In this document: piece after piece, positions 1-64,000 of the stretch | Numbering within the stretch: the first letter of the stretch is position 1 | Layout: every line of letters begins with the position of its first letter | Source of the DNA: Yersinia vastinensis | GTDB lineage: Bacteria; Pseudomonadota; Gammaproteobacteria; Enterobacterales; Enterobacteriaceae | Length of the DNA: 64,000 nt | Direction: 5' to 3' | Assembly: GCF_902726565.1 (NCBI RefSeq) | Contig: NZ_CACVAF010000008.1 | Coordinates: 186,001 to 250,000 of the forward strand | Position numbers and translations under genes: made by a program | Notes under the pieces: model-generated | The model's input: the letters and a program-made list of their open reading frames with translations, nothing else | The model's database searches: none | What the model was told of the DNA's origin: nothing

Positions 1-52
1 TGGAAAATTCAATGCTACCATAGAATCCTTTATATTTCAGCATGTTACTCAT
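1..52 (-). CDS. hicB: HicB-family antitoxin, 5' end only (cut by window edge)
   Basis: Only the first codons are visible. On the minus strand they read M-S-N-M-L-K-Y-K-G-F-Y-G-S-I-E-F-S, which fits the usual HicB antitoxin opening (LKYKGYxGSIE). The ATG at 52 overlaps the end of the toxin frame (stop at 45-47), so translation is probably coupled; the second ATG at 43 is the alternative start. HicB normally neutralises HicA and represses the pair through its C-terminal DNA-binding domain, which lies outside the window. The gene is inferred from context and this short stretch. Confidence 0.75.
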   Translation of the reverse strand, partial: MSNMLKYKGFYGSIEFS

Positions 53-293
53 GAGCTTCTAACTCTTCTAGCAAAATTTTAACTTCTTTGAGGACATAGG
101 CCTTCACAATGTTACCTGGATGTGGACAGTGAAGAGCCACTATGCGTTTATTTTCATTTATAAATTTTCTTTTTGAACCAGAGCCATTTAGTGTGCTGAA
201 CCCATACTGTTTCATTAGGGTGACTAACTCATCCCACGTAAAGTCTTTAGGTAGAGAGAAAAGCCTATCCCTAAGTTTTTTGCTCCTACTCAT
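45..293 (-). CDS. hicA: HicA-family mRNA interferase toxin
   Basis: This is an 82-residue protein of the HicA/YcfA type, which are small dsRBD-like RNases that cleave mRNA when not bound by HicB. Residues 38-62 carry G-S-G-S-K-R-K-F followed by H-C-P-H-P-G-N, a pattern of the subfamily that has GSGS where many HicA proteins have GSH with the catalytic histidine. The likely active histidine is therefore in HxPHP. The toxin comes first and the antitoxin second, overlapping it. The pair sits next to cI, where lambda has rexAB, so it is probably expressed in the lysogen and acts as a stability or exclusion function. Confidence 0.85.
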   Translation of the reverse strand: MSRSKKLRDRLFSLPKDFTWDELVTLMKQYGFSTLNGSGSKRKFINENKRIVALHCPHPGNIVKAYVLKEVKILLEELEAHE

Positions 294-315
294 GCAAAGT
301 ATATCCTTCAGACAC

Positions 316-344
316 AGTATAGCAACTGGAAAACAGGTGCAATA
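316..344 (-). promoter_or_regulatory. Probable sigma-70 promoter of hicAB
   Basis: On the minus strand a -10 element TATACT (321-316) lies 17 bases after TATTGC (344-339), 23 bases before the hicA ATG. The A+T-rich gap 294-456 between hicA and cI holds no lambda-type operator, so hicAB seems to be controlled separately from PL. Confidence 0.45.
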
Positions 345-456
345 TGTTAAACATTTTATATACGACGATCAAATTTATTTATCGCTGTATATAACTATTT
401 GTATTAAATTAATTATTTACTTACTTTTACCCACCCCTCTATGGGCTAGCAGTGGG

Positions 457-1170
457 TTAGCTGAATGTCTCTTCGGGCCACTGAGCCTTAACTACCTTCC
501 CGATGATCCGGCAGTTATCATTGCACTCAATGCTTTGGTAGCGAGGATTGGGGTTTAGAGGTTCCAGCCATGGCTTGCCATCCTCCCAAACGAATTTCTT
601 GAATGTTACTTCGGTATCTCCATAGATACCGGCGACACAGAAGTCACCAGGGTCAACATCTTCTGCTGGGTCAACTAAGATCAACATACCTTCTGGAAAG
701 CTCGGTTTGCTTCCTGGTGGTGCCGTCATGGAATGCCCAGAAACCTCCAGCCAAAATGAATCATTGCTCGCCTTTCTGGTCGTATCAACCCAGCATTTTG
801 CGTCAGCCTCACGAAACGATCCTACCGCAGCGAATGCCCCCGCCTGAACTTCAGTAAGAAGCGGGTACGTATAACGCCTTACCTGATTTCCATTTTGGTC
901 TACAGCCTCAAACATTCCGGCTATTTCTCTAGCTAACGAAGGGCTGAACTCATCAACTTTGATTCCTAGTGCCTTTGCAAATTGAGCTGCATGCGTCGCG
1001 TTTATAGCGTTAGAACCATTCAATAGTTGAGACACTCCGCTTTGGCCCATGCCCAACTGCTCGGCCAGCGTTTCCTGCGAAAGGCCGAGGTCATTTTTTT
1101 TAGCTTCAAAGATTAACTTTAATCTTTCAGCGTCAGCTAACTGCTCGTTTGTTAAAGGCTTCTTTTTCAT
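457..1170 (-). CDS. cI: Lambda CI-type prophage repressor
   Basis: This 237-residue protein matches lambda CI along its whole length. It has an N-terminal helix-turn-helix (about residues 30-60, with [23 protein letters not shown]) and then a LexA/S24 autocleavage domain. Visible are the cleavage dipeptide A110-G111, the nucleophile S147 in [18 protein letters not shown], and the lysine pair at 191-192 in TFKKF. It keeps the lytic promoters shut in the lysogen and should be cleaved with RecA help after DNA damage. No Shine-Dalgarno is evident before the ATG, and the predicted PRM transcript starts at or near the AUG, as in lambda. Confidence 0.97.
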
Positions 1171-1205
1171 AGGCTAAATTTATCACCAATAGGAATATCC
1201 ACCAA
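1171..1205 (-). promoter_or_regulatory. Predicted PRM (repressor maintenance promoter)
   Basis: On the minus strand TAAATT (1182-1177) follows TTGGTG (1205-1200) with 17 bases between them. The -10 ends six bases before the cI ATG, which predicts a leaderless cI transcript as in lambda. The promoter overlaps OR3, so occupation of OR3 should switch it off and repressor at OR2 could activate it. The -35 is weak, as expected for an activated promoter. Confidence 0.55.
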
Positions 1206-1244
1206 TCACCATTAGTGTTGACAGTATCATTACTAACAGTGATA
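1181..1244. promoter_or_regulatory. Right operator OR3-OR2-OR1 (CI/Cro binding)
   Basis: Three 17-bp lambda-type half-symmetric sites are visible. OR3 is TATCACCAATAGGAATA at 1181-1197, OR2 is AATCACCATTAGTGTTG at 1204-1220, and OR1 is TATCACTGTTAGTAATG on the minus strand at 1244-1228. The gaps of 6 and 7 bp are the same as in lambda, so repressor dimers should sit on the same face of the helix and bind cooperatively. OR1 covers the -10 of PR. Confidence 0.85.
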
Positions 1245-1246
1245 AT
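1218..1246 (+). promoter_or_regulatory. PR, early rightward promoter
   Basis: TTGACA at 1218-1223 and GATAAT at 1241-1246 are separated by 17 bases. The -35 overlaps OR2 and the -10 overlaps OR1, so CI or Cro binding would block RNA polymerase. It drives cro, cII, the antirepressor gene, O, P and the nin-like block. Confidence 0.85.
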
Positions 1247-1272
1247 TGATATTGATTCACAAGGAGACCTTT

Positions 1273-1470
1273 ATGGAACGAATCCCGTTAGAAGAGTTTG
1301 TGTCCAGTAAAGGCCAAGAGAAGACGGCTGAAATTTTTGGCATTCGACAGAGTGCGATCAGCAAGGCTTTGGCCTTCGGACGGAATATTACGGTCATCAT
1401 TCATGATGATGGTCGCGTGGAGGCTGAAGAATTGAAGCCATTCCCAAATAACAAACATTTAGCAGCTTAA
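1273..1470 (+). CDS. cro: Lambda Cro-type repressor
   Basis: This is a 65-residue protein starting at ATG 1273, five bases after AAGGAGA. An upstream in-frame start at 1246 would lie on the promoter and is rejected. The sequence follows lambda Cro closely: helix-turn-helix GQEKTAEIFGIRQSAISKAL (about residues 14-33), then a beta strand with DGRVEAEELKPFP. Cro competes with CI for OR, preferring OR3, and commits the phage to lytic growth. Confidence 0.95.
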   Translation: MERIPLEEFVSSKGQEKTAEIFGIRQSAISKALAFGRNITVIIHDDGRVEAEELKPFPNNKHLAA

Positions 1471-1499
1471 TCACCACCCGCATTAAACACTTCAATCGA

Positions 1500-1513
1500 G
1501 CGCTGAAAAGTGC
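1500..1513 (+). promoter_or_regulatory. nutR-like boxB hairpin
   Basis: GCGCTGAAAAGTGC folds into a short stem with a GAAA(A)-type loop, the form bound by lambdoid N proteins. It lies 30 bases after cro, at the position of lambda nutR. A clear boxA is not visible (CACTTCAA at 1488-1495 is a poor candidate). The N gene itself would be left of the window. Confidence 0.5.
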
Positions 1514-1584
1514 AAACCAAAAAACTAATCACCAGTGGCATTAGCTCACAGCTTTGTCACGTAACAACATCTAACAAGGGAAGA

Positions 1585-1614
1585 GTACGCAATGGAACGT
1601 GCAAGTAACAGCAA
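1585..1614 (-). promoter_or_regulatory. PRE with CII box inside cII
   Basis: Codons 4-8 of cII contain GCAA-N6-GCAA (1601-1614), which on the minus strand is TTGC-N6-TTGC, the CII recognition sequence. Lambda has the same repeat at the same codons. A weak -10 (TACTCT-like) follows towards cro. The transcript would run antisense through cro into cI. Confidence 0.75.
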
Positions 1615-1882
1615 GAGAATTATGGAAGTTGAATCTGAGCTACGAAGCCGAATGGCTATCAAGGGCCAGAGCAAGTTTGCGCGGGATGCTGGCTGGGCCG
1701 AATCAAAGGTAAGCCGGTTGAACGTACATGATATGGCAGTGACGTTTGTTCTTCTTGAGAAGATATGGGAGACGAGCGTGATAAGGGAAATCGCAAGGCA
1801 GGCTGTGATTGCGGTGACAGGAAAGCAAAAAGCCCCACCTGCACGAACAGGAGAGGCTTCTCAAATAACGCTCAATTTCTGA
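1592..1882 (+). CDS. cII: CII-type transcription activator
   Basis: A 96-residue protein, almost the same length as lambda CII (97), with an N-terminal MERASNSKRIMEVES, a helix-turn-helix around residues 26-43 (KFARDAGWAESKVSRL) and a C-terminus ending in ITLNF, like lambda IQMEF. CII tetramers activate PRE, PI and PaQ to establish lysogeny. The start is fixed by GGGAAGAG about eight bases upstream. It lies in the PR transcript between cro and the antirepressor gene. A CII box lies inside its own first codons. Confidence 0.92.
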   Translation: MERASNSKRIMEVESELRSRMAIKGQSKFARDAGWAESKVSRLNVHDMAVTFVLLEKIWETSVIREIARQAVIAVTGKQKAPPARTGEASQITLNF

Positions 1883-1893
1883 GGTAACTATAC

Positions 1894-2571
1894 ATGAGTT
1901 TATCTACGGTAGTAAACCCGACTATGACCAGTCAGGAAATAGCTGATCTCGTTGAGTCTCGTCATGACAAAGTTAAGCAATCAATAGAAAGACTGGCACT
2001 TCGTGGAACAATTCAACTCCCCCCATTGGGGGAAGTTAAGAATCATCTTGGGCAATCGGTAGCTGTGTACCAAGTTGGCAAGCGAGACAGCTACATTGTA
2101 GTTGCCCAGCTTTCCCCTGAGTTCACGGCTCGATTAGTTGATCGCTGGCAGGAGTTGGAAAATCAGGCGCGCATTCCTCAAAACTTGCCAGATGCTTTAC
2201 GGCTGGCGGCAGACCTCGCAGAAGAAAAACAGAAACTGGAAAATCAACTTGCTATTGCAGCTCCGAAAGCTCAGTTCGTTGACAGCTACGTCACAGCGAC
2301 CGGATCTCTTGGTTTTCGCGAAACGTGCAAGCTTCTTCACATCAAAGAACCAGCCTTCCGTAAGTTCCTGCTCGATAGCGAGATCATGTATCTGCTGGCT
2401 GGGAAGCTAACGCCTTACGCTCAACACATCGATGCAGGTCGCTTCACTGTTAAAACAGGCGAGAACCTAACAAACGGTCACGCCTTCATCCAAAACAAGT
2501 TCACCCCTAAAGGCATCCAATGGATCGCCGGATTACTGGCTGCTCATCAAGTCAAGGATATTGCCGCATGA
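1894..2571 (+). CDS. Rha/KilAC-type phage antirepressor
   Basis: A 225-residue two-domain regulator. The N-terminal 90 residues (MTSQEIADLVESRHDKVKQS ... SYIVVAQLSPEFTARLVDRW) match the phage Rha family. A short coiled linker (about 95-120) follows. The C-terminal part (ATGSLGFRETCKLLHIKEPAFRKFL ... FTPKGIQWIAGLL) is the KilAC antirepressor domain. It sits between cII and O in the PR operon, and its stop overlaps the start of O (ATGA). Its likely role is to bind DNA or repressors and modulate immunity; its target is unknown. Confidence 0.82.
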   Translation: MSLSTVVNPTMTSQEIADLVESRHDKVKQSIERLALRGTIQLPPLGEVKNHLGQSVAVYQVGKRDSYIVVAQLSPEFTARLVDRWQELENQARIPQNLPDALRLAADLAEEKQKLENQLAIAAPKAQFVDSYVTATGSLGFRETCKLLHIKEPAFRKFLLDSEIMYLLAGKLTPYAQHIDAGRFTVKTGENLTNGHAFIQNKFTPKGIQWIAGLLAAHQVKDIAA

Positions 2572-3557
2572 GTACAGCCAAAGTATTTGATATCAGCGCC
2601 GAACGTGAGCGCAGGAGCAACAGGATGGAGAACCAGAAGCTTGGTTATGTCCCGTTGTACCGAAGCATCAAGAAGAAACCTTGGGCCAAAGACGTTTTCC
2701 TGCGAACACTGTGGGATAACCTTTTACTGGATGCCGCCAGAAAGCCATTCACGGCGAATTTCAAAGGTCACCAATGGAATCTTCAACCCGGTCAACTGGT
2801 CGTTACCTCGGACGATTTAGGGCTTGCGATGTGCGACAGGAAAGGAGTTCCAACAAGTCGTCATGCAGTCGAAAGGATGCTGGCATTTTTCGAGAAAGAG
2901 GGAATGATTTCAGTGGTCGGAGAACGTCGAAAAGGGACGTTAATCACCATCATAAATTACGCCGAATATGCCGAAAAAATAGACGATTTACCCGCGCATA
3001 ACTCCGCGCATATCAGCGAGCATAACAAACCCAGTAATGGCGTGGCTTTGAGTGGTGGTGCCGCGCATATCAGCGAGCAAAGAAGCGCGCATCATGAACA
3101 AGAAGGTAATAACAATAATATAAAACCCTTTACGTCAGAGAATTCTAACGAATCCCCTGACACCCCACCTAAGAAGCTTCCTGTAGTTCGTCCTGATGCT
3201 GCAATCCAAAGTGGTAAAAATTGGGGGACTGCTGATGACCTTCGGGCAGCGGAGTGGATGTTCAGCGCCGTGCTGATGATTGCCCCCGATGCTAAGAAGC
3301 CGTCTTTTGCTGGCTGGGCCAATAGCATCCGCTTGATGCGTGAACGGGATGGAAGGAATCACCGAGACATGTGTGTTCTCTTCAAATGGGCCACGCAGGA
3401 TAGTTTCTGGTGTGGCAACGTGCTTTGCCCGTCAACGCTACGCGAGAAATGGGACAAACTGGACATCAAGCGCAAGAAGCATCAATCAGGCACCGCCACT
3501 GGTAAGCCTGTTATTGATTTTGATAACACTGACTGGATAAACGGGGTATCGGTATGA
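2568..3557 (+). CDS. O: Replication initiator, lambda O-like
   Basis: A 329-residue protein starting at ATG 2568, which overlaps the preceding stop; an upstream in-frame start at 2520 lies within the previous gene. The N-terminal part (YVPLYRSIKKKPWAKDVFLRTLWDNLL, then a winged-helix-like stretch to about 130) matches phage replication protein O. The middle (about 140-190) is hydrophilic and repetitive (AHISEH, AHISEQ), because the DNA there contains iteron-like repeats. The C-terminal part (about 220-310) probably contacts P. It would melt the phage origin and recruit P and DnaB. Confidence 0.88.
   Translation: MSTAKVFDISAERERRSNRMENQKLGYVPLYRSIKKKPWAKDVFLRTLWDNLLLDAARKPFTANFKGHQWNLQPGQLVVTSDDLGLAMCDRKGVPTSRHAVERMLAFFEKEGMISVVGERRKGTLITIINYAEYAEKIDDLPAHNSAHISEHNKPSNGVALSGGAAHISEQRSAHHEQEGNNNNIKPFTSENSNESPDTPPKKLPVVRPDAAIQSGKNWGTADDLRAAEWMFSAVLMIAPDAKKPSFAGWANSIRLMRERDGRNHRDMCVLFKWATQDSFWCGNVLCPSTLREKWDKLDIKRKKHQSGTATGKPVIDFDNTDWINGVSV
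2991..3125. other. Putative phage replication origin inside gene O
   Basis: A 19-bp unit CCGCGCATATCAGCGAGCA occurs at 3004-3022 and again at 3061-3079. Partial copies (CCGCGCATA at 2992-3000, GCGCGCATCA at 3085-3094) flank them, and an A+T-rich tract (AATAACAATAATATAAAA) follows at 3109-3125. This matches the layout of lambda ori, where O-binding iterons and an A+T-rich unwinding element lie inside O. Confidence 0.65.
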
Positions 3558-4243
3558 GAAATGTCGTCACAGCCATCCAGAACCGTGATGGTCAATCATT
3601 GCAGCAGATGTACGCCGCTGATAAGCCAAAGCAGCAGGTGCCAGAGCAGGCCGCGCAGATATTCAACGAGCTATTTCGCCAGTTGAAGGCTGCATTTCCA
3701 GCGCTGATGACCAGCATCAAAGACCAAAGCGACCTGAACGAGCTACGTCGCCAGTGGGTTTTGGCATTCATCGAAAACGGGATTACCAGTATCGACCAAG
3801 TTAACGCTGGAATGAAGATCGCCCGCCAGCAGGCAACGCCGTTCCTCCCGTCGCCGGGCCAATTCATCGCATGGTGTAAGCAGGGTGCCACCCGCGCCGC
3901 TGGACTGCCCGATGCGGATGAGCTTTATGACATGGTGATGGACTATGCCAAGCGTCGTGACATGTTCAGCAGTGCCGAAGCATTCCCATGGCCCAGCAAT
4001 CCGGCCTACTGGATGGTCACAAAGCTTTATTCACAACAGCGAGTGCAGGGGTTATCTGAGCAGGACTTACGGAAACGGTGCGGCAAAGAGCTGGCTGACA
4101 TGTCGAAGCGCATTGAATCTGGTGAGCCAATCCCCGCGCCGGTGGTGCAAATCCCTAAGCTTCACATCCCGGCCAGCAACGAGAAAGCACTGGATCACAT
4201 TGCCGAACTACGCGCCAAGCTGAACATGACGAGGAAATCATGA
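3554..4243 (+). CDS. P: DnaB helicase loader, lambda P-like
   Basis: A 229-residue protein aligning throughout with lambda P, including ELRRQWVLAFIENGITSIDQVNAGM and FLPSPGQFIAWC. P takes host DnaB from its normal loader and delivers it to the O-origin complex. The ATG at 3554 overlaps the O stop (ATGA), and its own stop overlaps the next gene, so O, P and the first nin-region gene are translationally linked. Confidence 0.95.
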   Translation: MRNVVTAIQNRDGQSLQQMYAADKPKQQVPEQAAQIFNELFRQLKAAFPALMTSIKDQSDLNELRRQWVLAFIENGITSIDQVNAGMKIARQQATPFLPSPGQFIAWCKQGATRAAGLPDADELYDMVMDYAKRRDMFSSAEAFPWPSNPAYWMVTKLYSQQRVQGLSEQDLRKRCGKELADMSKRIESGEPIPAPVVQIPKLHIPASNEKALDHIAELRAKLNMTRKS

Positions 4244-4485
4244 GCGCATTAGGTGCATTTATCAAACAGCAGATAGAGCAGCAAGAACGCCATGAGCAAG
4301 CCCTCCGCATTAAATTCCTAAGCAAGTTACCTGAAAACACCTTCCAAGCAATTTACGAAGAGTGCTTTGGCACTGATGAAGACGTTGATTGCTCAGGTGC
4401 AAGGTACAACGGAATTTACTACAGCGAGTGGGATATCTATTTCGCATCACATGAGCGTGACAGTGACGCGGAAGTGCTGCTGTAA
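4240..4485 (+). CDS. Small phage protein, unknown function
   Basis: An 81-residue acidic protein whose ATG overlaps the P stop. It starts with a short helix rich in Q and E (residues 5-25), then has FLSKLPENTFQAIYEECFGTD and an aromatic C-terminal half. I do not recognise a family. Its coupling to P and position at the head of the nin-like block suggest an early gene. Confidence 0.7.
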   Translation: MSALGAFIKQQIEQQERHEQALRIKFLSKLPENTFQAIYEECFGTDEDVDCSGARYNGIYYSEWDIYFASHERDSDAEVLL

Positions 4486-4502
4486 ATCAATTCGAGGAAA
4501 TC

Positions 4503-4814
4503 ATGATGGACATAACTAAATCGCGGGAAGAGTTTGAGAAGTGGCTTGAAGAGGTTCATGGGCTATATGGCGAAGATATTGATTGGGAGCCAGAGAGAAA
4601 CTGCTATCGAATTTTTGGCATCCATTTGGCGTGGTGTGCATGGCAAGCATCCAGAGAAAGCATTGTGGTGGATATTCCTGAAGAAATGACCTGTCGTGAG
4701 GCGCTTGAACAAGGCCATACGAGTGATTATGCCAACGGGTTTACGGCCGCAATTATTCAATGCTATGCCGTTGTGCGCACTGCCGGTATTCGAATCAAGG
4801 GAGAGAGTGAATAA
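4503..4814 (+). CDS. Small phage protein with FEKWLEE...AWQASR motif
   Basis: A 103-residue protein with SREEFEKWLEEVHG near the start and LAWCAWQASRES in the middle. This pairing is common in small early-region proteins of enterobacterial lambdoid phages of unknown role. The second ATG in a row (4506) is an alternative start. AGGAAATC lies upstream. Genes before and after are in the same orientation with short gaps. Confidence 0.7.
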   Translation: MMDITKSREEFEKWLEEVHGLYGEDIDWEPERNCYRIFGIHLAWCAWQASRESIVVDIPEEMTCREALEQGHTSDYANGFTAAIIQCYAVVRTAGIRIKGESE

Positions 4815-4815
4815 A

Positions 4816-5025
4816 ATGAATATTGAAAATTTCGCCGTACTGGTGAGGCATGAAGGGGTAACCAAGCAGATCCTAATGACCGCAGGTGAGCAGCAGCTAT
4901 TTAGTCGCATTGTGCTTGGAACGCTGGCTGATACTCACGGAAAGGTTGCGGCAGCGACGATAGAAAGCATTGAACTTCCTGCAAACGAAAAAGCATTCCC
5001 GACCACCAAGGGAGAGAGTGAATGA
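4816..5025 (+). CDS. Small phage protein, unknown function
   Basis: A 69-residue protein starting at ATG 4816, one base after the previous stop. An upstream in-frame start at 4696 would overlap the real gene before it by 120 bases and is rejected. It ends in TTKGESE, almost the same as the preceding protein's IKGESE: the DNA GGGAGAGAGTGAAT recurs at both 3' ends, where it supplies the Shine-Dalgarno for the next gene. Confidence 0.65.
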   Translation: MNIENFAVLVRHEGVTKQILMTAGEQQLFSRIVLGTLADTHGKVAAATIESIELPANEKAFPTTKGESE

Positions 5026-5192
5026 AAAAGCTTAAAGAGGAAATCATCGAGCGATTGAAAGCAGAGCAAGATAGTGGCGACCCAGAAAGCGCCCACAGTA
5101 ACGCTGATGACGCTCTATGCGACCTGCTAATTAATCTCGGTTACTCAGATGTCGTTGCTGAGTACAACAAAGTCGAAAAATGGTATGCGTGA
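5022..5192 (+). CDS. Small phage protein, unknown function (56 aa)
   Basis: The ATG at 5022 overlaps the previous stop (ATGA) and follows GGGAGAG at good spacing. The frame encodes 56 residues beginning MKKLKEEIIERLKAEQDSGD and ending VEKWYA. It is mostly helical and charged. It fills the gap between two neighbouring phage genes, and coupling and spacing support it. No family recognised. Confidence 0.65.
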   Translation: MKKLKEEIIERLKAEQDSGDPESAHSNADDALCDLLINLGYSDVVAEYNKVEKWYA

Positions 5193-5201
5193 GGTAAAAC
5201 C

Positions 5202-5696
5202 ATGAAAGATCTTGATAGTTTTACTGTAGAGAGACTGGAAGAGATTATCGCTGAGGAAGGATATTCAGCAATGATAACGCCAAAAAACGATGAAGTCCGA
5301 GCGTTGGCCCGAATCGCGTTAGCTGCAAAGAGGGCTGAGCCTGTTGGTTATCTTTGTGAGTGGGATAACGGTAATCAAGTAATTTATTATGGTGAAGCTG
5401 GGGACGCTCTAGATGACGACTGGTCTTCTCAGCCATCTGTGCATAAAAATCTACCCATCTACACCACCCCACAGTTGAACTCTCCGGAGATACCGGAAGG
5501 TTGGATTAAGTGCAGTGAACGTAGGCCGGAGCGGGGAACTGATGTTCAGGTTTATTGTTCAGACACTCGCGAACAGTTTGTTGCTTTCCATATTGGAAAT
5601 GGTGAATTTCAGTATGCGCAACACGAAGATACTTCGATAGCTTGTCGTCCATCTCACTGGATGCCACTACCCGCCGCGCCGGAGAAGCCACTATGA
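5202..5696 (+). CDS. DUF551-domain phage protein
   Basis: A 164-residue protein. The C-terminal 70 residues (WIKCSERRPERGTDVQVYCSD ... PSHWMPLPAAPEKPL) carry the DUF551 signature: W-I-x-C-S-E-R near the start and H-W-M-P-L-P at the end. The N-terminal part includes SFTVERLEEIIAEEGYS and an ARIALAAKRAEPVGYL stretch shared by Ea22-like proteins of lambdoid phages. The molecular role is unknown. The stop overlaps the next start. Confidence 0.8.
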   Translation: MKDLDSFTVERLEEIIAEEGYSAMITPKNDEVRALARIALAAKRAEPVGYLCEWDNGNQVIYYGEAGDALDDDWSSQPSVHKNLPIYTTPQLNSPEIPEGWIKCSERRPERGTDVQVYCSDTREQFVAFHIGNGEFQYAQHEDTSIACRPSHWMPLPAAPEKPL

Positions 5697-5944
5697 CTAA
5701 TGACATCACCATTTGGTTAATAGCTGGATTATCTTTTCTTGGATACCTCTACATCCTATTTAAAACAGGCGAATGGCTGGCTAGCATCATCTGGAAACAA
5801 TGGGATAAAAGCCGAAAAGAAGAGCGAAAGCAAAAGGCCATTAACGAACTGTATGACGCTTTCAATCTGAGTGATTTAACCGATGGCGACACGATGAAGG
5901 TGGCAACCAAAGGTGGACTAACCATCATGATGATTCGGAAGTGA
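5693..5944 (+). CDS. Small single-span membrane protein
   Basis: An 83-residue protein starting at ATG 5693 (ATGA overlap with the previous stop). The upstream start at 5642 lies within the DUF551 gene and is less likely. Residues 6-26 (ITIWLIAGLSFLGYLYILFKT) form one membrane segment, followed by a very basic stretch KSRKEERKQKAI that should stay in the cytoplasm. Function unknown. Confidence 0.65.
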   Translation: MTNDITIWLIAGLSFLGYLYILFKTGEWLASIIWKQWDKSRKEERKQKAINELYDAFNLSDLTDGDTMKVATKGGLTIMMIRK

Positions 5945-5947
5945 CCA

Positions 5948-6397
5948 ATGCAAATCGATATGGTCAAGAATGCCGGTGGCGTTTTTGTTCCAGCCTTCGA
6001 TCATGACTTACCAAGGTTAACCAAGTTCAAAAACGGCGAGATTTACACCGCCGACATTAAGTTAACTCGCAACCCCGCCTTCCATCGAAAGATGTTTGCC
6101 TTCTTCAACTTCTGCTTTGCTCACTGGGCAGCAGAGAATGCCGGTTATGAATTCACAGATGAATATACCCAGAAAGAGGAATTCAGGAAGGACCTGACTA
6201 TTCTGGCTGGATTTTTTGACGTCGTGACAACCATCAAAGGCGAGACAAAGGTGAGAGCAAAGAGCTTGGCTTACGCGAACATGGAGCCTGACGAGTTCGA
6301 ACGCTGCTACAACGCAATGGTTAACGCCGCAATAAAACACCTGTTCGGGCGCACGACTGACAAGAACGTTATCAACCAACTTTACAGTTACTTTTAA
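5948..6397 (+). CDS. DUF1367 family phage protein
   Basis: A 149-residue protein with the pattern of DUF1367 proteins from lambdoid phages: a start with GGVFVPAFDHDLPRLTKFKNGE, then RNPAFHRKMFAFFNFCF, an EFRKDLTILAGFFDVV stretch and a terminal ..LFGRTTDKNVINQLYSYF. In other phages the family occupies a similar place in the nin region. Its role is not known to me. Confidence 0.78.
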   Translation: MQIDMVKNAGGVFVPAFDHDLPRLTKFKNGEIYTADIKLTRNPAFHRKMFAFFNFCFAHWAAENAGYEFTDEYTQKEEFRKDLTILAGFFDVVTTIKGETKVRAKSLAYANMEPDEFERCYNAMVNAAIKHLFGRTTDKNVINQLYSYF

Positions 6398-6483
6398 CCC
6401 CAACTTACCGCCAGCCAGATACCCACATATGACCCGGTACCTGTATTGCTGCGCGCCAAATTCGACAGAGTAAGGAGAACGCG

Positions 6484-7149
6484 ATGAATGATATTTACCA
6501 AAAAATAAACGGGGCCGACTACCGACGAATATTTGTCGTTGGCGATTTACACGGCTGCCTGAATAAGCTTAATGAGAAATTACTCTCAGTAGATTTCGAT
6601 GAGAGCAAAGATTTGCTGATATCCGTAGGCGACCTGATTGACCGTGGTGAGCAGAACGTCGAATGTCTGGACTTGATAACTCAGCCTTGGTTCCGTGCGG
6701 TTCGTGGCAACCATGAGCAAATGGCGATTGATGCACTGGCCAGCGAAGAATACTCACACTGGCTGGCAAACGGCGGTATTTGGTATTTCCATCTCGATAC
6801 CGACGAAAAACTACTGATCACCAGTTTGATTAAACAGGTTGCAAATCTTCCGTTAATTATCGAAGTCACCACAGACTCCGGAAAATACGTAATAGCCCAC
6901 GCTGATTACCCATCTGACAGTTATCACTTCGGCAAGCCGGTAAGTGAGCAGCATGTTATTTGGAATCGTGAGCGGGTGAGTTATGCGATGGACGGAGAAG
7001 GGGAAGAAATAGCGGGGGCCAAACAATTCATATTCGGTCACACACCAATGAGTAAAGCCAGCCAGTTTAAAAATCAACTCTACATCGACACCGGTGCAGT
7101 GTTTGGGTTTGGGCGTGAATTGACGATGATCCAAATTCAAGGGGAATAG
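6484..7149 (+). CDS. ninI: Serine/threonine protein phosphatase, lambda NinI-like
   Basis: A 221-residue metallophosphoesterase of the lambda PP type. All metal and phosphate motifs are visible: GDLHG (20-24), GDLIDRG (49-55), GNHE (75-78), a histidine in IAHADYP, and FGHTP. These bind two metal ions and cleave phosphate from Ser/Thr residues. AAGGAG lies upstream. In lambda ninI follows ninG and ninH; here it precedes ninF/ninG, so the order is shuffled. The 86-bp gap before it shows no gene. Confidence 0.93.
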
Positions 7150-7151
7150 CC

Positions 7152-7298
7152 ATGCCTGAGCTCCCCCAATCAATCTGCGTGTATTGCCTTGGCGAGCTAA
7201 AGCCTGATGAGGTTTACGCATGTGAGAAGTGCGCTGAAGAGAATGCACCTCCGGAATTGAAGGAGACCGCCGATGATAACCGGCAAGCCGAAGAATAA
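7152..7298 (+). CDS. ninF: NinF-like small zinc-ribbon protein (48 aa)
   Basis: The ATG at 7152 follows the ninI stop by two bases. The 48-residue product has C-V-Y-C and C-E-K-C pairs 13 residues apart (residues 9-28), the same arrangement as in lambda NinF, and an acidic tail. It probably binds one zinc ion. The last 26 bases overlap ninG. Function of NinF is not established. Confidence 0.7.
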   Translation: MPELPQSICVYCLGELKPDEVYACEKCAEENAPPELKETADDNRQAEE

Positions 7299-7866
7299 AC
7301 CGGCAAAGCTAAAGAAGTGCAAGGTCTGTCCCACCAAGTTCACCCCTAGAAACTCCCTCCAAATAGTCTGCTGTGGTCACTGTGCTTACCTCTACCAAAA
7401 GCGTCAATCTGAAAAGAAAGCGGCTGATAAGGCATTGGAAGAAAGAAAAGCATGGAGAGAGCGCAAGGCTAAGTTGAAGCCATTGAAGCATTGGGAGGAT
7501 ATGACTCAGCGAGCGGTGAATGACTACATCACCAAGGGCCGAGACGTTGACGAACCGTGTATTAGTTGCGGAACTTATCAGGCATTTGAATGGCACGCAG
7601 GGCACTTCAGGACGATAGCTAAAGCATCCCAAATTCGATATGACGAGGACAACATAAATAAACAATGCAGTGCGTGTAATACCCATCAGTCAGGAAATAT
7701 CACGCCGTACCGCATCAATCTTGTAAAGAAAATCGGCCCTCAGCGCGTTGAGGCGCTCGAAAACAACAATACCCCTCACCGATATACCCGCGAAGAACTC
7801 GACGGCATCAGAAGTCTGTACCGAGCGAAATTGCGTGAGCTTAAAAAACTTCAGGAGGCCGCATAG
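7273..7866 (+). CDS. ninG: NinG/Rap recombination endonuclease
   Basis: A 197-residue homologue of lambda NinG (Rap), a structure-specific nuclease acting on D-loops and Holliday junctions. It has an N-terminal zinc-finger-like CKVCPTKF...CCGHC (15-36), a charged helix, and a C-terminal core with CISCG (about 96-100), HAGHFRT, KQCSACNTHQSGN and PYRINLVKKIG. The two CxxC pairs and histidines form the metal sites. Confidence 0.92.
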   Translation: MITGKPKNKPAKLKKCKVCPTKFTPRNSLQIVCCGHCAYLYQKRQSEKKAADKALEERKAWRERKAKLKPLKHWEDMTQRAVNDYITKGRDVDEPCISCGTYQAFEWHAGHFRTIAKASQIRYDEDNINKQCSACNTHQSGNITPYRINLVKKIGPQRVEALENNNTPHRYTREELDGIRSLYRAKLRELKKLQEAA

Positions 7867-8079
7867 ATGAATCTTTCCGAAGCAATATCAAAAGCCAGGG
7901 AATGGAAGAATAAGCGCCTATTGGATGGCAAATACGATAACTACTCAGTTGTTCAGTTTACTTCAGGGTTGCGAGTGATCCGCGACGACCGGCTTAGAAG
8001 TATGCATCGGGTTGTATTTTGCACTGACCGCGACAAGTTCGGCGGTACGGTTAACACTGACGAGCAGAGGGTAGCATGA
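7867..8079 (+). CDS. Small phage protein, unknown function
   Basis: A 70-residue basic protein whose ATG immediately follows the ninG stop and whose own stop overlaps the Q start (ATGA). AGGAGG lies before it. Its sequence (SEAISKAREWKNKRLLDGKYDNYSVVQFTSGLRVIRDDR) is not one I can place. Confidence 0.65.
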   Translation: MNLSEAISKAREWKNKRLLDGKYDNYSVVQFTSGLRVIRDDRLRSMHRVVFCTDRDKFGGTVNTDEQRVA

Positions 8080-8564
8080 ACGTAACGCAATTAAAGCTCA
8101 CCAAGGATCAGCATGATTGGGTTAACGGCTGGCTTGAATTATGGGGTTCATGGGTTTACTCGGGGAGATTAGAGAAGCGCATGAGCAGCGTTATAGCGCA
8201 GTACATGGCGACAGTTGAACCGCAGGGCAGCCCATCAAGGCCGATGTGTAATGACGATGACGGAATGTTGATTTCTCAGGTCGTAGATTCCGTTATGTGC
8301 ATTAACACAAAGGCCCTTGGTATTCTGATTAGTTATTACTCTCATGGGGCATCAAAGCGATCAATTGCATCGTACTACTTCGCGACCGCAAAACCCCGCA
8401 AGATGTCAACGCGAGGTGGGGATAGGTTGAAAAAACCGTCATTGGGTACGTGTAGAAATGAAGTTGACCAAATACTGGAGGCTGCACTCTGGTTATTGTA
8501 TCAACCACTGCAAAAAGCATTTATCTCCCGCAAACGTGTAGCTAAAATAAAGAAAGTTGCATAA
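8076..8564 (+). CDS. Q: Late antiterminator Q, P22/21 type
   Basis: A 162-residue protein of the phage antitermination Q family found in P22. Diagnostic stretches are WLELWGSWVYSGR (about 18-30), SRPMCNDDDGMLISQVVDSV, ILISYYSHGASKRSIASYY and a C-terminal helix LEAALWLLYQPL. Q loads onto RNA polymerase at the late promoter just downstream and makes it read through terminators into the lysis, head and tail genes. It is last in the early operon, as expected. Confidence 0.85.
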   Translation: MNVTQLKLTKDQHDWVNGWLELWGSWVYSGRLEKRMSSVIAQYMATVEPQGSPSRPMCNDDDGMLISQVVDSVMCINTKALGILISYYSHGASKRSIASYYFATAKPRKMSTRGGDRLKKPSLGTCRNEVDQILEAALWLLYQPLQKAFISRKRVAKIKKVA

Positions 8565-8569
8565 ACGTG

Positions 8570-8601
8570 TTGACATCTTGTAGCCAATTAGCCACTATTA
8601 G
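8570..8601 (+). promoter_or_regulatory. Candidate late promoter PR'
   Basis: TTGACA at 8570-8575 lies just after the Q stop. A possible -10 is CACTAT (8593-8598, spacing 17) or TATTAG (8596-8601, spacing 20). The position between Q and a terminator about 50 bases further on is that of lambda PR', where Q acts. Confidence 0.5.
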
Positions 8602-8650
8602 AGGGTAAGGTGCCGTATCTGTCTTAAGTCGGTGCCGCAAGCACAAAGAA

Positions 8651-8677
8651 GGCTCAGTTTAACGACTGGGCCTTTTT
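8651..8677 (+). terminator. tR'-like terminator after the late promoter
   Basis: GGCTCAGT and ACTGGGCC pair around a TTAACG loop and are followed by five T residues. It would stop late transcripts that lack Q. An identical copy of the hairpin lies at 11692-11719. Confidence 0.8.
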
Positions 8678-8709
8678 GCTTTTCTGCATTCGCATGGGTA
8701 CTGGATTGG

Positions 8710-8904
8710 TTAATCCAATCGTTGTGAAACAGTATCCAGCCGAATGTCTGGAATATCACGCCGTGGGGCGTATAACTTATTTGCCACAACAATCCATTCG
8801 CCTTTAATCCATACTTGGACTTTTTGTCTGTCAACGCCCATGTGTCGAGCGAATTCGGATTGATTTCCTGAAAAGGTCAGTCTGATGTATTCGATTAGAG
8901 GCAT
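8710..8904 (-). CDS. Small helix-turn-helix protein, Cro/YdaS-like
   Basis: A 64-residue protein with one helix-turn-helix at about residues 13-35 (NQSEFARHMGVDRQKVQVWIKG), followed by VVANKLYAPRRDIP. Similar short Cro-like proteins sit between Q and lysis genes in other lambdoid phages. Its ATG (8904) is one base beyond the stop of the larger protein transcribed before it, so the two are probably co-translated. It could repress its own operon or serve as an antitoxin; neither is shown. Confidence 0.7.
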   Translation of the reverse strand: MPLIEYIRLTFSGNQSEFARHMGVDRQKVQVWIKGEWIVVANKLYAPRRDIPDIRLDTVSQRLD

Positions 8905-8905
8905 A

Positions 8906-9397
8906 TCAAACAGCCTTAATTTCTGGATTAACGATTAAGTACGAAGTGCCATGTTCGTCATCCATTTCTACTGCATCGAAACCGAGATATGCAGCAGCGC
9001 GTCCACGAAGGCGTTGCATTTCCCAACTACATGCTCCGCGACGAATGACGCATGAACGCGGGTAAAAAATTTCATCGAATTCATCCGTTTCTTCACCGTC
9101 TGCTAGTGCATAAGCTAAGGCTTTGATAGTTTCATCATCAACGTCGCAAGCGTAGACTTCAGAGCCAAGGAATTTAATGATTTCTTCAATGCGTTCGTTC
9201 AGGGCTGCATTGTCGGCTATCTTTTCGTCATCAACTTCATAAGCGTGAACTGTTTCACCGTCACCGTGAGCTTTTGCAACACTGGCGTATGTACTGGCAA
9301 ATAAACCATCAAATACATTATCGCCATCACCCAAGGCAAGGGCGCCCACCTTGATGACTGGTGCTGTAGTGTCCCAAGAGCCGTGGAATAATTTCAT
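8906..9397 (-). CDS. Acidic protein with ADP-ribosyltransferase-like pattern
   Basis: A 163-residue protein opposing the late operon. The start MKLFHGSWDTTAPVIKVG ... GLFASTYASVAKAHGDG resembles the opening beta strands of ADP-ribosyltransferase-fold proteins (Y/F-H-G-S/T, then F-A-S-T and an A-xx-Y/H helix). The end GFDAVEMDDEHGTSYLIVNPEIKAV resembles the usual closing G-x-D-G/A-V ... Y-x-V-x-N-P-x-x-I-K. These similarities are by eye and catalytic residues are not certain. The middle is unusually acidic. It is the first gene of a two-gene operon with its own promoter and GAGGTAAG Shine-Dalgarno. Confidence 0.6.
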   Translation of the reverse strand: MKLFHGSWDTTAPVIKVGALALGDGDNVFDGLFASTYASVAKAHGDGETVHAYEVDDEKIADNAALNERIEEIIKFLGSEVYACDVDDETIKALAYALADGEETDEFDEIFYPRSCVIRRGACSWEMQRLRGRAAAYLGFDAVEMDDEHGTSYLIVNPEIKAV

Positions 9398-9429
9398 TTC
9401 GCTTACCTCGTTTCGTTGTCTATGTGATT

Positions 9430-9472
9430 AATGTAATCGAAAAAAGACTACATGACAAGTGATGAGAATCAC
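9430..9472 (-). promoter_or_regulatory. Promoter and possible operator of the reverse operon
   Basis: On the minus strand TTGTCA (9458-9453) and TACATT (9435-9430) are separated by 17 bases, 33 bases before the ATG at 9397. Directly upstream is a perfect inverted repeat GTGAT-N4-ATCAC (9459-9472), a plausible operator for the helix-turn-helix protein of the same operon. Confidence 0.6.
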
Positions 9473-9634
9473 AAATATTAAACAGGGCTGCGCTAATGCG
9501 TGGCCTTTTTGCATTTAGCCCTCCGCCAGCGCCAATCACCCTCAAACAAACTCCGTGTCTGAATGGATCACGGCGGTGGGCTATTCCCTACACAACAGCA
9601 AATACACGCCCAGGCCAACTGGCAGGGGGAGACT

Positions 9635-9835
9635 ATGAGAATGGACAAATATTCAAGCGGCTCGTCCTACTGGTTCGGCGGTATAACCACGATGCTTGGC
9701 GCGATGTCATTAAACGAATGGGCGCTGTTGATTGGTATTGCCTGCACCATTGGAACATTTGGTGTGAACTGGTACTACAAGCGTAAAGAATTCCAACTGC
9801 GGGAGAGAGCCAATGTCTCCAGCACTCCGCAATAA
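9635..9835 (+). CDS. S: Class II holin, phage 21 S-like (pinholin type)
   Basis: A 66-residue protein starting at ATG 9635 (or 9641) after GGGGGAGA. MDKYSSGSSYWFGGITTMLGAMS resembles the N-terminus of phage 21 S (MDKISTGIAYGTSAG...). Two membrane segments are visible at about residues 12-25 and 30-48, followed by the basic tail KRKEFQLRER. A pinholin depolarises the membrane and so releases the SAR endolysin encoded next. Confidence 0.85.
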   Translation: MRMDKYSSGSSYWFGGITTMLGAMSLNEWALLIGIACTIGTFGVNWYYKRKEFQLRERANVSSTPQ

Positions 9836-10295
9836 GATAATCGGCGTTGCTGCTGCTGGCGCACTGGCTATTGCCGGAGCGTTGCTTGGCGGTGATGATG
9901 GGTTGGAGGGCCGCAAGCATGTGGCTTACTACGATGTCGTTGGTGTGCTGACTGTATGTGATGGCCATACCGGTAAAGACATTATCCCCAACAAACAATA
10001 TTCAGATGCTGAGTGCGATGCTTTATTGCAGAAAGACTTGGCACCGGTACAGCGCACTGTTGATGACGCGGTAAAAGTTCCACTGAGCAAATACCAGAAA
10101 GCGGCTCTCTACTCGTTCACCTATAACGTTGGTCAGAGCGCATTCACTAAATCAACCCTCCTTAAAAAACTCAACACAGGCGACATTAAAGGCGCTTGCG
10201 ATGAGTTACGCCGCTGGACATATGCCGGTGGCAAGCCGTGGAAGGGATTACAGAATAGGCGTGAGATAGAGAGGGAATTATGTTTAGCGGGATGA
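9813..10295 (+). CDS. R: SAR endolysin (T4-type lysozyme, GH24)
   Basis: A 160-residue lysozyme. Residues 8-27 (KIIGVAAAGALAIAGALLGG) form a weakly hydrophobic signal-anchor-release segment rich in Gly and Ala. The catalytic triad follows the E-8x-D-5x-T rule: E32, D41, T47 in GLEGRKHVAYYDVVGVLT. It is held inactive in the membrane until the holin triggers, then cleaves peptidoglycan. The gene overlaps the 3' end of S by 23 bases and Rz overlaps its own end. Confidence 0.95.
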   Translation: MSPALRNKIIGVAAAGALAIAGALLGGDDGLEGRKHVAYYDVVGVLTVCDGHTGKDIIPNKQYSDAECDALLQKDLAPVQRTVDDAVKVPLSKYQKAALYSFTYNVGQSAFTKSTLLKKLNTGDIKGACDELRRWTYAGGKPWKGLQNRREIERELCLAG

Positions 10296-10672
10296 AGAAC
10301 ATATTCACTTACCTGCCAGCGGTTCTGTTAATTATCCTGGCTGGCTTATCGCTTCACTATTATCACGAAGCTGAGGAGTGGCACGCCAAGGCAGATAAAG
10401 CAGAGAAAGAGCGTGACGAAGCTCAGTTCATTCTCAGTAATCAGGTCCGCATGGTTAACATCATCAACGATATCGCCAAGGCTAACGAGAATGAAAAAAA
10501 CCGCATTAGCAATGGTGGTGAGGTACGAGCTGCTGCGATTAAAAAAGAAATTGGCGGGGATGAGTGTGCTATTCGCCCTGTTCCTGCTGCCGCTGCTGAC
10601 TTCTTGCGGAAACACGCCAGTCAAATACGTTCAGGTGCCACAGGTACCGATACCAGCAAGCTTACTTTCTGA
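10280..10672 (+). CDS. Rz: Inner-membrane spanin subunit, Rz-like
   Basis: A 130-residue protein with an N-terminal membrane anchor (about residues 9-26, YLPAVLLIILAGLSLHYY) and a long charged periplasmic helix (EAEEWHAKADKAEKERDEAQF and on). This is the usual i-spanin plan. ATG 10280 overlaps R; ATG 10292 (MKNIF) is the alternative. It pairs with the embedded Rz1 lipoprotein to fuse inner and outer membranes in the last step of lysis. Confidence 0.85.
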   Translation: MFSGMKNIFTYLPAVLLIILAGLSLHYYHEAEEWHAKADKAEKERDEAQFILSNQVRMVNIINDIAKANENEKNRISNGGEVRAAAIKKEIGGDECAIRPVPAAAADFLRKHASQIRSGATGTDTSKLTF

Positions 10673-10826
10673 CTGCATCCCTCCAGAGATACCCGAGATA
10701 TTAACTTGGGGTAACAGCTTATTACTGAATGACACCCTGTTAACGGTGATAGAGCAGTGCAACGCAGATAAGGCGAGCATTCGGCAAATTGAATCAGCCA
10801 GACAGAATTCCCCCGACAAGGAATAG
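10560..10826 (+). CDS. Rz1: Outer-membrane spanin lipoprotein, Rz1-like
   Basis: An 88-residue lipoprotein in a different frame, starting inside Rz at ATG 10560 after GGCGGGG. The signal peptide is MSVLFALFLLPLLTSC, with the lipobox L-T-S-C and lipidated C16. A proline-rich stretch (KYVQVPQVPIPASLL) follows, as in other o-spanins. The start at 10413 proposed by the longest frame would lack the signal peptide at its N-terminus and is rejected. Confidence 0.88.
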   Translation: MSVLFALFLLPLLTSCGNTPVKYVQVPQVPIPASLLSDCIPPEIPEILTWGNSLLLNDTLLTVIEQCNADKASIRQIESARQNSPDKE

Positions 10827-10836
10827 ATAGCTTCTT

Positions 10837-10863
10837 AGCCTCGCAATAGCGGGGCTTTTTTTA
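10837..10863 (+). terminator. Intrinsic terminator after lysis genes
   Basis: AGCCTCGC and GCGGGGCT pair around AATA, followed by seven T residues. Late transcription reaches the packaging genes only with Q antitermination. Confidence 0.8.
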
Positions 10864-10903
10864 TCCCTAACGCTGTCGCAAGCGTATCCAACCAAGAGCC
10901 TAC

Positions 10904-10981
10904 AGAAAGCAAACCTGAGAACAGCCGTATAGGTGCGGACCTCTCTTGGGCGGCTTTTCTGTGCGAACAGGCTTGCTTTCT
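10904..10981 (+). ncRNA. C4-antisense-RNA-like leader element, copy 1
   Basis: A 78-nt element bounded by a 14-bp terminal stem (AGAAAGCAAACCTG with CAGGCTTGCTTTCT, one mismatch). Inside is a GCCG...CGGC helix and a small hairpin AGGT-GCGG-ACCT (10931-10942). The Shine-Dalgarno of the next gene is AGGT (10984-10987), seven bases before the HNH gene's ATG, and is complementary to the ACCT arm. A second copy of different sequence but the same fold is at 11773-11853. The general plan matches the C4 RNA upstream of ant in phages P1/P7; the family assignment is from memory. Confidence 0.7.
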
Positions 10982-10994
10982 ATAGGTGTCCGAA

Positions 10995-11591
10995 ATGAAA
11001 AAAGAGTTCACCCCAGAGTATTTACTCTCCCTTACAGGAAGAGTTCCGCTAATTGAGCGCCTTAATAGGAAAGTTATTATTAACGAACGTGGATGCCACG
11101 AATACAGCAGCAATCTTGATAGGTGTGGATATGGAAGATTTAAGGTTGGAAAACATCAGCTAGGTGCGCATAAGGTTATGTATTTATTGACGGTTGGTAA
11201 TTATGACCAAATAAATAAAGAGCTTATGCATATTTGTGACAACCCCGCCTGCATTAATCCTGAGCATTTAAAGCCAGGGACACATAAAGAGAATATCCAA
11301 GATTGCATAATGAAAGGAAGGCATACCAGTCAAAGATATCCCTCCCATATTCGTGTGAGACCTCCAAAAAGGAAAGCAAAGCCAAGGAAGACTATAAAAT
11401 CATCAACAGCAGTTATTTCATTTTTCTCCTCTCGTAAGTTAGCTATTTCAAATGGCGATAAAACTTATATTGGGTCTAACTGCGCCAAGCATCACCTTGG
11501 AATTAGGAAAACAAATAACGGTGCATGCATTTATTGCATGGACGAGTATCGGTTAAGTAAGAAAAAATCTCGCGACAATAAATCGAGGTGA
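10995..11591 (+). CDS. HNH homing-endonuclease-like protein
   Basis: A 198-residue protein from ATG 10995; the in-frame GTG at 10986 overlaps the Shine-Dalgarno and is less likely. Residues 30-100 (GCHEYSSNLDRCGYGRFKVG ... AHKVMYLL ... HICDNPACINPEHLKPGTHKENIQD) form an HNH_3-type nuclease core with H, N and H positions and a zinc-like CDNPxC. The C-terminal half is basic with CxxC and may bind DNA. Such genes are usually freestanding selfish elements; this one lies between lysis and packaging genes. Confidence 0.85.
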   Translation: MKKEFTPEYLLSLTGRVPLIERLNRKVIINERGCHEYSSNLDRCGYGRFKVGKHQLGAHKVMYLLTVGNYDQINKELMHICDNPACINPEHLKPGTHKENIQDCIMKGRHTSQRYPSHIRVRPPKRKAKPRKTIKSSTAVISFFSSRKLAISNGDKTYIGSNCAKHHLGIRKTNNGACIYCMDEYRLSKKKSRDNKSR

Positions 11592-11691
11592 TCCCGCCTG
11601 TTTCACTGGGCCTATCTTGGCGGCTCGGAAAGACGAGAAGTGGTGTAGCAACGCCGAGAGGAGTAGCAAAGCCGCGAACAAAGAACATGAA

Positions 11692-11719
11692 GGCTCAGTT
11701 TAACGACTGGGCCTTTTTT
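11692..11719 (+). terminator. Intrinsic terminator, identical to the one after PR'
   Basis: GGCTCAGT-TTAACG-ACTGGGCC followed by seven T residues repeats the hairpin at 8651-8677 base for base, including the AA in front. It follows the HNH gene by 100 bases. Confidence 0.8.
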
Positions 11720-11772
11720 TGTACCTGCAATATCTCCGCGCATTCACCGCGCATTTCAAACGAGAGTCTTTC

Positions 11773-11853
11773 AGAAAGCTGAGCCTGAGAATTGCCGCTA
11801 TAAGGTAGCGACCTTCTCTCGGGCGGCATTCTGGTGAACAGGCTCATCTTTCT
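11773..11853 (+). ncRNA. C4-antisense-RNA-like leader element, copy 2
   Basis: An 81-nt element with a 15-bp terminal stem (AGAAAGCTGAGCCTG with CAGGCTCATCTTTCT, one mismatch). Paired positions differ from copy 1 in a compensatory way (CAA/TTG against TGA/TCA). The inner hairpin AAGGT-AGCG-ACCTT (11802-11815) presents ACCTT, which can pair with the AAGGT Shine-Dalgarno (11856-11860) seven bases before the Rha gene's ATG. The element ends 14 bases before that ATG. Confidence 0.72.
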
Positions 11854-11867
11854 AAAAGGTAATCGCT

Positions 11868-12557
11868 ATGAAGCACCTAATTAAAATCGCAAATGGTCAG
11901 CCTGTTGTAAGCAGCAAAGTTGTCGCTGATGAATTTGGTCGTGAGCATAAAAACCTCATGCAAAATCTGCGTTCACTTATTGATAGCGGCCATTTAGGTG
12001 AGCTTGATTTCAAGCCCTCCTCTTATACCGACAGACAGAACAAAAACCAACCATGTTATGAGTTGACAGAGCGCGGGTTTCTGATCGCCATGCCATTCAT
12101 TGGTGGTGATAAAGCAAGAGATGGGCAGGTTCGTCTGGTTGATAGTTTTATTGCTTACCGGGAAAAAGCTAAACGTGAAGCAGCTATTCAGGCCGAGCGT
12201 GATTTAGCTAGGGTTGAATACCGGCCAATGACCAATGCGATCAAGATCAGCAAAGAAGCGGAAGGGAAAGAGGCTGAGCATTATCACTTCAGCAATGAAG
12301 CTAACCTGATAAACCGCATTGTGCTTGGCGCAACTTCTGCGAAGTTCAGGAAAGAGAATGAAATCGGAAAGGCTGAGGCGATTCGTGACTATCTGACTGC
12401 TGAGCAAATCCGGGCCATTACTGAGCTTCAGCGGGCAGATACGGTATTCATCAACATGGGATGGGACTTTGAAAAGCGCAAGTCTGAGCTGACCAGGATG
12501 TTTGAGCGAAACCACAAAACACCGCTCATTGAAGAACAACACCGGTTGGCGGCCTGA
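11868..12557 (+). CDS. Rha-family phage regulator/antirepressor
   Basis: A 229-residue protein. The first 95 residues (VVSSKVVADEFGREHKNLMQNLRSL ... CYELTERGFLIAMPFIGGDKARDGQVRLVDSFIAYREK) are the Rha domain, a winged-helix-type DNA-binding module. The C-terminal half (about 120-215) is helical and charged, with a QRADTVFINMGWDFEKRKSELTRMF stretch. Rha proteins interfere with lytic development or repressor activity in other phages. The C4-like RNA in its leader suggests translational control, as for P1 ant. Confidence 0.82.
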   Translation: MKHLIKIANGQPVVSSKVVADEFGREHKNLMQNLRSLIDSGHLGELDFKPSSYTDRQNKNQPCYELTERGFLIAMPFIGGDKARDGQVRLVDSFIAYREKAKREAAIQAERDLARVEYRPMTNAIKISKEAEGKEAEHYHFSNEANLINRIVLGATSAKFRKENEIGKAEAIRDYLTAEQIRAITELQRADTVFINMGWDFEKRKSELTRMFERNHKTPLIEEQHRLAA

Positions 12558-12559
12558 TC

Positions 12560-12733
12560 ATGACGGCAAACAAATACGATGAGGATTGCTTCTCTGAAAT
12601 GTCGGCAATGCTTGATATCGCCTGCCAAAACTTAGCCGTTGGCAGGATAGATGAAGGCAGAAAAATGACTGAACTTGCCAAGCGTAAACTGGACGAGTTT
12701 AGAGATGACACATTCCCGATTAAGCCGGAATAA
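12560..12733 (+). CDS. Small helical phage protein (57 aa)
   Basis: Starts at ATG 12560, two bases after the Rha stop, with no strong Shine-Dalgarno, so it is probably coupled. The product has C10 and C22 and two amphipathic helices (FSEMSAMLDIACQNLAVG, DEGRKMTELAKRKLDEF). No family recognised. It could act with the Rha protein. Confidence 0.6.
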   Translation: MTANKYDEDCFSEMSAMLDIACQNLAVGRIDEGRKMTELAKRKLDEFRDDTFPIKPE

Positions 12734-12737
12734 CAGG

Positions 12738-12768
12738 ATTGAGAGCCACTTTCACAACGGCTCTCAAT
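12738..12768 (+). terminator. Hairpin after the Rha operon
   Basis: ATTGAGAGCC and GGCTCTCAAT form a perfect 10-bp stem with an 11-base loop. The following TTATAAAA is only a weak T-tract, so termination may be partial. A possible promoter for downstream genes, TTGACA (12805-12810) with TTATTT (12829-12834), lies beyond it. Confidence 0.55.
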
Positions 12769-12899
12769 TTATAAAACTCTGCAAAAGGTGCTTATATAGT
12801 GCCTTTGACAGAATCTTATAGAGGTCACTTATTTTATCGGTTAGAAATTTCACGGGGTTTAATCAACTCCCACGAAAACCAGTAGCAGGATATTCTGAT

Positions 12900-13265
12900 A
12901 TGGCTAAAACCAAGTGGCCTAAACCACCTAAATATTCAGTCCCTTTATTTAACTGCGCTGAAATAGTTCTCCTCCGGGAGAAAGAAGAGGCAATTGAATA
13001 TCTGTATAGGCTGGGCCTTAGTTTCGATTTAAACGGATTTAACGGTTTTGCATACAGCCATCATCGGGAAGGGAAAACTCCAATCATGATTATTGCCGTA
13101 TTCGTGCATGAGCCACAGATACTTGCGCATGAGGCATGTCATACCGCATTTGATATTTGCAATCATGTTGGAGTGCCAACACCTAACGATGGTATGAACG
13201 AAACCTTCTGCTATCTGGTACAGCAGATAGTGAGCGCATTCCTTCCTTACCTTAAACAGGAATAA
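12900..13265 (+). CDS. Putative zinc-metallopeptidase-like phage protein
   Basis: A 121-residue protein with a HEACH motif (H-E-x-x-H) at about residues 82-86, preceded by an extended hydrophobic strand (PIMIIAVFVHEPQILA), and N-E-T-F about 20 residues later, where the E could be a third zinc ligand. This is the pattern of small zincin metallopeptidases. The protein is conserved near packaging genes in some phages, as far as I recall, but its substrate is unknown. The role is inferred from motif only. Confidence 0.6.
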   Translation: MAKTKWPKPPKYSVPLFNCAEIVLLREKEEAIEYLYRLGLSFDLNGFNGFAYSHHREGKTPIMIIAVFVHEPQILAHEACHTAFDICNHVGVPTPNDGMNETFCYLVQQIVSAFLPYLKQE

Positions 13266-13268
13266 CAA

Positions 13269-13871
13269 ATGACCAAACCAGACTGGGAGGCCATCGAATC
13301 GGCGTACCGAGCTGGCTTGATGTCTCTGCGAGAAATAGCCTCACAACACAACATCAGTGAAGGTGCTATACGCAAGCGAGCAAAGCGTGATGATTGGTCG
13401 CGTGACTTATCGGCAAAGATAAAAGAACGTGCCGAAGATTTGGTACGCAAAGAAGAGGTACGCAAGCAGGTACGCACTGAAACAACGCTAACCGAACGCG
13501 TACTCATTGAAGCTAGCGCTGAGGTCATTGCTAACGTCAGAATGGAGCATCGTGGTGACATTCGGCGGGCCAGAGAAATCACCAACGCTCTGTTTGATGA
13601 GCTTGGAGCCGAGTGCGCAGACATTGAATCACTTCGCAAGTTAGGTGAGCTAATGCTTCAGCCTGATGAAAATGGACGCGACCGGCTGAATGAAGTGTAT
13701 CAGTCGATAATTGCACTACCTGAGCGAGTGAAAGCAGTTAAGGCACTCAGCGACGCCATGAAGAACCTTATTGGCCTTGAGCGACAAGCCTACGATATCG
13801 GCGACGACAAAGGCGACAACGTTGTTAGTAAACTCTCCGACCTGATGGATTCATTGTCTCAGGGGGCTTAA
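13269..13871 (+). CDS. terS: Terminase small subunit
   Basis: A 200-residue protein with an N-terminal helix-turn-helix (residues 8-40: IESAYRAGLMSLREIASQHNISEGAIRKRAKRDDW, read as separate helices) for recognition of the packaging site, and a helical oligomerisation and TerL-binding part. Its stop overlaps the TerL start, and it directly precedes TerL, which confirms the role. Confidence 0.87.
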   Translation: MTKPDWEAIESAYRAGLMSLREIASQHNISEGAIRKRAKRDDWSRDLSAKIKERAEDLVRKEEVRKQVRTETTLTERVLIEASAEVIANVRMEHRGDIRRAREITNALFDELGAECADIESLRKLGELMLQPDENGRDRLNEVYQSIIALPERVKAVKALSDAMKNLIGLERQAYDIGDDKGDNVVSKLSDLMDSLSQGA

Positions 13872-15355
13872 TGAAACCTGAGCACCTCAAGCTGCTAGCA
13901 GATAAAGACTGGCGGCTGAATAACCTTTACTGGATCACCGATAAAGAAGGTAAGCCAATCCGCTTCAGGATGACTCCTGAACAGCGCGAATACTTCGAAG
14001 GTATACACACTCGCAATATCATTCTTAAAGCTCGTCAGTTGGGCTTCACTACTGAGGTTTGCATTATTCAGTTGGATGCCGCGCTGTTTGAGTCTGCTAA
14101 ATGCGCCTTGATTGCCCATACACTGAATGACGCCAGGCGGCTGTTTCGCGAAAAGGTAAAATACGCCTACGACAAGCTGCCCAATGAAATCAAAGCAGCC
14201 AATCCGGCAAGTAATGATTCCGCGGGCGAGTTGGTATTTAACAAAGGCGGGTCACTCTACGTCAGCACCTCATTCCGTGGCGGCACGCTGCGTTACCTGC
14301 ACGTTTCAGAGTTCGGCAAGATATGCGCCAAGTATCCTGATAAAGCGCGTGAGATTGTCACTGGTGCGTTTGAGGCAGTATCGACTGGTTGCTTTGCTAC
14401 GATAGAAAGCACTGCTGAAGGCCGTGCTGGTTACTTTTTCGATTACTGCCAGACGGCTGAGAAAGCTCAGTTGCAGGGTAAGAAATTATCCCCGCTGGAC
14501 TGGAAGTTTTTCTTCTTCTCATGGTGGAAGAACCCACAGTACGCAATTGACCCGGTTGAGGCTTTACCGCAACGGCTGGTTGATTACTTCTCTGAGATAG
14601 AAGCTAAACACGGAATTCACCTGAACGAGCGCCAGAAAGCTTGGTACTACGCCAAAGAGAAGACGCTCGGCGACGATATGAAGCGGGAATATCCAACTAT
14701 CCCCGCCGAAGCATTCCAGCAATCAGTCGAAGGTGCTTACTACGCCAAACAGTTCCGCTGGCTCTACACCAACAAACGAATCTGCAAATTACCTGATAAC
14801 TCACACCTGCCGGTTCATACGTTCTGGGATATTGGCGTGGGCGACTCTACAGCCATCTGGTTCGTGCGTGAGGTCGGCGAAGAGTTCCACATCATCGACT
14901 ACTACGAAAACTCAGGCGAAGGTCTGCGGCACTACATGAAGGTGCTGAAAGATCGGGGTTATACGTATGGGGACCACTGGGGGCCGCATGACATCGAAAA
15001 CCGTGAATTCGGCTCTGATGCCAAGTCTCGTAAGGAATTAGCGCGGGAAGGTTATGAAATCGACGGGCAGATTTATTCCATGATATTCAAAGTGGTGCCT
15101 AAAACTGGCGTTGATACCGGTATTGAGTCAGTGCGCGAAATCCTACCTAAGTGTGTTTTTGATGATGAGAAGTGTGCTGAAGGGATTGCTCATCTTGAGG
15201 GATACAGGAAGGAATGGGACGACAAGCGCGGATGCTGGAAAGACAAACCACTTCACGATCACACCTCTAACGGCTCTGATGGGTTCCGTTACTTTGCTGT
15301 AGCGAAGAACAACCATAAAAAGCCAACCGGCAAAGTCACTCAACTACGGATGTAA
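13871..15355 (+). CDS. terL: Terminase large subunit (packaging ATPase/nuclease)
   Basis: A 494-residue packaging motor. The ATPase part has the Walker A-like ARQLGFTT (54-61), where R/Q replaces the usual GKS form, and Walker B YLHVSEFGK (142-150) with the catalytic E. A coupling-type IESTAEG follows near 178-184. The RNase H-like nuclease has D320 in TFWDIGVGDSTAIW and later acidic residues, including HDHTSNGSDGFRY near the C-terminus. It cuts concatemers and pumps DNA through the portal. Confidence 0.95.
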   Translation: MKPEHLKLLADKDWRLNNLYWITDKEGKPIRFRMTPEQREYFEGIHTRNIILKARQLGFTTEVCIIQLDAALFESAKCALIAHTLNDARRLFREKVKYAYDKLPNEIKAANPASNDSAGELVFNKGGSLYVSTSFRGGTLRYLHVSEFGKICAKYPDKAREIVTGAFEAVSTGCFATIESTAEGRAGYFFDYCQTAEKAQLQGKKLSPLDWKFFFFSWWKNPQYAIDPVEALPQRLVDYFSEIEAKHGIHLNERQKAWYYAKEKTLGDDMKREYPTIPAEAFQQSVEGAYYAKQFRWLYTNKRICKLPDNSHLPVHTFWDIGVGDSTAIWFVREVGEEFHIIDYYENSGEGLRHYMKVLKDRGYTYGDHWGPHDIENREFGSDAKSRKELAREGYEIDGQIYSMIFKVVPKTGVDTGIESVREILPKCVFDDEKCAEGIAHLEGYRKEWDDKRGCWKDKPLHDHTSNGSDGFRYFAVAKNNHKKPTGKVTQLRM

Positions 15356-15358
15356 CCC

Positions 15359-16747
15359 ATGCCAGATATTTCAACACCCAATCTCGATTATGGGAACATG
15401 ACCGAGGCGTGGGACATTAATGACGCTCTGATGGGCGGCACGCTTTATATGCGCCAGCTCGGAGAGCAGCATTTACCCAGATGGCCGAATGAAGATAGTG
15501 ATAGCTACAAGCAGCGGCTATCTGTGGCTACATTGCTACCTGCCTATGAAGAAACGATTAAGAATAACGTTGGGCGGGTATTTTCTGAGCCGACACAACT
15601 TAGCGAGACTACGCCTGATGTAATTATTGATTACACCAAGAATTTTGACTTGGAAGGAAATCGCTTAGATGTGTGGTCGCAGGAATACTTCAGCCTCGCC
15701 CTACAATACGGCCTTGCACATGCTCTGGTGGATTATCCCCGCGTAGGTGATATCAAAACAAAAGCTGAAGAGAAAGCGACTGGCGCACGTCCTTATGCTG
15801 TTTTGATTAATCCGCGTCAGGTTATCGGCTGGAAGTCAGAAACCAAGGATGGGAAAGTCAGGCTTACAGAGTTACGGATAAAAGAAATTGTTGTCGAAGA
15901 TGCTGAAAATTACGCACAGCACAAGATTGAGCAAATTCGCAAACTTACTCCTGGTGCAGTTGAGTTACATCGTAAGTCAACAGGCAATAGTGCTGATGGT
16001 GGTGATATATGGGTCATTCATGATACTTGGGAAACATCACGCAGTGATATTCCATTGGTTACTTTGTACACCAAACGAACAGGTTTCATGTGCGCGACGC
16101 CGCCGCTCATTAGTCTGGCACTACTGAATGTTAAACACTGGCAGAGTCAAAGCGAGCAAGACAACATTCTTCATGTTGCCAGAGTGCCATTGCTGACGGT
16201 GTTTGGATTGGAAGATGGGCAAGAATTAACGATTGGCGCATCAAATGCTACTAGGTTCTCTGACCGCTCCAAGCAAGGGCTTGAGTATGTAGAGCACACG
16301 GGTTCCGCTATTAACTCAGGTAAAGACTCGCTGAATAGCTTAGTTGAGCAAATGCGACAAGCTGGGGCCAAGATGCTCCGCGCAGAGAACACTTCAACGA
16401 AAGCAGTGGATCAGGTCACTGAGGAGCGGATGCAGGAGCAGTCTCCGCTCTATACGATGTCCAATTCTCTTGAAGATGCACTGGATAATATTCTGCAAAT
16501 CATGGCGGAGTGGTCGGGTGAGAATGACGGTGGCAGTGTTGATATTCGTACGGAACTGGAAACAGCAGAGCAGGCGTTTAATTCGACCTCTGCGTTAGCT
16601 ATACAGGCATTGCGTCAAGGCGGGGATATTCGACCTATTGATGCGGTTCGAGCCCTGCAAGTTCTCAAGATTATCGATCCCGATGCTAAGCCGGATGAAG
16701 TATTGGACGAGCTTAATAACTTAGGCCCAACCATCGCAGGTAGCTAA
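15359..16747 (+). CDS. Portal protein, DUF4055 family
   Basis: A 462-residue protein immediately after TerL. Motifs typical of DUF4055 portals are LPAYEETIKNNVGRVFSEP near residue 60, WSQEYFSLALQYGLAHALVDYP, and a helical C-terminal crown region with repeated Q, E and A. The dodecameric ring forms the DNA entry vertex and docks the terminase. Position and size support the call. Confidence 0.88.
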   Translation: MPDISTPNLDYGNMTEAWDINDALMGGTLYMRQLGEQHLPRWPNEDSDSYKQRLSVATLLPAYEETIKNNVGRVFSEPTQLSETTPDVIIDYTKNFDLEGNRLDVWSQEYFSLALQYGLAHALVDYPRVGDIKTKAEEKATGARPYAVLINPRQVIGWKSETKDGKVRLTELRIKEIVVEDAENYAQHKIEQIRKLTPGAVELHRKSTGNSADGGDIWVIHDTWETSRSDIPLVTLYTKRTGFMCATPPLISLALLNVKHWQSQSEQDNILHVARVPLLTVFGLEDGQELTIGASNATRFSDRSKQGLEYVEHTGSAINSGKDSLNSLVEQMRQAGAKMLRAENTSTKAVDQVTEERMQEQSPLYTMSNSLEDALDNILQIMAEWSGENDGGSVDIRTELETAEQAFNSTSALAIQALRQGGDIRPIDAVRALQVLKIIDPDAKPDEVLDELNNLGPTIAGS

Positions 16748-17860
16748 ATGGCAACAATTAACGAAAGGCTGCGTGATGAAACAATAGCACATAGCCTGTT
16801 TCAATCTCGTTATGGTGCTGGTGTTGCCCGTGAAATGGTTAAGGTGCTCAACGAGAGCGACGCAGAGCTATCTGCTCGATTAATTGTGGCTCTCGATGGG
16901 GTTAATCCAAACAGTATTACTGTGAAACGCTTAGAGAGTTTACTGGCTAGTGTGCGCCAAGTGAATAAACAAGCTATTAATGCGATGTATGCCTCTTTGT
17001 CCGATGAACTATTGGACTTTGCCAAGCATGAGGCCGGTTATCAGTTGAGTTTGTTTGACTCGCTATTGCCGGGGTCAGTTTTAAACCGATTCCCGTTAGC
17101 AGCAATTACCCAAGAGCAGGTTTATGCCGCGGCAATGGCTCAGCCGTTCCAAGGGCGATTATTGCGAGACTGGGCGGAAAATATCGAAGCTGACCGGATG
17201 ACCCGCATTACCAATACAGTGAAAAACGGCTACCTGGCTGGCGATACGGTTGAACAGATGGCGCGGAAAGTACGCGGCACCAGAGCAAGAAACTATCAAG
17301 ATGGTGTAATTGAAGCGGGACGGAAGAACGTCACGGCGGTAGTGAAAACGGCTGTCACTCACTTGGCTGCTGTCGCGCGGGATAAGTTTGCTGATAACAA
17401 CAGCAATATTATCGACGCCAAACAATGGCTCAGTACATTGGACAATAAAACCTCTCACGATTGCATTATCCGTGATCGCCTCAAATATACGCTGGAAGGT
17501 AAACCCATCGGGCACAAGGTTCCATATCTTCAGGGGCCGGGACGCATTCATTTCTGCTGCCGTTCGATGGAGACTTTAATCACTAAGTCATGGCGTGAGC
17601 TGGGGATCGATATCGACGAAATGGACGAAGGCACTCGAGCTAGCATGGATGGGCAAGTACCAGCTAGCACAACTTATAGTGAGTGGTTGCAACGGCAATC
17701 TTACCGCCGACAAGTTCAGGTACTGGGAGAGACTCGCGCCAGACTGATGAGAAACGGTGGCATGCGTACAGATGAATTCTTTACTGATACAGGCGAGTGG
17801 CTGACGTTACAGCAACTTAGAGATATCGACGATAGAGCGTTTTATGACGCAGGCTTGTAA
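16748..17860 (+). CDS. Minor head protein, Mu gpF-like
   Basis: A 370-residue protein starting directly after the portal stop. The middle and C-terminal part (NYQDGVIEAGRKNVTAVVKTAV ... WLSTLDNKTSHDCIIRD ... IHFCCRSM) carries the phage Mu F-like (SPP1 gp7) signature, including the conserved D-x-R-T/K-S-x-x-C and C-C-R pattern. Such proteins associate with the portal and are injected or help head assembly. Confidence 0.85.
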   Translation: MATINERLRDETIAHSLFQSRYGAGVAREMVKVLNESDAELSARLIVALDGVNPNSITVKRLESLLASVRQVNKQAINAMYASLSDELLDFAKHEAGYQLSLFDSLLPGSVLNRFPLAAITQEQVYAAAMAQPFQGRLLRDWAENIEADRMTRITNTVKNGYLAGDTVEQMARKVRGTRARNYQDGVIEAGRKNVTAVVKTAVTHLAAVARDKFADNNSNIIDAKQWLSTLDNKTSHDCIIRDRLKYTLEGKPIGHKVPYLQGPGRIHFCCRSMETLITKSWRELGIDIDEMDEGTRASMDGQVPASTTYSEWLQRQSYRRQVQVLGETRARLMRNGGMRTDEFFTDTGEWLTLQQLRDIDDRAFYDAGL

Positions 17861-17913
17861 AAACCATGTTTTAACAATTGCAGTAAACGGTAGTCAACTA
17901 AACAAAAAATCTG

Positions 17914-17939
17914 AGCCTCGTCATTGTGCGGGGCTTTTT
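17914..17939 (+). terminator. Terminator or attenuator in the head operon
   Basis: AGCCTCG and CGGGGCT pair around an eight-base loop and run into five T residues. It lies in the 160-base gap between the minor head gene and the scaffold gene and may reduce transcription downstream in the absence of antitermination. Confidence 0.65.
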
Positions 17940-18020
17940 ATTACCTGTCGTTAGCGGATGCGATACGGCGAGCGGGTCGGATGACCTTTTTAAAATGGCC
18001 GGAAGGCTTGGAGATTAACC

Positions 18021-18776
18021 ATGAAATTGAAATTAGATGCAGATGGAAAAGTAGTTGTTGAGAACGGAATGCCGGTTTATGTCCATGACGACGGCAAAGA
18101 AATCCCATTCGATGCTTCTGCTGCACTGAGCAAAATCACTGCGCTAAACGGCGAGGCTAAAACTCATCGAGAAGCGAAGGAAGCGGCGGAAGCCCAACTC
18201 GGTAAATTCTCTGGCATCGACGACCCAGCTAAGGCGATTGAAGCCCTGCAAACCTTAACCAAAATCGACCAGAAGAAACTGATTGATGCGGGAGCGGTAG
18301 ATCAGGTTAAAGCGGAAATTACCAAGGCATTCCAAACCCAACTGGATGACGCAAACGGCAAGAATAAGACTTTGGAGGATCAGCTTTATAAAGAGATGAT
18401 TGGTGGGCGTTTCGGTAGTTCCACATTCATCAAAGATAAAGTCGCTATTCCAGCAGACTTTGTTCAGGCGCGCTTTGGCCAGTCATTCAAGATTGAAGAT
18501 GGCAAGGTTGTGGCTTATGACCCATCAGGCAATAAGGTGTTCTCTCGCACTAAGCCTGGTGAACTTGCTGACTTCGATGAGGCGCTGGAGTTTTTGGTCG
18601 AACAGTACCCGCAGAAAGATCACATCCTCAAGGCATCCGGCAACAATGGTGGCGGCTCACAACAGCAGACGCAGCATCAGCACGGACAAAAAACACTGAA
18701 ACGCACCGCGTTTGACTCAATGGGTATGGCAGAGCAACGCGCCGCACTCAAAGACGGCGTGGCGATCGTAGACTAA
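18021..18776 (+). CDS. Scaffold-like head assembly protein
   Basis: A 251-residue acidic protein just before the coat gene. Residues 35-125 are a predicted coiled coil (LNGEAKTHREAKEAAEAQLGKF ... QTQLDDANGKNKTLEDQLYKE). The end is flexible, with NNGGGSQQQTQHQHGQK and a short terminal helix. This layout and location are typical of scaffolding proteins that guide capsid assembly. The assignment relies on architecture and position. Confidence 0.72.
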   Translation: MKLKLDADGKVVVENGMPVYVHDDGKEIPFDASAALSKITALNGEAKTHREAKEAAEAQLGKFSGIDDPAKAIEALQTLTKIDQKKLIDAGAVDQVKAEITKAFQTQLDDANGKNKTLEDQLYKEMIGGRFGSSTFIKDKVAIPADFVQARFGQSFKIEDGKVVAYDPSGNKVFSRTKPGELADFDEALEFLVEQYPQKDHILKASGNNGGGSQQQTQHQHGQKTLKRTAFDSMGMAEQRAALKDGVAIVD

Positions 18777-18789
18777 TTGGAGCTATAAA

Positions 18790-19938
18790 ATGGCAGCAAC
18801 AAATACCCTAACGGGCCTCATCCCAACAATTTACACCGCGTTGGATATCGTTTCGCGTGAGCAAACGGGCTTTATCCCCGCAGTAGCTCGAAATACTAAG
18901 GCAGATTCAGCCGCAAAAGGGCAAACAGTATCAGCACCAGTCGCACCAGCAGCCAAGACAGTTGATATTGTCCCTGGTCCGACAGCATCAGGTGATGCAG
19001 GGCAAGAGATTGGTAATGTGGATGTTGTGATCACCAAATCCAAAATGGCACCGGTCCAATGGAACGGCGAAGAGCAACTAGCTATTGGTCCGGCAGGGAC
19101 ATACAACACCATTCTTGCCGATCAGTTCAAACAAGCGTTTCGAGCACTTGCGAATGAGGTCGATGCTGACCTTGGCGCATTGTATTACGGTTCGTCTCGC
19201 GCAGTCGGTACTGCGGGTACTACACCGTTTGGTATTGCTGCTGATTTGTCTGACTTCGCGGATTCTCGTCGCGTATTGGAAGATAACGGCGCGCCTACAA
19301 CTGACCTACAAATGGTACTTGGTTCAGCAGCTATCTCTAACATTCGCGGTAAACAATCAGTTCTGTTTAAAGTGAATGAAGCCGGTACTGAAGAGCTTCT
19401 GCGTGAAGGTATCATCGGTCGAATTGAAGGGTTCAATCTGCATAACTCAGCCGGTGTTAAGCGAGTTACTGCAGGTAGTGGCGCGGGCTTCTTAGTCAAT
19501 AAGGTTGGTGGTCATGCAGTCGGTGATCGTCTGATCTCCGTTGATACGGGAACTGGTACGGTGAAAGTGGGGGATGTAGTCACCTTTGATGGTGATGACC
19601 ACAAATACGTAGTGTCCGTTGCCACTTCATCAGTTATCACCATTGCTGCACCTGGCTTGATGAAAGCGCTGGCAGATAATGCGGCCGTGACTGTAGGTGG
19701 TAATTACACCGCAAACATGGCATTTGACCGCAATGCATTCCTGTTAGCCTCACGTACTCCGGCAATGCCTGATGGTGGCGACACTGCTGATGACGTGATG
19801 AATGTTACCGACCCTGTGTCTGGCATTACATTCCAGATCGCACTGTATCGTCAGTACCGTCAGGTGCGTTATGAGGTTGGTTTGGCATGGGGCGTCGCGT
19901 CGGTTAAGCCTGAGCATAGCACTATCATTTTGGGCTAA
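18790..19938 (+). CDS. Major capsid protein, P22 coat family
   Basis: A 382-residue protein. Its N-terminus (TLTGLIPTIYTALDIVSREQTGFIPAVARN) and the segment VVITKSKMAPVQWNGEEQLAIG ... ADQFKQAFRALANEVDADLGALYY are characteristic of the P22 coat family (HK97 fold with an inserted domain). A Gly/Val-rich insertion lies around residues 220-300. It forms the icosahedral shell. Very high expression is likely; it is followed by a strong hairpin. Confidence 0.88.
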   Translation: MAATNTLTGLIPTIYTALDIVSREQTGFIPAVARNTKADSAAKGQTVSAPVAPAAKTVDIVPGPTASGDAGQEIGNVDVVITKSKMAPVQWNGEEQLAIGPAGTYNTILADQFKQAFRALANEVDADLGALYYGSSRAVGTAGTTPFGIAADLSDFADSRRVLEDNGAPTTDLQMVLGSAAISNIRGKQSVLFKVNEAGTEELLREGIIGRIEGFNLHNSAGVKRVTAGSGAGFLVNKVGGHAVGDRLISVDTGTGTVKVGDVVTFDGDDHKYVVSVATSSVITIAAPGLMKALADNAAVTVGGNYTANMAFDRNAFLLASRTPAMPDGGDTADDVMNVTDPVSGITFQIALYRQYRQVRYEVGLAWGVASVKPEHSTIILG

Positions 19939-19943
19939 TTATC

Positions 19944-19963
19944 AAGGGGCTTCGGCCCCTTTC
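19944..19963 (+). terminator. Terminator after the coat gene
   Basis: GGGGC-TTCG-GCCCC with an extra A/T pair and a T-rich tail (TTTCTTATTT). The UUCG tetraloop makes it very stable. It may set the high ratio of coat to downstream transcripts. Confidence 0.75.
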
Positions 19964-19979
19964 TTATTTGGAGTAATAA

Positions 19980-20297
19980 ATGGCCGGATTGACGAAAGAG
20001 CAGCGTGAAGCAAAGAAACTGATTGCTAATGTGGCAGACCCAGCGGCAACTAATCTCCCTGTTGAACCTGTTGAACCTGTTGAACCTGTTGAACCTGTTG
20101 AACCTGTTGAACCTGTTGAACCTGTTGAACCTGTTGAACCTGTTGAACCTGTTGAACCTGTTGAACCTGTTGAACCCATCACATTTATTCGTATGAATCG
20201 TGAATCACCAATGCTGCCTGGTGGACCAACTGAAGCAGATGTTCACCCTGAATCAGTAGAGTTATGGTTGCTGGACGAATGGCGTATTAGCGAGTAA
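19980..20297 (+). CDS. Small head/connector protein with 13 VEP repeats
   Basis: A 105-residue protein. Residues 28-66 are 13 perfect copies of Val-Glu-Pro, encoded by a 9-bp tandem repeat. The flanking parts are [20 protein letters not shown] and a C-terminal domain [37 protein letters not shown], which recurs as a small domain next to coat genes in other phages. The repeat would be an extended acidic spacer. Function unknown; it may link capsid and neck. Confidence 0.7.
20061..20177 (+). repeat. 9-bp tandem repeat GTTGAACCT, 13 copies
   Basis: Thirteen head-to-tail copies of GTTGAACCT, identical except for the last base of the final copy (GTTGAACCC). The unit is a multiple of three, so changes in copy number keep the frame open. 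Confidence 0.97.
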
Positions 20298-20306
20298 GGG
20301 CGGCTT

Positions 20307-20789
20307 ATGTTGGTTACTAACCCTGATTCTCCTAGCTTCAATAGTTACGCAAGTGTCGATGACTTGAGAGCTTTGGCCGCGTCTCGCGGATATGACGTAC
20401 CGGTGGATGACGAATCCTGTGAACAATTACTGTTGCAGGGAATGGACTACCTTGCAGGTCTTATATGGAAAGGGAGCCGGGCGGTAGCTGAACAACCTTT
20501 GTTCTGGCCGCGCATTGGGATTGTGGTCGATGGTTACCTGCTGCCTAAAGACGTCATTCCAAAGCAGGTTATACAGGCGCAATGCAGGCTGGCAATTGAA
20601 GCGCAGGAAATAGACCTATCTCCAGCATTTGCCGGTGGCGGTGAAGTGACTCAAGAGACAGTAGTTGGCGCGGTTAGCGTTTCATATGCAGAAGGTTCCA
20701 GCGGTTCATCCCCGAGCTTTACTTGGTTAAACGGGTTGTTGCGCGGAATGATAACCAGCACAAACCAAGTTCGCATGGTGAGGGGGTAA
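20307..20789 (+). CDS. Head-tail connector protein, DnaT-like family
   Basis: A 160-residue protein beginning NPDSPSFNSYASVDDLRALAASRGYDVP, the opening of the phage family often named putative DnaT-like ssDNA-binding protein. Its position after the coat gene and its helical layout fit a head-tail adaptor (HK97 gp6-like). The database name is probably misleading, so I call it by context. Confidence 0.75.
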   Translation: MLVTNPDSPSFNSYASVDDLRALAASRGYDVPVDDESCEQLLLQGMDYLAGLIWKGSRAVAEQPLFWPRIGIVVDGYLLPKDVIPKQVIQAQCRLAIEAQEIDLSPAFAGGGEVTQETVVGAVSVSYAEGSSGSSPSFTWLNGLLRGMITSTNQVRMVRG

Positions 20790-20790
20790 T

Positions 20791-21042
20791 ATGTCGGAAT
20801 TGAAAATAGTTCCATTCATCAAAGACAGCACAGCAGAACACAACAAAGCCAATGTCATCAGATTACTAAAAGAAGCGCTAGCATTTGCCGAAAATGGCAG
20901 CCCCCAGAGCCTTGCGGTGATAATGATCAGCAATGGCGATGTTATGGATTGTTATCACCATGGTGGCGCGCCATACATGATGGTAGGTGCGATTGAATCA
21001 CTTAAAACTGACTATATTCACGCTCAGATAGAAAGGCGATGA
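20791..21042 (+). CDS. Small phage protein, unknown function
   Basis: An 83-residue protein one base after the previous stop. The first half forms a helix (NKANVIRLLKEALAFAENGS); the second has VIMISNGDVMDCYHHGGAPYMMVGAIESLKTDY, a small beta-alpha pattern. It lies among connector genes with short gaps on both sides, but I cannot place it in a family. Confidence 0.7.
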   Translation: MSELKIVPFIKDSTAEHNKANVIRLLKEALAFAENGSPQSLAVIMISNGDVMDCYHHGGAPYMMVGAIESLKTDYIHAQIERR

Positions 21043-21043
21043 T

Positions 21044-21394
21044 ATGGCTATCAATTACCCACGAATGCGAGCGACAGCAACACGATTGATTACTGAGAAT
21101 GGAGCGACCTACCAATTATCTCGTGGTGGTGGCGTCGAGTTCGTTGGAGGTGTTGAGGTTGAAATTCCTCTGGAAACATCCTCCATTGTTGGTGTTATTT
21201 CCAGTTACTCTCCCGGCGAGATTGACGGCACATTAATCCAAAACGGTGATGTGAAAATGTCGGCAACTGCTGATATTGAAATTCGCATCGGCGATCTGAT
21301 TATGGTTGATGGCAAAAAACACCGAGTCATTAAACCTAATCCAGTAAAACCCGCTGCATTGTTGATTTGTTATAAACCACAACTGAGGGCGTGA
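21044..21394 (+). CDS. Head-closure/neck-type protein
   Basis: A 116-residue mostly beta protein (TYQLSRGGGVEFVGGVEVEIPLETSSIVGVIS, broken in my reading into strands; then GDLIMVDGKKHRVIKPNPVKP). The pattern of a barrel with a loop, plus location between the adaptor and the gp10-like protein, fits a head-closure protein of the SPP1 gp16 / HK97 gp7 kind. Sequence evidence alone is weak. Confidence 0.6.
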   Translation: MAINYPRMRATATRLITENGATYQLSRGGGVEFVGGVEVEIPLETSSIVGVISSYSPGEIDGTLIQNGDVKMSATADIEIRIGDLIMVDGKKHRVIKPNPVKPAALLICYKPQLRA

Positions 21395-21395
21395 T

Positions 21396-21983
21396 ATGGC
21401 TGACAACTCCAGCTTCATGACTTCAATTAATGCGTTTATTGAAAAGGGTAAGCGTAATCAGGAATTGGTAGTTCAAAAAGCGGGTATCAAAATTCTTAAT
21501 CGGTTGGTCACGATGTCGCCGGTTGGAAATCCTGAAATATGGAAGGTGAATCAGACAGCGAAGTCATATAACGACGCTGTTTTTGATGCCAACGAAGCTA
21601 AACGACTCGACTCTTCTAATTTGACCAAGACAGGAAAATTAAAGAAAAGTGCCAAAGTTAAAGCACCAGAATGGGATATCTATTCGCCACCAAACTACAC
21701 AGGCGGGCGATTTAGAGGTAACTGGCAGGTCGGGCTAGATGTTCAACCGGACGGTGAAACAGGGCGAATCGATAAAAGGGGCAACATGACAATGGCTGTG
21801 GGCAATTATATGCTTGAGCAGTTCAAGGTCGGCACTAAGGCTATCTACTTCACCAACAACGTCCCTTACGCTCTGAAATTAGAACTGGGGCATTCCAGTC
21901 AAGCTCCTAGCGGATTAGTGAGAATTACCGCGCTAGAAGCAAAAAAATATTTTGATGAGGCTGCGAGTGAAGTGTCTAAATAA
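21396..21983 (+). CDS. Tail completion/neck protein, HK97 gp10-like
   Basis: A 195-residue protein one base after the previous stop. It includes AGIKILNRLVTMSPVGNPEIW near the start, an APEWDIYSPPNYTGGRFRGNWQVGL segment and AIYFTNNVPYALKLELGHSSQAPSGLVRIT at the end. The pattern S-P-V-x-T/N-G-x-x-R-x-x-W and N-x-x-P-Y-A-x-x-x-E-x-G-x-S is the signature of this family. It acts at the joint of head and tail. Confidence 0.85.
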   Translation: MADNSSFMTSINAFIEKGKRNQELVVQKAGIKILNRLVTMSPVGNPEIWKVNQTAKSYNDAVFDANEAKRLDSSNLTKTGKLKKSAKVKAPEWDIYSPPNYTGGRFRGNWQVGLDVQPDGETGRIDKRGNMTMAVGNYMLEQFKVGTKAIYFTNNVPYALKLELGHSSQAPSGLVRITALEAKKYFDEAASEVSK

Positions 21984-22788
21984 TCTTGTTTTTTCTCTTT
22001 GATGATTTTCTGAAATACGGAGGTTCACCGCAACCAACAATGCGAACATGCTTCCATGCAATGCCGTTATTAATGTTTGATATGGTAACGGGGTTGACGT
22101 TAAAGGATGTAGCTATACTTTTTTGGCTTTCTCCGGCGATCAATTTTTGAATTATCTCAATTGCCATTTCTTCATTAATTTTTGCATTAGGGTGAGACGA
22201 GCCTTTGCTTGAGTAATCTGGTTTGATGGTTGAGCAAACATTGCTCAGTTCTGGCAATACATCTTTCCAGCGACGCCCATATTTAATACTGGATATCGTG
22301 TTTTTATCTACATTGAACTTTATAGCCAAATCGCTAGTAGATGCCCCAGATATTATGGAACGCTTGATATCTTCAACATCACACTCTTTCAAGATGGACA
22401 GCGGATGATTACTACCCTTTCTCGGATTCCACCGACCATTAATTGTTGCATGCTGCATATTTCCTAAGTGAGTAGTCCACTCTAAGTTTTCAAAGTTATT
22501 GTTTGTTCTATCTGAATCGATGTGGTTAACAATATTACAGCCATTTGGTTTTATGCAGAACGCTTCAGCTACTAGTCTATGTACGTGCGCCTGAAAAATC
22601 TTGCATTCATTTTGCAGGAGGACGAATGGGTATCCCGCTCGTAATGCAGGCTTAAGTGTAACTCCAATTCTTTTTGTAATAATACCATTCCTGTGGAGGC
22701 AGATACGGTCAAGTGAGCGAACTGACCCTTTATTTGATACCTCGTAAAGGTGTTCATAATTAGGGATTGGCTTCCATATTTCTTCCAT
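21976..22788 (-). CDS. NUMOD4-HNH homing endonuclease, antisense in tail operon
   Basis: A 270-residue protein starting at ATG 22788 after GAGGT; the upstream in-frame start at 22812 lacks a ribosome site. Residues 1-45 are NUMOD4-like (EIWKPIPNYEHLYEVSNKGSVRSLDR). Then comes an HNH_3 core (VHRLVAEAFC ... NHIDSDRTNNNFENLEWTT) and two helix-turn-helix repeats (CDVEDIKRSIISGASTSDLA and AIEIIQKLIAGESQKSIATS). Its 3' end overlaps the gp10-like gene by 8 bases. It is a selfish insertion between two structural genes. Confidence 0.9.
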   Translation of the reverse strand: MEEIWKPIPNYEHLYEVSNKGSVRSLDRICLHRNGIITKRIGVTLKPALRAGYPFVLLQNECKIFQAHVHRLVAEAFCIKPNGCNIVNHIDSDRTNNNFENLEWTTHLGNMQHATINGRWNPRKGSNHPLSILKECDVEDIKRSIISGASTSDLAIKFNVDKNTISSIKYGRRWKDVLPELSNVCSTIKPDYSSKGSSHPNAKINEEMAIEIIQKLIAGESQKSIATSFNVNPVTISNINNGIAWKHVRIVGCGEPPYFRKSSKRKNKII

Positions 22789-22817
22789 AAATACCTCGAT
22801 AGTTAATTTCAATCATA

Positions 22818-22823
22818 AGTATA
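22818..22823 (-). promoter_or_regulatory. Possible -10 of the antisense endonuclease gene
   Basis: TATACT on the minus strand, 30 bases before the ATG at 22788. No good -35 is visible at the right distance, so this is tentative. It would allow expression independent of the late phage operon. Confidence 0.35.
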
Positions 22824-22846
22824 CGGTAAGTTATTAGAGGAAGCTA

Positions 22847-23254
22847 ATGAGTACTCAACGAATCACTGCCTTGCTTGAGAAACGGCTTGGCGAATGGGCT
22901 GCGATTAAAAGTATTCCGCTAGCTGCCGAGAACGTTAGCTTTGATGATACTGGCGATATGTATCTGCAATCGCATGTCATGCCAGCCACGACAGACACTA
23001 TCGATCTGGCTCAGGTATCACGCGTATTTAAAGGCGTGTATCAGATTAATATCAACGCTAAGGCCGGTAGTGGTAAATCCAAATCTCATTCTATTGCCGC
23101 TGAATTGATAGAATTGTTCAACCTCAATACTGAGCTGACGGACGGAGTGGTGACCTGCTATATCAACAGCGTTCCCAGCCAGTTTCCCGGCATTACTAAC
23201 GACATCACATATACAACACCAATCAGCATGAGCTATCGCGCTGACATCATTTAA
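22847..23254 (+). CDS. Tail terminator protein (DUF4128-type)
   Basis: A 135-residue protein with RITALLEKRLGEWAAIKSIPLAAEN near the start and YQININAKAGSGKSKSHSIAAELIELF in the middle, then DITYTTPISMSYRADII. This is the lambda U/DUF4128 type of ring protein that ends tail growth and joins tail to head. AGAGGAAG lies upstream. It follows the endonuclease insertion. Confidence 0.8.
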   Translation: MSTQRITALLEKRLGEWAAIKSIPLAAENVSFDDTGDMYLQSHVMPATTDTIDLAQVSRVFKGVYQININAKAGSGKSKSHSIAAELIELFNLNTELTDGVVTCYINSVPSQFPGITNDITYTTPISMSYRADII

Positions 23255-23275
23255 ACCTCAATAAGTCCCACATCT

Positions 23276-23297
23276 ACCGGCCTATGCCGGTTTTTTT
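23276..23297 (+). terminator. Terminator before the major tail gene
   Basis: ACCGGC-CTAT-GCCGGT followed by seven T residues. It lies in the 66-base gap between the tail terminator and major tail protein genes. Confidence 0.75.
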
Positions 23298-23320
23298 ATA
23301 TCCAAAATCGGAGAATTACC

Positions 23321-24241
23321 ATGGGCTTTGCTCTACCAAATGGCGCGGGTATCTACCTGGCTAAAACATATGAAACCGAGTTAGCAGTAACGGCCGTTTC
23401 TAATGCTGTTGACGCAGTGCTGACTGTGGCGACGGATCACGGCATCGCTGAAGGCGATATTGTGCAACTTACATCCGGTTGGGGTGCATTGAATGATCTT
23501 GCTGCTAAGGTGACAGCATCAACCTCCACCACGTTAACCCTTGGCTCAATTGATACATCCAACACAGACCGCTTTGCTGTGGGCGGTGGTGTGGGGACGG
23601 TTAAGAAAGTCTTGAGCTGGATTGAAATTCCGCAAATCACCGAAGTGGCGAACAGCGGCGGTGACCAACAGATGATTCAAATCCAGTTCCTGAGTGATAC
23701 CCGCCAGCGCAACCTGAACACGTTTAAGGCGGCTCAATCTCAAACCTTGACGTTGGCGCATGATTCCAGTCAGCCAGTCTACCCGGTATTGCGTGCCGCC
23801 GATGAAACAGAGCAAACTTTGGCAACCTACATGTATGTGCCGAAAGCCAAAGAGAATCGCTATTCAACGGTGAAAGTGTCATTTAACGACATCCCAACCA
23901 CCGCGATTAATGCCATTGAAACGGTGGCCGTAGTGTTTAACCTGCAATCTCAGGCGATGACCTTCTATAAATCTGGCACTACCGTAGCGGTTACTGGTGT
24001 CACTTTAAACAAGACCACCACTTCTCTTGCTGTGGCTGCCACTGAAACCTTGACGGCAACCATTGCTCCATCAAACGCAACTAACAAAACTGGTACATGG
24101 TCATCATCAGCGCCAACTAAAGCCACGGTTGACCCAGTTACTGGCGTTGTCACCGGTATTGCTGCTGGTAGTGCCAATATCATTTACACCACCGCAGATG
24201 GTGCCAAAACAGCCACTTGCGCCGTCACCGTAACTGCATAA
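23321..24241 (+). CDS. Major tail tube protein with C-terminal Ig-like (Big2) domain
   Basis: A 306-residue protein. The N-terminal 220 residues (MGFALPNGAGIYLAKTYE ... NAIETVAVVFNLQSQAMTFYKSG) form the tube domain. The C-terminal 80 (VTGVTLNKTTTSLAVAATETLTATI ... ATVDPVTGVVTGIAAGSANIIYTT) are a bacterial Ig-like group 2 domain. Lambda V also ends in an Ig-like domain that decorates the tail and helps adsorption. It would polymerise around the tape measure. Confidence 0.9.
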   Translation: MGFALPNGAGIYLAKTYETELAVTAVSNAVDAVLTVATDHGIAEGDIVQLTSGWGALNDLAAKVTASTSTTLTLGSIDTSNTDRFAVGGGVGTVKKVLSWIEIPQITEVANSGGDQQMIQIQFLSDTRQRNLNTFKAAQSQTLTLAHDSSQPVYPVLRAADETEQTLATYMYVPKAKENRYSTVKVSFNDIPTTAINAIETVAVVFNLQSQAMTFYKSGTTVAVTGVTLNKTTTSLAVAATETLTATIAPSNATNKTGTWSSSAPTKATVDPVTGVVTGIAAGSANIIYTTADGAKTATCAVTVTA

Positions 24242-24253
24242 GGAACATGACCC

Positions 24254-24565
24254 ATGGCAGTAAAATTTACCTTGGTGCCGTCACCAACATTCAAAGCCGA
24301 TGTGAAAATCCCTCGCGCCGGCCTAGATGACGGCGAATTAACATTTACCTTTAAGCATTTGCCACTGAATGAAGTATCGAGCATAGAGAAAACTGAAGGG
24401 CAGACGGGATTAGATTTCGCAGAAAAGATAATCGAAGGCTGGGCGCTTCCTGAGCCATTCAATCGTGAAAATCTTGAAGTGCTCGCGAATAACTACCCGA
24501 AAGCTATCGAGAATGTCATCAGTGCGTTTTATCGCGAACTGCTCGGTAATCGCGAAAAAAACTAA
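24254..24565 (+). CDS. G: Tail assembly chaperone, lambda G-like
   Basis: A 103-residue protein ending R-E-K-N-stop. It starts KFTLVPSPTFKADVKIPRAGLDDGELTFTFKHLP, typical of phage tail assembly chaperones that hold the tape measure protein before polymerisation. The last codons contain the slippery heptamer A-AAA-AAC (24556-24562), so a fraction of ribosomes should slip -1 and continue into the next frame, giving a longer G-T protein. Confidence 0.82.
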   Translation: MAVKFTLVPSPTFKADVKIPRAGLDDGELTFTFKHLPLNEVSSIEKTEGQTGLDFAEKIIEGWALPEPFNRENLEVLANNYPKAIENVISAFYRELLGNREKN

Positions 24566-24873
24566 CCTCGGTTGCCACCGCTCTCTACACCCCTGAACCC
24601 ACCCGCGAAGAACTGGCAGGTAATGGACTAACCCCTGATGATTTCGACGATGTCATTATCGAGATTTGGCCGGATGTCTGGCCTGCTTTCAATGTGATTA
24701 GAGCAATGTCCACTCAGTGGCGCACCGGAATGTCTGGGCCTACTGGGCTGGACTATGGCTGTTTATCACAAGTCATGGATTGGGTTGGCGTAGAGAGTAA
24801 AGCAACCGTATTTGATGACATAAGGCACATGGAGAGCGTTGCGCTGTCCGTTATTCACAAGCGGAGCAAGTAA
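24254..24873 (+). CDS. G-T fusion chaperone made by -1 ribosomal frameshift
   Basis: After slipping on A-AAA-AAC (24556-24562) the ribosome reads from C24562 as CTA ACC TCG and stays open to TAA at 24871-24873, adding 103 residues. These include TPEPTREELAGNGLTPDDF and IIEIWPDVWPAFNVIRAMSTQW, the DUF1799 pattern of T-like tail assembly proteins. The -1 frame has no good start codon of its own near its beginning, and the tape measure ATG follows at once. The feature spans two frames (24254-24562, then 24562-24873). Confidence 0.82.
24556..24562 (+). promoter_or_regulatory. -1 frameshift slippery site A-AAA-AAC
   Basis: The heptamer is in the X-XXY-YYZ phase relative to the G frame and sits directly before the G stop codon TAA. 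This is a classic efficient -1 site in Enterobacteria; lambda uses GGGAAAG at the same gene position. Confidence 0.85.
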
Positions 24874-27800
24874 ATGGCAGATATCGCAACAATATCACTA
24901 CGCGCTGACACGTCCAGCTTAGAGCAGGGCGATAAAGCGTTAGACCACTTCGGGCAAACAGCGGAGAAGGCCACCAAACAAGCTGATGGTTTGAATGATG
25001 CCTTCAAAGCTGGCGCACAGAGTCAAAAGCAAAATAATGAAAGTCTAAAGCAGCAACAGCAAGCGCTTCAGGATTTATTGGCGAAAATTAATCCCGTCAA
25101 TAACGCACTGAACAAGCTTGATGATATGCAGTTGCAGCTCTCAAAGTTCCGCTCTCAGGGGATTGTTGACGACAGAACCTACCGAGAATCTGCGGTGGCG
25201 ATAGGGCGCGCGCGACAGGAGCTAACCGCAGCAGCGGAAGCGAGTACTAAGGCAGGAAGGGCAGCAGCAGAGCAGGCAGCAGCAGACCGTGCAGCCACAA
25301 CAGCAAAAGAAAACTTCATCACTCGCTTACGTGAGCAAGCTGAACTTCAGGGGAAAACGGCTTCAGAGGTTCAGGCATATAAAGCTGCGCAAATGGGGGT
25401 TACAGAGCAAGCCGCGCCATTTATCGCGAAGCTGAAAGAGCAAGAGGATGCATGGAAGAAAGGTACTGTCTCTGCTGGTCAGTATCGTATGGCTATGCGC
25501 CAACTACCCATGCAATTCACCGATATCGCCACCTCAATTGCCGGTGGTATGCCTCTATACATGATCGCCATTCAGCAGGGCGGTCAGATTAAAGATAGCT
25601 TTGGTGGTATTGGTAATGCGCTTAAAGCTATGGCATCCCTGATCACTCCAACCACTATTCTGTTAGGTGGGGCAACGGCTGCCGTTGCAGCTATGGGGTA
25701 TGCATACTTTCAAGCTGAGAAGCAAAATAGTGCCTTCAATAAGGCGATTATTACTACTGGGGGGTATTCAGGTGTAACCGCCAGTCAACTGAAGGATATG
25801 GCTTATAACATCAGTCAGTCTGGCAGTGTTTATAGTGATACAGCGGAGGCTTTAACGAAGCTTACGGCGGCCGGTGTCAAGACATCGGTAAACCTCCAAG
25901 ACGCAGGGAAGTCGATTGTAGAATTCAGCCGATACTCCGGGCAATCAATTGACGATTTGGTAGGGCAGTTTGCTCGTTTATCTGATGACCCAGTTGGTGG
26001 TTCAGTCGCACTGACTGAGAAGCTTCATTATCTGACCGCAGCGCAATATCAGCATATTGCCGCTCTTGCTGAGGAAGGAAACACAGCGCAAGCAGTGACG
26101 GCTGCTACTGAAGCTCTTAGCGGGGCAATGGCGCAAAGGGCCGCAGAGATAAAGAACTCTATGGGTACTTTGCCATCATTTTTTGATGAGATAGGTAAAA
26201 GCGCATCAAAAATGTGGGATGGGATCTGGGGACTTGGTCGCGACCCATCCGAGGCTGAGGCAAGAGCTAAGCTTGTTGCCAAAATAGGCTTTGCTGAAAA
26301 TGATCCACGCCGCGCCAATGGTGGCTCACCTACAGTATCCAATGAAACGTTATCTCAGTGGAAAGCAGAGCTGGCATCACTGGATGCAGTTGAGAAAAAG
26401 CAGACCAACATATCCCAAATAAACCAAGAAGCGATAAAGGCGCAGCAAGAGGTTAATAAGCTTATACAGCAGGGGCTGACCTCGGCAGAAAAAAGGGAAA
26501 AAGGGGAAAAGGAATTAAATCGCTGGATAGAAGCGAATAAGAAAGCTCATGCAGAAGACGCAACAGTAGCGTTATTCACTGAAGCTGAAATTGCCAAAGC
26601 TCGCGCTGGGATTGAAAAGCAGAACAAAGATCCCAAAACACCAAAAACCAAAGCCTACCAAGATGATGCGGCCACTAAAGCATTACTGGATAGTCAGGCG
26701 CGTGTTGCCGCTTTGCGTGAGCAGGCAACCGTCACATTAACCATGACGGATCAGGAAAAGCAGCTAGCTAAATTCACCCAGCAAATTGCTGACCTGAAAA
26801 GCAAAACCATCCTCACTGCTGACCAAAAATCACTTCTGGCCCGTTCTGGTGAAATCACTGCCAGTATGCAGCTTGAAGCCCAACTTTCACGCGAAAACGT
26901 TGAGAGCAAGAAGGCCACTGAAGCCCTGAAAAAGATGGAAGAGTATACAGCTTCCATTGCAGCAAAGAATAAGCAGAACAAAGATCGCTTTGGTCTGACT
27001 TCTAAGCAGGCAGGAAGGGTGGATCAGGAAGCTCAGCTTGATAACACTTTCCGTAAGGATACCAAGGGTATTAATGATGCTGAACAACTGGCGAAAATCA
27101 CAGCAGAGTACAACAAGGCAAAAGCTGAGTTGCATGCTGGATTTGAACAGGAGGATTTGAACGAAGGTGACTGGTTAGCGGGTATGACTCAGGGGCTAGA
27201 ACAGTACGGTGAAACCGCCAATAACGTTTTCTCTGCTACCGCTCAACTGGCCCAAACCACAATGGGTAGCATGACATCCATGGCGACCCAGATGATGACA
27301 ACCGGCTCAGCTAACGTTAAGCAGTTTGCTACCAACTTCCTGACCAGCATTGTCGATATCATCAACCGGTTGCTGATTGCTCAAGCTATTCAGGCTGCGA
27401 TGGGGTGGATTAGCGGTGCTGCATCGGCTGGCGCAGGGGCAGCAAGCGGGGCGGCCAGTAGTGCCAGTACGGGCGCTATGGGGATGTCTACCAGTTTCAG
27501 AGATTATGACGTCGGCGGCTATACTGGCGACGGCGGAAAGTTCGAACCGAAAGGCGTGGTGCATGGCGGGGAGTTTGTCTTTACCAAAGAAGCCACAAAC
27601 CGAATTGGTATCGATAATCTCTACAAGATGATGCGGGGCTATGCCGATGGTGGGCTGGTAAGTAATACGGTTACTGCTACCGCACCAATGCTTGGCATGC
27701 AAGGCGGCGGGACGGCCATATCAGTTGATTTGAGAGGGATGACAATAACCACCCAAGGAAATCAACAGCAGGATGCTGGCACAAATAATGGTGAGTTAGT

Positions 27801-27912
27801 TAGTAAGGCTGCAAGGAATGAAGTCATCGCTATTGTTACGCAGCAGCTCGATCGCGCGATGGGGCAAAGTGGACGTATCACCAATTTTGTTACTAACCGA
27901 GCGGGGCGTTAA
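24874..27912 (+). CDS. H: Tape measure protein, lambda H-like
   Basis: A 1012-residue protein, the longest of the tail cluster. The N-terminus is coiled coil (residues 10-190), then the conserved block MRQLPMQFTDIATSIAGGMP ... IQQGGQIKDSFGG (about 205-250) of lambda-type tape measures, a hydrophobic ALITP-TTILLGGATAAVAAMGYAYF segment (about 255-285), long helices to about 800, and a Gly/Ala-rich membrane-like region (830-870). Its length sets the tail length. It starts right after the frameshift stop. Confidence 0.95.
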   Translation: MADIATISLRADTSSLEQGDKALDHFGQTAEKATKQADGLNDAFKAGAQSQKQNNESLKQQQQALQDLLAKINPVNNALNKLDDMQLQLSKFRSQGIVDDRTYRESAVAIGRARQELTAAAEASTKAGRAAAEQAAADRAATTAKENFITRLREQAELQGKTASEVQAYKAAQMGVTEQAAPFIAKLKEQEDAWKKGTVSAGQYRMAMRQLPMQFTDIATSIAGGMPLYMIAIQQGGQIKDSFGGIGNALKAMASLITPTTILLGGATAAVAAMGYAYFQAEKQNSAFNKAIITTGGYSGVTASQLKDMAYNISQSGSVYSDTAEALTKLTAAGVKTSVNLQDAGKSIVEFSRYSGQSIDDLVGQFARLSDDPVGGSVALTEKLHYLTAAQYQHIAALAEEGNTAQAVTAATEALSGAMAQRAAEIKNSMGTLPSFFDEIGKSASKMWDGIWGLGRDPSEAEARAKLVAKIGFAENDPRRANGGSPTVSNETLSQWKAELASLDAVEKKQTNISQINQEAIKAQQEVNKLIQQGLTSAEKREKGEKELNRWIEANKKAHAEDATVALFTEAEIAKARAGIEKQNKDPKTPKTKAYQDDAATKALLDSQARVAALREQATVTLTMTDQEKQLAKFTQQIADLKSKTILTADQKSLLARSGEITASMQLEAQLSRENVESKKATEALKKMEEYTASIAAKNKQNKDRFGLTSKQAGRVDQEAQLDNTFRKDTKGINDAEQLAKITAEYNKAKAELHAGFEQEDLNEGDWLAGMTQGLEQYGETANNVFSATAQLAQTTMGSMTSMATQMMTTGSANVKQFATNFLTSIVDIINRLLIAQAIQAAMGWISGAASAGAGAASGAASSASTGAMGMSTSFRDYDVGGYTGDGGKFEPKGVVHGGEFVFTKEATNRIGIDNLYKMMRGYADGGLVSNTVTATAPMLGMQGGGTAISVDLRGMTITTQGNQQQDAGTNNGELVSKAARNEVIAIVTQQLDRAMGQSGRITNFVTNRAGR

Positions 27913-27914
27913 GA

Positions 27915-28256
27915 ATGGCTATTGAAGTTTTCCTTTGGCGAACCCAAGGCGTTCCTGAAGGTAGTTTTAATCAGCGGGTCAGAAGCGCTCAGTTCGGTGA
28001 TGGCTACAAGCAAGTCGCTGGTGACGGCATCAACCCAGAAACGCAGTCATGGCCGCTAACATTTCAGGGCTTAGAAAAAGACATGATGCCAATTCTGGCG
28101 TTTGTTCGCAGACACACCACCAAGTCCTGCCAATGGACGGCCCCTTATGGTGTTGTGGGCCTGTGGCGAGTCACCGCTGACTCCATCAAGGCCGTACCCG
28201 TCGGCGGTAACGTTATGTCAGTTTCCTTCACTTTCGAGCAATCCTTCAAGCCTTAA
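27915..28256 (+). CDS. M: Minor tail protein, lambda M-like
   Basis: A 113-residue protein with GSFNQRVRSAQFGDGYKQVAGDGINPETQSWPLTF, a strongly conserved stretch of lambda M and related distal tail proteins, and a closing MSVSFTFEQSFKP. It joins the tail tip to the tube end. It starts three bases after the tape measure stop. Confidence 0.9.
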   Translation: MAIEVFLWRTQGVPEGSFNQRVRSAQFGDGYKQVAGDGINPETQSWPLTFQGLEKDMMPILAFVRRHTTKSCQWTAPYGVVGLWRVTADSIKAVPVGGNVMSVSFTFEQSFKP

Positions 28257-28272
28257 TATCGAGTAATCAAAC

Positions 28273-29025
28273 ATGACAATAAATACTGACTTGCAACGAC
28301 TGGAGCCGGGTAACCGCGTTCGTCTGTATGAAGTGGATGGCTCTCAATTTGATGGGCCATTGTTGCGCTTTCATGCCGATACGTTACCCCATACCCCAGA
28401 AGAGATTGCGGCGGCCGGTGGCGACGAAACCAAACTACCAGCTAAATCTATCTGGTGGCAGGGAGAAGAGTATTCAGCATGGCCGGTGCAGGTTGAAGGC
28501 ATTGAAATGTCCAGCGATGGGCAAAGTGCGCAGCCCAAGTTATCGGTCGCAAACCTTGATGGAACTATCACCGCACTGTGTCTGGCCTTTGACGATATGG
28601 TGCAGGCAAAAGTCATTGTTCACGACACGTTTAAACACTATCTGGATGCTGTGAATTTTCCCGAAGGGAATCCCGAGGCTGATCCGGAACAGGAGAAAGT
28701 GCAGGTTTACTATATCGACAGTAAATCGACGGAAACCAACGAGGTTGTTGAGTTTACGCTCTCTAGCCCAGCGGACTTACAGGGATTACTGATCCCTACC
28801 CGACAAATTCACTCCCTCTGTACGTGGTGTATGCGCGGTGACTATCGTTCTGGAAATGGCTGTGATTATACAGGGACGCTGTATTTCGATGAGAAAGGCA
28901 ACCCCACAGACGACCCGAGCAAAGATAAGTGCTCTGGTCTACTGGTCGATTGCAAAAAACGATTTGGAGCCGATAACCCATTGCCGTTTGGTGGGTTCCC
29001 CGGCGCGGCCCTGATCAAGAGGTAG
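28273..29025 (+). CDS. L: Minor tail protein, lambda L-like (possible Fe-S protein)
   Basis: A 250-residue protein like lambda L. The C-terminal part has four cysteines: LCTWCMRGDYRSGNGCDYTG and later KCSGLLVDC, the pattern that holds an iron-sulfur cluster in lambda L. The N-terminal part (LQRLEPGNRVRLYEVDGSQF) is typical of the family. It is part of the tail tip assembled before J. Confidence 0.9.
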   Translation: MTINTDLQRLEPGNRVRLYEVDGSQFDGPLLRFHADTLPHTPEEIAAAGGDETKLPAKSIWWQGEEYSAWPVQVEGIEMSSDGQSAQPKLSVANLDGTITALCLAFDDMVQAKVIVHDTFKHYLDAVNFPEGNPEADPEQEKVQVYYIDSKSTETNEVVEFTLSSPADLQGLLIPTRQIHSLCTWCMRGDYRSGNGCDYTGTLYFDEKGNPTDDPSKDKCSGLLVDCKKRFGADNPLPFGGFPGAALIKR

Positions 29026-29027
29026 AT

Positions 29028-29732
29028 ATGAGAGATAAAACGCTTAAAGCGATATTGGCCCATGCCGAGGCTGAATACCCCAAAGAGTGCTGTGGTGTTG
29101 TGGCGCAGAAGTCGCGAGTGGAAAAATATTTCCCGTGCAATAACTTGGCTACAAACCCGAATGAACAGTTTCACCTCGATCCCGCTGGCTATGTGGTGGC
29201 TGAAGATTGGGGGGTCATCACTGCAATCGTACACAGCCACCCCGACGCTACCACTCAGCCATCCGAATTGGACATGGCCCAATGTGATAATAACGAGCTG
29301 CCTTGGCACATTGTAAGCTGGCCCGAGGGTGATTTGCGGACTATCCAGCCGCGCGGTGACCTCCCGCTAATCGGCCGCCAGTTCGTATTGGGGCATACCG
29401 ATTGCTGGGGCTTGATAATGTCCTACTTCAAGCAAACGCATGGCATTGAGTTGAACGACTATCGCGTTGATCGGCATTGGTGGGAGTCTGGTGCAGAAAA
29501 TTTCTATATGGATAACTGGTATGAATGCGGCTTCCGTGAATTCAGTGGCTCAGCACAACCGGGCGACCTGATCATCATGCAAGTATCCGCGCCAGTCGCT
29601 AACCATGGGGGGATTCTGCTGGAAGATGGCATGCTACTTCACCATCCATACGGGCAACTTAGCCAGCGCGTGCCATATGGTGGTTATTGGCAAGAAAGGA
29701 CCATGAAGGTGGTTCGTTATAACGGCCTGTAA
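29028..29732 (+). CDS. K: Tail assembly peptidase, lambda K-like (JAMM + NlpC/P60)
   Basis: A 234-residue two-domain enzyme. The N-terminal Mov34/JAMM domain has E (ECCGVV) and HSHPDATTQPSELD (H-x-H-P-x7-S-x-x-D metal site). The C-terminal NlpC/P60 domain has TDCWGLIMSYF with the cysteine nucleophile and NHGGI with histidine. In lambda, K acts at the tail tip and may process peptidoglycan or tail components. The next lambda-type gene (I) is displaced about 4.7 kb by the cassette that follows. Confidence 0.92.
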   Translation: MRDKTLKAILAHAEAEYPKECCGVVAQKSRVEKYFPCNNLATNPNEQFHLDPAGYVVAEDWGVITAIVHSHPDATTQPSELDMAQCDNNELPWHIVSWPEGDLRTIQPRGDLPLIGRQFVLGHTDCWGLIMSYFKQTHGIELNDYRVDRHWWESGAENFYMDNWYECGFREFSGSAQPGDLIIMQVSAPVANHGGILLEDGMLLHHPYGQLSQRVPYGGYWQERTMKVVRYNGL

Positions 29733-29776
29733 TTTAAGTCCGCCTACTTGGTGTTTATATTTAGATGGAAGAATAA

Positions 29777-30061
29777 ATGAAAATAGAAAGCATCGTTTTT
29801 TTAAACGACCACATGACCCTTGACTGTGATCGTGAAGAAGATGTGTTCTGGCTCCAAATATCTGCATCGTTGGGCTGGATTTGCTTTACCCGGATCAGGA
29901 GTGGTGAATCAACGTTTGTAGCCACTGAATTACGTTTGGCGTCTGATTCAACCCCTTGCTTACCAATTCAAGGGCGATGTGTTTTGTGGTCTCGTAAGGC
30001 AGCTCTCGAAGCTGAGACAAAAATTTCTTCTTATCGGGAGAGTCTGGAGCATTTTGGTTAA
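29777..30061 (+). CDS. Doubtful small ORF, perhaps a truncated gene
   Basis: An open frame of 94 codons with GGAAGAAT before its ATG. The first 43 residues (MKIESIVFLNDHMTLDCDRE, then FWLQISASLGWICFTRIRSG) look protein-like. After about 29,900 it runs antisense to the better-supported gene on the other strand. It may be the 5' remnant of a gene cut by insertion of the cassette. I give it low weight. Confidence 0.3.
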   Translation: MKIESIVFLNDHMTLDCDREEDVFWLQISASLGWICFTRIRSGESTFVATELRLASDSTPCLPIQGRCVLWSRKAALEAETKISSYRESLEHFG

Positions 30062-30392
30062 TAAAATCTGCTATTTGTTGGAACGCTTCGTTGTGAAACC
30101 TGACTGTCGTTACCTTCAAAATGGCGCTAAGTCCTTCATCACCTAAAAGAAAATCAACACCATCCTTTGTTGCCTTGAGGGAGTTTAGAAGTAGATTTAA
30201 ATCATAATGTATCTCACCGTATCTGGTTTCCAGAAGCCCATGCTCGAACAAGTAATGGATGTTGGCAATACTGGATTCTGCATCAGTAAAAATACCTTTA
30301 TCCTTAAAATTACAGGCTTCTGTTGGTAGCGGATAGGACTTAACGGCCTCCTGAAGAATAATAAGCTGTATTTCCCTGCTGAATTTGTTCAC
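29895..30392 (-). CDS. Unknown 165-residue protein, cassette left end
   Basis: A 165-residue helical protein (NKFSREIQLIILQEAVKSYP ... SSIANIHYLFEHGLLETRYGEIHYD). The N-terminal half looks like a winged-helix module as in phage regulatory or exclusion proteins. The C-terminal half is helical (QQIADFINQNAPDSPDKKKF). It is transcribed in the same direction as the repressor after it, so it may belong to a lysogenic transcript and act in superinfection exclusion. Function not known. Confidence 0.6.
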   Translation of the reverse strand: MNKFSREIQLIILQEAVKSYPLPTEACNFKDKGIFTDAESSIANIHYLFEHGLLETRYGEIHYDLNLLLNSLKATKDGVDFLLGDEGLSAILKVTTVRFHNEAFQQIADFINQNAPDSPDKKKFLSQLRELPYETTKHIALELVSKGLNQTPNVIQWLQTLIHHS

Positions 30393-30498
30393 TGGTTTTT
30401 CCGGTTATCTAATTAACCATTCAAGATAAGTGCAAATCATTTTTACCGATATCCTGACATTTGATCAGTGATCTGGCGCGTCCGTGCGCCGGTGGGGG

Positions 30499-31176
30499 TT
30501 ATTTAATTTTTATCTTATATAAAGGCACTTCAAGATAAACTGCCTTTATCAAGGTAACCTTACCTGTATCAATATCGTCTTGATGTAAGTGCATCATTGG
30601 ATATCTGATATCAATTGCTGAAAGAGATACGCTTCCTATCCCTTTATCCATAAACACCTGTTTGAATGTCGAAAAGCCATTATCTAGTAGGGCAATCACA
30701 AAATCTTGGTTATTCACCTTTTGTTGTGGATCAAAAGTTACTATCGACCCCTCAGGGAAGCTAATCCCTGTGTTTGTGCTTTTCGCCATTGAATCACCCT
30801 GTATCTCTATGGCAAAGGCAAAATCGCTGACACCTATTTTACACGGATGTAGTTTATGAGTTTTAAGTTCCCATTTACTAAGCCAGCGAGGAACCATTGC
30901 TGGGTCAATCAATGGTATTTGCTTCAAGTTTACAGCAGGGATATACGTCCCAAGGTTTGGTGGCTCGCCTTTTCCAGAGGCTAGCCATTCAGGTGATGTA
31001 CCTAATGCAATAGCCAATTTATTCAGGGTTTTTTCTCTAGGCTTAGCCTCACCACCTTCATATGCGGCAATTTGTCGTTGTACAACACCGGCAAGGCTTG
31101 CAAGCTCAGATTGTGTTAACCCAATGGTTGATCTTGCTGTGGCAACACGCTTAGGGAAGAACGAATCAAAACTCAT
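30499..31176 (-). CDS. Second XRE/S24 repressor (LexA/CI-like)
   Basis: From ATG 31176 (MSFDSFFPKRVATARS) the protein has 225 residues; upstream in-frame ATGs at 31206 and 31251 have no ribosome site. An XRE helix-turn-helix (LTQSELASLAGVVQRQIAAYEGG, about 20-42) precedes an S24 peptidase-like domain with IEIQGDSM (the S nucleophile) and a lysine in STFKQVF. The expected Ala-Gly cleavage dipeptide is not obvious. It is divergent from arc and ant and probably controls them. Confidence 0.82.
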   Translation of the reverse strand: MSFDSFFPKRVATARSTIGLTQSELASLAGVVQRQIAAYEGGEAKPREKTLNKLAIALGTSPEWLASGKGEPPNLGTYIPAVNLKQIPLIDPAMVPRWLSKWELKTHKLHPCKIGVSDFAFAIEIQGDSMAKSTNTGISFPEGSIVTFDPQQKVNNQDFVIALLDNGFSTFKQVFMDKGIGSVSLSAIDIRYPMMHLHQDDIDTGKVTLIKAVYLEVPLYKIKIK

Positions 31177-31247
31177 AAACTCATTATCCAAAATAACTTG
31201 ACTCATAAAATATAATGACCAATACTTGCGATCATTGATATGAGTTT
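31168..31247. promoter_or_regulatory. Divergent control region of repressor 2 and arc
   Basis: The motif ACTCATAAA occurs at 31171-31179 and 31201-31209, and its inverse ATGAGTTTT at 31239-31247, so three related sites cover the space between the two genes. A rightward promoter is possible with TTGACT (31198-31203) and AATACT (31221-31226), 17 bases apart. On the minus strand a TATATT -10 is centred near 31214. These are candidate repressor or Arc operators, by eye. Confidence 0.45.
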
Positions 31248-31275
31248 TCATGTGTTAAATAGAGAGGAGTTCATA

Positions 31276-31449
31276 ATGTCCGAAAATGTTTCATCTATCA
31301 AGCCGCGTCAAGTGCGTTTTGTTGAAGAGGTAGACCAACGCATTCAAGAGTCAGCGAAGCGTTGTCATAGAAGCATTCAGTCAGAAATTGCTTACCGGAT
31401 GGAATTACTTATGAAGTTAGAGGATCGCGGTGATGTTGTTATCCAGTAG
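31276..31449 (+). CDS. arc: Arc-family ribbon-helix-helix repressor
   Basis: A 57-residue protein from ATG 31276 after AGAGAGGAG; the longer frame from 31240 is rejected. The sequence KPRQVRFVEEVDQRIQESAKRCHRSIQSEIAYRMELLM fits the Arc/Mnt ribbon-helix-helix fold (strand QVRF, two helices, S-x-Q/N-S-E-I). In P22 Arc limits ant expression early in infection. Here it lies directly before an antirepressor gene and opposite a repressor. Confidence 0.82.
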   Translation: MSENVSSIKPRQVRFVEEVDQRIQESAKRCHRSIQSEIAYRMELLMKLEDRGDVVIQ

Positions 31450-31456
31450 AAATGGC

Positions 31457-31491
31457 GAAGCCTCGAAGTGCGAGAACACAAACGAGGCTTC
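31457..31491 (+). promoter_or_regulatory. Hairpin between arc and the antirepressor gene
   Basis: GAAGCCTCG and CGAGGCTTC form a perfect 9-bp stem around a 17-base loop, followed by TATTTT. It sits where P22 has the sar regulatory region between arc and ant. It could be an attenuator, a partial terminator or part of an antisense control. Function inferred from place. Confidence 0.5.
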
Positions 31492-31525
31492 TATTTTGTC
31501 AGCAACCTTAAGCGAGTCAACCGAC

Positions 31526-32158
31526 ATGAAAAGTATAGCGAATAATCAACTGACATTCCACAACACTAAGTTCAATGCTGTGCAAGATAAGGGGCAAATT
31601 TGGTTAACCTCTTCCGAGTTGGCAAAAGCGCTGGAGTACTCAAGCAGCAAGTCCATCAGCACTTTATTTTCACGTAATGCCGATGAGTTTAGTCCAGTAA
31701 TGACTCAGGTCATCGAAATGATGACCTCAGGAAATTACCGCAAAAAGGTTCGTCTGTTCAGTATTCGTGGTGCACATTTAATTGCGATGTTTTCTACCAC
31801 TCCGGTAGCCAAGGAATTTCGTAAATGGGCATTGGATGTGCTGGATAATGAAGTTGAGCACTCACCTATCACTAAGCAATTTTCAGATGATGAATTACTT
31901 AAAATGGCAAACATGTGGTTGTGGGCTGATAGAGCAAGAAAGATGAGCAAAATCATTTACCCAGCATTACTACAGATGGAGTCTACCCATTCGGGTAACT
32001 TCTATGACTTGGCGTATGAGACTCGCTACGTAATAGAAGAGTCAAGAAAGGTGTTGGTAAGGGAAGTTGCCCATATTCAACCGAAAGGGCGCGCCGCGGA
32101 AAGAGGTAATAGTCTGCTGTGCAAACTGAGAGGTGCTACTGGAAAGGAAATCCACTAA
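31526..32158 (+). CDS. ant: BRO-N-type antirepressor
   Basis: A 210-residue protein from ATG 31526 (MKSIANNQLTFHNT). The frame is open back to 31430, overlapping arc, and that start has GAGG upstream, so it cannot be excluded. The N-terminal 100 residues (WLTSSELAKALEYSSSKSISTLF ... VRLFSIRGAHLIAMFSTTPVAKEFRKWALDVLD) are a BRO-N domain found in phage antirepressors. The C-terminal half is helical and not recognised. It would antagonise repressors of this or other phages. Confidence 0.78.
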   Translation: MKSIANNQLTFHNTKFNAVQDKGQIWLTSSELAKALEYSSSKSISTLFSRNADEFSPVMTQVIEMMTSGNYRKKVRLFSIRGAHLIAMFSTTPVAKEFRKWALDVLDNEVEHSPITKQFSDDELLKMANMWLWADRARKMSKIIYPALLQMESTHSGNFYDLAYETRYVIEESRKVLVREVAHIQPKGRAAERGNSLLCKLRGATGKEIH

Positions 32159-32184
32159 TTTTGCCAGAACACAGGCAATAAAAA

Positions 32185-32207
32185 ACCGCCAGTTACGAGC
32201 TGGCGGT
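32185..32207 (-). terminator. Hairpin with T-tract on the minus strand
   Basis: ACCGCCAG and CTGGCGGT form an 8-bp stem with a seven-base loop. On the minus strand it is followed by a run of T (TTTTTTATT), so it reads as a leftward terminator. No leftward gene is visible immediately upstream, which suggests an unannotated antisense transcript, or a role as a mere hairpin in the ant mRNA. Confidence 0.5.
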
Positions 32208-32235
32208 CATGTCAAATAAAACTGCGAGGTCTTTA

Positions 32236-33012
32236 ATGACTGATTTAACTTTAGCAAATAAATCTCTGCCTGTCATCGCTGGTGTTGAGATTAACACTGA
32301 TACCGAAGGGCGCTTTAACCTGAACTCATTACACAAGGCCAGTGGTAAGGGTGAAGATAAATCGCCGAGCCAATGGATGCGTAGGGCTACTACTAAAGCA
32401 CTGGTTAATGAGCTAAGTGTAAATTCGCACTTAGGTTATGAAGTAATCAAATCAGTTAAAGGTGGCATCGCTCCAGGCACCTTCGCCCACGAACTTCTTG
32501 CTGTCGAATATGCTGGGTGGATTTCACCATCATATCGCCTGAAGGTTAATCAAACTTTCCTCGACTACAAGGCAGGAAAACTGAAACCAGCATTCGACCC
32601 GATGGCAGCATTAAATGACCCTGAGTTTTTGCGCGGTACCTTGCTCACATACAGCGAGAAAGTTATCGCACTTGAGCATAAGGTTGAAGAAATGACGCCG
32701 GATGTTGAAGCCCTAGAGCGAATTGCTAAGTCAGATGGCACTATGTGCATCACTAATGCCGCGAAACATTTGCAGGTTCAGCCAAAGTTTCTTTTCAAAC
32801 TGATGTCAGAAAATCATTGGATTTATCGCCGTACCGGTGGGAGAACGTGGTTGGCATATCAAGAGCGAATCCAGCAAGGAGTGTTAGAGCACAAGGTGAC
32901 CACCGTATCGAGGGGAGATGGTAGTGAAAAGGTGGTAGAACAGGTTCTTGTTACCGCTAAAGGACTAACCAAACTTTCAAAAATGCTTGGCATCAATGGT
33001 GTGGCAGCTTAA
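32236..33012 (+). CDS. KilA-N + KilAC antirepressor-like protein
   Basis: A 258-residue protein from ATG 32236, preceded by GAGGT at five bases; the in-frame ATG at 32209 lies on a hairpin and lacks a ribosome site. The N-terminal KilA-N domain (GRFNLNSLHKASGKGEDKSPSQWMRR ... PGTFAHELLAVEYAGWISPSYRLKVNQTFLDYK) and the C-terminal KilAC domain (MCITNAAKHLQVQPKFLFKLMSENHWIYRR) are clear. It is probably co-transcribed with arc and ant and is the second antirepressor of the cassette. Confidence 0.85.
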   Translation: MTDLTLANKSLPVIAGVEINTDTEGRFNLNSLHKASGKGEDKSPSQWMRRATTKALVNELSVNSHLGYEVIKSVKGGIAPGTFAHELLAVEYAGWISPSYRLKVNQTFLDYKAGKLKPAFDPMAALNDPEFLRGTLLTYSEKVIALEHKVEEMTPDVEALERIAKSDGTMCITNAAKHLQVQPKFLFKLMSENHWIYRRTGGRTWLAYQERIQQGVLEHKVTTVSRGDGSEKVVEQVLVTAKGLTKLSKMLGINGVAA

Positions 33013-33048
33013 ATAGCACCAAAATAATTTAACGAGTAACCAAAGCCC

Positions 33049-33071
33049 AACCCACTTAACTGTGGGTTTTT
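33049..33071 (+). terminator. Terminator after the antirepressor genes
   Basis: AACCCAC-TTAACT-GTGGGTT followed by TTT. It closes the arc-ant-kilA operon. Confidence 0.75.
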
Positions 33072-33074
33072 GCG

Positions 33075-33102
33075 TTGTTTTGCACCATCCCCCTGCTATC
33101 AT
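33075..33102 (+). promoter_or_regulatory. Candidate promoter of the small-gene group
   Basis: TTGTTT (33075-33080) and TATCAT (33097-33102) with 16 bases between them, following the terminator and about 30 bases before the first gene. It would allow expression of the four small genes in the lysogen, as expected for a moron. Confidence 0.45.
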
Positions 33103-33133
33103 GTAACGAACTGTTATGGATGGGGATAATGGA

Positions 33134-33439
33134 GTGATAATAGTAAAGTCTGATTTAGCTCAGTTCCTTACAGAAAAAGGTGTTCCATCTGAATGCACTC
33201 AATGCGGGCATGACTATAACAATACTTTTGTTTCACCGTTGGCAAAGGTTGCTGATGCTGAAATCTTCATTTTTGAAAATCGCTCTCTCTTAGACAGCGA
33301 CGGCACAACAGCCATATTAAAGTACTATCCTGTTTATTGTGATAATTGCGGCTATGTTCGGATGTTTAATGCAGATCACATTAGTCAATGGATATTAGAT
33401 AGAGACCAACAGAAACCAAATGGTGGCAAAGATGAATAA
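33134..33439 (+). CDS. Small zinc-ribbon-like protein
   Basis: A protein of 101 residues from GTG 33134, which has GGGGA at seven bases; ATG 33116 is the alternative (107 residues). It has C-T-Q-C near residue 21-24 and C-D-N-C near residue 68-71, a likely zinc-ribbon. Between them is a beta-rich stretch (ADAEIFIFENRSLL). Such proteins lie next to phage membrane proteins in accessory regions. Function unknown. Confidence 0.6.
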   Translation: MIIVKSDLAQFLTEKGVPSECTQCGHDYNNTFVSPLAKVADAEIFIFENRSLLDSDGTTAILKYYPVYCDNCGYVRMFNADHISQWILDRDQQKPNGGKDE

Positions 33440-33749
33440 TGTCACTAATATTGGCACCCCCATATCGGGCAAGGGTGGCTGGGGTGGGAATGGCTCCGGT
33501 CAGGATGATGGCGGAGGTGGAGGAGATATGCATATACGTGTCGCCAAACTTGAATCAGATGTAGAGCATATAAAAAAATCATTAGATGAGGTTAAGTCTG
33601 ATGTCCGCGAGATTAAGCGTGATATTAGGTCTGAGTTTAATGAAGTCAAATGCGACTCAAAAACTGATTTTAGATTACTTTTTGGTGCGATAATAGCTGT
33701 AGCCCTTGGTTTGTCAGGGTTAATGGCTAAAGGTTTTCACTGGCTTTGA
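33432..33749 (+). CDS. Coiled-coil protein with C-terminal membrane anchor
   Basis: A protein of 105 residues from ATG 33432, overlapping the previous gene; GGTGG lies before it. The start is Gly-rich (ISGKGGWGGNGSGQDDGGGGG), followed by a heptad coiled coil (HIRVAKLESDVEHIKKSLDEVK and on, about 35-75) and a C-terminal hydrophobic segment (LLFGAIIAVALGLSGLMAKGF). This resembles XhlA-type haemolysin-like phage proteins. It may be a membrane-bound exclusion protein. Confidence 0.65.
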   Translation: MNNVTNIGTPISGKGGWGGNGSGQDDGGGGGDMHIRVAKLESDVEHIKKSLDEVKSDVREIKRDIRSEFNEVKCDSKTDFRLLFGAIIAVALGLSGLMAKGFHWL

Positions 33750-33762
33750 TGGGGATAGGGAT

Positions 33763-34044
33763 ATGTTCAAAGGGGTTATTGCAGGTTTATTGCTAATGGT
33801 TTTTGTTTCTTGTGGCGTTTTTGCTAGCTCAGATAAAACTGTAATAAAAGATGTGGCCACATCAGTATGTCAGGGGCGAAGTACTGGGGTTGAATTGTGT
33901 GAGCGCATTGTAAATACAGCTATTATTAAAGCCTATGAAGCTGGGTATATAAAGGCTGGTTGTGCTGTTGGTGTTGAGGAAGAAGGTTGCGAGCAAAATA
34001 AGAAAATTGAAGAAGAGATAGAAAGCATTCCGACAAATAAATAA
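33763..34044 (+). CDS. Small periplasmic four-cysteine protein, paralogue of the 42,507 gene
   Basis: A 93-residue protein with a signal peptide (MFKGVIAGLLLMVFVSCGVFAS). The mature part has V-C, then C after 9 residues, IVNTAIIKAYEAGYIKAGC and GC eight residues further. The protein at 42,507-42,815 shares the same V-C, C-20x-C and IxKAYxxG pattern, so the two are paralogues. They could form disulfides in the periplasm. No known function. Confidence 0.65.
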   Translation: MFKGVIAGLLLMVFVSCGVFASSDKTVIKDVATSVCQGRSTGVELCERIVNTAIIKAYEAGYIKAGCAVGVEEEGCEQNKKIEEEIESIPTNK

Positions 34045-34055
34045 TAAGGTTAAGA

Positions 34056-34406
34056 ATGAAAAATATAATCATTGGGTTGGTTGTTATAGTTCTAACTGCA
34101 TGTTCTAGCATAAGTGAAATGAGAGAGCGTGGCCCGCACTCAGAATTTAAGAGCAAGAAAGATGCTCAGGATCTTGCCACTTGCATCACCATGGAATGGC
34201 AGAAATTTAAAGTAGTTGGCGGTGGTGCTACAGACGTCAGTATGAGCTTGCTACCAAATGGGTTCTCAGTATTTACCCCAAACCAAACAGAAGTAGCAGA
34301 TGTAGAAAATATAGATAATGGTTCTACAGTTAAGTTTTTTGTTCAAACAGGATTATTTGACTGGAGAATTAATCAGAGAGTTGATGGAATTAAAAAATGT
34401 ATCTAA
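34056..34406 (+). CDS. Small lipoprotein
   Basis: A 116-residue protein with a lipoprotein signal peptide MKNIIIGLVVIVLTAC (lipobox L-T-A-C) and a mature beta-rich domain (KKDAQDLATCITMEWQKFKVVGGGATDVS, NGSTVKFFVQTGLFDWR). Phage-encoded lipoproteins often block receptors or change the surface of the lysogen. It follows the periplasmic gene closely. Its role is a guess from place. Confidence 0.65.
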   Translation: MKNIIIGLVVIVLTACSSISEMRERGPHSEFKSKKDAQDLATCITMEWQKFKVVGGGATDVSMSLLPNGFSVFTPNQTEVADVENIDNGSTVKFFVQTGLFDWRINQRVDGIKKCI

Positions 34407-34426
34407 CAACTATGTAAAAAAATCGA

Positions 34427-34448
34427 GGTCGCTTAGGCGGCCTTTTTT
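34427..34448 (+). terminator. Terminator at the right end of the cassette
   Basis: GGTCGC-TTAG-GCGGCC with a T-tract of six. It separates the cassette genes from tail gene I, which starts 13 bases later. Confidence 0.75.
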
Positions 34449-34460
34449 ATTGGAGATAAT

Positions 34461-35081
34461 ATGACTGTATTTGCGCAAGAAGTAATGACACCAATCAAAC
34501 TAAGTGGCTCATTAGCTAAGATGTTCGGTCGCGACCATCAACGATTAGTTGGTAGCTCTGGCGAAGTTATTAAGGCCTTATGTGTAACTATTCCTGGCTT
34601 TGAGCAATACCTGATGACGGCCAAGCAGCGAGGGCTAACGTTTGCTGTATTCAAAAATAAGAGAAATATCGGTAAGGATGAGTTGGAGCTTGCCAGCGGC
34701 GGCCAAGAAATTCGCATTGTGCCTGTAATTATAGGGAGCAAACGGGGTGGGCTGTTCCAGACCATACTCGGTGTAGCTTTAATCGGCATGGCAACATTTA
34801 TGAGTGGAGGCTTGGCGGTGGCGTTTGGTGCGGGTGGAGTATGGGGTGGTGCAATGGCAATGATGGGCGCATCGATGGCTCTTGGCGGCGTAATCCAGAT
34901 GCTATCACCGCAGCAGAGTGGGTTAGCTATGAGGCAATCGCCGGACAACAAACCAAGCTATGCATTCGGCGGCCCAGTTAACTCTACAGCTCAGGGTAAC
35001 CCTGTGGGCGTACTCTACGGCAAGCGTCGAATTGGCGGGGCGGTTATCTCGGCGGGTATTTATGCTGAAGATCAAATGTAA
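34461..35081 (+). CDS. I: Tail assembly protein, lambda I-like
   Basis: A 206-residue protein of the lambda I type: EVMTPIKLSGSLAKMFGRDHQRLVGSSGEVIKALC at the start (read in pieces), a beta-grasp-like IRIVPVIIGSKRGG, a Gly/Ala-rich hydrophobic centre (about 95-150), and YAFGGPVNSTAQGNPVGVLYGKRRIGG, the typical end. It helps assemble J at the tail tip and has TTGGAGATAAT before its ATG. Confidence 0.88.
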   Translation: MTVFAQEVMTPIKLSGSLAKMFGRDHQRLVGSSGEVIKALCVTIPGFEQYLMTAKQRGLTFAVFKNKRNIGKDELELASGGQEIRIVPVIIGSKRGGLFQTILGVALIGMATFMSGGLAVAFGAGGVWGGAMAMMGASMALGGVIQMLSPQQSGLAMRQSPDNKPSYAFGGPVNSTAQGNPVGVLYGKRRIGGAVISAGIYAEDQM

Positions 35082-35122
35082 GAGTGGTTACTTTAATTAA
35101 CGCCGAAAGGCAGGAGTGAGTT

Positions 35123-35668
35123 ATGACGCAAGAACAGCGAATTGAAGAATTAGAAAATGAAGTTAGTTCTCTTAAGAATGTAGTTACAAATCTGGTTGGT
35201 GGTAATTTCTCAATTAATGAGGGGGAGGTTTTTATCGCTAATGCTTTTATTCAGCCAGATACAGTATCAAACGTATCAGCTATTATTGAAAATGCTGAAG
35301 CTAATGCTCGCCAGTACTCAGTGCGGGTTGGAGTCAATCAAGTCACGAGTGATAACTCTATAGCTTTGGCGTCCACTCAACGATTAAAGTTGCGTTTTGA
35401 TGTTTTATCACCAGTGCGGGATATGCGCGTAGCACCAGACTACGAAGACCGAGTTGAGAAAAGTAAAGACTTCAGCTTCGGTATGATAAAAACATTATAT
35501 TCTAAAGTTCACGTGAGTGGCTTTACTGACGATGAAAGTGATCGCTCCACATTAACAATACATTATGTTGAAGATTATACCGATGAAAGTACCTTTAGTG
35601 GTGTTATGGCACGAGCAGAAGAATATGCTCGCCATTATTGCCAAAAGTTGGGGTTAGGCGCGGAATAA
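35123..35668 (+). CDS. Unknown protein between I and J
   Basis: A 181-residue protein after AGGAG. The N-terminus is a short coiled coil (QRIEELENEVSSLKNVVTNLV), followed by GGNFSINEGEVFIANAFIQPDTVSN, a phrase that resembles the C-terminal region of J-type proteins (FINDAFIQDGSI). The remaining domain is beta-rich with FSGVMARAEEYARHYCQKLGL at the end. It may be a tail-tip associated moron. I do not recognise the family. Confidence 0.6.
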   Translation: MTQEQRIEELENEVSSLKNVVTNLVGGNFSINEGEVFIANAFIQPDTVSNVSAIIENAEANARQYSVRVGVNQVTSDNSIALASTQRLKLRFDVLSPVRDMRVAPDYEDRVEKSKDFSFGMIKTLYSKVHVSGFTDDESDRSTLTIHYVEDYTDESTFSGVMARAEEYARHYCQKLGLGAE

Positions 35669-35681
35669 CCGCGCCATGATA

Positions 35682-36017
35682 TCACTCCTCTAGTTTATCC
35701 AGTTTATCGAATATTTCTCTAGCTTTAGCGTTTATCGAATAAGCATAAGCCGATTCCGCCAATTCCTTAGCGTTCTTACCGTCATGTGAAGACCCATAAA
35801 TTAATTCCAATGCCTTCATGTTGTAGCCAAAGAATTCCTGTGCGGTTTTCCCTGATGACTTGGCAATAATGGCGAGATAGAAAGGCAGTGCTTTATCAAT
35901 GACATCAGCATGTAGATCAAATTGTGGCAGCACGCTATCAAGCTGCTGGCTCAGTGGTTTCATAAAATCATGACCTTTTAACATTTTAATTTCCTTATCC
36001 CAGAGTAAATCAGCCAT
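35682..36017 (-). CDS. Unknown small helical protein in reverse orientation
   Basis: A 111-residue helical protein from ATG 36017 (MADLLWDKEIKMLKGHDFMKPL); the frame is open to 36035. It has KALPFYLAIIAKSSGKTAQEFFGYNMKALELIYGSSHDGKNAKEL. It is transcribed against the tail operon between the unknown protein and J, so it is likely to be expressed in the lysogen. No family recognised. Confidence 0.55.
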   Translation of the reverse strand: MADLLWDKEIKMLKGHDFMKPLSQQLDSVLPQFDLHADVIDKALPFYLAIIAKSSGKTAQEFFGYNMKALELIYGSSHDGKNAKELAESAYAYSINAKAREIFDKLDKLEE

Positions 36018-36124
36018 TCCTCCGATAGATAACACTCAAGCCGCGCATGGCTAGAGTGGGCTGACCTTACACAATAGAAGATCAGCCGGTAATCGCCATT
36101 GAGTTGATCAATAAACACACCAAT

Positions 36125-36147
36125 GCCCACGAAAGGTGGGCTTTTTT
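36125..36147 (+). terminator. Terminator before J
   Basis: GCCCAC-GAAAG-GTGGGC followed by six T residues, 12 bases before the J start codon. It separates J from the preceding accessory genes and needs antitermination to be passed. Confidence 0.7.
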
Positions 36148-36158
36148 ATGGGTGAAAT

Positions 36159-39100
36159 ATGGCACGTAAACCGATTAAAGGCCGCAAAGGTGGGAGTAGC
36201 AATGCCACAACACCAGTTGAATCACCGGATAGCATTCAATCGACCGCAAGAGCAAAGTTATTAATTGCCCTCGGTGAGGGGGAGTTTGCAGGGGGCCTGG
36301 ATGGAACCAATATTTATCTTGATGGAACTCCGATTAAGAACTCTGACGGCACCAGTAACTTTACAGGTGTAACGTGGGAATATCGTCCCGGCACTCAGGC
36401 TCAAGACTACATCCAAGGCATGCCAAATGTTGAGAATGAGATAACGGTTAACACAGAGCTGAAATCAGATACGCCATGGGTTCGATCCATCACAAACACT
36501 CAGTTGTCGGCTACACGTATTCGTCTAGGGTGGCCTTCATTGCAACGGCAGGCCGATAACGGTGATGTGGGTGGGTATCGTATTGAATATGCGATTGATA
36601 TTTCTACTGACGGCGGGGCTTATTCAACGTTACTCAATACTGCGATAGACGGTAAAACAACAACGTTGTATGAGCGTTCTCATCGAATCAATTTACCTAA
36701 AGCCTCGACCGGCTGGCAAATTCGTTCTCGCCGAATTACTGCCAATGCTAACTCAGGCCGCATTGCCGACAAGATGAATGTTGAGGCTATTTCTGAAGTC
36801 ATCGATGCTAAATTGCGTTATCCAAATACAGCACTTCTCTATATCGAATTCGATGCAACTCAATTTCAGAATATCCCAGTTATTTCGTGTGAGCCAAAAG
36901 GGAGGATTGTTCGTATTCCTACTACTTATGATCCAGTGACTCGTACCTATTCCGGTGTGTGGGATGGTTCATTTAAGTGGGCTTATACAAATAATCCGGC
37001 ATGGATTTTTTACGATATTGTATTAGCTGAACGGTTCGGGCTTGGTAGCCGGATTGATACGAATCAGATAGATAAGTGGGAGCTTTATCGAATTGGTCAG
37101 TATTGCGATCAGCTTGTTCCTGATGGGCGGGGTGGAAGTGGTACTGAGCCTCGTTTTACTTGTGACGTGTATATTCAGTCTCAGGCTGAGGCTTTTACAG
37201 TACTCCGTGATTTGGCTGCCATTTTCCGTGGCATGACTTACTGGGGAAATAATCAGCTTTGCGCTTTGGCAGATATGCCACGCGATGTGGACTATATATT
37301 CACACGGGCCAGTGTGATTGACGGACAGTTCACCTATGGCGGTGGTTCTGAGAAAAAGCGCTACACAACTTCGATGGTGAGTTGGAGTGATCCCGCCAAC
37401 AACTTTCAGGATGCAATCGAGGCCGTATCTGATAATGATCTGGTTCGCCGCTACGGCGTCAATCAACTCGATATGACAGCTATCGGCTGCATTAGGCAAA
37501 CAGAGGCAAATAGGCGTGGGCGCTGGGCGCTGCTGACAAATAGTAAAGACCGAACCGTTAATTTCAATGTAGGGTTGGATGGTGCCATTCCGCTGCCTGG
37601 TCATATCATTGGCGTTGCGGATGAGATGTTATCCGGTCGGAAGATGGGAGGGCGTATTAGCACGGCGTCGGGCCGTAATATCACTCTGGACCGCGTGGCT
37701 GATGTCAAAGTGGGTGACCGGTTACTCGTTAACTTACCTAGTGGCGTGGCCCAAGGTAGAACGGTACAAGCAATAAACGGGAAGGTAATCACTGTCACAA
37801 TGGCTTACAGCGAAACACCGGAAGCAGAAGGCGGCTGGTCTGTTGATGCTGATGATCTAGCCATTCAGCAATATCGGGTGACCGGAATTTCTGACAATGA
37901 CGACAACACGTACAGTATTTCTGCCGTCCAGCATGATCCCGATAAATATGAGCGGATTGATACTGGCGCTCGTATTGATGAGCGACCAATCAGCGTAATT
38001 CCACCAGGTGTCCAGCCGCCACCAACGAATGTTGTCATTGATAGCTTTTCAGCTCTATCTCAAGGGCTGGCCGTAACAACATTGCGTGTGACATGGGAGC
38101 CTGCTGCTAGCGCAATAGCATACGAGGCAGAGTGGCGCCGTGATAACGGTAATTGGATATCAGCGCCACGTACTTCCGCTCAAGGATTTCAGGTTGAAGG
38201 AATTTATGCGGGACAATATCAGGCTCGTGTTCGTGCTATTAACCCCTCTGAGATATCTAGTATTTGGGCGAACGCGCAGGAAACAACACTAAAAGGCAAA
38301 GAGGGGAATCCTCCCATACCTGTTGGCTTTGCTGCTACTGGCATTCTCTTTGGTATTACCCTGAGTTGGGGTTATCCGGAAGGGGCTGAAGATGCGTTAA
38401 AAACAGAGATTGAATATAGTCTGTCTGCTGATGGCACTGATGCCATGTTGTTGAGTGATGTGCCGCACCCGCAACGGAACTACACCATGCAGGGATTGCG
38501 AGCAGGGCAAGTGTTTTGGTTTCGTGCGCGGATAGTTGATAAATCTGGCAATCAGTCACCGTGGATTGATTGGGTTCGTGGCATGTCCAGTACAGACACA
38601 AGCGCTATTCTCGAAGCGATTGGTGATGATTTCATTAATAATACAGAGGCAGGGAAGCAGTTATTTGATAATGATTTTATGAATGCCGAGGCGATACTGG
38701 AAAATGCTCTTGCGAATGATGCTGGTATCGTGCAGCAATGGGCACAATATGGTGAGAATAGAGCCGGCGTTATCCACTTAACGACCACGACTGCTGACGC
38801 TGAAAGGGCACTCGCTGAGTTTGAAACATTGGTTACTGCAACATTCGAAGGCCAAACGGCAGCAATCGACCAGAAACTTACCGCCATTGTTGATAGTAAC
38901 GGCGCAAGCACAACTTACAGCTTACGTGCGGGAATCAACTATAACGGTAATTTAGTCAATGCTGGCATGGTAATTGGTGCGGAGTTTATTAATGGAGTAG
39001 CTAAATCATCAATTGGTTTTACTGCTGATCAATTTATATTGCTCTCGGGTCCATCTGGTAATGTTTCATCACCGTTTGCGGTTGTTAATGGGCAAACATT

Positions 39101-39359
39101 TATCAATGACGCATTTATTCAAGACGGCTCTATTAGTAACGCCAAAATTGGTAATTACATCCAGTCAGCTAATTGGAATGGATCTACAATTGGCTGGAAT
39201 ATAGATAAAGATGGGAATGCCACATTTAACAATGCCACAGTTAGAGGACTAATCACAATGGATACAACCACTAGTGGCATCCGGACAGTTATAAATAATT
39301 TAGGAATAACCACGTACCACAGTAATGGGCAGGTCGCAGTTAAATTAGGGTATTTCTAA
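36159..39359 (+). CDS. J: Tail tip/host-specificity protein, lambda J-like
   Basis: A 1066-residue protein like lambda J. Early motifs are ARAKLLIALGEGEFAGGLDG, IYLDGTPIKN, PWVRSITNTQLSATRIRL; a conserved block WAYTNNPAWIFYDIVLAERFGLGSRID is near residue 270-295. Then come two fibronectin type III-like regions (about 625-810), a helical part and the C-terminal receptor-binding end with FINDAFIQDGSISNAKIGNYIQS and NATVRGLI. It forms the central tip fibre that recognises the receptor. Confidence 0.95.
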   Translation: MARKPIKGRKGGSSNATTPVESPDSIQSTARAKLLIALGEGEFAGGLDGTNIYLDGTPIKNSDGTSNFTGVTWEYRPGTQAQDYIQGMPNVENEITVNTELKSDTPWVRSITNTQLSATRIRLGWPSLQRQADNGDVGGYRIEYAIDISTDGGAYSTLLNTAIDGKTTTLYERSHRINLPKASTGWQIRSRRITANANSGRIADKMNVEAISEVIDAKLRYPNTALLYIEFDATQFQNIPVISCEPKGRIVRIPTTYDPVTRTYSGVWDGSFKWAYTNNPAWIFYDIVLAERFGLGSRIDTNQIDKWELYRIGQYCDQLVPDGRGGSGTEPRFTCDVYIQSQAEAFTVLRDLAAIFRGMTYWGNNQLCALADMPRDVDYIFTRASVIDGQFTYGGGSEKKRYTTSMVSWSDPANNFQDAIEAVSDNDLVRRYGVNQLDMTAIGCIRQTEANRRGRWALLTNSKDRTVNFNVGLDGAIPLPGHIIGVADEMLSGRKMGGRISTASGRNITLDRVADVKVGDRLLVNLPSGVAQGRTVQAINGKVITVTMAYSETPEAEGGWSVDADDLAIQQYRVTGISDNDDNTYSISAVQHDPDKYERIDTGARIDERPISVIPPGVQPPPTNVVIDSFSALSQGLAVTTLRVTWEPAASAIAYEAEWRRDNGNWISAPRTSAQGFQVEGIYAGQYQARVRAINPSEISSIWANAQETTLKGKEGNPPIPVGFAATGILFGITLSWGYPEGAEDALKTEIEYSLSADGTDAMLLSDVPHPQRNYTMQGLRAGQVFWFRARIVDKSGNQSPWIDWVRGMSSTDTSAILEAIGDDFINNTEAGKQLFDNDFMNAEAILENALANDAGIVQQWAQYGENRAGVIHLTTTTADAERALAEFETLVTATFEGQTAAIDQKLTAIVDSNGASTTYSLRAGINYNGNLVNAGMVIGAEFINGVAKSSIGFTADQFILLSGPSGNVSSPFAVVNGQTFINDAFIQDGSISNAKIGNYIQSANWNGSTIGWNIDKDGNATFNNATVRGLITMDTTTSGIRTVINNLGITTYHSNGQVAVKLGYF

Positions 39360-40357
39360 TGGCGGAACCTATTCTATATGTCTCCCCCAGCGATGGGGGA
39401 AAGGGTGTCTATATGACATCTGGAACACGGTTACTTAGATTTCTAGGAAACTACGACACATTGGGAACAGGCAACCCGCCATCCGTTGTTCTGAATGGGT
39501 ATACGGGGGGGCAATTATATTTAGTCCCGACATCCTTCGGGGGTGTTAACACCCCCGCGGGGTCGGCCTCTGCCTATGCGTGGTATATTAATGGTTATTC
39601 AATGAAGGGTAATCGTATCACTTTTGGCACTACAAATGAGAATAAGGGATGGGCGACATTCTCAGCGTTTGAGATTCCGACATCCCCATCGTTTGGAACC
39701 TACGGATTATTCTTGCAAAATTCGGCTAATTTTATGGCAATAACCGACGCGACAGCATTGGGGTTTTGCACATGGAGGGGGCAGGTCACTATATCGTCAG
39801 ATTGGCAAGTACCAGCAGGGATACCGAACCGTGATAATGCTATCGTGTTTGCCAATTGGAACGATCCTAATGTGTCTTTACTTTACGATAGTCCCAATAA
39901 AAATATTCATTGCTTTGCTATCAACTCTACTGGCTCGACGAGTAACGGTTCAGTGGTTGCTAACGTGTGTGTTTTCACTACGGGGTTTTTCCCCGCACCA
40001 CCTAGCGCGGGAACGGCGGGGCTAGCTATTTTTAATACGTCAGGGCAATGCACATATTCATCCCGATACGCGCCGCTACTTCTGGCAAATACGACACAGC
40101 TAAGTTCCACACCTAATACATGGGTAAATACTGGCATAACAAGACCCATGATACCCCTACCTAGCCTTGGTGGGCTGCCAGCAGGACTGGAACAAAGCGG
40201 GGGCTTTATAGGGTGGTATCTAACCGCTATGAGGATGTCGGGGTCAAGTATAACGGCAGGACAAGGTGCGTATTTAAACAGCGTCCCAATGAGTGACAAT
40301 AGATACGGTAATAGCCCGTTAGCTTTACCTGTTCTAAATACTGACACTTACTTTTAA
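39359..40357 (+). CDS. Tail-tip associated protein, unknown (332 aa)
   Basis: The ATG overlaps the J stop by one base (TAATG), so translation is coupled to J. The 332-residue protein is rich in Gly, Ser and beta strands, starts EPILYVSPSDGGKGVYMTSGTRLLRF and ends LALPVLNTDTYF. It shows no transmembrane segment. Proteins of this kind follow J in several enterobacterial siphophages and are probably side fibres or fibre adaptors. Family not certain. Confidence 0.7.
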   Translation: MAEPILYVSPSDGGKGVYMTSGTRLLRFLGNYDTLGTGNPPSVVLNGYTGGQLYLVPTSFGGVNTPAGSASAYAWYINGYSMKGNRITFGTTNENKGWATFSAFEIPTSPSFGTYGLFLQNSANFMAITDATALGFCTWRGQVTISSDWQVPAGIPNRDNAIVFANWNDPNVSLLYDSPNKNIHCFAINSTGSTSNGSVVANVCVFTTGFFPAPPSAGTAGLAIFNTSGQCTYSSRYAPLLLANTTQLSSTPNTWVNTGITRPMIPLPSLGGLPAGLEQSGGFIGWYLTAMRMSGSSITAGQGAYLNSVPMSDNRYGNSPLALPVLNTDTYF

Positions 40358-40377
40358 ATCAAATTAGGAATAATCAT

Positions 40378-41532
40378 ATGTCTTGGTATAAGGCAGGTAA
40401 AGTCACGTCCGTAGCCGGAACAAATGTTATTACCGGTACTGGCACGTTATGGAGTAATCCAATATTTGGCATTGCTCCCGGACAAATGCTTTTCGTTCCC
40501 GGTGCGGGTCAGGTTGTTATATATGAAATATTAGCTGTTGATAGTGACACCAAAATAAGAACAGTAAGTAATGTAACTTCATCCATTACTAATTCAGATT
40601 ATGCAATAGTAACAACCGTATCAAATTCAATGTCTGATTTAGCACGGCGAACCGCTGTTCAATTGGCTTTATACCAAGGTTTGCTTGAAGACTGGCAATT
40701 AATAACGACTGGCACTGGCAACGTAACAATAATAGCCCCGGACGGCACACAAGTAATAATGCCATCGCTTAATCAGATGAATGAGAATATCAACAGCAAG
40801 ATAACACAGCAGCAGTTAACAGGCGTTATTGGTACTGCCAGATACGTTACTATGAATGTAACCCTCGCAAGCGCTACTGCTGCACTCGTTGCGGCTGAAA
40901 TAATTGTGCAAACAGCCGGTGGATTGCAATATAAAATACCGAATTTCAATAAAAGCATAAATCTAGCTACGGTGGGTGCGGGTGGTATGAATGCGGGAAC
41001 CGCTCCGGCGAATGGATTTGTTGCACTATATGCAATTTATAATCCGTCTAGCACTGCATCAGCATTGCTCGCTGTAAATACAACCGGCAGTGTTGCACCC
41101 GAAGTATGCGGTGTAACTATGCCAGCCGGATATACCGCATCTGCACTTATCAGCGTATGGCGAACCGCATCTAGCTTATTAGTTGAGGGGCAGCAGATAG
41201 ACCGTACAGTAATTATTGCCGCCTCAGCAGTTTCTTCAGGATCTGGAAACGTGACAAGCCAATCATTTAGCCTTGATGCGGCAGCACCCAAAAATACAAA
41301 GTCGGCCTTAATTGAAGCGATAATTAATGCGACAGGGTCTGGCAACTCTTTGATAAGGGTAGCGGCATCAGATCGTCAAATTGGACGAGTGTTCTCTCAA
41401 ATAGGGGGGCCACTTGCGAGTTTTTCTGCGTGGGTACTTGTTACCAAAGCATCGAACGCTTTATTCCTGACAACGGGATCAGGGGTCACCACCCCCAGTT
41501 ACAGCGTGTATTGCAACGGCTATTCATTTTAA
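40378..41532 (+). CDS. Tail fibre protein
   Basis: A 384-residue protein. The N-terminus MSWYKAGKVTSVAGTNVITG is the conserved attachment region of many lambdoid and Mu-like tail fibres. The rest is rich in Thr, Ala and Gly with short beta repeats (TGTGNVTIIAPDGTQVIMPS), and the end (TPSYSVYCNGYSF) is probably a receptor-binding tip. It follows the previous gene by 20 bases. Confidence 0.78.
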   Translation: MSWYKAGKVTSVAGTNVITGTGTLWSNPIFGIAPGQMLFVPGAGQVVIYEILAVDSDTKIRTVSNVTSSITNSDYAIVTTVSNSMSDLARRTAVQLALYQGLLEDWQLITTGTGNVTIIAPDGTQVIMPSLNQMNENINSKITQQQLTGVIGTARYVTMNVTLASATAALVAAEIIVQTAGGLQYKIPNFNKSINLATVGAGGMNAGTAPANGFVALYAIYNPSSTASALLAVNTTGSVAPEVCGVTMPAGYTASALISVWRTASSLLVEGQQIDRTVIIAASAVSSGSGNVTSQSFSLDAAAPKNTKSALIEAIINATGSGNSLIRVAASDRQIGRVFSQIGGPLASFSAWVLVTKASNALFLTTGSGVTTPSYSVYCNGYSF

Positions 41533-41541
41533 GGATAAATC

Positions 41542-41757
41542 ATGGATTATTTTGCGTTCGAAGATGTTAGCAGACAAAAAATTATTAATTGGTCTTCTGG
41601 CGGGATAGATACCGACTATTTTGAATTTACGGGTAATATCGAATTCAGTGATGAGCGATGGTATAACTTTTATTATAGCTTTCCGGACTTCATGCGTGAG
41701 TTTCTTCCTGTGCCGACATATGTCCCGCCAGCAGAGAGTGAGATTAAGAAAGAGTAA
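41542..41757 (+). CDS. Small protein after the fibre gene, maybe fibre assembly
   Basis: A 71-residue acidic, aromatic protein (YFEFTGNIEFSDERWYNFYYSF), nine bases after the tail fibre gene. Short proteins in this position are often fibre assembly chaperones, but the sequence does not match Tfa in an obvious way. Unknown. Confidence 0.6.
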   Translation: MDYFAFEDVSRQKIINWSSGGIDTDYFEFTGNIEFSDERWYNFYYSFPDFMREFLPVPTYVPPAESEIKKE

Positions 41758-41758
41758 G

Positions 41759-41959
41759 TTAATTCATTTTCCTTTCAGCAATTACCTTAAACTCTTCTTC
41801 ATACTCAAACTGACAGGTAGCAACAGGTCCTGATACTGGTTCAAGCCTTGAAACGCCATCCCACCACATCATATCGCCGTCAATTATTACTTTCTTTGAG
41901 GCCCACTCAGGTGCGCCCGTAAAGCTCTCTTTATTTCCAGAGATAATGTTCCATTTCAT
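41759..41959 (-). CDS. Small unknown protein, prophage right end, reverse
   Basis: A 66-residue protein from ATG 41959, with AAGGA upstream; the frame is open to 42013. It reads MKWNIISGNKESFTGAPEWASKKVIIDGDMMWWDGVSRLEP and is tail-to-tail with the preceding gene. It may be expressed in the lysogen. Not recognised. Confidence 0.5.
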   Translation of the reverse strand: MKWNIISGNKESFTGAPEWASKKVIIDGDMMWWDGVSRLEPVSGPVATCQFEYEEEFKVIAERKMN

Positions 41960-42013
41960 GAGTATGTGTCCTTTGATGTGGTGGCGATAGGGTATGAATT
42001 GATCAGCAAACAT

Positions 42014-42506
42014 TCAAATTGGTTAGACAGATCAATGATTGTTTATTGATCGGTTAAAACGATCAATCTTGGTTGGCGTAGAATTTTGAAGCAGATGGTA
42101 ATATTGACAGTGTGATTGTTGGCAGGGATGCCTGTGGGAGTGGTAAGTAGTGAGTGGGGCAAAAATGGGGCAAAAAATTACCGCAAACTAACTCGAACTA
42201 TGCCAATCACAGTTGAGACACTTTGCGGTAAGTCACTGCCAGCCACGAAGTTCACACGAACTTACGCGAATTTAAAAACAACCACTTCACATAATGAATA
42301 TGGGTGTCTAATAATTTTTTTCATCTCTGAATAGTGTCAGCGCAATTTTAAATAGCTTGGGTTTTGTGCAGTGAAATGCCAACCCAAGAGATTCCTATCC
42401 TTTAGCAATAATTCACTTCGCACCTGAGAGCAAAATTTCATTCAACACTTATGTAACAATTTGAAGCGATAGTTATTATTTAAATCAATTGATACAGGTG
42501 GTTGTG
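42014..42506. other. Prophage right-end region without clear genes
   Basis: About 490 bases lie between the last phage gene and the periplasmic gene. GATCAAT at 42030-42036, its inverse ATTGATC at 42045-42051 and GATCAAT at 42061-42067 form a cluster of repeats. A 72-codon frame (42116-42334, SEWGKNGAKNYRKLTRTMPI...) looks faintly like a degraded gene. The right attachment site probably lies here or just beyond, but the left one is outside the window, so a core cannot be named. Confidence 0.4.
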
Positions 42507-42815
42507 ATGAGAGTTTATTTAATGTTATTTCTTGCCTTTTTCCCCGCATTTTCATTTGCTAGTGAACCTCAAACCCTCTTGGCGGTACCCGCAATCATGA
42601 AAGTTTCTGAGGCAGTTTGCAGTAATCGTTATGCAAAAAAAGAACGTATTGCCTGCATGAAATTAGTCGACTCTTCGATTCTTAAGGCTTACTGGGTAGG
42701 GCAAATGAAGAATACCTGCGCCTCAAAGTTTAATGTGTCAAAACCGGGCTGCGTCAATATTAAAAGGCTGGTGAAAGCATTAGATAAAATGGGCGATCAA
42801 TATCTTGAAGAATAA
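42507..42815 (+). CDS. Small periplasmic four-cysteine protein
   Basis: A 102-residue protein from ATG 42507 (AGGTGG at five bases); an upstream TTG at 42489 is rejected. The signal peptide is MRVYLMLFLAFFPAFSFAS. The mature part has four cysteines, C-11x-C-20x-C-10x-C, and SSILKAYWVGQMKNTC, matching the cassette protein at 33,763-34,044. It lies at the prophage border, so it may be a phage gene or a chromosomal paralogue. Confidence 0.65.
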   Translation: MRVYLMLFLAFFPAFSFASEPQTLLAVPAIMKVSEAVCSNRYAKKERIACMKLVDSSILKAYWVGQMKNTCASKFNVSKPGCVNIKRLVKALDKMGDQYLEE

Positions 42816-42855
42816 GATAAACAACCCGTAGTTGCTATGAAGTGCATCACGGGTA

Positions 42856-43464
42856 TTATTCAATTTCTTCGTGTGATAATGCCCACAGATAAAGAGATGC
42901 GGTTGTTCCATAAGGCGCGTAACGGCGACGATATTTTTCAAAACGTTCACGTGGCAGTGTTTTATGACGATATAAATTCATCATGCCACGGCGGATCGCC
43001 AAATCCCCCCAACTGAGCACATTCGGGCGGGAAAGTGAGGAGATAAGCAGCATTTCCGCAGTCCAAACACCCACACCATTCAGGCTTGATAACTGAGTAA
43101 TCACTTCATTATCGGGTAACTGGGAAAGAGCCGATAAATCTAACGAACCATCAAGTGCAGCCTCAGCCGCGCCTTTAATGTATCCGGCTTTTTTCATGGT
43201 CATTCCGCAGCCTTGAATCGCTTCGATGGGAGTTGCTGCAACGGCCATAGGTGTTACGGCACCTAATAATGCCACCAGACGTGTATTGACGGTGAGGGCG
43301 GCTTTAACTGAGATTTGTTGATCAACGATATTTCTGATTAATGCAGCAAATAAATCGGGTGATAACGGGCGGACGATCATCCCTAGTCGTTCAATGGCCG
43401 CGGCCATCTTTTTATCCCGCTTTTTGAGGTGATTAATCTCTATCTCACCGTAGCTATAATACAT
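42856..43464 (-). CDS. alkA: DNA-3-methyladenine glycosylase, AlkA/HhH-GPD type
   Basis: A 202-residue protein from ATG 43464 (MYYSYGEIEI) with GGGAG upstream; the frame extends to 43530 without a ribosome site. It has FAALIRNIVDQQISVKAA (36-53), the helix-hairpin-helix LNGVGVWTAEMLLI (128-141) and catalytic D154 in LSWGDLAIRRG. It removes alkylated bases, starting base excision repair. It lacks the extra N-terminal domain of E. coli AlkA (282 residues), as many short family members do. Confidence 0.88.
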   Translation of the reverse strand: MYYSYGEIEINHLKKRDKKMAAAIERLGMIVRPLSPDLFAALIRNIVDQQISVKAALTVNTRLVALLGAVTPMAVAATPIEAIQGCGMTMKKAGYIKGAAEAALDGSLDLSALSQLPDNEVITQLSSLNGVGVWTAEMLLISSLSRPNVLSWGDLAIRRGMMNLYRHKTLPRERFEKYRRRYAPYGTTASLYLWALSHEEIE

Positions 43465-43553
43465 ACCTAAAAACTCCCTCGTGTTGTGTGCGAAAAATAA
43501 AAAGCATAGCGCTAATTCCTTGCGACGCACACTCCGTTTCTTGCTTGTTGTCG

Positions 43554-46517
43554 TTAAGCGCTTTCAGCCAATGAAATATCCTGATGACCAATCCTCTGCA
43601 GTAAGACTGAGATATCAATAATATCCACTTTATCCGCTTGCAAGTGAGTCGTGGCATATTCATACCAAATGCCGGATTGCAGGAATAAAATGAAAAGCTC
43701 TCTGTCCAGATGATTCTCATTCACCATATTGACCATAATATTCAGTGCTTCAGATAATAATTTCCCTGGTTTGTAGGGACGATCTGCCGCGGTTAGTGCT
43801 TCAAATACGTCGGCAATTGCCATCATCCGCACCGGGATGCTCATCTGTTTGTAAGTCAGCTGATAAGGATATCCTTTGCCATCCATACGTTCATGATGCC
43901 CACCGGCAATGGTTGGCACATTTGCCATTGTGCGTGGGAAGGGGAGTTTTTTTAGCATCACAATCGTCTGCATAATATGCTCATTTATTTTATAACGATC
44001 TTCTTCCGTCAGTGTCCCACGGCGAATACTGAGGTTATAAATCTCCCCACGGTTATAAAGTAAGGTTGGCTCTGGCACTTTGAAATCATAATATTCTGGA
44101 CGTCTGTTTTTATTATCGCGATAAATAATATGTTCTTCTTTATCTGCCAGCATAGGTTCTTGTACTGGCAATGATGCGGCTGGCTGCCGGGCTTTACGTG
44201 CTCGTTCCTCATTAGCAATACCTGCGTTATCATCCAATGTACGCGTCCAGCGATAACCGGCAATTTGCTGGATACGGGTTATTGCTTCATCAGACATAAA
44301 TTCGCCGCCGACATTACAATTAGCGATAAAGTAAAAATCTTCATCTAATTGACGTAATTCGTCAGCCAGCAATTGTTGGTCAGTGTCACTGGCAGTGACA
44401 TTTGCATGGCGACGCAAGAAAGCAATTTCTTTCTCGCGTTTTAATACTTCGAATCTCATACGGACTTCATGGATACGGTCATAAATTAATTCCAGTTTTG
44501 TTGATTTATCGACAACAAATTCAGGTGTTGTTATTTTGCCGCAGTCATGTAACCAGCAGGCAGTATGCAATTCTTCCCACTCATTTTCTGATAAAGTAAA
44601 GTCCGCGAATGGCCCTTCTTTAACATTAACGGCGGCTCGGGCCAGCATTTTGGTTATTTCAGGTACGCGCTGACAGTGTCCACCGGTATAAGCACTCTTG
44701 GCATCTATCGCTCCGGCAATAAGCTCGATAAAGGCATTGAGCAGGTTTTTTTGTTCTTGCAACAATCTCTGTGTTTCCACAGAGACAGAGAGACTACCCA
44801 CCAAGGCGTTTACTAACTGAATCTTCGCGCGTTCACGTTCCGTATTTAATACATAAGGGTTAAATAGCAGCAGGAAACCTAACAGTTGCTCATCATGGGT
44901 TTTCATTGGTACAGCAATAAAACGTAGTGGTAAATATGGCTGTAGAAAATCCTGTAATTGGCTAAATATGTTTTCTTTATTCAGTGTTCCGGTGATGGTT
45001 TTTCCTTCAAGTACCGGTTGGAAAGTAGTGAAATTATCTTCTGCTACTTGCAATGAAGACATCTCTGCTACGGGAATATTTTGACCATTCCAGCGAAATG
45101 CTGTTGGTGTAAAGACGCCCTCATTTTTATCGGCAAGAAAGATAATTCCTCCCGTCATAGCAGCAATGTCGGTAGTTTCACTCAATAATCCCTGCATCTG
45201 ACGGAAGAAGTTATTTTCAGCGGTCAGCATATTACCCATTGAAATAAACTGTTTCAGTGTCGATTTCATTTTCGACATTGATTTGTGCAGTTCATCCACT
45301 TCTTCAATCACGGAGTGTTCTAGCTCTCGCTCCTCAAAATATAAGTTACTGATTGAATCAGCATCCTGACGTAAACGAATAAGGGGCTTGGATATCTTTC
45401 TTGAGAAATACCAAACAATTGGCAAACTGAGCATTAGTAAAATAAATGCAATAAAGGTTGAATGATTACGAATAGAATTTGCATCCGCAGTTAGATAGCT
45501 TGCAGGTGTAGCAATAACCAATTGATATCGATTCCCACTGTTATTAATGTCAACAACTGAGCCATACCAACTTTGGTTTTGGGCTTCAAACAGAATACTA
45601 CGATTATTATTATCGCCATTTGGACTACTTCCCGACGTGCTATTTTCTTGAGCATTAAGCAAGGTTTGCAATACTGGGATCTGCTTGTCAGTGTGAGCCG
45701 AAGCGGTCGTGTTCCCTTTATCTTTAGGTAGGCTGGCGATAACCTCACCGCGAGAATTAATAATAATAGCCTGACTACCCGACGGTAAATTTTGCCTTAT
45801 TAAAAACTGTGATAAGGATGCGAGAGAAACATCCAAACCAATAATTGCCTGTTTATTCTCCGCTTGCCGGCTATAGGTAAAACCGGCTTCTCCTGTGCCT
45901 TTAAAAATATAGATAGGGGAGGTGATCAGTGTCGGACTAGCTGAGGCCAAAATAAACCAGTCTCTGCGCCGGGGGTCATAGTTATCATTATCGCGAGGCA
46001 TAACTGCAATAACTTGTTGCTGTTTATCCAGATAAATAAAGCGTTTTTCCGGCAAGCTATCCAGAAAACGATTGCTTTGGATCATCCATTCGGCATTTTC
46101 TGGGGCATGAAATAATATACGGTTGGCATCCGTCAGCCGCCGTAGCATGAATAAATCCCCGTTAGGATAGGCACTATATACGGCACTGGCGTAGTCATTT
46201 TGCTTTAAGATTTCAATAAATTTACCGACAAATCCCATTCTCTGTTCAAGGGTTGTGAATTCCGTAATTTGCATGCTAGCCAGAATATTAACAGACATCA
46301 TCATTGGCCGAGTCACGGCATCCAACTCGGCGGCAATGGCTTCACCTGTTTTTTGATACTGCCTATTGGTACTGATCTCAGTCAGTTTGGTCAGTTGGCT
46401 ATGACCAAAAATAATGATTACGGTGCCGATTGAAACAATCAGCAAGGTAAAGAGTGCCGCAATCTGGATATGTAAGGGATAGCGGTTTTTTAGTCCGAAC
46501 AGGTTGCTTGGCATCAT
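43554..46517 (-). CDS. Membrane-bound HD-GYP sensor, probable c-di-GMP phosphodiesterase
   Basis: A 987-residue protein. TM1 is at about 17-38 and TM2 at about 355-372, with a dCache-like periplasmic sensor between. A HAMP-like linker (SRKISKPLIRLRQDADSISNL) and a GAF-like region follow. The HD-GYP part begins near 600 (AKSAYTGGHCQRV), has HD-C-G-K near 657 and HHERMDGKGYP near 880, with an unusually long stretch of about 200 residues between them. The GYP signature is intact, so hydrolysis of c-di-GMP is likely, which would favour motility. Confidence 0.88.
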   Translation of the reverse strand: MMPSNLFGLKNRYPLHIQIAALFTLLIVSIGTVIIIFGHSQLTKLTEISTNRQYQKTGEAIAAELDAVTRPMMMSVNILASMQITEFTTLEQRMGFVGKFIEILKQNDYASAVYSAYPNGDLFMLRRLTDANRILFHAPENAEWMIQSNRFLDSLPEKRFIYLDKQQQVIAVMPRDNDNYDPRRRDWFILASASPTLITSPIYIFKGTGEAGFTYSRQAENKQAIIGLDVSLASLSQFLIRQNLPSGSQAIIINSRGEVIASLPKDKGNTTASAHTDKQIPVLQTLLNAQENSTSGSSPNGDNNNRSILFEAQNQSWYGSVVDINNSGNRYQLVIATPASYLTADANSIRNHSTFIAFILLMLSLPIVWYFSRKISKPLIRLRQDADSISNLYFEERELEHSVIEEVDELHKSMSKMKSTLKQFISMGNMLTAENNFFRQMQGLLSETTDIAAMTGGIIFLADKNEGVFTPTAFRWNGQNIPVAEMSSLQVAEDNFTTFQPVLEGKTITGTLNKENIFSQLQDFLQPYLPLRFIAVPMKTHDEQLLGFLLLFNPYVLNTERERAKIQLVNALVGSLSVSVETQRLLQEQKNLLNAFIELIAGAIDAKSAYTGGHCQRVPEITKMLARAAVNVKEGPFADFTLSENEWEELHTACWLHDCGKITTPEFVVDKSTKLELIYDRIHEVRMRFEVLKREKEIAFLRRHANVTASDTDQQLLADELRQLDEDFYFIANCNVGGEFMSDEAITRIQQIAGYRWTRTLDDNAGIANEERARKARQPAASLPVQEPMLADKEEHIIYRDNKNRRPEYYDFKVPEPTLLYNRGEIYNLSIRRGTLTEEDRYKINEHIMQTIVMLKKLPFPRTMANVPTIAGGHHERMDGKGYPYQLTYKQMSIPVRMMAIADVFEALTAADRPYKPGKLLSEALNIMVNMVNENHLDRELFILFLQSGIWYEYATTHLQADKVDIIDISVLLQRIGHQDISLAESA

Positions 46518-46851
46518 AACCGCCCCGAAAGATTATTATTTCATCAATTCTAATCATAGAATGTGCCACTCTAATTAACATATTCCTCTTTCTTTCAGTG
46601 GCTTATGGTTAATTATATGATTATGAAAACTTTTTTAGAGATAGTGTCAGGATTGTTGGATGAAAAAACTGATGACTGAGCTAAAAAAAATGTTTTAGCG
46701 CGCAGAATACCTAAAAGCAGTATTTAGCAGTCCGAATGACGACCAGTAGAAAGGATGTGAGATATCTAAATAAATAGAAATGTATTGGTAGGTAAGGAGA
46801 TAAACACAAGTCGTAAAAACGATCTGATGCCCGTTTGTGATATCCAGAGCT
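46518..46851. other. Intergenic stretch, no gene seen
   Basis: About 330 A+T-rich bases between the HD-GYP gene and the AraC-type gene, both on the minus strand. A 12-codon frame (46660-46698, MKKLMTELKKMF) has no support. The HD-GYP promoter is expected near 46,530-46,620 but no good hexamers were found. Confidence 0.4.
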
Positions 46852-47730
46852 TTAATCCGGTGTGTGGAGGCTTAAATAGTCATGATAATGCAGAGACGCA
46901 GGGTCATTATCTGATGGCTGCAATCGATGATGTCCTCTAATTGCAGTGGGGGCAAAACCAAAACGTTTGCGAAAACGTTCAGCAAAACGTGATGCGCTCT
47001 CGTAACCGACTTGGCTGGCAATAAGTGAAATTGGCCAGTCTGTTCCTTGTAATAGGCGTAAGGCACTGGTCATTCGGACATCAATCATCAAGTCACGTAA
47101 TAATGTATTTTCTGCAGCCAATTTCCGCCGTAATACCACTTCGCTCATTGCCATATGTGCGGCGACTTCAGAGGCTGACCATATTTTGTGTGGATCAATT
47201 GCGAGACAACGACGAACCTTTTCACTTAATGAATTGCCTTCACTGAGTATAAATTTAACACCACGTTGAGCTAACCAAAGCAGTAATTCAAGCATGCGGT
47301 GCCTGACGATAGTCGCAGGGATATCACCTGTATCTGATATTGCTTTAAAAGTATTGCTGAAAGTATTAATAAATTCGGGTGCTAAATTGCGTACGGGCAT
47401 AACGCCAGGAATAACATCAAGACAGGCTGAGGCCGGATGATTGGCAAAAGTAGCAATCAACCGAGGATCACAGCGAAGTTGGTGACTGAAAAATAACCCA
47501 TCATCCGATAGGCTATTAATGACATCGACGGTCTGGCCGCTGCTGACCGCGACTATTTCGCCGGATTGGACAATACACTCTTGATTATCCCAACGGATAA
47601 CCTTATGTCCACGGTTCACCATAATGAGCAAAGGATGCTCAATATAAACAGAGGTGAGTAGTAGCTCTGTGTGTTGAATAACATGTGCCGAGCTACCCAC
47701 ACCAGGGCAAAAATTAATTGTACGTTCCAT
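46852..47730 (-). CDS. AraC-family transcriptional regulator
   Basis: A 292-residue protein. The N-terminal half is a cupin-type sensor region (HTELLLTSVYIEHPLLIMVNRGHKVIRW), and the C-terminal 100 residues are two helix-turn-helix motifs: KIWSASEVAAHMAMSEVVLRRKL and WPISLIASQVGYESASRFAERFRKRFGFAP. It is like GadX-type regulators in layout. The target is unknown. It faces away from the fli genes. Confidence 0.85.
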   Translation of the reverse strand: MERTINFCPGVGSSAHVIQHTELLLTSVYIEHPLLIMVNRGHKVIRWDNQECIVQSGEIVAVSSGQTVDVINSLSDDGLFFSHQLRCDPRLIATFANHPASACLDVIPGVMPVRNLAPEFINTFSNTFKAISDTGDIPATIVRHRMLELLLWLAQRGVKFILSEGNSLSEKVRRCLAIDPHKIWSASEVAAHMAMSEVVLRRKLAAENTLLRDLMIDVRMTSALRLLQGTDWPISLIASQVGYESASRFAERFRKRFGFAPTAIRGHHRLQPSDNDPASLHYHDYLSLHTPD

Positions 47731-47999
47731 CGATATTCATTTCACAATTTAAGCCTAAGAATATCTTTACGCCTTGAATAGCAGACTAGCAACTTATTTT
47801 AATAGAAAACTCACAGTAACTGACTATTTTAGCGAAAAGTATTAAGTATGAGAATAATAGCCAGTTAGATATGGGTAATTGTTACTGCCAATATAATTAC
47901 ATGTTAAAAACAATGACAATCAATCATCATGTTAATAATTGCATTGGCAAGTAACTACTGAGCGGTCAGCCAATATATAGCGACTATCTGAACTGCCGA

Positions 48000-48362
48000 T
48001 TACTGTGTTTCACCCAGCAGTAATGCATGGTCAGGGAACTGACCATAGGTATTATTAACAGCCTGTTGTCGGGTAGATTGCCCAACCAACTCACTTAAGG
48101 CATTGAGGCGCAGTTGTAATAAGCGTTTGATCTCAACTTCATTATCCAAAATAGCTTTTAGCTTCTCTCGTAATAACTCTTGTAATGCCAGAGATGAGCA
48201 GGAGGATATAGTGATATTTGCGGTGCTTTCTATGGCTTTAAGGTAAGTCATTTCCAGATCAACCAGCGTATCCCATTTTCCTTCAGTAGCCAGCACAAGC
48301 ATTTGCTCACTGAGAATCAGGATTTGTTGATATTCGGACAAAAGGTGCTGGTGACGTTCCAT
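48000..48362 (-). CDS. fliT: Flagellar export chaperone and FlhDC inhibitor FliT
   Basis: A 120-residue helical protein, last of the fliDST operon. It starts [25 protein letters not shown], and FliT proteins of this length bind FliD and keep it soluble for export; when free they inhibit FlhDC. The gap to fliS is 11 bases. Position in the operon is decisive for the call. Confidence 0.92.
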
Positions 48363-48373
48363 TAAATGGGGTC

Positions 48374-48772
48374 CTAATTGGGTTGATAATTGGGGCCGAT
48401 CTGCCGCCAGGCATCCGCAATGTTCTCTAGCAAAGATGCGACTTCATCAATAGCCTGTTCGTCATTATATAAATTAGCATGTAATAAGCGCCGTGACATG
48501 TAGTCATACAAGGCTGACAAGTTTTCTGCCAGCTCGCCGCCTTTTTCTATATCGATACCTGCGCTCAGACCATTATTAATAATGTTGATCGCTTTAGATA
48601 TCTCAGCCCCTTTGGCTGGGATATCACCTTGAGTCATCAGAATTCGTGCACGAACCAGGGCGCTTTGCGCCCCGTCGAATAGCATCACGATCAACTGATG
48701 AGGGCTGGCACTCATTACGCCACTTTCCAACCCTACTTGCGCGTAGGTTTGGCTCCCTGATCGGTTATACAT
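48374..48772 (-). CDS. fliS: Flagellin export chaperone FliS
   Basis: A 132-residue four-helix protein starting [35 protein letters not shown], read in pieces; the S-P-H-Q-L-I-x-M-L-F/Y-x-G-A motif is typical of FliS. It binds the C-terminus of flagellin and prevents early polymerisation. It lies 10 bases after fliD in the same operon. Confidence 0.96.
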
Positions 48773-48782
48773 ACACTATCCT

Positions 48783-50183
48783 TTATGAACTGAATTGCTG
48801 TGTTAAGAAGTTAGCCGTGCTGTTTAATGAGGTCATCATTTTATCTAATTGCGTAAACTGTGTTTTATAACGCGCAATAGTGGCAGTGATGCTCTCAGTG
48901 GTAGCAGTAACTTGTTTGTCTAAACTTTTTAATGACTTATTGATACCGTCAGTGGCATTTTTCAGTGAGCCATTAGTTGTATCGAGAGCAGTATTAAGCA
49001 AGTTATCAGTTAGGGTAGCAAAACCGGTGGTTTTACCATCGCCGACAAAGAATGCAGTGACACTGTTGGGTTTATCTTTTAATGCAGCATCAAGTTTGTC
49101 TGAATCAACGACTAATTTCCCATCAAGATCCTGTGTAATGCCTAAACTGGTGAGAGTTTTAATATCGCCGGATTGAGCCGACCCGATTAGACCTTTCAAC
49201 TGAGTTTGGATATTACGTAAAGTGCCATCACCAACTAATGCCCCATTACTGGTGGACTGGTCGGCACCGGCTTCAACTGCTGTATATTTCGTTAAAGAAG
49301 CAAAGGTGGTTTGCAGCGAGTTATATGCATCAACAAAAGATTGGATTGCCGTTTTAGTCGCTGAGTTATCACGAATGATGTTTAATTGTTCTGGTGCGCC
49401 AGCCTTTGTCTCTGATTTTAGATTAATTGTTACGCCTTGAGGCGCATCTGTAATTGTATTGCTTTGACGTACAATGCTGGTGCCGTTGACCGTTAATTCA
49501 GCATTCTCTGCGGCGACTTTTTGTGTCATCCCACCACTACCACCGGTAGCACTTGGCGTATAGTTCAGAAAATCATTTAAAGTATCATCGCCAGTCACAC
49601 TCACAGTCATTTCTGACTGAGTTCCGGTATCTTTAGCTGTTAATGACAAATAATAGGTATTGTCATCGGCTTTCATAATACTGGCGCTGACACTGCCTTC
49701 TTGTTTATTAATAGCGTCACGAATATCAGTCAGTGAGGTTTTTCCACTCTCTAACGTGACTTCTAGAGGTTTTTTCTGCCCTGGTTGACTAATAGTAATA
49801 GTTCGGCTGGCATTACTATTACCCAACTGCTCGGTTGCGGTTGCGACGTCAGAGGACAACAGTGATTGTGCTTTAGCAATATTAGTGACTTCAATAGTAT
49901 AAGAGCCCGCAGTGGCTTTGCTGTCCGTGGTTGCACTAAATGCGGTATTACTACCACTAACAGTTGTGGTGTTTATGGTGTCTGCTTTTTTTAATGCTGC
50001 GGCTGAAGTTTCTAATTTTGCTAGGGCACTTTGCAGCACACCAAAGGCCGTCAATTTGCCTTTATAGCTGGTTTGCTGTTGTGTTAGTGGGGTTAAACGC
50101 CCTTGTTCTGCAGTACTTAACTGATCTAACAAAGACGTTAAATCTAATCCTGAACCGGTGCCCAATGCACTGATACTTGCCAT
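48783..50183 (-). CDS. fliD: Filament cap protein FliD
   Basis: A 466-residue protein. It begins with SISALGTGSGLDLTSLLDQL and a conserved N-terminal coiled region (RLTPLTQQQTSYKGKLTAFG), has a variable Thr/Ser-rich middle and ends with a coiled stretch (IARYKTQFTQLDKMMTSLNSTANFLTQQF). FliD caps the filament and inserts flagellin. A consensus sigma-28 promoter precedes it. Confidence 0.96.
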   Translation of the reverse strand: MASISALGTGSGLDLTSLLDQLSTAEQGRLTPLTQQQTSYKGKLTAFGVLQSALAKLETSAAALKKADTINTTTVSGSNTAFSATTDSKATAGSYTIEVTNIAKAQSLLSSDVATATEQLGNSNASRTITISQPGQKKPLEVTLESGKTSLTDIRDAINKQEGSVSASIMKADDNTYYLSLTAKDTGTQSEMTVSVTGDDTLNDFLNYTPSATGGSGGMTQKVAAENAELTVNGTSIVRQSNTITDAPQGVTINLKSETKAGAPEQLNIIRDNSATKTAIQSFVDAYNSLQTTFASLTKYTAVEAGADQSTSNGALVGDGTLRNIQTQLKGLIGSAQSGDIKTLTSLGITQDLDGKLVVDSDKLDAALKDKPNSVTAFFVGDGKTTGFATLTDNLLNTALDTTNGSLKNATDGINKSLKSLDKQVTATTESITATIARYKTQFTQLDKMMTSLNSTANFLTQQFSS

Positions 50184-50218
50184 ATCTAATCCTTAATTTT
50201 CAAGTGTCGTTGCAATGG

Positions 50219-50245
50219 TTATCGGCTGAGGAGAAAGAAAGTTTA
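50219..50245 (-). promoter_or_regulatory. Sigma-28 (FliA) promoter of fliDST
   Basis: On the minus strand TAAA (50245-50242) is followed after 15 bases by GCCGATAA (50226-50219), a perfect match to the flagellar class 3 consensus. It is 36 bases before the fliD ATG. Confidence 0.92.
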
Positions 50246-50381
50246 CACATAAAAGTAAATTTATAATGGCTGGAATAACAGGGGATAACAGGGGGCTATT
50301 TCTGCCATTGAATAGGTAAGTAATATAAGGAGGAAAGGCAGAATAATATTATAAATTTTTAAAATTATTTAGTGGAATGAC

Positions 50382-50408
50382 TAAAGGTTCCTTAAAGAGC
50401 GCCGATAC
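50382..50408 (+). promoter_or_regulatory. Sigma-28 (FliA) promoter of fliC
   Basis: TAAA at 50382-50385 and GCCGATAC at 50401-50408 with 15 bases between. It lies 73 bases before the fliC ATG and is divergent from the fliD promoter. Confidence 0.9.
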
Positions 50409-50480
50409 AAGTTGTGACGGTGATGAAGCCGTGGGCAGTAAGCCCAAACCATAACCCAACAGCATTTAAGGAATAATACT

Positions 50481-51578
50481 ATGGCGGTAATTAACACTAA
50501 CAGCTTGTCTCTGATGACTCAGAACAACCTGAACAAATCCCAGTCTTCTTTAGGCACCGCCATTGAGCGTTTGTCTTCTGGTCTGCGTATCAACAGTGCG
50601 AAAGATGATGCTGCGGGTCAAGCTATTGCTAACCGCTTCACCTCTAACATCAAAGGCCTGACTCAAGCAGCTCGTAACGCTAACGATGGTATCTCTATCG
50701 CTCAGACTACTGAAGGTTCACTGAACGAAATCAACAACAACTTGCAACGTGTTCGTGAATTGACCGTTCAAGCGCAAAATGGTTCTAACTCAAGCAGCGA
50801 TTTGACCTCAATCCAGGACGAAATCAGCCAACGTTTAGGCGAAATTGACCGTGTGTCTTCACAGACTCAGTTCAACGGCACTAAAGTTCTGGCTGAAAAC
50901 ACCACCATGAACATTCAGGTTGGTGCAAATGATGGCGAAACTATCTCCATTAATCTGCAAAAAATTGATGCACAGAGCCTGGGTCTGGGTAGCTACAGTG
51001 TTAGCGGTGTGACCAACTCACTGTCTGCATTGACTTCAACAACTGGTGGTGTAACCACAACTACTGCTATTGATATGACCGCGGTTAATACTATCGCAGG
51101 TGATAAAGGCTCAACTGTACACGGCGTTGGTGCTGCAAAAGCTGACGGTACATATGATGACTACGTTATCCGCACTACTGATGGTAAGCAATATAAAGGT
51201 GCAGTTGCTGCAGCTACTGGTGCAGTAACTTTCGCTGATGCTGCAATTACTGACACGGCGACGTTGAAAACCGCTGCTCAATATACCCCTACTGGCGCAG
51301 CAACAGCTTCACCATTGGATACTTTGGATAAGGCTATCAAACAAGTTGATGGTTTCCGTAGCCAACTGGGTGCGGTACAAAACCGTTTCGAGTCTGCTGT
51401 CACCAACTTGAACAACACCGTAAACAACCTGACTTCTGCTCGTAGCCGTATCGAAGATGCTGACTATGCAACAGAAGTATCTAACATGAGCCGTGCGCAG
51501 ATCCTGCAACAAGCAGGGACTTCTGTACTGTCTCAAGCAAACCAGGTTCCACAAACTGTTCTGTCTCTGCTGCGTTAA
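50481..51578 (+). CDS. fliC: Flagellin
   Basis: A 365-residue filament protein. The conserved D0/D1 ends are obvious: AVINTNSLSLMTQNNLNKSQ ... IERLSSGLRINSAKDDAAGQ ... ELTVQAQNGSNSSSDLTSIQ at the start, and FRSQLGAVQNRFESAVTNLN ... ILQQAGTSVLSQANQVPQTV ... LLR at the end. The central variable domain (about 170-285) is short, rich in Thr, Ala and Val. AAGGAAT precedes the ATG. Only one flagellin gene is present in the window. Confidence 0.98.
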   Translation: MAVINTNSLSLMTQNNLNKSQSSLGTAIERLSSGLRINSAKDDAAGQAIANRFTSNIKGLTQAARNANDGISIAQTTEGSLNEINNNLQRVRELTVQAQNGSNSSSDLTSIQDEISQRLGEIDRVSSQTQFNGTKVLAENTTMNIQVGANDGETISINLQKIDAQSLGLGSYSVSGVTNSLSALTSTTGGVTTTTAIDMTAVNTIAGDKGSTVHGVGAAKADGTYDDYVIRTTDGKQYKGAVAAATGAVTFADAAITDTATLKTAAQYTPTGAATASPLDTLDKAIKQVDGFRSQLGAVQNRFESAVTNLNNTVNNLTSARSRIEDADYATEVSNMSRAQILQQAGTSVLSQANQVPQTVLSLLR

Positions 51579-51603
51579 TTCCACAGCGACTTTACACGTT
51601 TTC

Positions 51604-51626
51604 AAACCCCGCTGCGGCGGGGTTTT
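51604..51626 (+). terminator. fliC terminator
   Basis: AAACCCCGC-TGCG-GCGGGGTTT with further T, 26 bases after the fliC stop. Confidence 0.85.
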
Positions 51627-51875
51627 CTCTGGCCTTGGCGAAATAACAAACAGAGCTATTTCGCCAGGAGTGAGTTCAAATCAGGCGGTAATTGTTCGTT
51701 TTTAATGCTTTTTGTCATTACTTTTCGCTCTGTTTTTTCAATATCAGCAATGTGTTAACAGTAAAAGTTACTAGCATAAGCCAAATAGCCGCCTTTTTAT
51801 GGGCTTATTCAGGCGATTGTCTGACGGGCCTGACAGGATAATGGTACGACTCTCTTACCCTTAGGTGCCTGTCTA

Positions 51876-52598
51876 GTGAGCGATCTGTATACCGCCGAAG
51901 GCGTGATCGATAAAAATTCCCTCTGGCAACGCTATGTTCCCTTGGTTCGCCACGAGGCACTGCGTTTGCAGGTGCGCCTGCCAGCAAGTGTGGAATTAGA
52001 CGATTTGTTGCAGGCTGGTGGCATTGGTCTGCTGAATGCTGTGGAGCGCTACGACGCTTTACAAGGAACCGCGTTTACCACTTATGCCGTACAGCGTATT
52101 CGTGGCGCTATGTTGGATGAATTACGTAGCCGAGATTGGGCACCGCGCAGCGTACGGCGTAATGCCCGTGAAGTGGCCAGTGCGATGCAACAAGTTGAAC
52201 AGCGTGTTGGACGCCCGGCGACCGAGCAAGAAGTGGCACAAACGTTGGATATCGATTTGGGGGAGTACCGCCAAATCTTGTTAGACACCAATAACAGCCA
52301 ACTTTTCTCCTATGACGAATGGCGGGAAGAGCATGGTGAAAGTGTCGAACCTCTGCTGGAAGGGCACGAAGATGCCAATCCGTTGCAACATTTATTGGAA
52401 GGAAATTTGCGCCAACGCGTCATTGAAGCGATCGAGGCATTGCCGGAACGCGAAAAAATGGTGTTGACGCTGTATTACCAGGAAGAGCTGAACCTGAAAG
52501 AAATCGGAGCCGTGCTTGAGGTGGGGGAATCTCGCGTCAGCCAGCTTCATAGTCAGGCGATAAAACGCTTACGTGCCCGCCTGAATAACGACTCTTAA
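51876..52598 (+). CDS. fliA: Flagellar sigma factor FliA (sigma-28)
   Basis: A 240-residue sigma factor starting at GTG 51876. Region 2 is visible in WQRYVPLVRHEALRLQVRLPAS ... DLLQAGGIGLLNAVERYD ... TYAVQRIRGAMLDELRSRDW, and region 4 in ALPEREKMVLTLYYQEELNL ... EIGAVLEVGESRVSQLHSQAIKRL. It directs RNA polymerase to promoters such as those of fliC and fliD, and is held by FlgM until the hook is complete. The promoter was not identified in the 250 bases before it. Confidence 0.97.
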   Translation: MSDLYTAEGVIDKNSLWQRYVPLVRHEALRLQVRLPASVELDDLLQAGGIGLLNAVERYDALQGTAFTTYAVQRIRGAMLDELRSRDWAPRSVRRNAREVASAMQQVEQRVGRPATEQEVAQTLDIDLGEYRQILLDTNNSQLFSYDEWREEHGESVEPLLEGHEDANPLQHLLEGNLRQRVIEAIEALPEREKMVLTLYYQEELNLKEIGAVLEVGESRVSQLHSQAIKRLRARLNNDS

Positions 52599-52653
52599 TT
52601 CACTTTCGCTCAGTGATATCACGGTGTTTAACTTTATTAATGCAGGTCTTCTC

Positions 52654-53163
52654 ATGCCAGAACTTCAGTTAAAAAAGCGGCCACTGAGCCGTTATTTAAA
52701 AGATTACAAGCACGGCCAAACTCATTGTTCACACTGTCATAAACAACTTGATCGTATGGCGTTGGTTTTTCGCGGACAAATCATTAATAAAGAAGCGATC
52801 TCCGGAATGGACCAACCCATCGATGATCAGGTCTGGTTGAAGCTTCAAAATGAACTCACTGCATTATGTCGTTTTTGCAGTGAAATATATTGTAATAGTG
52901 CGCCGGGTTATTTTGATATTATGGCGTTCAAACAGTACCTATTTGAGCAAACTGAGATGAGCCACAGCACTGTTCGTGAATATGTTGTGCGCTTGCGTCG
53001 ATTAGATGAAATGTTGGTTGCTACGAATTATCCAGCAGAAAAATTCGCCAGCGAAACTATGCACCAGCGCATTATCGATGAACTGCCCAATGCGGCGCAT
53101 AACAATTACCGCATTGCTTTGCGTAAATATGATCAATATTTGGCGTGGCAAAAAAATTATTAA
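52654..53163 (+). CDS. fliZ: Flagellar regulator FliZ
   Basis: A 169-residue protein from ATG 52654 (MPELQLKKRPLSRYLKDYKH); the frame is open to 52624. The N-terminus matches FliZ (KRPLSRYLKDFKH in E. coli), with CSHCHKQLDRM and a C-terminal core-binding-like stretch (QYLFEQTEMSHSTVREYVVRLRRLDEML) similar to tyrosine recombinase N-terminal domains. FliZ coordinates motility and stationary-phase genes. It lies 55 bases after fliA in the same transcript. Confidence 0.92.
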   Translation: MPELQLKKRPLSRYLKDYKHGQTHCSHCHKQLDRMALVFRGQIINKEAISGMDQPIDDQVWLKLQNELTALCRFCSEIYCNSAPGYFDIMAFKQYLFEQTEMSHSTVREYVVRLRRLDEMLVATNYPAEKFASETMHQRIIDELPNAAHNNYRIALRKYDQYLAWQKNY

Positions 53164-53207
53164 CGGTTAACGGCAAATACCTTGCTTGCGACTTTGTTAC
53201 AACACCG

Positions 53208-53242
53208 CGCCCGGTTCAGTTTCCTACTTGCCGGGCGTTTTG
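53208..53242 (+). terminator. fliAZ terminator
   Basis: CGCCCGG and CCGGGCG form a 7-bp stem with a 16-base loop, followed by TTTTGTTTTT, 45 bases after fliZ. Confidence 0.75.
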
Positions 53243-53381
53243 TTTTTCTCCTCTCTATCCCCGCAGTACTATTTCTCAGTGAAATTATTTTCCAACATCT
53301 ATAATAAAAATAAGTGATTATTAACCTTACATCTGATAAATCTATTAAATAGCTACAATTCGTGAATTCCTTGGGGGAACC

Positions 53382-54374
53382 GTGACTCTTCAACAACAGT
53401 TGGCGCAATTTCCGCGTCTAGACTTGGTCGGTAGTGCCACTCCGCTGGAGAAACTGTCTCGTTTATCAGAATATTTAGGTCGCGATATTTATATTAAGCG
53501 CGATGATGTTACACCACTGGCATTAGGGGGTAACAAGCTCCGCAAGCTTGAGTTTTTGGCGGCAGATGCCTTACGCCAAGGGGCCGATACACTGGTCACC
53601 GCAGGTGCTATTCAGTCTAACCATGTGCGCCAAACGGCTGCTGTTGCCGCAAAACTGGGGCTACATTGTGTGGCGTTGCTTGAGAATCCTATCGGCACTT
53701 CGGCAGAAAATTATTTGACCAATGGCAATCGATTGCTGTTGGATTTGTTTAATGTTGAGGTGGTGATGTGTGAGGGTTTGCATGACCCCAATCAGCAATT
53801 GGCAGAGCTGGCTACCCGGATTGAGGCACAGGGTTTTCGTCCGTATGTGGTTCCTGTGGGGGGGTCGAATGCCTTAGGTGCATTGGGTTATGTGCAATGT
53901 GCTTTGGAAATTGCGGCTCAATCGTCCGGGCATGTTGCGTTTAGCTCAATAGTGGTTGCTTCAGGCAGTGCGGGCACTCATGCGGGCTTGGCGGTCGGTT
54001 TGCAGCAACTTTTACCTGAGGCTGAACTAATTGGTGTGACGGTATCGCGCCATGCAGATGAACAGCGGCCGAAAGTCGTCGATATTCAGGAAAAATTGGC
54101 TGTATCGCTGGGGATTGACGGGCCGCAGGCTGAAGTCACCTTATGGGATGACTATTTTGCCCCGCGTTATGGCGAGCCAAATGCAGAAGGGTTGGCGGCA
54201 ATTAAGCTATTGGCGGAACTTGAAGGAATATTGCTGGATCCCGTCTATACCGGTAAAGCGATGGCGGGTTTACTTGATGGCCTTGAGCAGAAAAAGTTTC
54301 GTGATGATGGCCCCATTCTGTTTATCCATACGGGGGGGGCTCCTGCATTATTTGCTTATCACCCGCAGGTGTAA
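53382..54374 (+). CDS. dcyD: D-cysteine desulfhydrase
   Basis: A 330-residue PLP enzyme starting at GTG 53382 after GGGGGA. The PLP lysine is K52 in [10 protein letters not shown], and the phosphate-binding Gly-rich loop is [10 protein letters not shown] (about 190-199). It breaks D-cysteine down to pyruvate, ammonia and sulfide. The next genes encode cystine uptake, so the cluster handles sulfur amino acids, as in E. coli where dcyD follows fliZ. Confidence 0.94.
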
Positions 54375-54491
54375 CCTTTAGTTATGGCTTATTCCATTTA
54401 TGGCTATCGTTATTAGTTTATATTCCTTTATTCCATTAACAGCACTGATAAAGTGCTGAATATCAAAATAAACATGACAGCTGGGGTATGT

Positions 54492-55292
54492 ATGGGTTTT
54501 TCAATTGTACGTCGTCGAGTCGTTCTGGGTATGGTGGCGGTTGCATTGGCAACTGGCCTTAATGTGAAGTCTTACGCAGCCGGTTCTTTGTTAGATCAGG
54601 TCAAGGAGCGCGGCACTCTAATCGTAGGGCTGGAAGGGACTTATCCCCCGTTTAGCTTCCAAGGTGAAGATGGCAAGCTGACGGGCTTTGAAGTGGATTT
54701 TGCCAATGCACTGGCTCAACATATGGGCGTCAAAGCCAAAATCACTCCAACTAAATGGGATGGGATGCTGGCTTCACTGGAGTCCAAGCGTATTGATGTG
54801 GCGATAAACCAAGTCACCATTTCGGATGAGCGCAAGAAAAAATACGATTTCTCAACCCCGTATACAATCTCCGGTATTCAGGTGCTGACTAAAAAAGGCA
54901 ACGAAGGCCAATTTAATAAACCCGAGGATTTGGAAGGTAAGAAAGTCGGGGTGGGTTTGGGTAGCAACTACGAACAGTGGTTACGTGACAATCTGAAAGG
55001 TGTTGATATTCGCACTTATGATGATGACCCAACTAAATATCAGGATCTGCGCGTAGGGCGGACTGATGCTATTTTAGTCGATCGGTTGGCTGCATTGGAT
55101 CTGGTGAAGAAAACTAATGACACCCTTGCTGCCGCTGGCCCAGCATTTGCTCGCCAGGAATCGGGTGTAGCACTGCGTAAGAATAACCCTGAGTTATTAG
55201 CGGCAATCAATAAAGCGATTGCTGAGATGCAGGCAGATGGCACATTGGCCAAAATTTCTGAAAAATATTTTGGCGCGGACGTAACTAAATAA
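54492..55292 (+). CDS. tcyJ: Cystine-binding periplasmic protein TcyJ (FliY)
   Basis: A 266-residue protein from ATG 54492, the same length as E. coli FliY; the longer frame from 54453 is rejected. The signal peptide ends at VKSYA, and the mature part starts AGSLLDQVKERGTLIVGLEG. Typical SBP type 3 motifs are YPPFSFQGEDGKLTGFEVDFA and KRIDVAINQVTISDERKKKYDF. It captures cystine for the TcyLN transporter. It overlaps tcyL by one base (TAATG). Confidence 0.96.
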   Translation: MGFSIVRRRVVLGMVAVALATGLNVKSYAAGSLLDQVKERGTLIVGLEGTYPPFSFQGEDGKLTGFEVDFANALAQHMGVKAKITPTKWDGMLASLESKRIDVAINQVTISDERKKKYDFSTPYTISGIQVLTKKGNEGQFNKPEDLEGKKVGVGLGSNYEQWLRDNLKGVDIRTYDDDPTKYQDLRVGRTDAILVDRLAALDLVKKTNDTLAAAGPAFARQESGVALRKNNPELLAAINKAIAEMQADGTLAKISEKYFGADVTK

Positions 55293-55954
55293 TGCAAGAA
55301 AGTATTCAATTGGTGCTGGATTCAGCACCATTTTTATTGAAAGGTGCTTGGTTTACCCTCCAGCTGAGTCTGGGGGGAATGTTTTTTGGTCTGGCATTAG
55401 GTTTTATGTTGGCCATGATGCGGCTATCTCGCTTCCTGCCATTCTCACTCCTTTCTCGTTTTTACGTCTCCATTTTCCGTGGTACTCCGTTAATTGCCCA
55501 ACTGTTTATGATTTACTACGGTTTACCGCAGTTTGGGATTGAACTGGACCCTATGCCAGCAGCCTTGATCGGCTTATCACTGAATACGGCGGCTTATACA
55601 TCAGAGACATTGCGTGCTGCAATTTCATCGATTGAGAAAGGGCAGTGGGAAGCCGCAGCCAGTATCGGGATGACTCGTTGGCAAACACTTTATCGAGTGA
55701 TATTGCCACAAGCAGGTCGAACAGCCTTGCCTCCATTGGGCAATAGCTTTATTGGCTTAGTCAAAGACACCTCTCTGGCAGCCACTATCCAGGTTCCCGA
55801 ACTTTTCCGACAGGCACAATTAGTCACTTCCCGCACACTGGAAGTTTTCACTATGTATCTGGCGGCCTCGTTGATTTACTGGATTATGGCGACATTATTG
55901 TCAGCATTACAAAATCGACTGGAAGCACATGTTAATCGTCAGGATCAGGAGTAG
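55292..55954 (+). CDS. tcyL: Cystine ABC transporter permease TcyL
   Basis: A 220-residue permease of the amino-acid HEQRO-type family with about five membrane segments (APFLLKGAWFTLQLSLGGMF, LALGFMLAMMRLS and on). The EAA loop is EAAASIGMTRWQTLYRVILPQA (about 131-152). It starts at the last base of the tcyJ stop. It forms the membrane channel with TcyN. Confidence 0.95.
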   Translation: MQESIQLVLDSAPFLLKGAWFTLQLSLGGMFFGLALGFMLAMMRLSRFLPFSLLSRFYVSIFRGTPLIAQLFMIYYGLPQFGIELDPMPAALIGLSLNTAAYTSETLRAAISSIEKGQWEAAASIGMTRWQTLYRVILPQAGRTALPPLGNSFIGLVKDTSLAATIQVPELFRQAQLVTSRTLEVFTMYLAASLIYWIMATLLSALQNRLEAHVNRQDQE

Positions 55955-55956
55955 CC

Positions 55957-56712
55957 ATGAGTACCATCGAGGTTAAAAAACTGACCAAACAGTTTAAAGG
56001 TCAACAGGTACTGCATGGTATCGATCTTGAGGTAAACAGTGGCGAAGTGGTGGCGATCATTGGGCCAAGCGGCTCTGGGAAAACAACGTTGCTACGTAGC
56101 ATCAACCTGCTGGAGATCCCTGATTCGGGAATTATTCGAGTCGGTGATATCGAGATTGATGGCAGCATACCGATCAGTAAGCAGCAACGTCAGGTGCGAG
56201 CACTGCGCCAACAAGTGGGTTTTGTGTTTCAGAGCTTCAATTTATTTCCACACCGCTCGGTGCTGGAAAATATCATTGAAGGACCGGTGATAGTGAAGGG
56301 CGAAAAACGTGCCGAGGCTGAAAAACGGGCGCGCGAGTTGTTAGCAAAAGTTGGTTTAAGCGGTAAGGAAGATGCGTATCCTCGCCGTTTATCCGGTGGT
56401 CAGCAACAGCGCGTTGCTATTGCACGGGCATTGGCGATGCAACCTCAGGTTATTTTGTTTGATGAACCGACCTCGGCGCTGGATCCTGAGCTGGTGGGAG
56501 AAGTATTAAATACTATCCGTGCACTGGCTGAAGAAAAGCGGACGATGGTTATTGTCACACATGAAATGAGTTTTGCCCGTGACGTCGCAGACCGAGCCAT
56601 TTTTATGGATCACGGACGCATTGTAGAGCAAGGCACGGCGAAAGCTTTGTTTGCACATCCGCAACACGAACGTACTCGGCAGTTCCTTGATAAGTTCCTC
56701 AATAATCACTAA
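55957..56712 (+). CDS. tcyN: Cystine ABC transporter ATPase TcyN
   Basis: A 251-residue ATPase. Walker A is GPSGSGKTT (36-44), the signature LSGGQQQRVAIARAL is at about 145-159, Walker B VILFDEPTSALDPELVGE is at 164-181, and the H-loop is in VTHEM. It powers cystine import by TcyL/TcyJ. Two bases separate it from tcyL. Confidence 0.97.
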   Translation: MSTIEVKKLTKQFKGQQVLHGIDLEVNSGEVVAIIGPSGSGKTTLLRSINLLEIPDSGIIRVGDIEIDGSIPISKQQRQVRALRQQVGFVFQSFNLFPHRSVLENIIEGPVIVKGEKRAEAEKRARELLAKVGLSGKEDAYPRRLSGGQQQRVAIARALAMQPQVILFDEPTSALDPELVGEVLNTIRALAEEKRTMVIVTHEMSFARDVADRAIFMDHGRIVEQGTAKALFAHPQHERTRQFLDKFLNNH

Positions 56713-56787
56713 GCCGTTTGTTTTCTTGTGATAGCAATAAAAGTGGGGCGCGATAAGGTGGCCCCATTTTTATCTGATGTGTCTCTA

Positions 56788-57159
56788 TTATAAGAAGGCT
56801 TCGAGTTTAAGACGATGAGCGGTTATTTTCACTTCTTTCATGCGACCATGACCGGGTAAGACTTTTGGTTCAACCGTGACCAGCCCCGCTTTTTGCAAAA
56901 TAGCCACATCGCGCGTGACAGCACTGCGGTCTCGTTTGAGTCGTGTTGAAAGAGAAGTAATAGAGCCGGGATACTTTTTGACTGCTCGCAGTAAAACAAG
57001 GCGAGCGGCACTTAACACGCGCACCATTTCTAGTGGGTCTTCGAAGGTAATTGTATGCTCTGCGGGTAATGTTTGCCCGGTATCAGCTAATACAGCGAGT
57101 TGCTTACCCCGCTTGAAAAATTCATCTTCCGTTGCTGTTTTGATGACTAGCTTGTCCAT
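56788..57159 (-). CDS. Winged-helix antitoxin-like protein (HVO_A0114 type)
   Basis: A 123-residue protein from ATG 57159, with AAGGAG seven bases before and the start overlapping the preceding stop (TAATG). It has a central winged helix (SITSLSTRLKRDRSAVTRDVAILQKAGLVTVEP, about 75-110). The N-terminus (KTATEDEFFKRGKQLAVLAD) is typical of the group paired with DUF6516 proteins. It probably binds the toxin-like protein and the promoter. Confidence 0.78.
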   Translation of the reverse strand: MDKLVIKTATEDEFFKRGKQLAVLADTGQTLPAEHTITFEDPLEMVRVLSAARLVLLRAVKKYPGSITSLSTRLKRDRSAVTRDVAILQKAGLVTVEPKVLPGHGRMKEVKITAHRLKLEAFL

Positions 57160-57452
57160 TAACTTCTCCTTAGTGAAGTCCAATCCTTTTGAAAGCAATC
57201 CTCTATTTGTTCAAAGCTGACAAAATTAACCGCTTCAATGGCGCCTAAGTAATGGCGATGATGAAACCCGTGAGCATTGTCATAACCGATAACCCGACCA
57301 TTATCACCCCGCGATAAACAGTGATTGATATAGGCTAAATTATAACGGGTAATGCTACCTGACCGGTCGGCCCATATCTCGCGGCGTAATTGACCATTAC
57401 CGCGCCGGCTAGCAATTTGATGAGTCTCATCAATAATCTTTTTATCAGCCAT
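57159..57452 (-). CDS. DUF6516-like toxin candidate
   Basis: A 97-residue protein from ATG 57452 (MADKKIIDETHQIASRRGNG); the frame is open to 57467. It has LRREIWADRSGSITRYNLAYINH, DNAHGFHHRHYLG and VNFVSFEQIEDCFQKDW, which fits DUF6516 toxins (H-x-H-H-x-x-G and a closing F-x-S-x-E-Q-I). It is followed by the winged-helix gene with a one-base overlap. Activity is inferred from the pairing. Confidence 0.75.
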   Translation of the reverse strand: MADKKIIDETHQIASRRGNGQLRREIWADRSGSITRYNLAYINHCLSRGDNGRVIGYDNAHGFHHRHYLGAIEAVNFVSFEQIEDCFQKDWTSLRRS

Positions 57453-57686
57453 GAATATAAATATCACCTCTGAAGGTTGCTGTATACAATATCTTCACTA
57501 AGAAGAAAGCTAGGCACACAAGTCGCTCAGTTGTTTGCTTGAATTAATAGTGAGTTAGGCATAGTAAAGTGACAAGAACACGAAGTTAGAGATGCGGAAT
57601 GTTGCCAGAGAAAAAAAGGATTGTTGCGGTTTTGCACGCGACAGTGCGGGGCAACTCGAGAAGTAAATTCTCACTATCAGGCAAAT

Positions 57687-57710
57687 AATAAGGCCCGAAA
57701 GGGCCTTATT
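57687..57710 (-). terminator. Terminator at the putA 3' end
   Basis: AATAAGGCCC-GAAA-GGGCCTTATT is a perfect 10-bp stem, 32 bases beyond the putA stop, and serves putA on the minus strand (TTATTTG). It may also stop transcription from the other side. Confidence 0.8.
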
Positions 57711-57741
57711 ATGCTGACTAAATAATCGGAAATACGAAAAA

Positions 57742-60700
57742 CTAGCCGATAGTCATCAAGCTGGCGTTCCCACCGGCTGCGGCAGTATTCACACTCAGTG
57801 AATGCTCAATTAACAAGCGCTCAAGCAGAATGTTGGTTTCGCCACGGGCAAAGCCTTGTACTGAGACAATTGGTCCATCAATTTGGGCTATTTGCTCACA
57901 TAAGATGCGTAGCTGATCGGCATCTCCGTGATAGATAACGGCATCAAAGCTGATGTTGGCTGTTTGCCAATCTTGAGTAAGAGTAATGCAAGACTGCACT
58001 GCCGCCGGTAATTTTTTGAGCAAATCACGCTGTAGCGCATCTTCTAACCATAAGACGTGACACCCGACAGCCAGCACGGCGGCCAATTGTGTCAGTGCGT
58101 CGGTTTCGTTATCTGCCAGACACAGCACGCGCTCACGGGGAAGCAGTGCATAAGTGTTACGCTCACCGGTCGGCCCCGGTAACAACCAGACGGTTCCACC
58201 TTGAGCCAACTCACCATAGCGCTGTGCCAGTTCAGTCAGCACATTGTTTTGCTGCTCGCCAGCCCATTTGATCAATGCGTGATGCGCGGTTTGTAGCATT
58301 TCGCGACCAGAGACATTTTGCACGGTTTCATTATGCTGATGGGACAGTGTATTTATCACCGCATCTTCCGGGCGGCTGCACAACAGGCGATACAGATAGA
58401 GTGGCCCACCGGCTTTCGGGCCAGTACCCGACAAACCTTCGCCACCAAATGGTTGTACGCCAACCACCGCACCGACCATGTTGCGGTTAACATACAGATT
58501 CCCCACTTTGGCTTTTTCCGTGATATGGGCAATGGTTTCATCAATACGAGTATGAATACCCAAGGTTAAACCATAACCCGAGGCGTTAATTTGATCGACT
58601 AACGCACTGAGATTCTGGCGCTGGAAGCGCACGACGTGCAGTACGGGGCCGAAAATCTCTTTTTGCAGCTCGTCAAAACTGTCCAGCTCTATCAAGGTTG
58701 GCTTGATAAAAGTGCCGCGTGCCCACTCTTTTTCATCCTGATTGTTGCCGCGTGCCGCTTGATAAACTTTGCGTCCTTTGGCCCGCATGGCTTGAATATG
58801 GCGTTCAATACCCGCTTTGGCATCAGCATCGATAACTGGCCCGATATCTGTAGACAGGCGCTCAGGATTGCCCATGCGACATTCAGCCATTGCGCCACGT
58901 AGCATCTGCAAGGTATGTTCGGCAACATCATCCTGAATACAAAGGATGCGCAAAGCTGAGCAGCGCTGGCCTGCGCTGTCAAAAGCGGAGGCGACAACAT
59001 CCGTCACCACCTGCTCGGTCAGGGCCGATGAGTCAACAATCATCGCATTGAGGCCACCGGTTTCAGCAATCAGTGGAGTAGGGCGGCCTTGAGGGTCAAG
59101 CCGGCCAGCAATGCTACGTTGTAAAATGCTCGCGACCTCTGTGGAGCCGGTAAACATGACGCCGCGCACCCGCTCATCGTTTACTAACGTTGCCCCAACA
59201 CTGTCACCCTGTCCGGGGAGCAACTGCAAGACACCCTGCGGGATCCCGGCTTCGAGCAAAATCCGCACAGCCTGAGCGGCAACCAGTGGTGTTTGTTCAG
59301 CCGGTTTTGCCAACACACTATTACCAGCCGCTAAAGCAGCGGCAACCTGACCGGTAAATATAGCGAGCGGGAAGTTCCATGGACTAATACAGACTACCGG
59401 TCCGAGGGGGCGGTGGCTGTCATTAGCAAAGTTATCACGCACCATCCCCGCGTAGTAATGAAGGAAATCAACGGCTTCACGCACTTCTGCTATGGCATTA
59501 CTGAAGGTTTTACCGGCTTCACGCACCAGTATTCCCATCAATGATTGCATTTGATTTTCCATCAGTTCAGCAGCGCGTATCAAAATAGCGGCGCGCTCAG
59601 CGGGTGGTGTAGCAAACCAAATCGCCCCGGCATTGGCGGCTGCATCCAAGGCCCGGCTGACCTCTTCTTTTGTTGCTTCACGCACGTAGCCGACAATATC
59701 GGTTGGCTCTGTGGGGTTGATCACGGGCAGATCAGCACCATCATCAAGCTCGGCATCAATGATTGGTTCAGCCCGCCAGACTTGGCTGGCACTGGTGAGC
59801 AAGGCACTGGAGAGCGAGGCCAGACGATGTTCGTTCGCCAAATCCAACCCACTGGAATTGGCGCGCTCTGTGCCGTACAGATCGCGTGGTAATGGAATAC
59901 GTGGATGAGGTAATCCGAGTTGCCCTTCACTTGCGGCAATGGCTTCGACAGCACTGACGGGATCGGCGACTAATTCATCCAGCGGTAGAGTGGCATCGGC
60001 AATACGGTTAACAAACGAGGTATTCGCGCCGTTTTCCAGCAGGCGACGTACCAAATAGGCCAGCAAGGTTTCATGAGTACCCACTGGGGCATAAATACGG
60101 CATGGGCGGTTAAGTTTGCCCTCGGCAACTTTCCCGACCACTTGTTCATATAGGGGTTCACCCATGCCATGCAGGCATTGGAACTCATATTGTCCAGGAT
60201 AGTAATTTTGCCCGGCAAGATGATAAATCGCCGATAATGTATGCGCGTTATGAGTCGCAAATTGCGGATAAATCAGGTTCGGCACGGCCAGTAATTTACG
60301 TGCGCAGGCCAAGTAAGAGACATCGGTATAAACTTTGCGGGTATAAACGGGATACCCCTCTAAGCCGTCCATTTGTGCGCGTTTAATTTCACTGTCCCAA
60401 TATGCACCTTTAACCAAGCGAATCATCAGGCGGCGGCGACTGCGCTGGGCCATATCTATCACAGCATCTATGGTGAAAGGACAGCGCTTCTGGTATGCCT
60501 GAATAACAAAGCCAATACCATTCCAACCGGCTAACTTTGGCTCAAAGCAGAGTTTCTCCAGCAGATCGAGTGAAATTTCCAGACGATCGGCCTCTTCGGC
60601 ATCAATATTAATCCCGATATCATACTGGCGAGCTTGCAAGGTGAGTGACAACAGTCGTGGATAAAGTTCCTCCATGACTCGCTCATATTGAGCGCGACTA

Positions 60701-61713
60701 TAGCGGGGATGCAGCGCAGAAAGTTTGATTGAAATCCCAGGCCCTTCATAGATACCCCGACCATTTGAGGCTTTGCCGATGGCATGGATAGCCTGCTGAT
60801 AGGAGAGCAGATAGGCTTGCGCATCCGCTTCTGTTAGTGCCGCTTCACCCAACATATCGTAAGAGTAGCGGAACCCTTTATCTTCCAGTTTACGGGCATT
60901 AGCCAATGCTTCTGCGATGGTTTCACCGGTCACGAATTGCTCGCCCATCAAGCGCATCGCCATATCTACGCCTTTGCGGATCAGCGGTTCGCCCCCTTTA
61001 CCGATAATGCGATTTAAAGCGCTAGAGAGTTTGGCTTCATTGTGGGTAGAGACCAAATGGCCGGTAAATAGCAGGCCCCAAGTGGCGGCATTCACAAACA
61101 TTGATGGGCTGCGGCCCAAATGAGAGTGCCAATTACCATTGCTAATTTTATCGCGGATCAGTGCGTCACGAGTGGGTTTATCCGGAATACGCAGCAGCGC
61201 TTCGGCCAGACACATCAGTGCCACACCCTCTTGTGACGACAGTGAAAACTCTTGCAGCAAGCCTTGCACTATCCCGGCACGACCATTGGCACTTTTTTGA
61301 TTACGCAGTTTTTCGGCAATGGAATAAGCCAGCTTGTGTGTCGCTTGTGCTTGTTCTGCGGGTAAACGCGCCTGCTCCAATAACATAGGAATGGCTTCAG
61401 TCTCTGGACGACGATAAGCCGCAGTGATAGCCGCACGGGCAACAGATTGTGGCAGCACTTGTTCGGCAAAATCCAGGAATGGCTGGTGAGTACTTTCTGT
61501 GACTTGCGCCATCATGTCGTCCACTTCCTGAGAGGAAGACGCATGCGTTGTTGTCAGCTCCGGCAGTTCACTGTTACTTTCCAGCCGCTCCAAATAGTTA
61601 AAAATGGCCTGCTTAATTAACCAATGTGGTGTGCGGTCAATATTCTGTGCTGCGGCTTTAATACGGTCACGTGTCGCTTCATCGAGTTTCACGCCCATTG
61701 TGGTGCTAGCCAT
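57742..61713 (-). CDS. putA: Trifunctional proline utilisation protein PutA
   Basis: A 1323-residue flavoprotein. The N-terminal ribbon-helix-helix (about 1-48, TTMGVKLDEATRDRIKAAAQ, RTPHWLIKQAIFNYLE) makes it an autorepressor. The proline dehydrogenase barrel (about 260-560) binds FAD. The P5C dehydrogenase domain (about 640-1115) has the catalytic cysteine near 915 (DSAGQRCSALRIL) and the glutamate in IAETGGLNAM. The C-terminal domain ends NASLMTIG. It oxidises proline to glutamate at the membrane. Confidence 0.97.
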   Translation of the reverse strand: MASTTMGVKLDEATRDRIKAAAQNIDRTPHWLIKQAIFNYLERLESNSELPELTTTHASSSQEVDDMMAQVTESTHQPFLDFAEQVLPQSVARAAITAAYRRPETEAIPMLLEQARLPAEQAQATHKLAYSIAEKLRNQKSANGRAGIVQGLLQEFSLSSQEGVALMCLAEALLRIPDKPTRDALIRDKISNGNWHSHLGRSPSMFVNAATWGLLFTGHLVSTHNEAKLSSALNRIIGKGGEPLIRKGVDMAMRLMGEQFVTGETIAEALANARKLEDKGFRYSYDMLGEAALTEADAQAYLLSYQQAIHAIGKASNGRGIYEGPGISIKLSALHPRYSRAQYERVMEELYPRLLSLTLQARQYDIGINIDAEEADRLEISLDLLEKLCFEPKLAGWNGIGFVIQAYQKRCPFTIDAVIDMAQRSRRRLMIRLVKGAYWDSEIKRAQMDGLEGYPVYTRKVYTDVSYLACARKLLAVPNLIYPQFATHNAHTLSAIYHLAGQNYYPGQYEFQCLHGMGEPLYEQVVGKVAEGKLNRPCRIYAPVGTHETLLAYLVRRLLENGANTSFVNRIADATLPLDELVADPVSAVEAIAASEGQLGLPHPRIPLPRDLYGTERANSSGLDLANEHRLASLSSALLTSASQVWRAEPIIDAELDDGADLPVINPTEPTDIVGYVREATKEEVSRALDAAANAGAIWFATPPAERAAILIRAAELMENQMQSLMGILVREAGKTFSNAIAEVREAVDFLHYYAGMVRDNFANDSHRPLGPVVCISPWNFPLAIFTGQVAAALAAGNSVLAKPAEQTPLVAAQAVRILLEAGIPQGVLQLLPGQGDSVGATLVNDERVRGVMFTGSTEVASILQRSIAGRLDPQGRPTPLIAETGGLNAMIVDSSALTEQVVTDVVASAFDSAGQRCSALRILCIQDDVAEHTLQMLRGAMAECRMGNPERLSTDIGPVIDADAKAGIERHIQAMRAKGRKVYQAARGNNQDEKEWARGTFIKPTLIELDSFDELQKEIFGPVLHVVRFQRQNLSALVDQINASGYGLTLGIHTRIDETIAHITEKAKVGNLYVNRNMVGAVVGVQPFGGEGLSGTGPKAGGPLYLYRLLCSRPEDAVINTLSHQHNETVQNVSGREMLQTAHHALIKWAGEQQNNVLTELAQRYGELAQGGTVWLLPGPTGERNTYALLPRERVLCLADNETDALTQLAAVLAVGCHVLWLEDALQRDLLKKLPAAVQSCITLTQDWQTANISFDAVIYHGDADQLRILCEQIAQIDGPIVSVQGFARGETNILLERLLIEHSLSVNTAAAGGNASLMTIG

Positions 61714-62228
61714 GCGGTCTATCTCCTTTAAGAAGGGGAGTTATGATTTTAATTCCGACAATATCAGGGATGTTGCAACTTTGTGCAACCTTGTTAAATG
61801 AAGGGCGTGTTTGAACTGTGAATTCAGTCTTGTTTTTAACAATTATTCATAAGTGATATTTGCTTGAATATTACGCATACACGTAGGAGTTGCTAATAAT
61901 CTTAGGGGTTGTAAGGAGTTTGCCTAAGGTGTAACTCATTTTGTTATGCCGGGTATCACTGTCGACAGAGGTTAATGTGATGCAGGGTGAATTTTTTGTA
62001 AAAATTTTGTTTAAATTGTTGTGAGTGGAGAAAAGAGTCCACTAGGATAGCAACCGCAAATGACGGTTTGCTCGCAAATAGTTGTACTGGTAGTTTATTA
62101 ACGCTTTCGCGTTCATCTCCGGTGCAATTTTACATCAATCGGGTATAAAGCATGACGCCGCGTTAGGCGAGAAGAACTAAAAATAGCGGGATCAATTAAA
62201 ACGATAATACGCACTATGGAGACGTTGC
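61714..62228. promoter_or_regulatory. putA-putP divergent control region
   Basis: A 515-bp gap between divergent genes. PutA operators usually contain GTTGCA. An inverted pair GTTGCA (61772-61777) and TGCAAC (61784-61789) lies 59 bases upstream of putA, and GTTGCA at 62224-62229 overlaps the putP start codon. These should let PutA repress both genes when proline is absent. Promoters were not assigned with confidence. No other gene is seen. Confidence 0.75.
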
Positions 62229-63713
62229 ATGACCATGAACACGCCGATGCTGGTGACTTTTTTAGTTTACATATTTGGGATGATACTTATTGGTCTTATG
62301 GCCTACCGGGCAACGAATAACTTTGATGATTATATTCTGGGAGGTCGAAGTTTAGGCAGTGTTGTAACCGCACTGTCTGCAGGTGCTTCCGATATGAGCG
62401 GTTGGTTATTAATGGGATTGCCGGGGGCGATTTTCCTATCCGGTATTTCCGAGAGTTGGATAGCTATTGGTTTGACCATTGGTGCTTATCTTAACTGGAA
62501 ATTAGTGGCTGGTCGTTTGCGCGTTCATACGGAAGCCAATAATAATGCTCTGACACTCCCCGATTATTTCACCAGCCGTTTTGAAGACAAAAGCAAGTTA
62601 CTGCGGGTTATCTCTGCGGTGGTTATCTTAGTCTTCTTTACTATTTACTGTGCTTCAGGGGTTGTTGCTGGTGCACGTTTATTTGAAAGTACTTTTGGCA
62701 TGAGTTATGGCACTGCATTGTGGGCCGGTGCTGCTGCGACCATTGCTTATACCTTCATCGGTGGTTTTTTGGCTGTGAGTTGGACAGACACCGTGCAGGC
62801 AACATTGATGATTTTCGCCCTGATTCTGACACCCATTATCGTCATTTTGGCGGTGGGTGGCATCGATACCTCAATGATGGTGATTGCAGCGAAAAATCCT
62901 GCCAACATTGATATGTTTAAAGGGTTGAATCTGGTTGCTATCCTTTCTCTGCTGGGCTGGGGGTTGGGTTATTTTGGTCAGCCACACATTCTGGCACGCT
63001 TTATGGCGGCAGACTCTCATCGTACTATCCGTAGTGCTCGCCGCATCAGTATGACGTGGATGATCTTGTGCCTGGCGGGGACTATCGCGGTAGGCTTCTT
63101 TGGTATCGCTTATTTTGAAAACCATCCAGAACAAGCCGGAAGTGTGACGCAAAACGGTGAGCGTGTCTTCATTGAGCTAGCCAAGTTGCTGTTTAATCCG
63201 TGGATCGCCGGTATTTTGCTGTCGGCCATTCTGGCGGCCGTCATGAGCACCTTAAGCTGCCAGCTACTGGTGTGCTCCAGTGCTTTGACAGAAGATCTGT
63301 ACAAAGCTTTCTTGCGTAAAAAAGCCAGCCAGAAGGAGTTAGTGTGGGTGGGGCGCGCCATGGTGTTGTTGGTCGCGTTAATTGCCATCGCGTTGGCAGC
63401 AGATCCTAATAACCGTGTTCTTGGTTTGGTGAGCTATGCATGGGCAGGATTCGGTGCGGCATTTGGCCCAGTGGTATTGATTTCAGTAATGTGGCCACGC
63501 ATGACCCGCAATGGTGCACTGGCGGGGATGCTGATTGGTGCGATTACGGTGATTGTTTGGAAGCAATATGCATGGTTAGATTTATACGAAATCATCCCAG
63601 GTTTCTTGTTCGCCAGCATTGCTATTGTGGTCGTTAGCTTGTTGGGCAGCACGCCGAGCAATGCTATTACCGAGCGTTTCCGCAATGCAGAAGCCGAGTT
63701 TAAAACTATCTAA
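62229..63713 (+). CDS. putP: Sodium/proline symporter PutP
   Basis: A 494-residue solute:sodium symporter with about 13 membrane segments. Early motifs are FDDYILGGRSLGSVVTALSA (31-50) and ASDMSGWLLMGLPGA (52-66), which hold the sodium and proline sites, and GWGLGYFGQPHILARFMAA (about 241-259). GGAGACG precedes the ATG at 62229 (a second ATG is at 62235). It imports proline for PutA. Confidence 0.97.
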   Translation: MTMNTPMLVTFLVYIFGMILIGLMAYRATNNFDDYILGGRSLGSVVTALSAGASDMSGWLLMGLPGAIFLSGISESWIAIGLTIGAYLNWKLVAGRLRVHTEANNNALTLPDYFTSRFEDKSKLLRVISAVVILVFFTIYCASGVVAGARLFESTFGMSYGTALWAGAAATIAYTFIGGFLAVSWTDTVQATLMIFALILTPIIVILAVGGIDTSMMVIAAKNPANIDMFKGLNLVAILSLLGWGLGYFGQPHILARFMAADSHRTIRSARRISMTWMILCLAGTIAVGFFGIAYFENHPEQAGSVTQNGERVFIELAKLLFNPWIAGILLSAILAAVMSTLSCQLLVCSSALTEDLYKAFLRKKASQKELVWVGRAMVLLVALIAIALAADPNNRVLGLVSYAWAGFGAAFGPVVLISVMWPRMTRNGALAGMLIGAITVIVWKQYAWLDLYEIIPGFLFASIAIVVVSLLGSTPSNAITERFRNAEAEFKTI

Positions 63714-63769
63714 TTATGGACTTGCCATCTCTTTGATATAACGACGCGGCTGGTTTAACGTCTAATTAA

Positions 63770-63800
63770 AAAGCTCCCGATAAAATAGGGGGCTTTTTTT
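63770..63800 (+). terminator. putP terminator
   Basis: AAGCTCCC and GGGGGCTT pair around a ten-base loop, followed by seven T residues, about 55 bases after putP. Confidence 0.82.
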
Positions 63801-63947
63801 GTGTTTTTATGACAAAGAATCTAACTCAATATTAATGATGAACGAATTTGTATCCTGATGAATTTGTTTGTTATTTAACGTGGCAGAAACAACTTGCCAC
63901 AGTTTGTTTAACAATATTCTTATTCAACCCCTTGAATTTCTTTTTGC

Positions 63948-63966
63948 CAGAATGATAATCACTATC
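63948..63966. promoter_or_regulatory. Probable Fur box
   Basis: CAGAATGATAATCACTATC matches 16 of 19 positions of the Fur consensus GATAATGATAATCATTATC. It is upstream of whatever gene starts beyond 64,000. In E. coli the genes after putP are efeUOB (iron uptake), so an efe homologue is a reasonable guess. Confidence 0.7.
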
Positions 63967-64000
63967 GTTTTACTTATCTTTACGTTTACTGACACTGTCT

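Follow-up and report, generated by a model that had tools for sequence, protein, structure and literature searches.

A conserved leader RNA present twice in a Yersinia vastinensis prophage-like region, a candidate translational switch for phage regulator and endonuclease genes

Two structured leaders in a prophage-like region of Yersinia vastinensis, one preceding a gene for an HNH endonuclease and the other a gene for a Rha-family regulator, raise the question of which RNA family they belong to and how such an RNA could control the gene behind it. The first-pass annotation of the window (that is, the whole stretch of 64,000 nucleotides that was analysed) had taken both for C4-like RNAs and had described, at each site, a terminal stem, an inner GCCG/CGGC helix and an AGGT-N4-ACCT hairpin, with an AGGT Shine-Dalgarno (SD) sequence seven bases before the following ATG. 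The sequence bears out all of these elements and their positions in both copies, and Pfam assigns the downstream genes to HNH_3 and Phage_pRha, as expected from that description. A Q-type gene and a lysozyme gene lie upstream in the same region. Each copy contains additional parts that had not been described, namely, a 5′ hairpin (P0), the upstream strands of two helices (D and E) and a terminator-like site. The features are as follows (R1 and R2 are covariance models, A7 an alignment, all introduced below).

10837..10856, + strand: terminator-like stem-loop upstream of copy 1, with a T run after it (terminator scan)
10869..10998, + strand: leader RNA copy 1, whole element (115.5 bits with R1, 111.7 bits with R2)
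10870..10885, + strand: 5′ hairpin P0 of copy 1, ACGC..GCGT (sequence; P0 covaries in A7)
10892..10898, + strand: helix D of copy 1, 5′ strand CCAAGAG (loop complementarity)
10899..10902, + strand: helix E of copy 1, 5′ strand CCTA, partner of the SD (covariation)
10904..10981, + strand: stem of copy 1 noted in the first-pass annotation, with A1, A2, bulge, A3, B and C (folding, covariation)
10943..10949, + strand: helix D of copy 1, 3′ strand CTCTTGG in the apical loop (loop complementarity)
10983..10987, + strand: SD of copy 1, TAGGT, which is the 3′ strand of helix E (sequence)
10995..11591, + strand: HNH endonuclease gene (HNH_3, 198 aa), after copy 1 (Pfam)
11689..11716, + strand: terminator-like stem-loop upstream of copy 2 (terminator scan)
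11737..11871, + strand: leader RNA copy 2, whole element (113 bits with R1, 106 bits with R2)
11738..11752, + strand: 5′ hairpin P0 of copy 2, GCGC..GCGC (sequence; covariation in A7)
11761..11766, + strand: helix D of copy 2, 5′ strand CGAGAG (loop complementarity)
11767..11771, + strand: helix E of copy 2, 5′ strand TCTTT (covariation)
11773..11853, + strand: stem of copy 2 noted in the first-pass annotation (folding, covariation)
11816..11821, + strand: helix D of copy 2, 3′ strand CTCTCG in the apical loop (loop complementarity)
11855..11860, + strand: SD of copy 2, AAAGGT, which is the 3′ strand of helix E (sequence)
11868..12557, + strand: Rha-family regulator gene (Phage_pRha, 229 aa), after copy 2 (Pfam)

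Distribution and genomic setting

Relatives of the two leaders were collected with the model R1, built from 21 sequences (alignment A3) that include both window copies, and with the model R2, built from 38 diverse rows. Apart from the two copies, the sole rows returned by R1 in the window at E up to 10 are their weak opposite-strand shadows (22.4 and 24.7 bits), and a core pattern derived from the window copies and their relatives occurs twice in the window compared with 0.00 times in shuffles. By blastn, the leader of copy 2 has matches in 70 phage records as well as in 915 of 5426 E. coli genomes. The pattern scan of viral contigs produced at least 120 stretches; six of its loci were judged spurious by eye and dropped, the first alignment set also left out a broken copy (L064:3786-3917) and a duplicate (L001), and 15 opposite-strand shadows were removed before counting. 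Another stretch, L056:1224-1311, is an end-cut copy. Under strict filters, R1 detected the element in 23 of 394 order genomes, a count that includes own genome, and among 369 genomes of the class, own genome alone was positive with either model. Nine of the 23 are small genomes from a second host family (44-69 bits). Within the host family, R2 recovered the element from 94 of the 295 genomes sampled, covering 60/154 genera with up to 6 elements per genome. Of the 31 stretches from named genomes, one is titled as coming from outside the order, from a Cellvibrionaceae metagenome bin, and the rest look like Enterobacterales. The match on that contig (L194) scores 139.5 bits and may reflect binning contamination. 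In titles and abstract openings of open-licence PMC papers, this leader RNA is unnamed among the matches listed.

A single sense copy is the common state, found in 39 of 45 hit records, all of which were picked for holding a copy (HK620 is apparently present twice); the other 6 have two, and in one case the second copy is weak (26.6 bits). Two copies per phage are thus a minority state, and the suggestion in the first-pass annotation that copies could act on each other's targets is not supported as a general function. R1 also recovered a diverged copy in ES18 and showed phi80 and Klebsiella phage RothC to have a second copy each. The second phi80 copy (L002:4070-4185) is diverged, lacks hairpin C, and precedes PHI80_66 near the cos end. 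Arsenophonus nasoniae carries tandem copies about 65 bases apart (L196:3632-3768 and 3834-3979), the second before a Bro-N gene. In the record of Actinobacillus phage pPE4 (L007), the weak second match of 26.6 bits lies before a TerB gene, and the main copy hardly differs from the leader of phi80/HK620, which is odd for an Actinobacillus phage; the host label or the assembly may be wrong.

Of 12 annotated phage loci, 11 have the main copy downstream of the lysis genes; in the exception (L010), it is placed among genes resembling tail genes. The best phage match to copy 2 together with rha, Hafnia phage yong1 (96.6% over 819/821 bases), contains one leader copy and has rha between the lysis genes and terminase; the window ORFs at the corresponding place have no Pfam match. 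Downstream ORFs of 205 of 220 elements (the remaining 15 have no downstream ORF of at least 60 aa) form 80 protein clusters, with Pfam matches (E 0.001) to KilA-N in 35, Phage_pRha in 17, ORF11CD3 in 12, HNH_3 in 8, P63C in 7, AP2 in 5, MUG113 and T5orf172 in 4 each, Bro-N in 3, ANT in 2, and AntA, P22_AR_N, TerB and tape measure in 1 each; there are also two weak tail-tip matches. At most 71 of the 80 clusters, provided that no first domains overlap, are part of the Bro network, a gene network named in section 7 of PMC10111431, or encode HNH/GIY-YIG proteins. The tape-measure case, from a small-genome relative, departs from the usual gene class: in both L150:1501-1631 (-) and L162:1501-1631 (+), the gene behind the leader is one for a tail tape measure, with TMP_3 in L150 and the same protein cluster in L162.

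Fold and covariation

Both copies are members of one conserved structured-RNA family without an Rfam match. The element is about 130 nt long, 5′ hairpin included, and is ordered, from 5′ to 3′, as the P0 hairpin, the D strand, the E strand, stem A1-A2, an asymmetric bulge on the 3′ side (GTGCGAA in copy 1), A3, B, an optional hairpin C, the D partner in the apical loop, the 3′ side of the stem, the SD, which is the E partner, and the start codon. Helix D is near universal. Each window copy folds more stably than its shuffled sequence, with -30.2 kcal/mol for copy 1 (z -2.74; 2/200 shuffles equally good) and -36.8 kcal/mol for copy 2 (z -4.33; 0/200).

Covariation was assessed in two alignments of different kinds. 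A3, a MAFFT alignment of the 21 sequences not fitted to the structure, has 93.6% of cells paired, compared with 39-52% when partners are slid, and 33 double-change cells versus 13.9 ± 3.0 in shuffles (0/500). In this alignment, the structure including D outperforms the slid partners on every measure and the shuffles on three of the five; the number of pairs with both-sided change is not clearly raised (11 versus 8.2 shuffled, 27/500 as high), and further pair types show no excess (25 versus 26.7, 455/500). A7, with 38 diverse rows, is fitted to the model, and such alignments lean towards the structure; in it, 95.6% of cells are paired, both-sided change occurs in 32 of 34 nested pairs, double-change cells number 220 versus 55.4 ± 6.4 in shuffles (0/500), and all five measures beat 500/500 shuffles. 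Covariation supports the fold, and the compensatory changes described in the first-pass annotation are borne out. RNAalifold draws the same inner stem on alignment A2, with a small covariation term (-0.71 kcal/mol) and both sides changed in 5/21 pairs. Across 103 distinct elements, G-U cells exceed A-C cells (111 versus 14), as would fit an RNA transcribed in the direction of the gene, although the aligner itself favours G-U.

Relation to C4, P4 CI and IsrK

The proposed identity with C4 RNA is refuted, given that the Rfam C4 model finds no match and that the topology differs. The model (RF01695) gave no match in the window at its gathering score of 45 bits, none at E up to 10 in positions 10800-11950, and none in own genome, with 14 control genomes silent as well; as positive controls, P1 scored 68.8 bits and P4 74.9 bits. 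Conversely, neither R1 nor R2 matched the P1 and P4 stretches, and R1 found nothing in the whole P1 and P4 records. The isrK model (RF01394, gathering score 50 bits) was likewise without a match in the window, the local stretch, eight diverged member loci and own genome, its controls being silent and its positive control, P4, scoring 60.8 bits. A search of Rfam 15 returned nothing above gathering scores for the eight diverged member loci and, for the window, only PutA_thermometer, elsewhere. This is the PutA 5′ UTR thermometer (RF02780), at 61684-61755 (-) with 77.8 bits. Membership of the leaders in C4, isrK or another Rfam family was therefore rejected for want of matches above gathering score.

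Nevertheless, the leaders resemble these RNAs in several respects. Like the C4/a1b1 pair of P1/P7 (RF01695, RF03163), they are leader RNAs upstream of a phage antirepressor gene with a loop complementary to an upstream stretch of the same transcript, corresponding here to helix D. In the Rfam C4 fold, however, the terminal stem encloses two side-by-side hairpins, whereas the leaders have a single stacked arm, asymmetrically bulged, with one inner hairpin, and the D strand directly abuts the stem in most members; the sequences differ as well, with no cross-detection in either direction between Rfam C4 and R1/R2. In the P1 record, c4 further has two annotated promoters, and another target pair, a2/b2, immediately precedes icd. 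The P4 CI/seqA system likewise combines a structured RNA that has a partner site upstream with a link to a Bro-network gene, but about 145 nt separate the end of its a1b1-type match from the CI match downstream, whereas here the partner strand mostly abuts the stem, and P4 is not matched by R1 or R2. In section 20 of PMC10111431, P4 CI is linked to the Bro network, as are the Rfam profiles for C4 and isrK, and P4 CI is described as controlling transcription termination. IsrK of Gifsy-1 is, according to a passage of PMC4825925, a prophage leader in which alternative structures control translation of an operon that includes an antirepressor-like gene; it differs in that the Rfam isrK model does not detect the leaders, in which the SD belongs directly to the controlled gene and which are not known to give rise to a small RNA. 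Hence, the leader family may work like C4/CI or IsrK, yet it is a member of neither.

Helices D and E and the possible mode of action

Judging from sequence, the leader would most likely be a cis-acting translational repressor. The fuller reading towards which we lean, with some reserve, is that each copy is the 5′ leader of a single family in which helix E would mask the SD and helix D would oppose this masking. Transcription would come mainly from polymerase reading through the upstream terminator, as in Q-dependent late transcription. The RNA would fold into the long stem, its base closed by the pairing of the CCUA/UCUUU strand with the SD in helix E, a structure that the comparative evidence supports; because E pairs with the SD, translation of the next gene would be low by default. 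The apical loop would also pair with the strand directly 5′ of the stem base, forming helix D, for which compensatory change argues. Since D starts at the point where E begins, bending the stem back at its asymmetric bulge so that D forms would put E under strain or open it, thereby releasing the SD. The geometry thus suggests that D would be the ON contact and E the OFF contact.

Helix D joins the apical loop to the strand directly upstream of the stem, and 30 distinct loop types are complementary to their own upstream strand (CCAAGAG/CUCUUGG, CGAGAG/CUCUCG, CCCAGAG/CUCUGGG, CACCGAA/UUCGGUG, CGUCGAA/UUCGACG and others). These loop types were collapsed from 58 combinations among elements with long enough D regions, and 29 of the 30 have a run of at least 6 pairs, G-U included. 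L158 has a D of only 4 bp; in L156, and in L145 as printed, the register of the best run is a different one. The mean Watson-Crick run is 6.27 for cognate and 3.99 for non-cognate combinations of the 30 loop types, and 0 of 100,000 permutations reach the observed sum, a figure that is not a probability because loop types share ancestry. In A3, helix D is 81.7% paired. Among 27 diverse elements chosen for an energy test, D formed in 0/27 full-length nested ensembles and in 8/27 prefixes; forcing it opened the SD by more than 0.2 in only 11/27 and cost about 14 kcal/mol (median -32.4 versus -46.3). These energies give no sign of a switch, and D as an equilibrium, nested alternative to the stem was rejected. 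Because D crosses the stem, it would have to be a pseudoknot, a transient contact or a contact in trans.

The last of these options underlies an alternative that we regard as unlikely but worth serious attention, namely, that a stem of about 80 nt is cut out as a stable small RNA whose apical loop pairs in trans with the D strand of new leaders, setting phage gene expression or immunity as P4 CI does on seqA and P1 C4 on a1b1. The failure of D to form in the folded stem (0/27) would leave two complementary strands unpaired with each other, D sequences vary between phages while much of the core is kept, and P4 CI belongs, in the section of PMC10111431 cited above, to the same gene network. In addition, cognate D runs exceed cross runs in 4/5 copy pairs, one member of the L077 pair being the exception; four of these pairs are co-resident, and for the fifth, window copy 1 stood in for its identical copy in L036. 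Against this stand the lack of a match to Rfam C4 or isrK and the transcriptional setting. The T run of the upstream terminator ends within 25 nt of the element in 69 of 100 cases, and 8 and 18 bases before it for window copies 1 and 2, respectively, which leaves little room for a promoter; in the window, no promoter-like site occurs between terminator and leader, unlike in P1, where the record lists two for c4.

The same setting might suggest that the element acts on transcription, letting polymerase pass, or stopping it, downstream of the lysis genes. In most cases the element does keep a fixed place shortly behind an intrinsic terminator, which lies within 140 nt upstream in 82/100 elements compared with 15/500 shuffles (the window region has 2 terminator-like sites versus 1.1 in shuffles). 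However, the element follows the terminator and is thus not yet made when the terminator acts, and covariation of the SD helix points to translation, which makes this explanation improbable. IHF binding was rejected as a conserved feature of these loci: the IHF core consensus occurs in 1/102 elements, scanned over 150 nt upstream, compared with 10/510 random stretches from the same loci. A citing passage in PMC4936722 states that IHF regulates rha.

For masking of the SD, the preferred partner is the strand between D and the stem, forming helix E. At two pairs of this helix, A3 shows compensatory change (UA 15/AU 5 and UA 13/CG 5/UG 3), and the probability of the SD being unpaired is 0.02 in copy 1 and 0.17 in copy 2; the SD looks mostly open in L019 (0.64), the second L036 copy (0.57) and the weak L007 copy (0.54). 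The E strand matches the SD over at least 4 nt in 17 and at least 3 nt in 25 of 31 diverse members (2 of 33 were lost for want of an SD), with a cognate mean of 3.42 that is barely above the non-cognate 3.22 (847/20,000 permutations as high). The first-pass annotation had instead assigned the masking to the ACCT arm of the inner hairpin, as an antisense to the SD. This complementarity is real in both window copies, and the arm matches the SD over at least 3 nt in 24/31 members; as a conserved feature it is weak, with at least 4 nt matched in 10/31 (mean 3.0 cognate versus 2.81 non-cognate; 948/20,000 permutations as high). By bare complementarity, then, E and the arm are close, and the preference for E rests on covariation. 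Elsewhere, the hairpin reads AGCT/AGCT or GCC/GGC, and the arm is ACCA in another type; the hairpin is missing in 3/31 members (L155, phi80 copy 2 and L077 copy 2), and in A7 it covaries with itself. Because E covaries, whereas the arm hairpin pairs within itself and is sometimes absent, masking by the arm appears highly improbable.

Unrelated proteins, such as Rha and KilA-N, or Rha and GIY-YIG, are encoded behind identical leaders. There are 1354 leader pairs, many of them redundant, that are at least 93% identical without a protein match at E 1e-3; the converse, one protein behind unlike leaders, amounts to three pairs, one with a cut leader. Such identity before unrelated genes would also be expected of a conserved DNA boundary for accessory-gene swapping by homologous recombination, devoid of RNA function, an explanation to which we give hardly any credence because compensatory change at 32/34 pairs and the excess of G-U over A-C require selection on a folded single strand. 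Gene swapping may still use the leader as a DNA site.

Under the reading of E as the masking helix and D as its opponent, the leader would be a portable module placed before KilA-N, Rha, Bro-N, ANT, GIY-YIG and HNH genes, usually downstream of lysis genes. More tentatively, we suggest that it could represent an undescribed, widespread phage RNA family, a portable translational lock in which the SD-masking helix E competes with a D pseudoknot ahead of the KilA-N/Rha/Bro-N/homing-endonuclease network, possibly also serving in trans as a third type of phage immunity RNA beside C4/CI and IsrK.

Little is known of what KilA-N, Rha, ANT and similar late-region genes do in lambdoid phages or of how they are controlled. 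An RNA control element that is portable and shared by many of these gene types would offer one handle on the class, and phi80 would allow it to be tested. It would extend the catalogue of RNA families by one that Rfam does not match and that about one-sixth of the complete E. coli genomes searched carry (915/5426), and would provide a natural case of one RNA module reused across unrelated genes.
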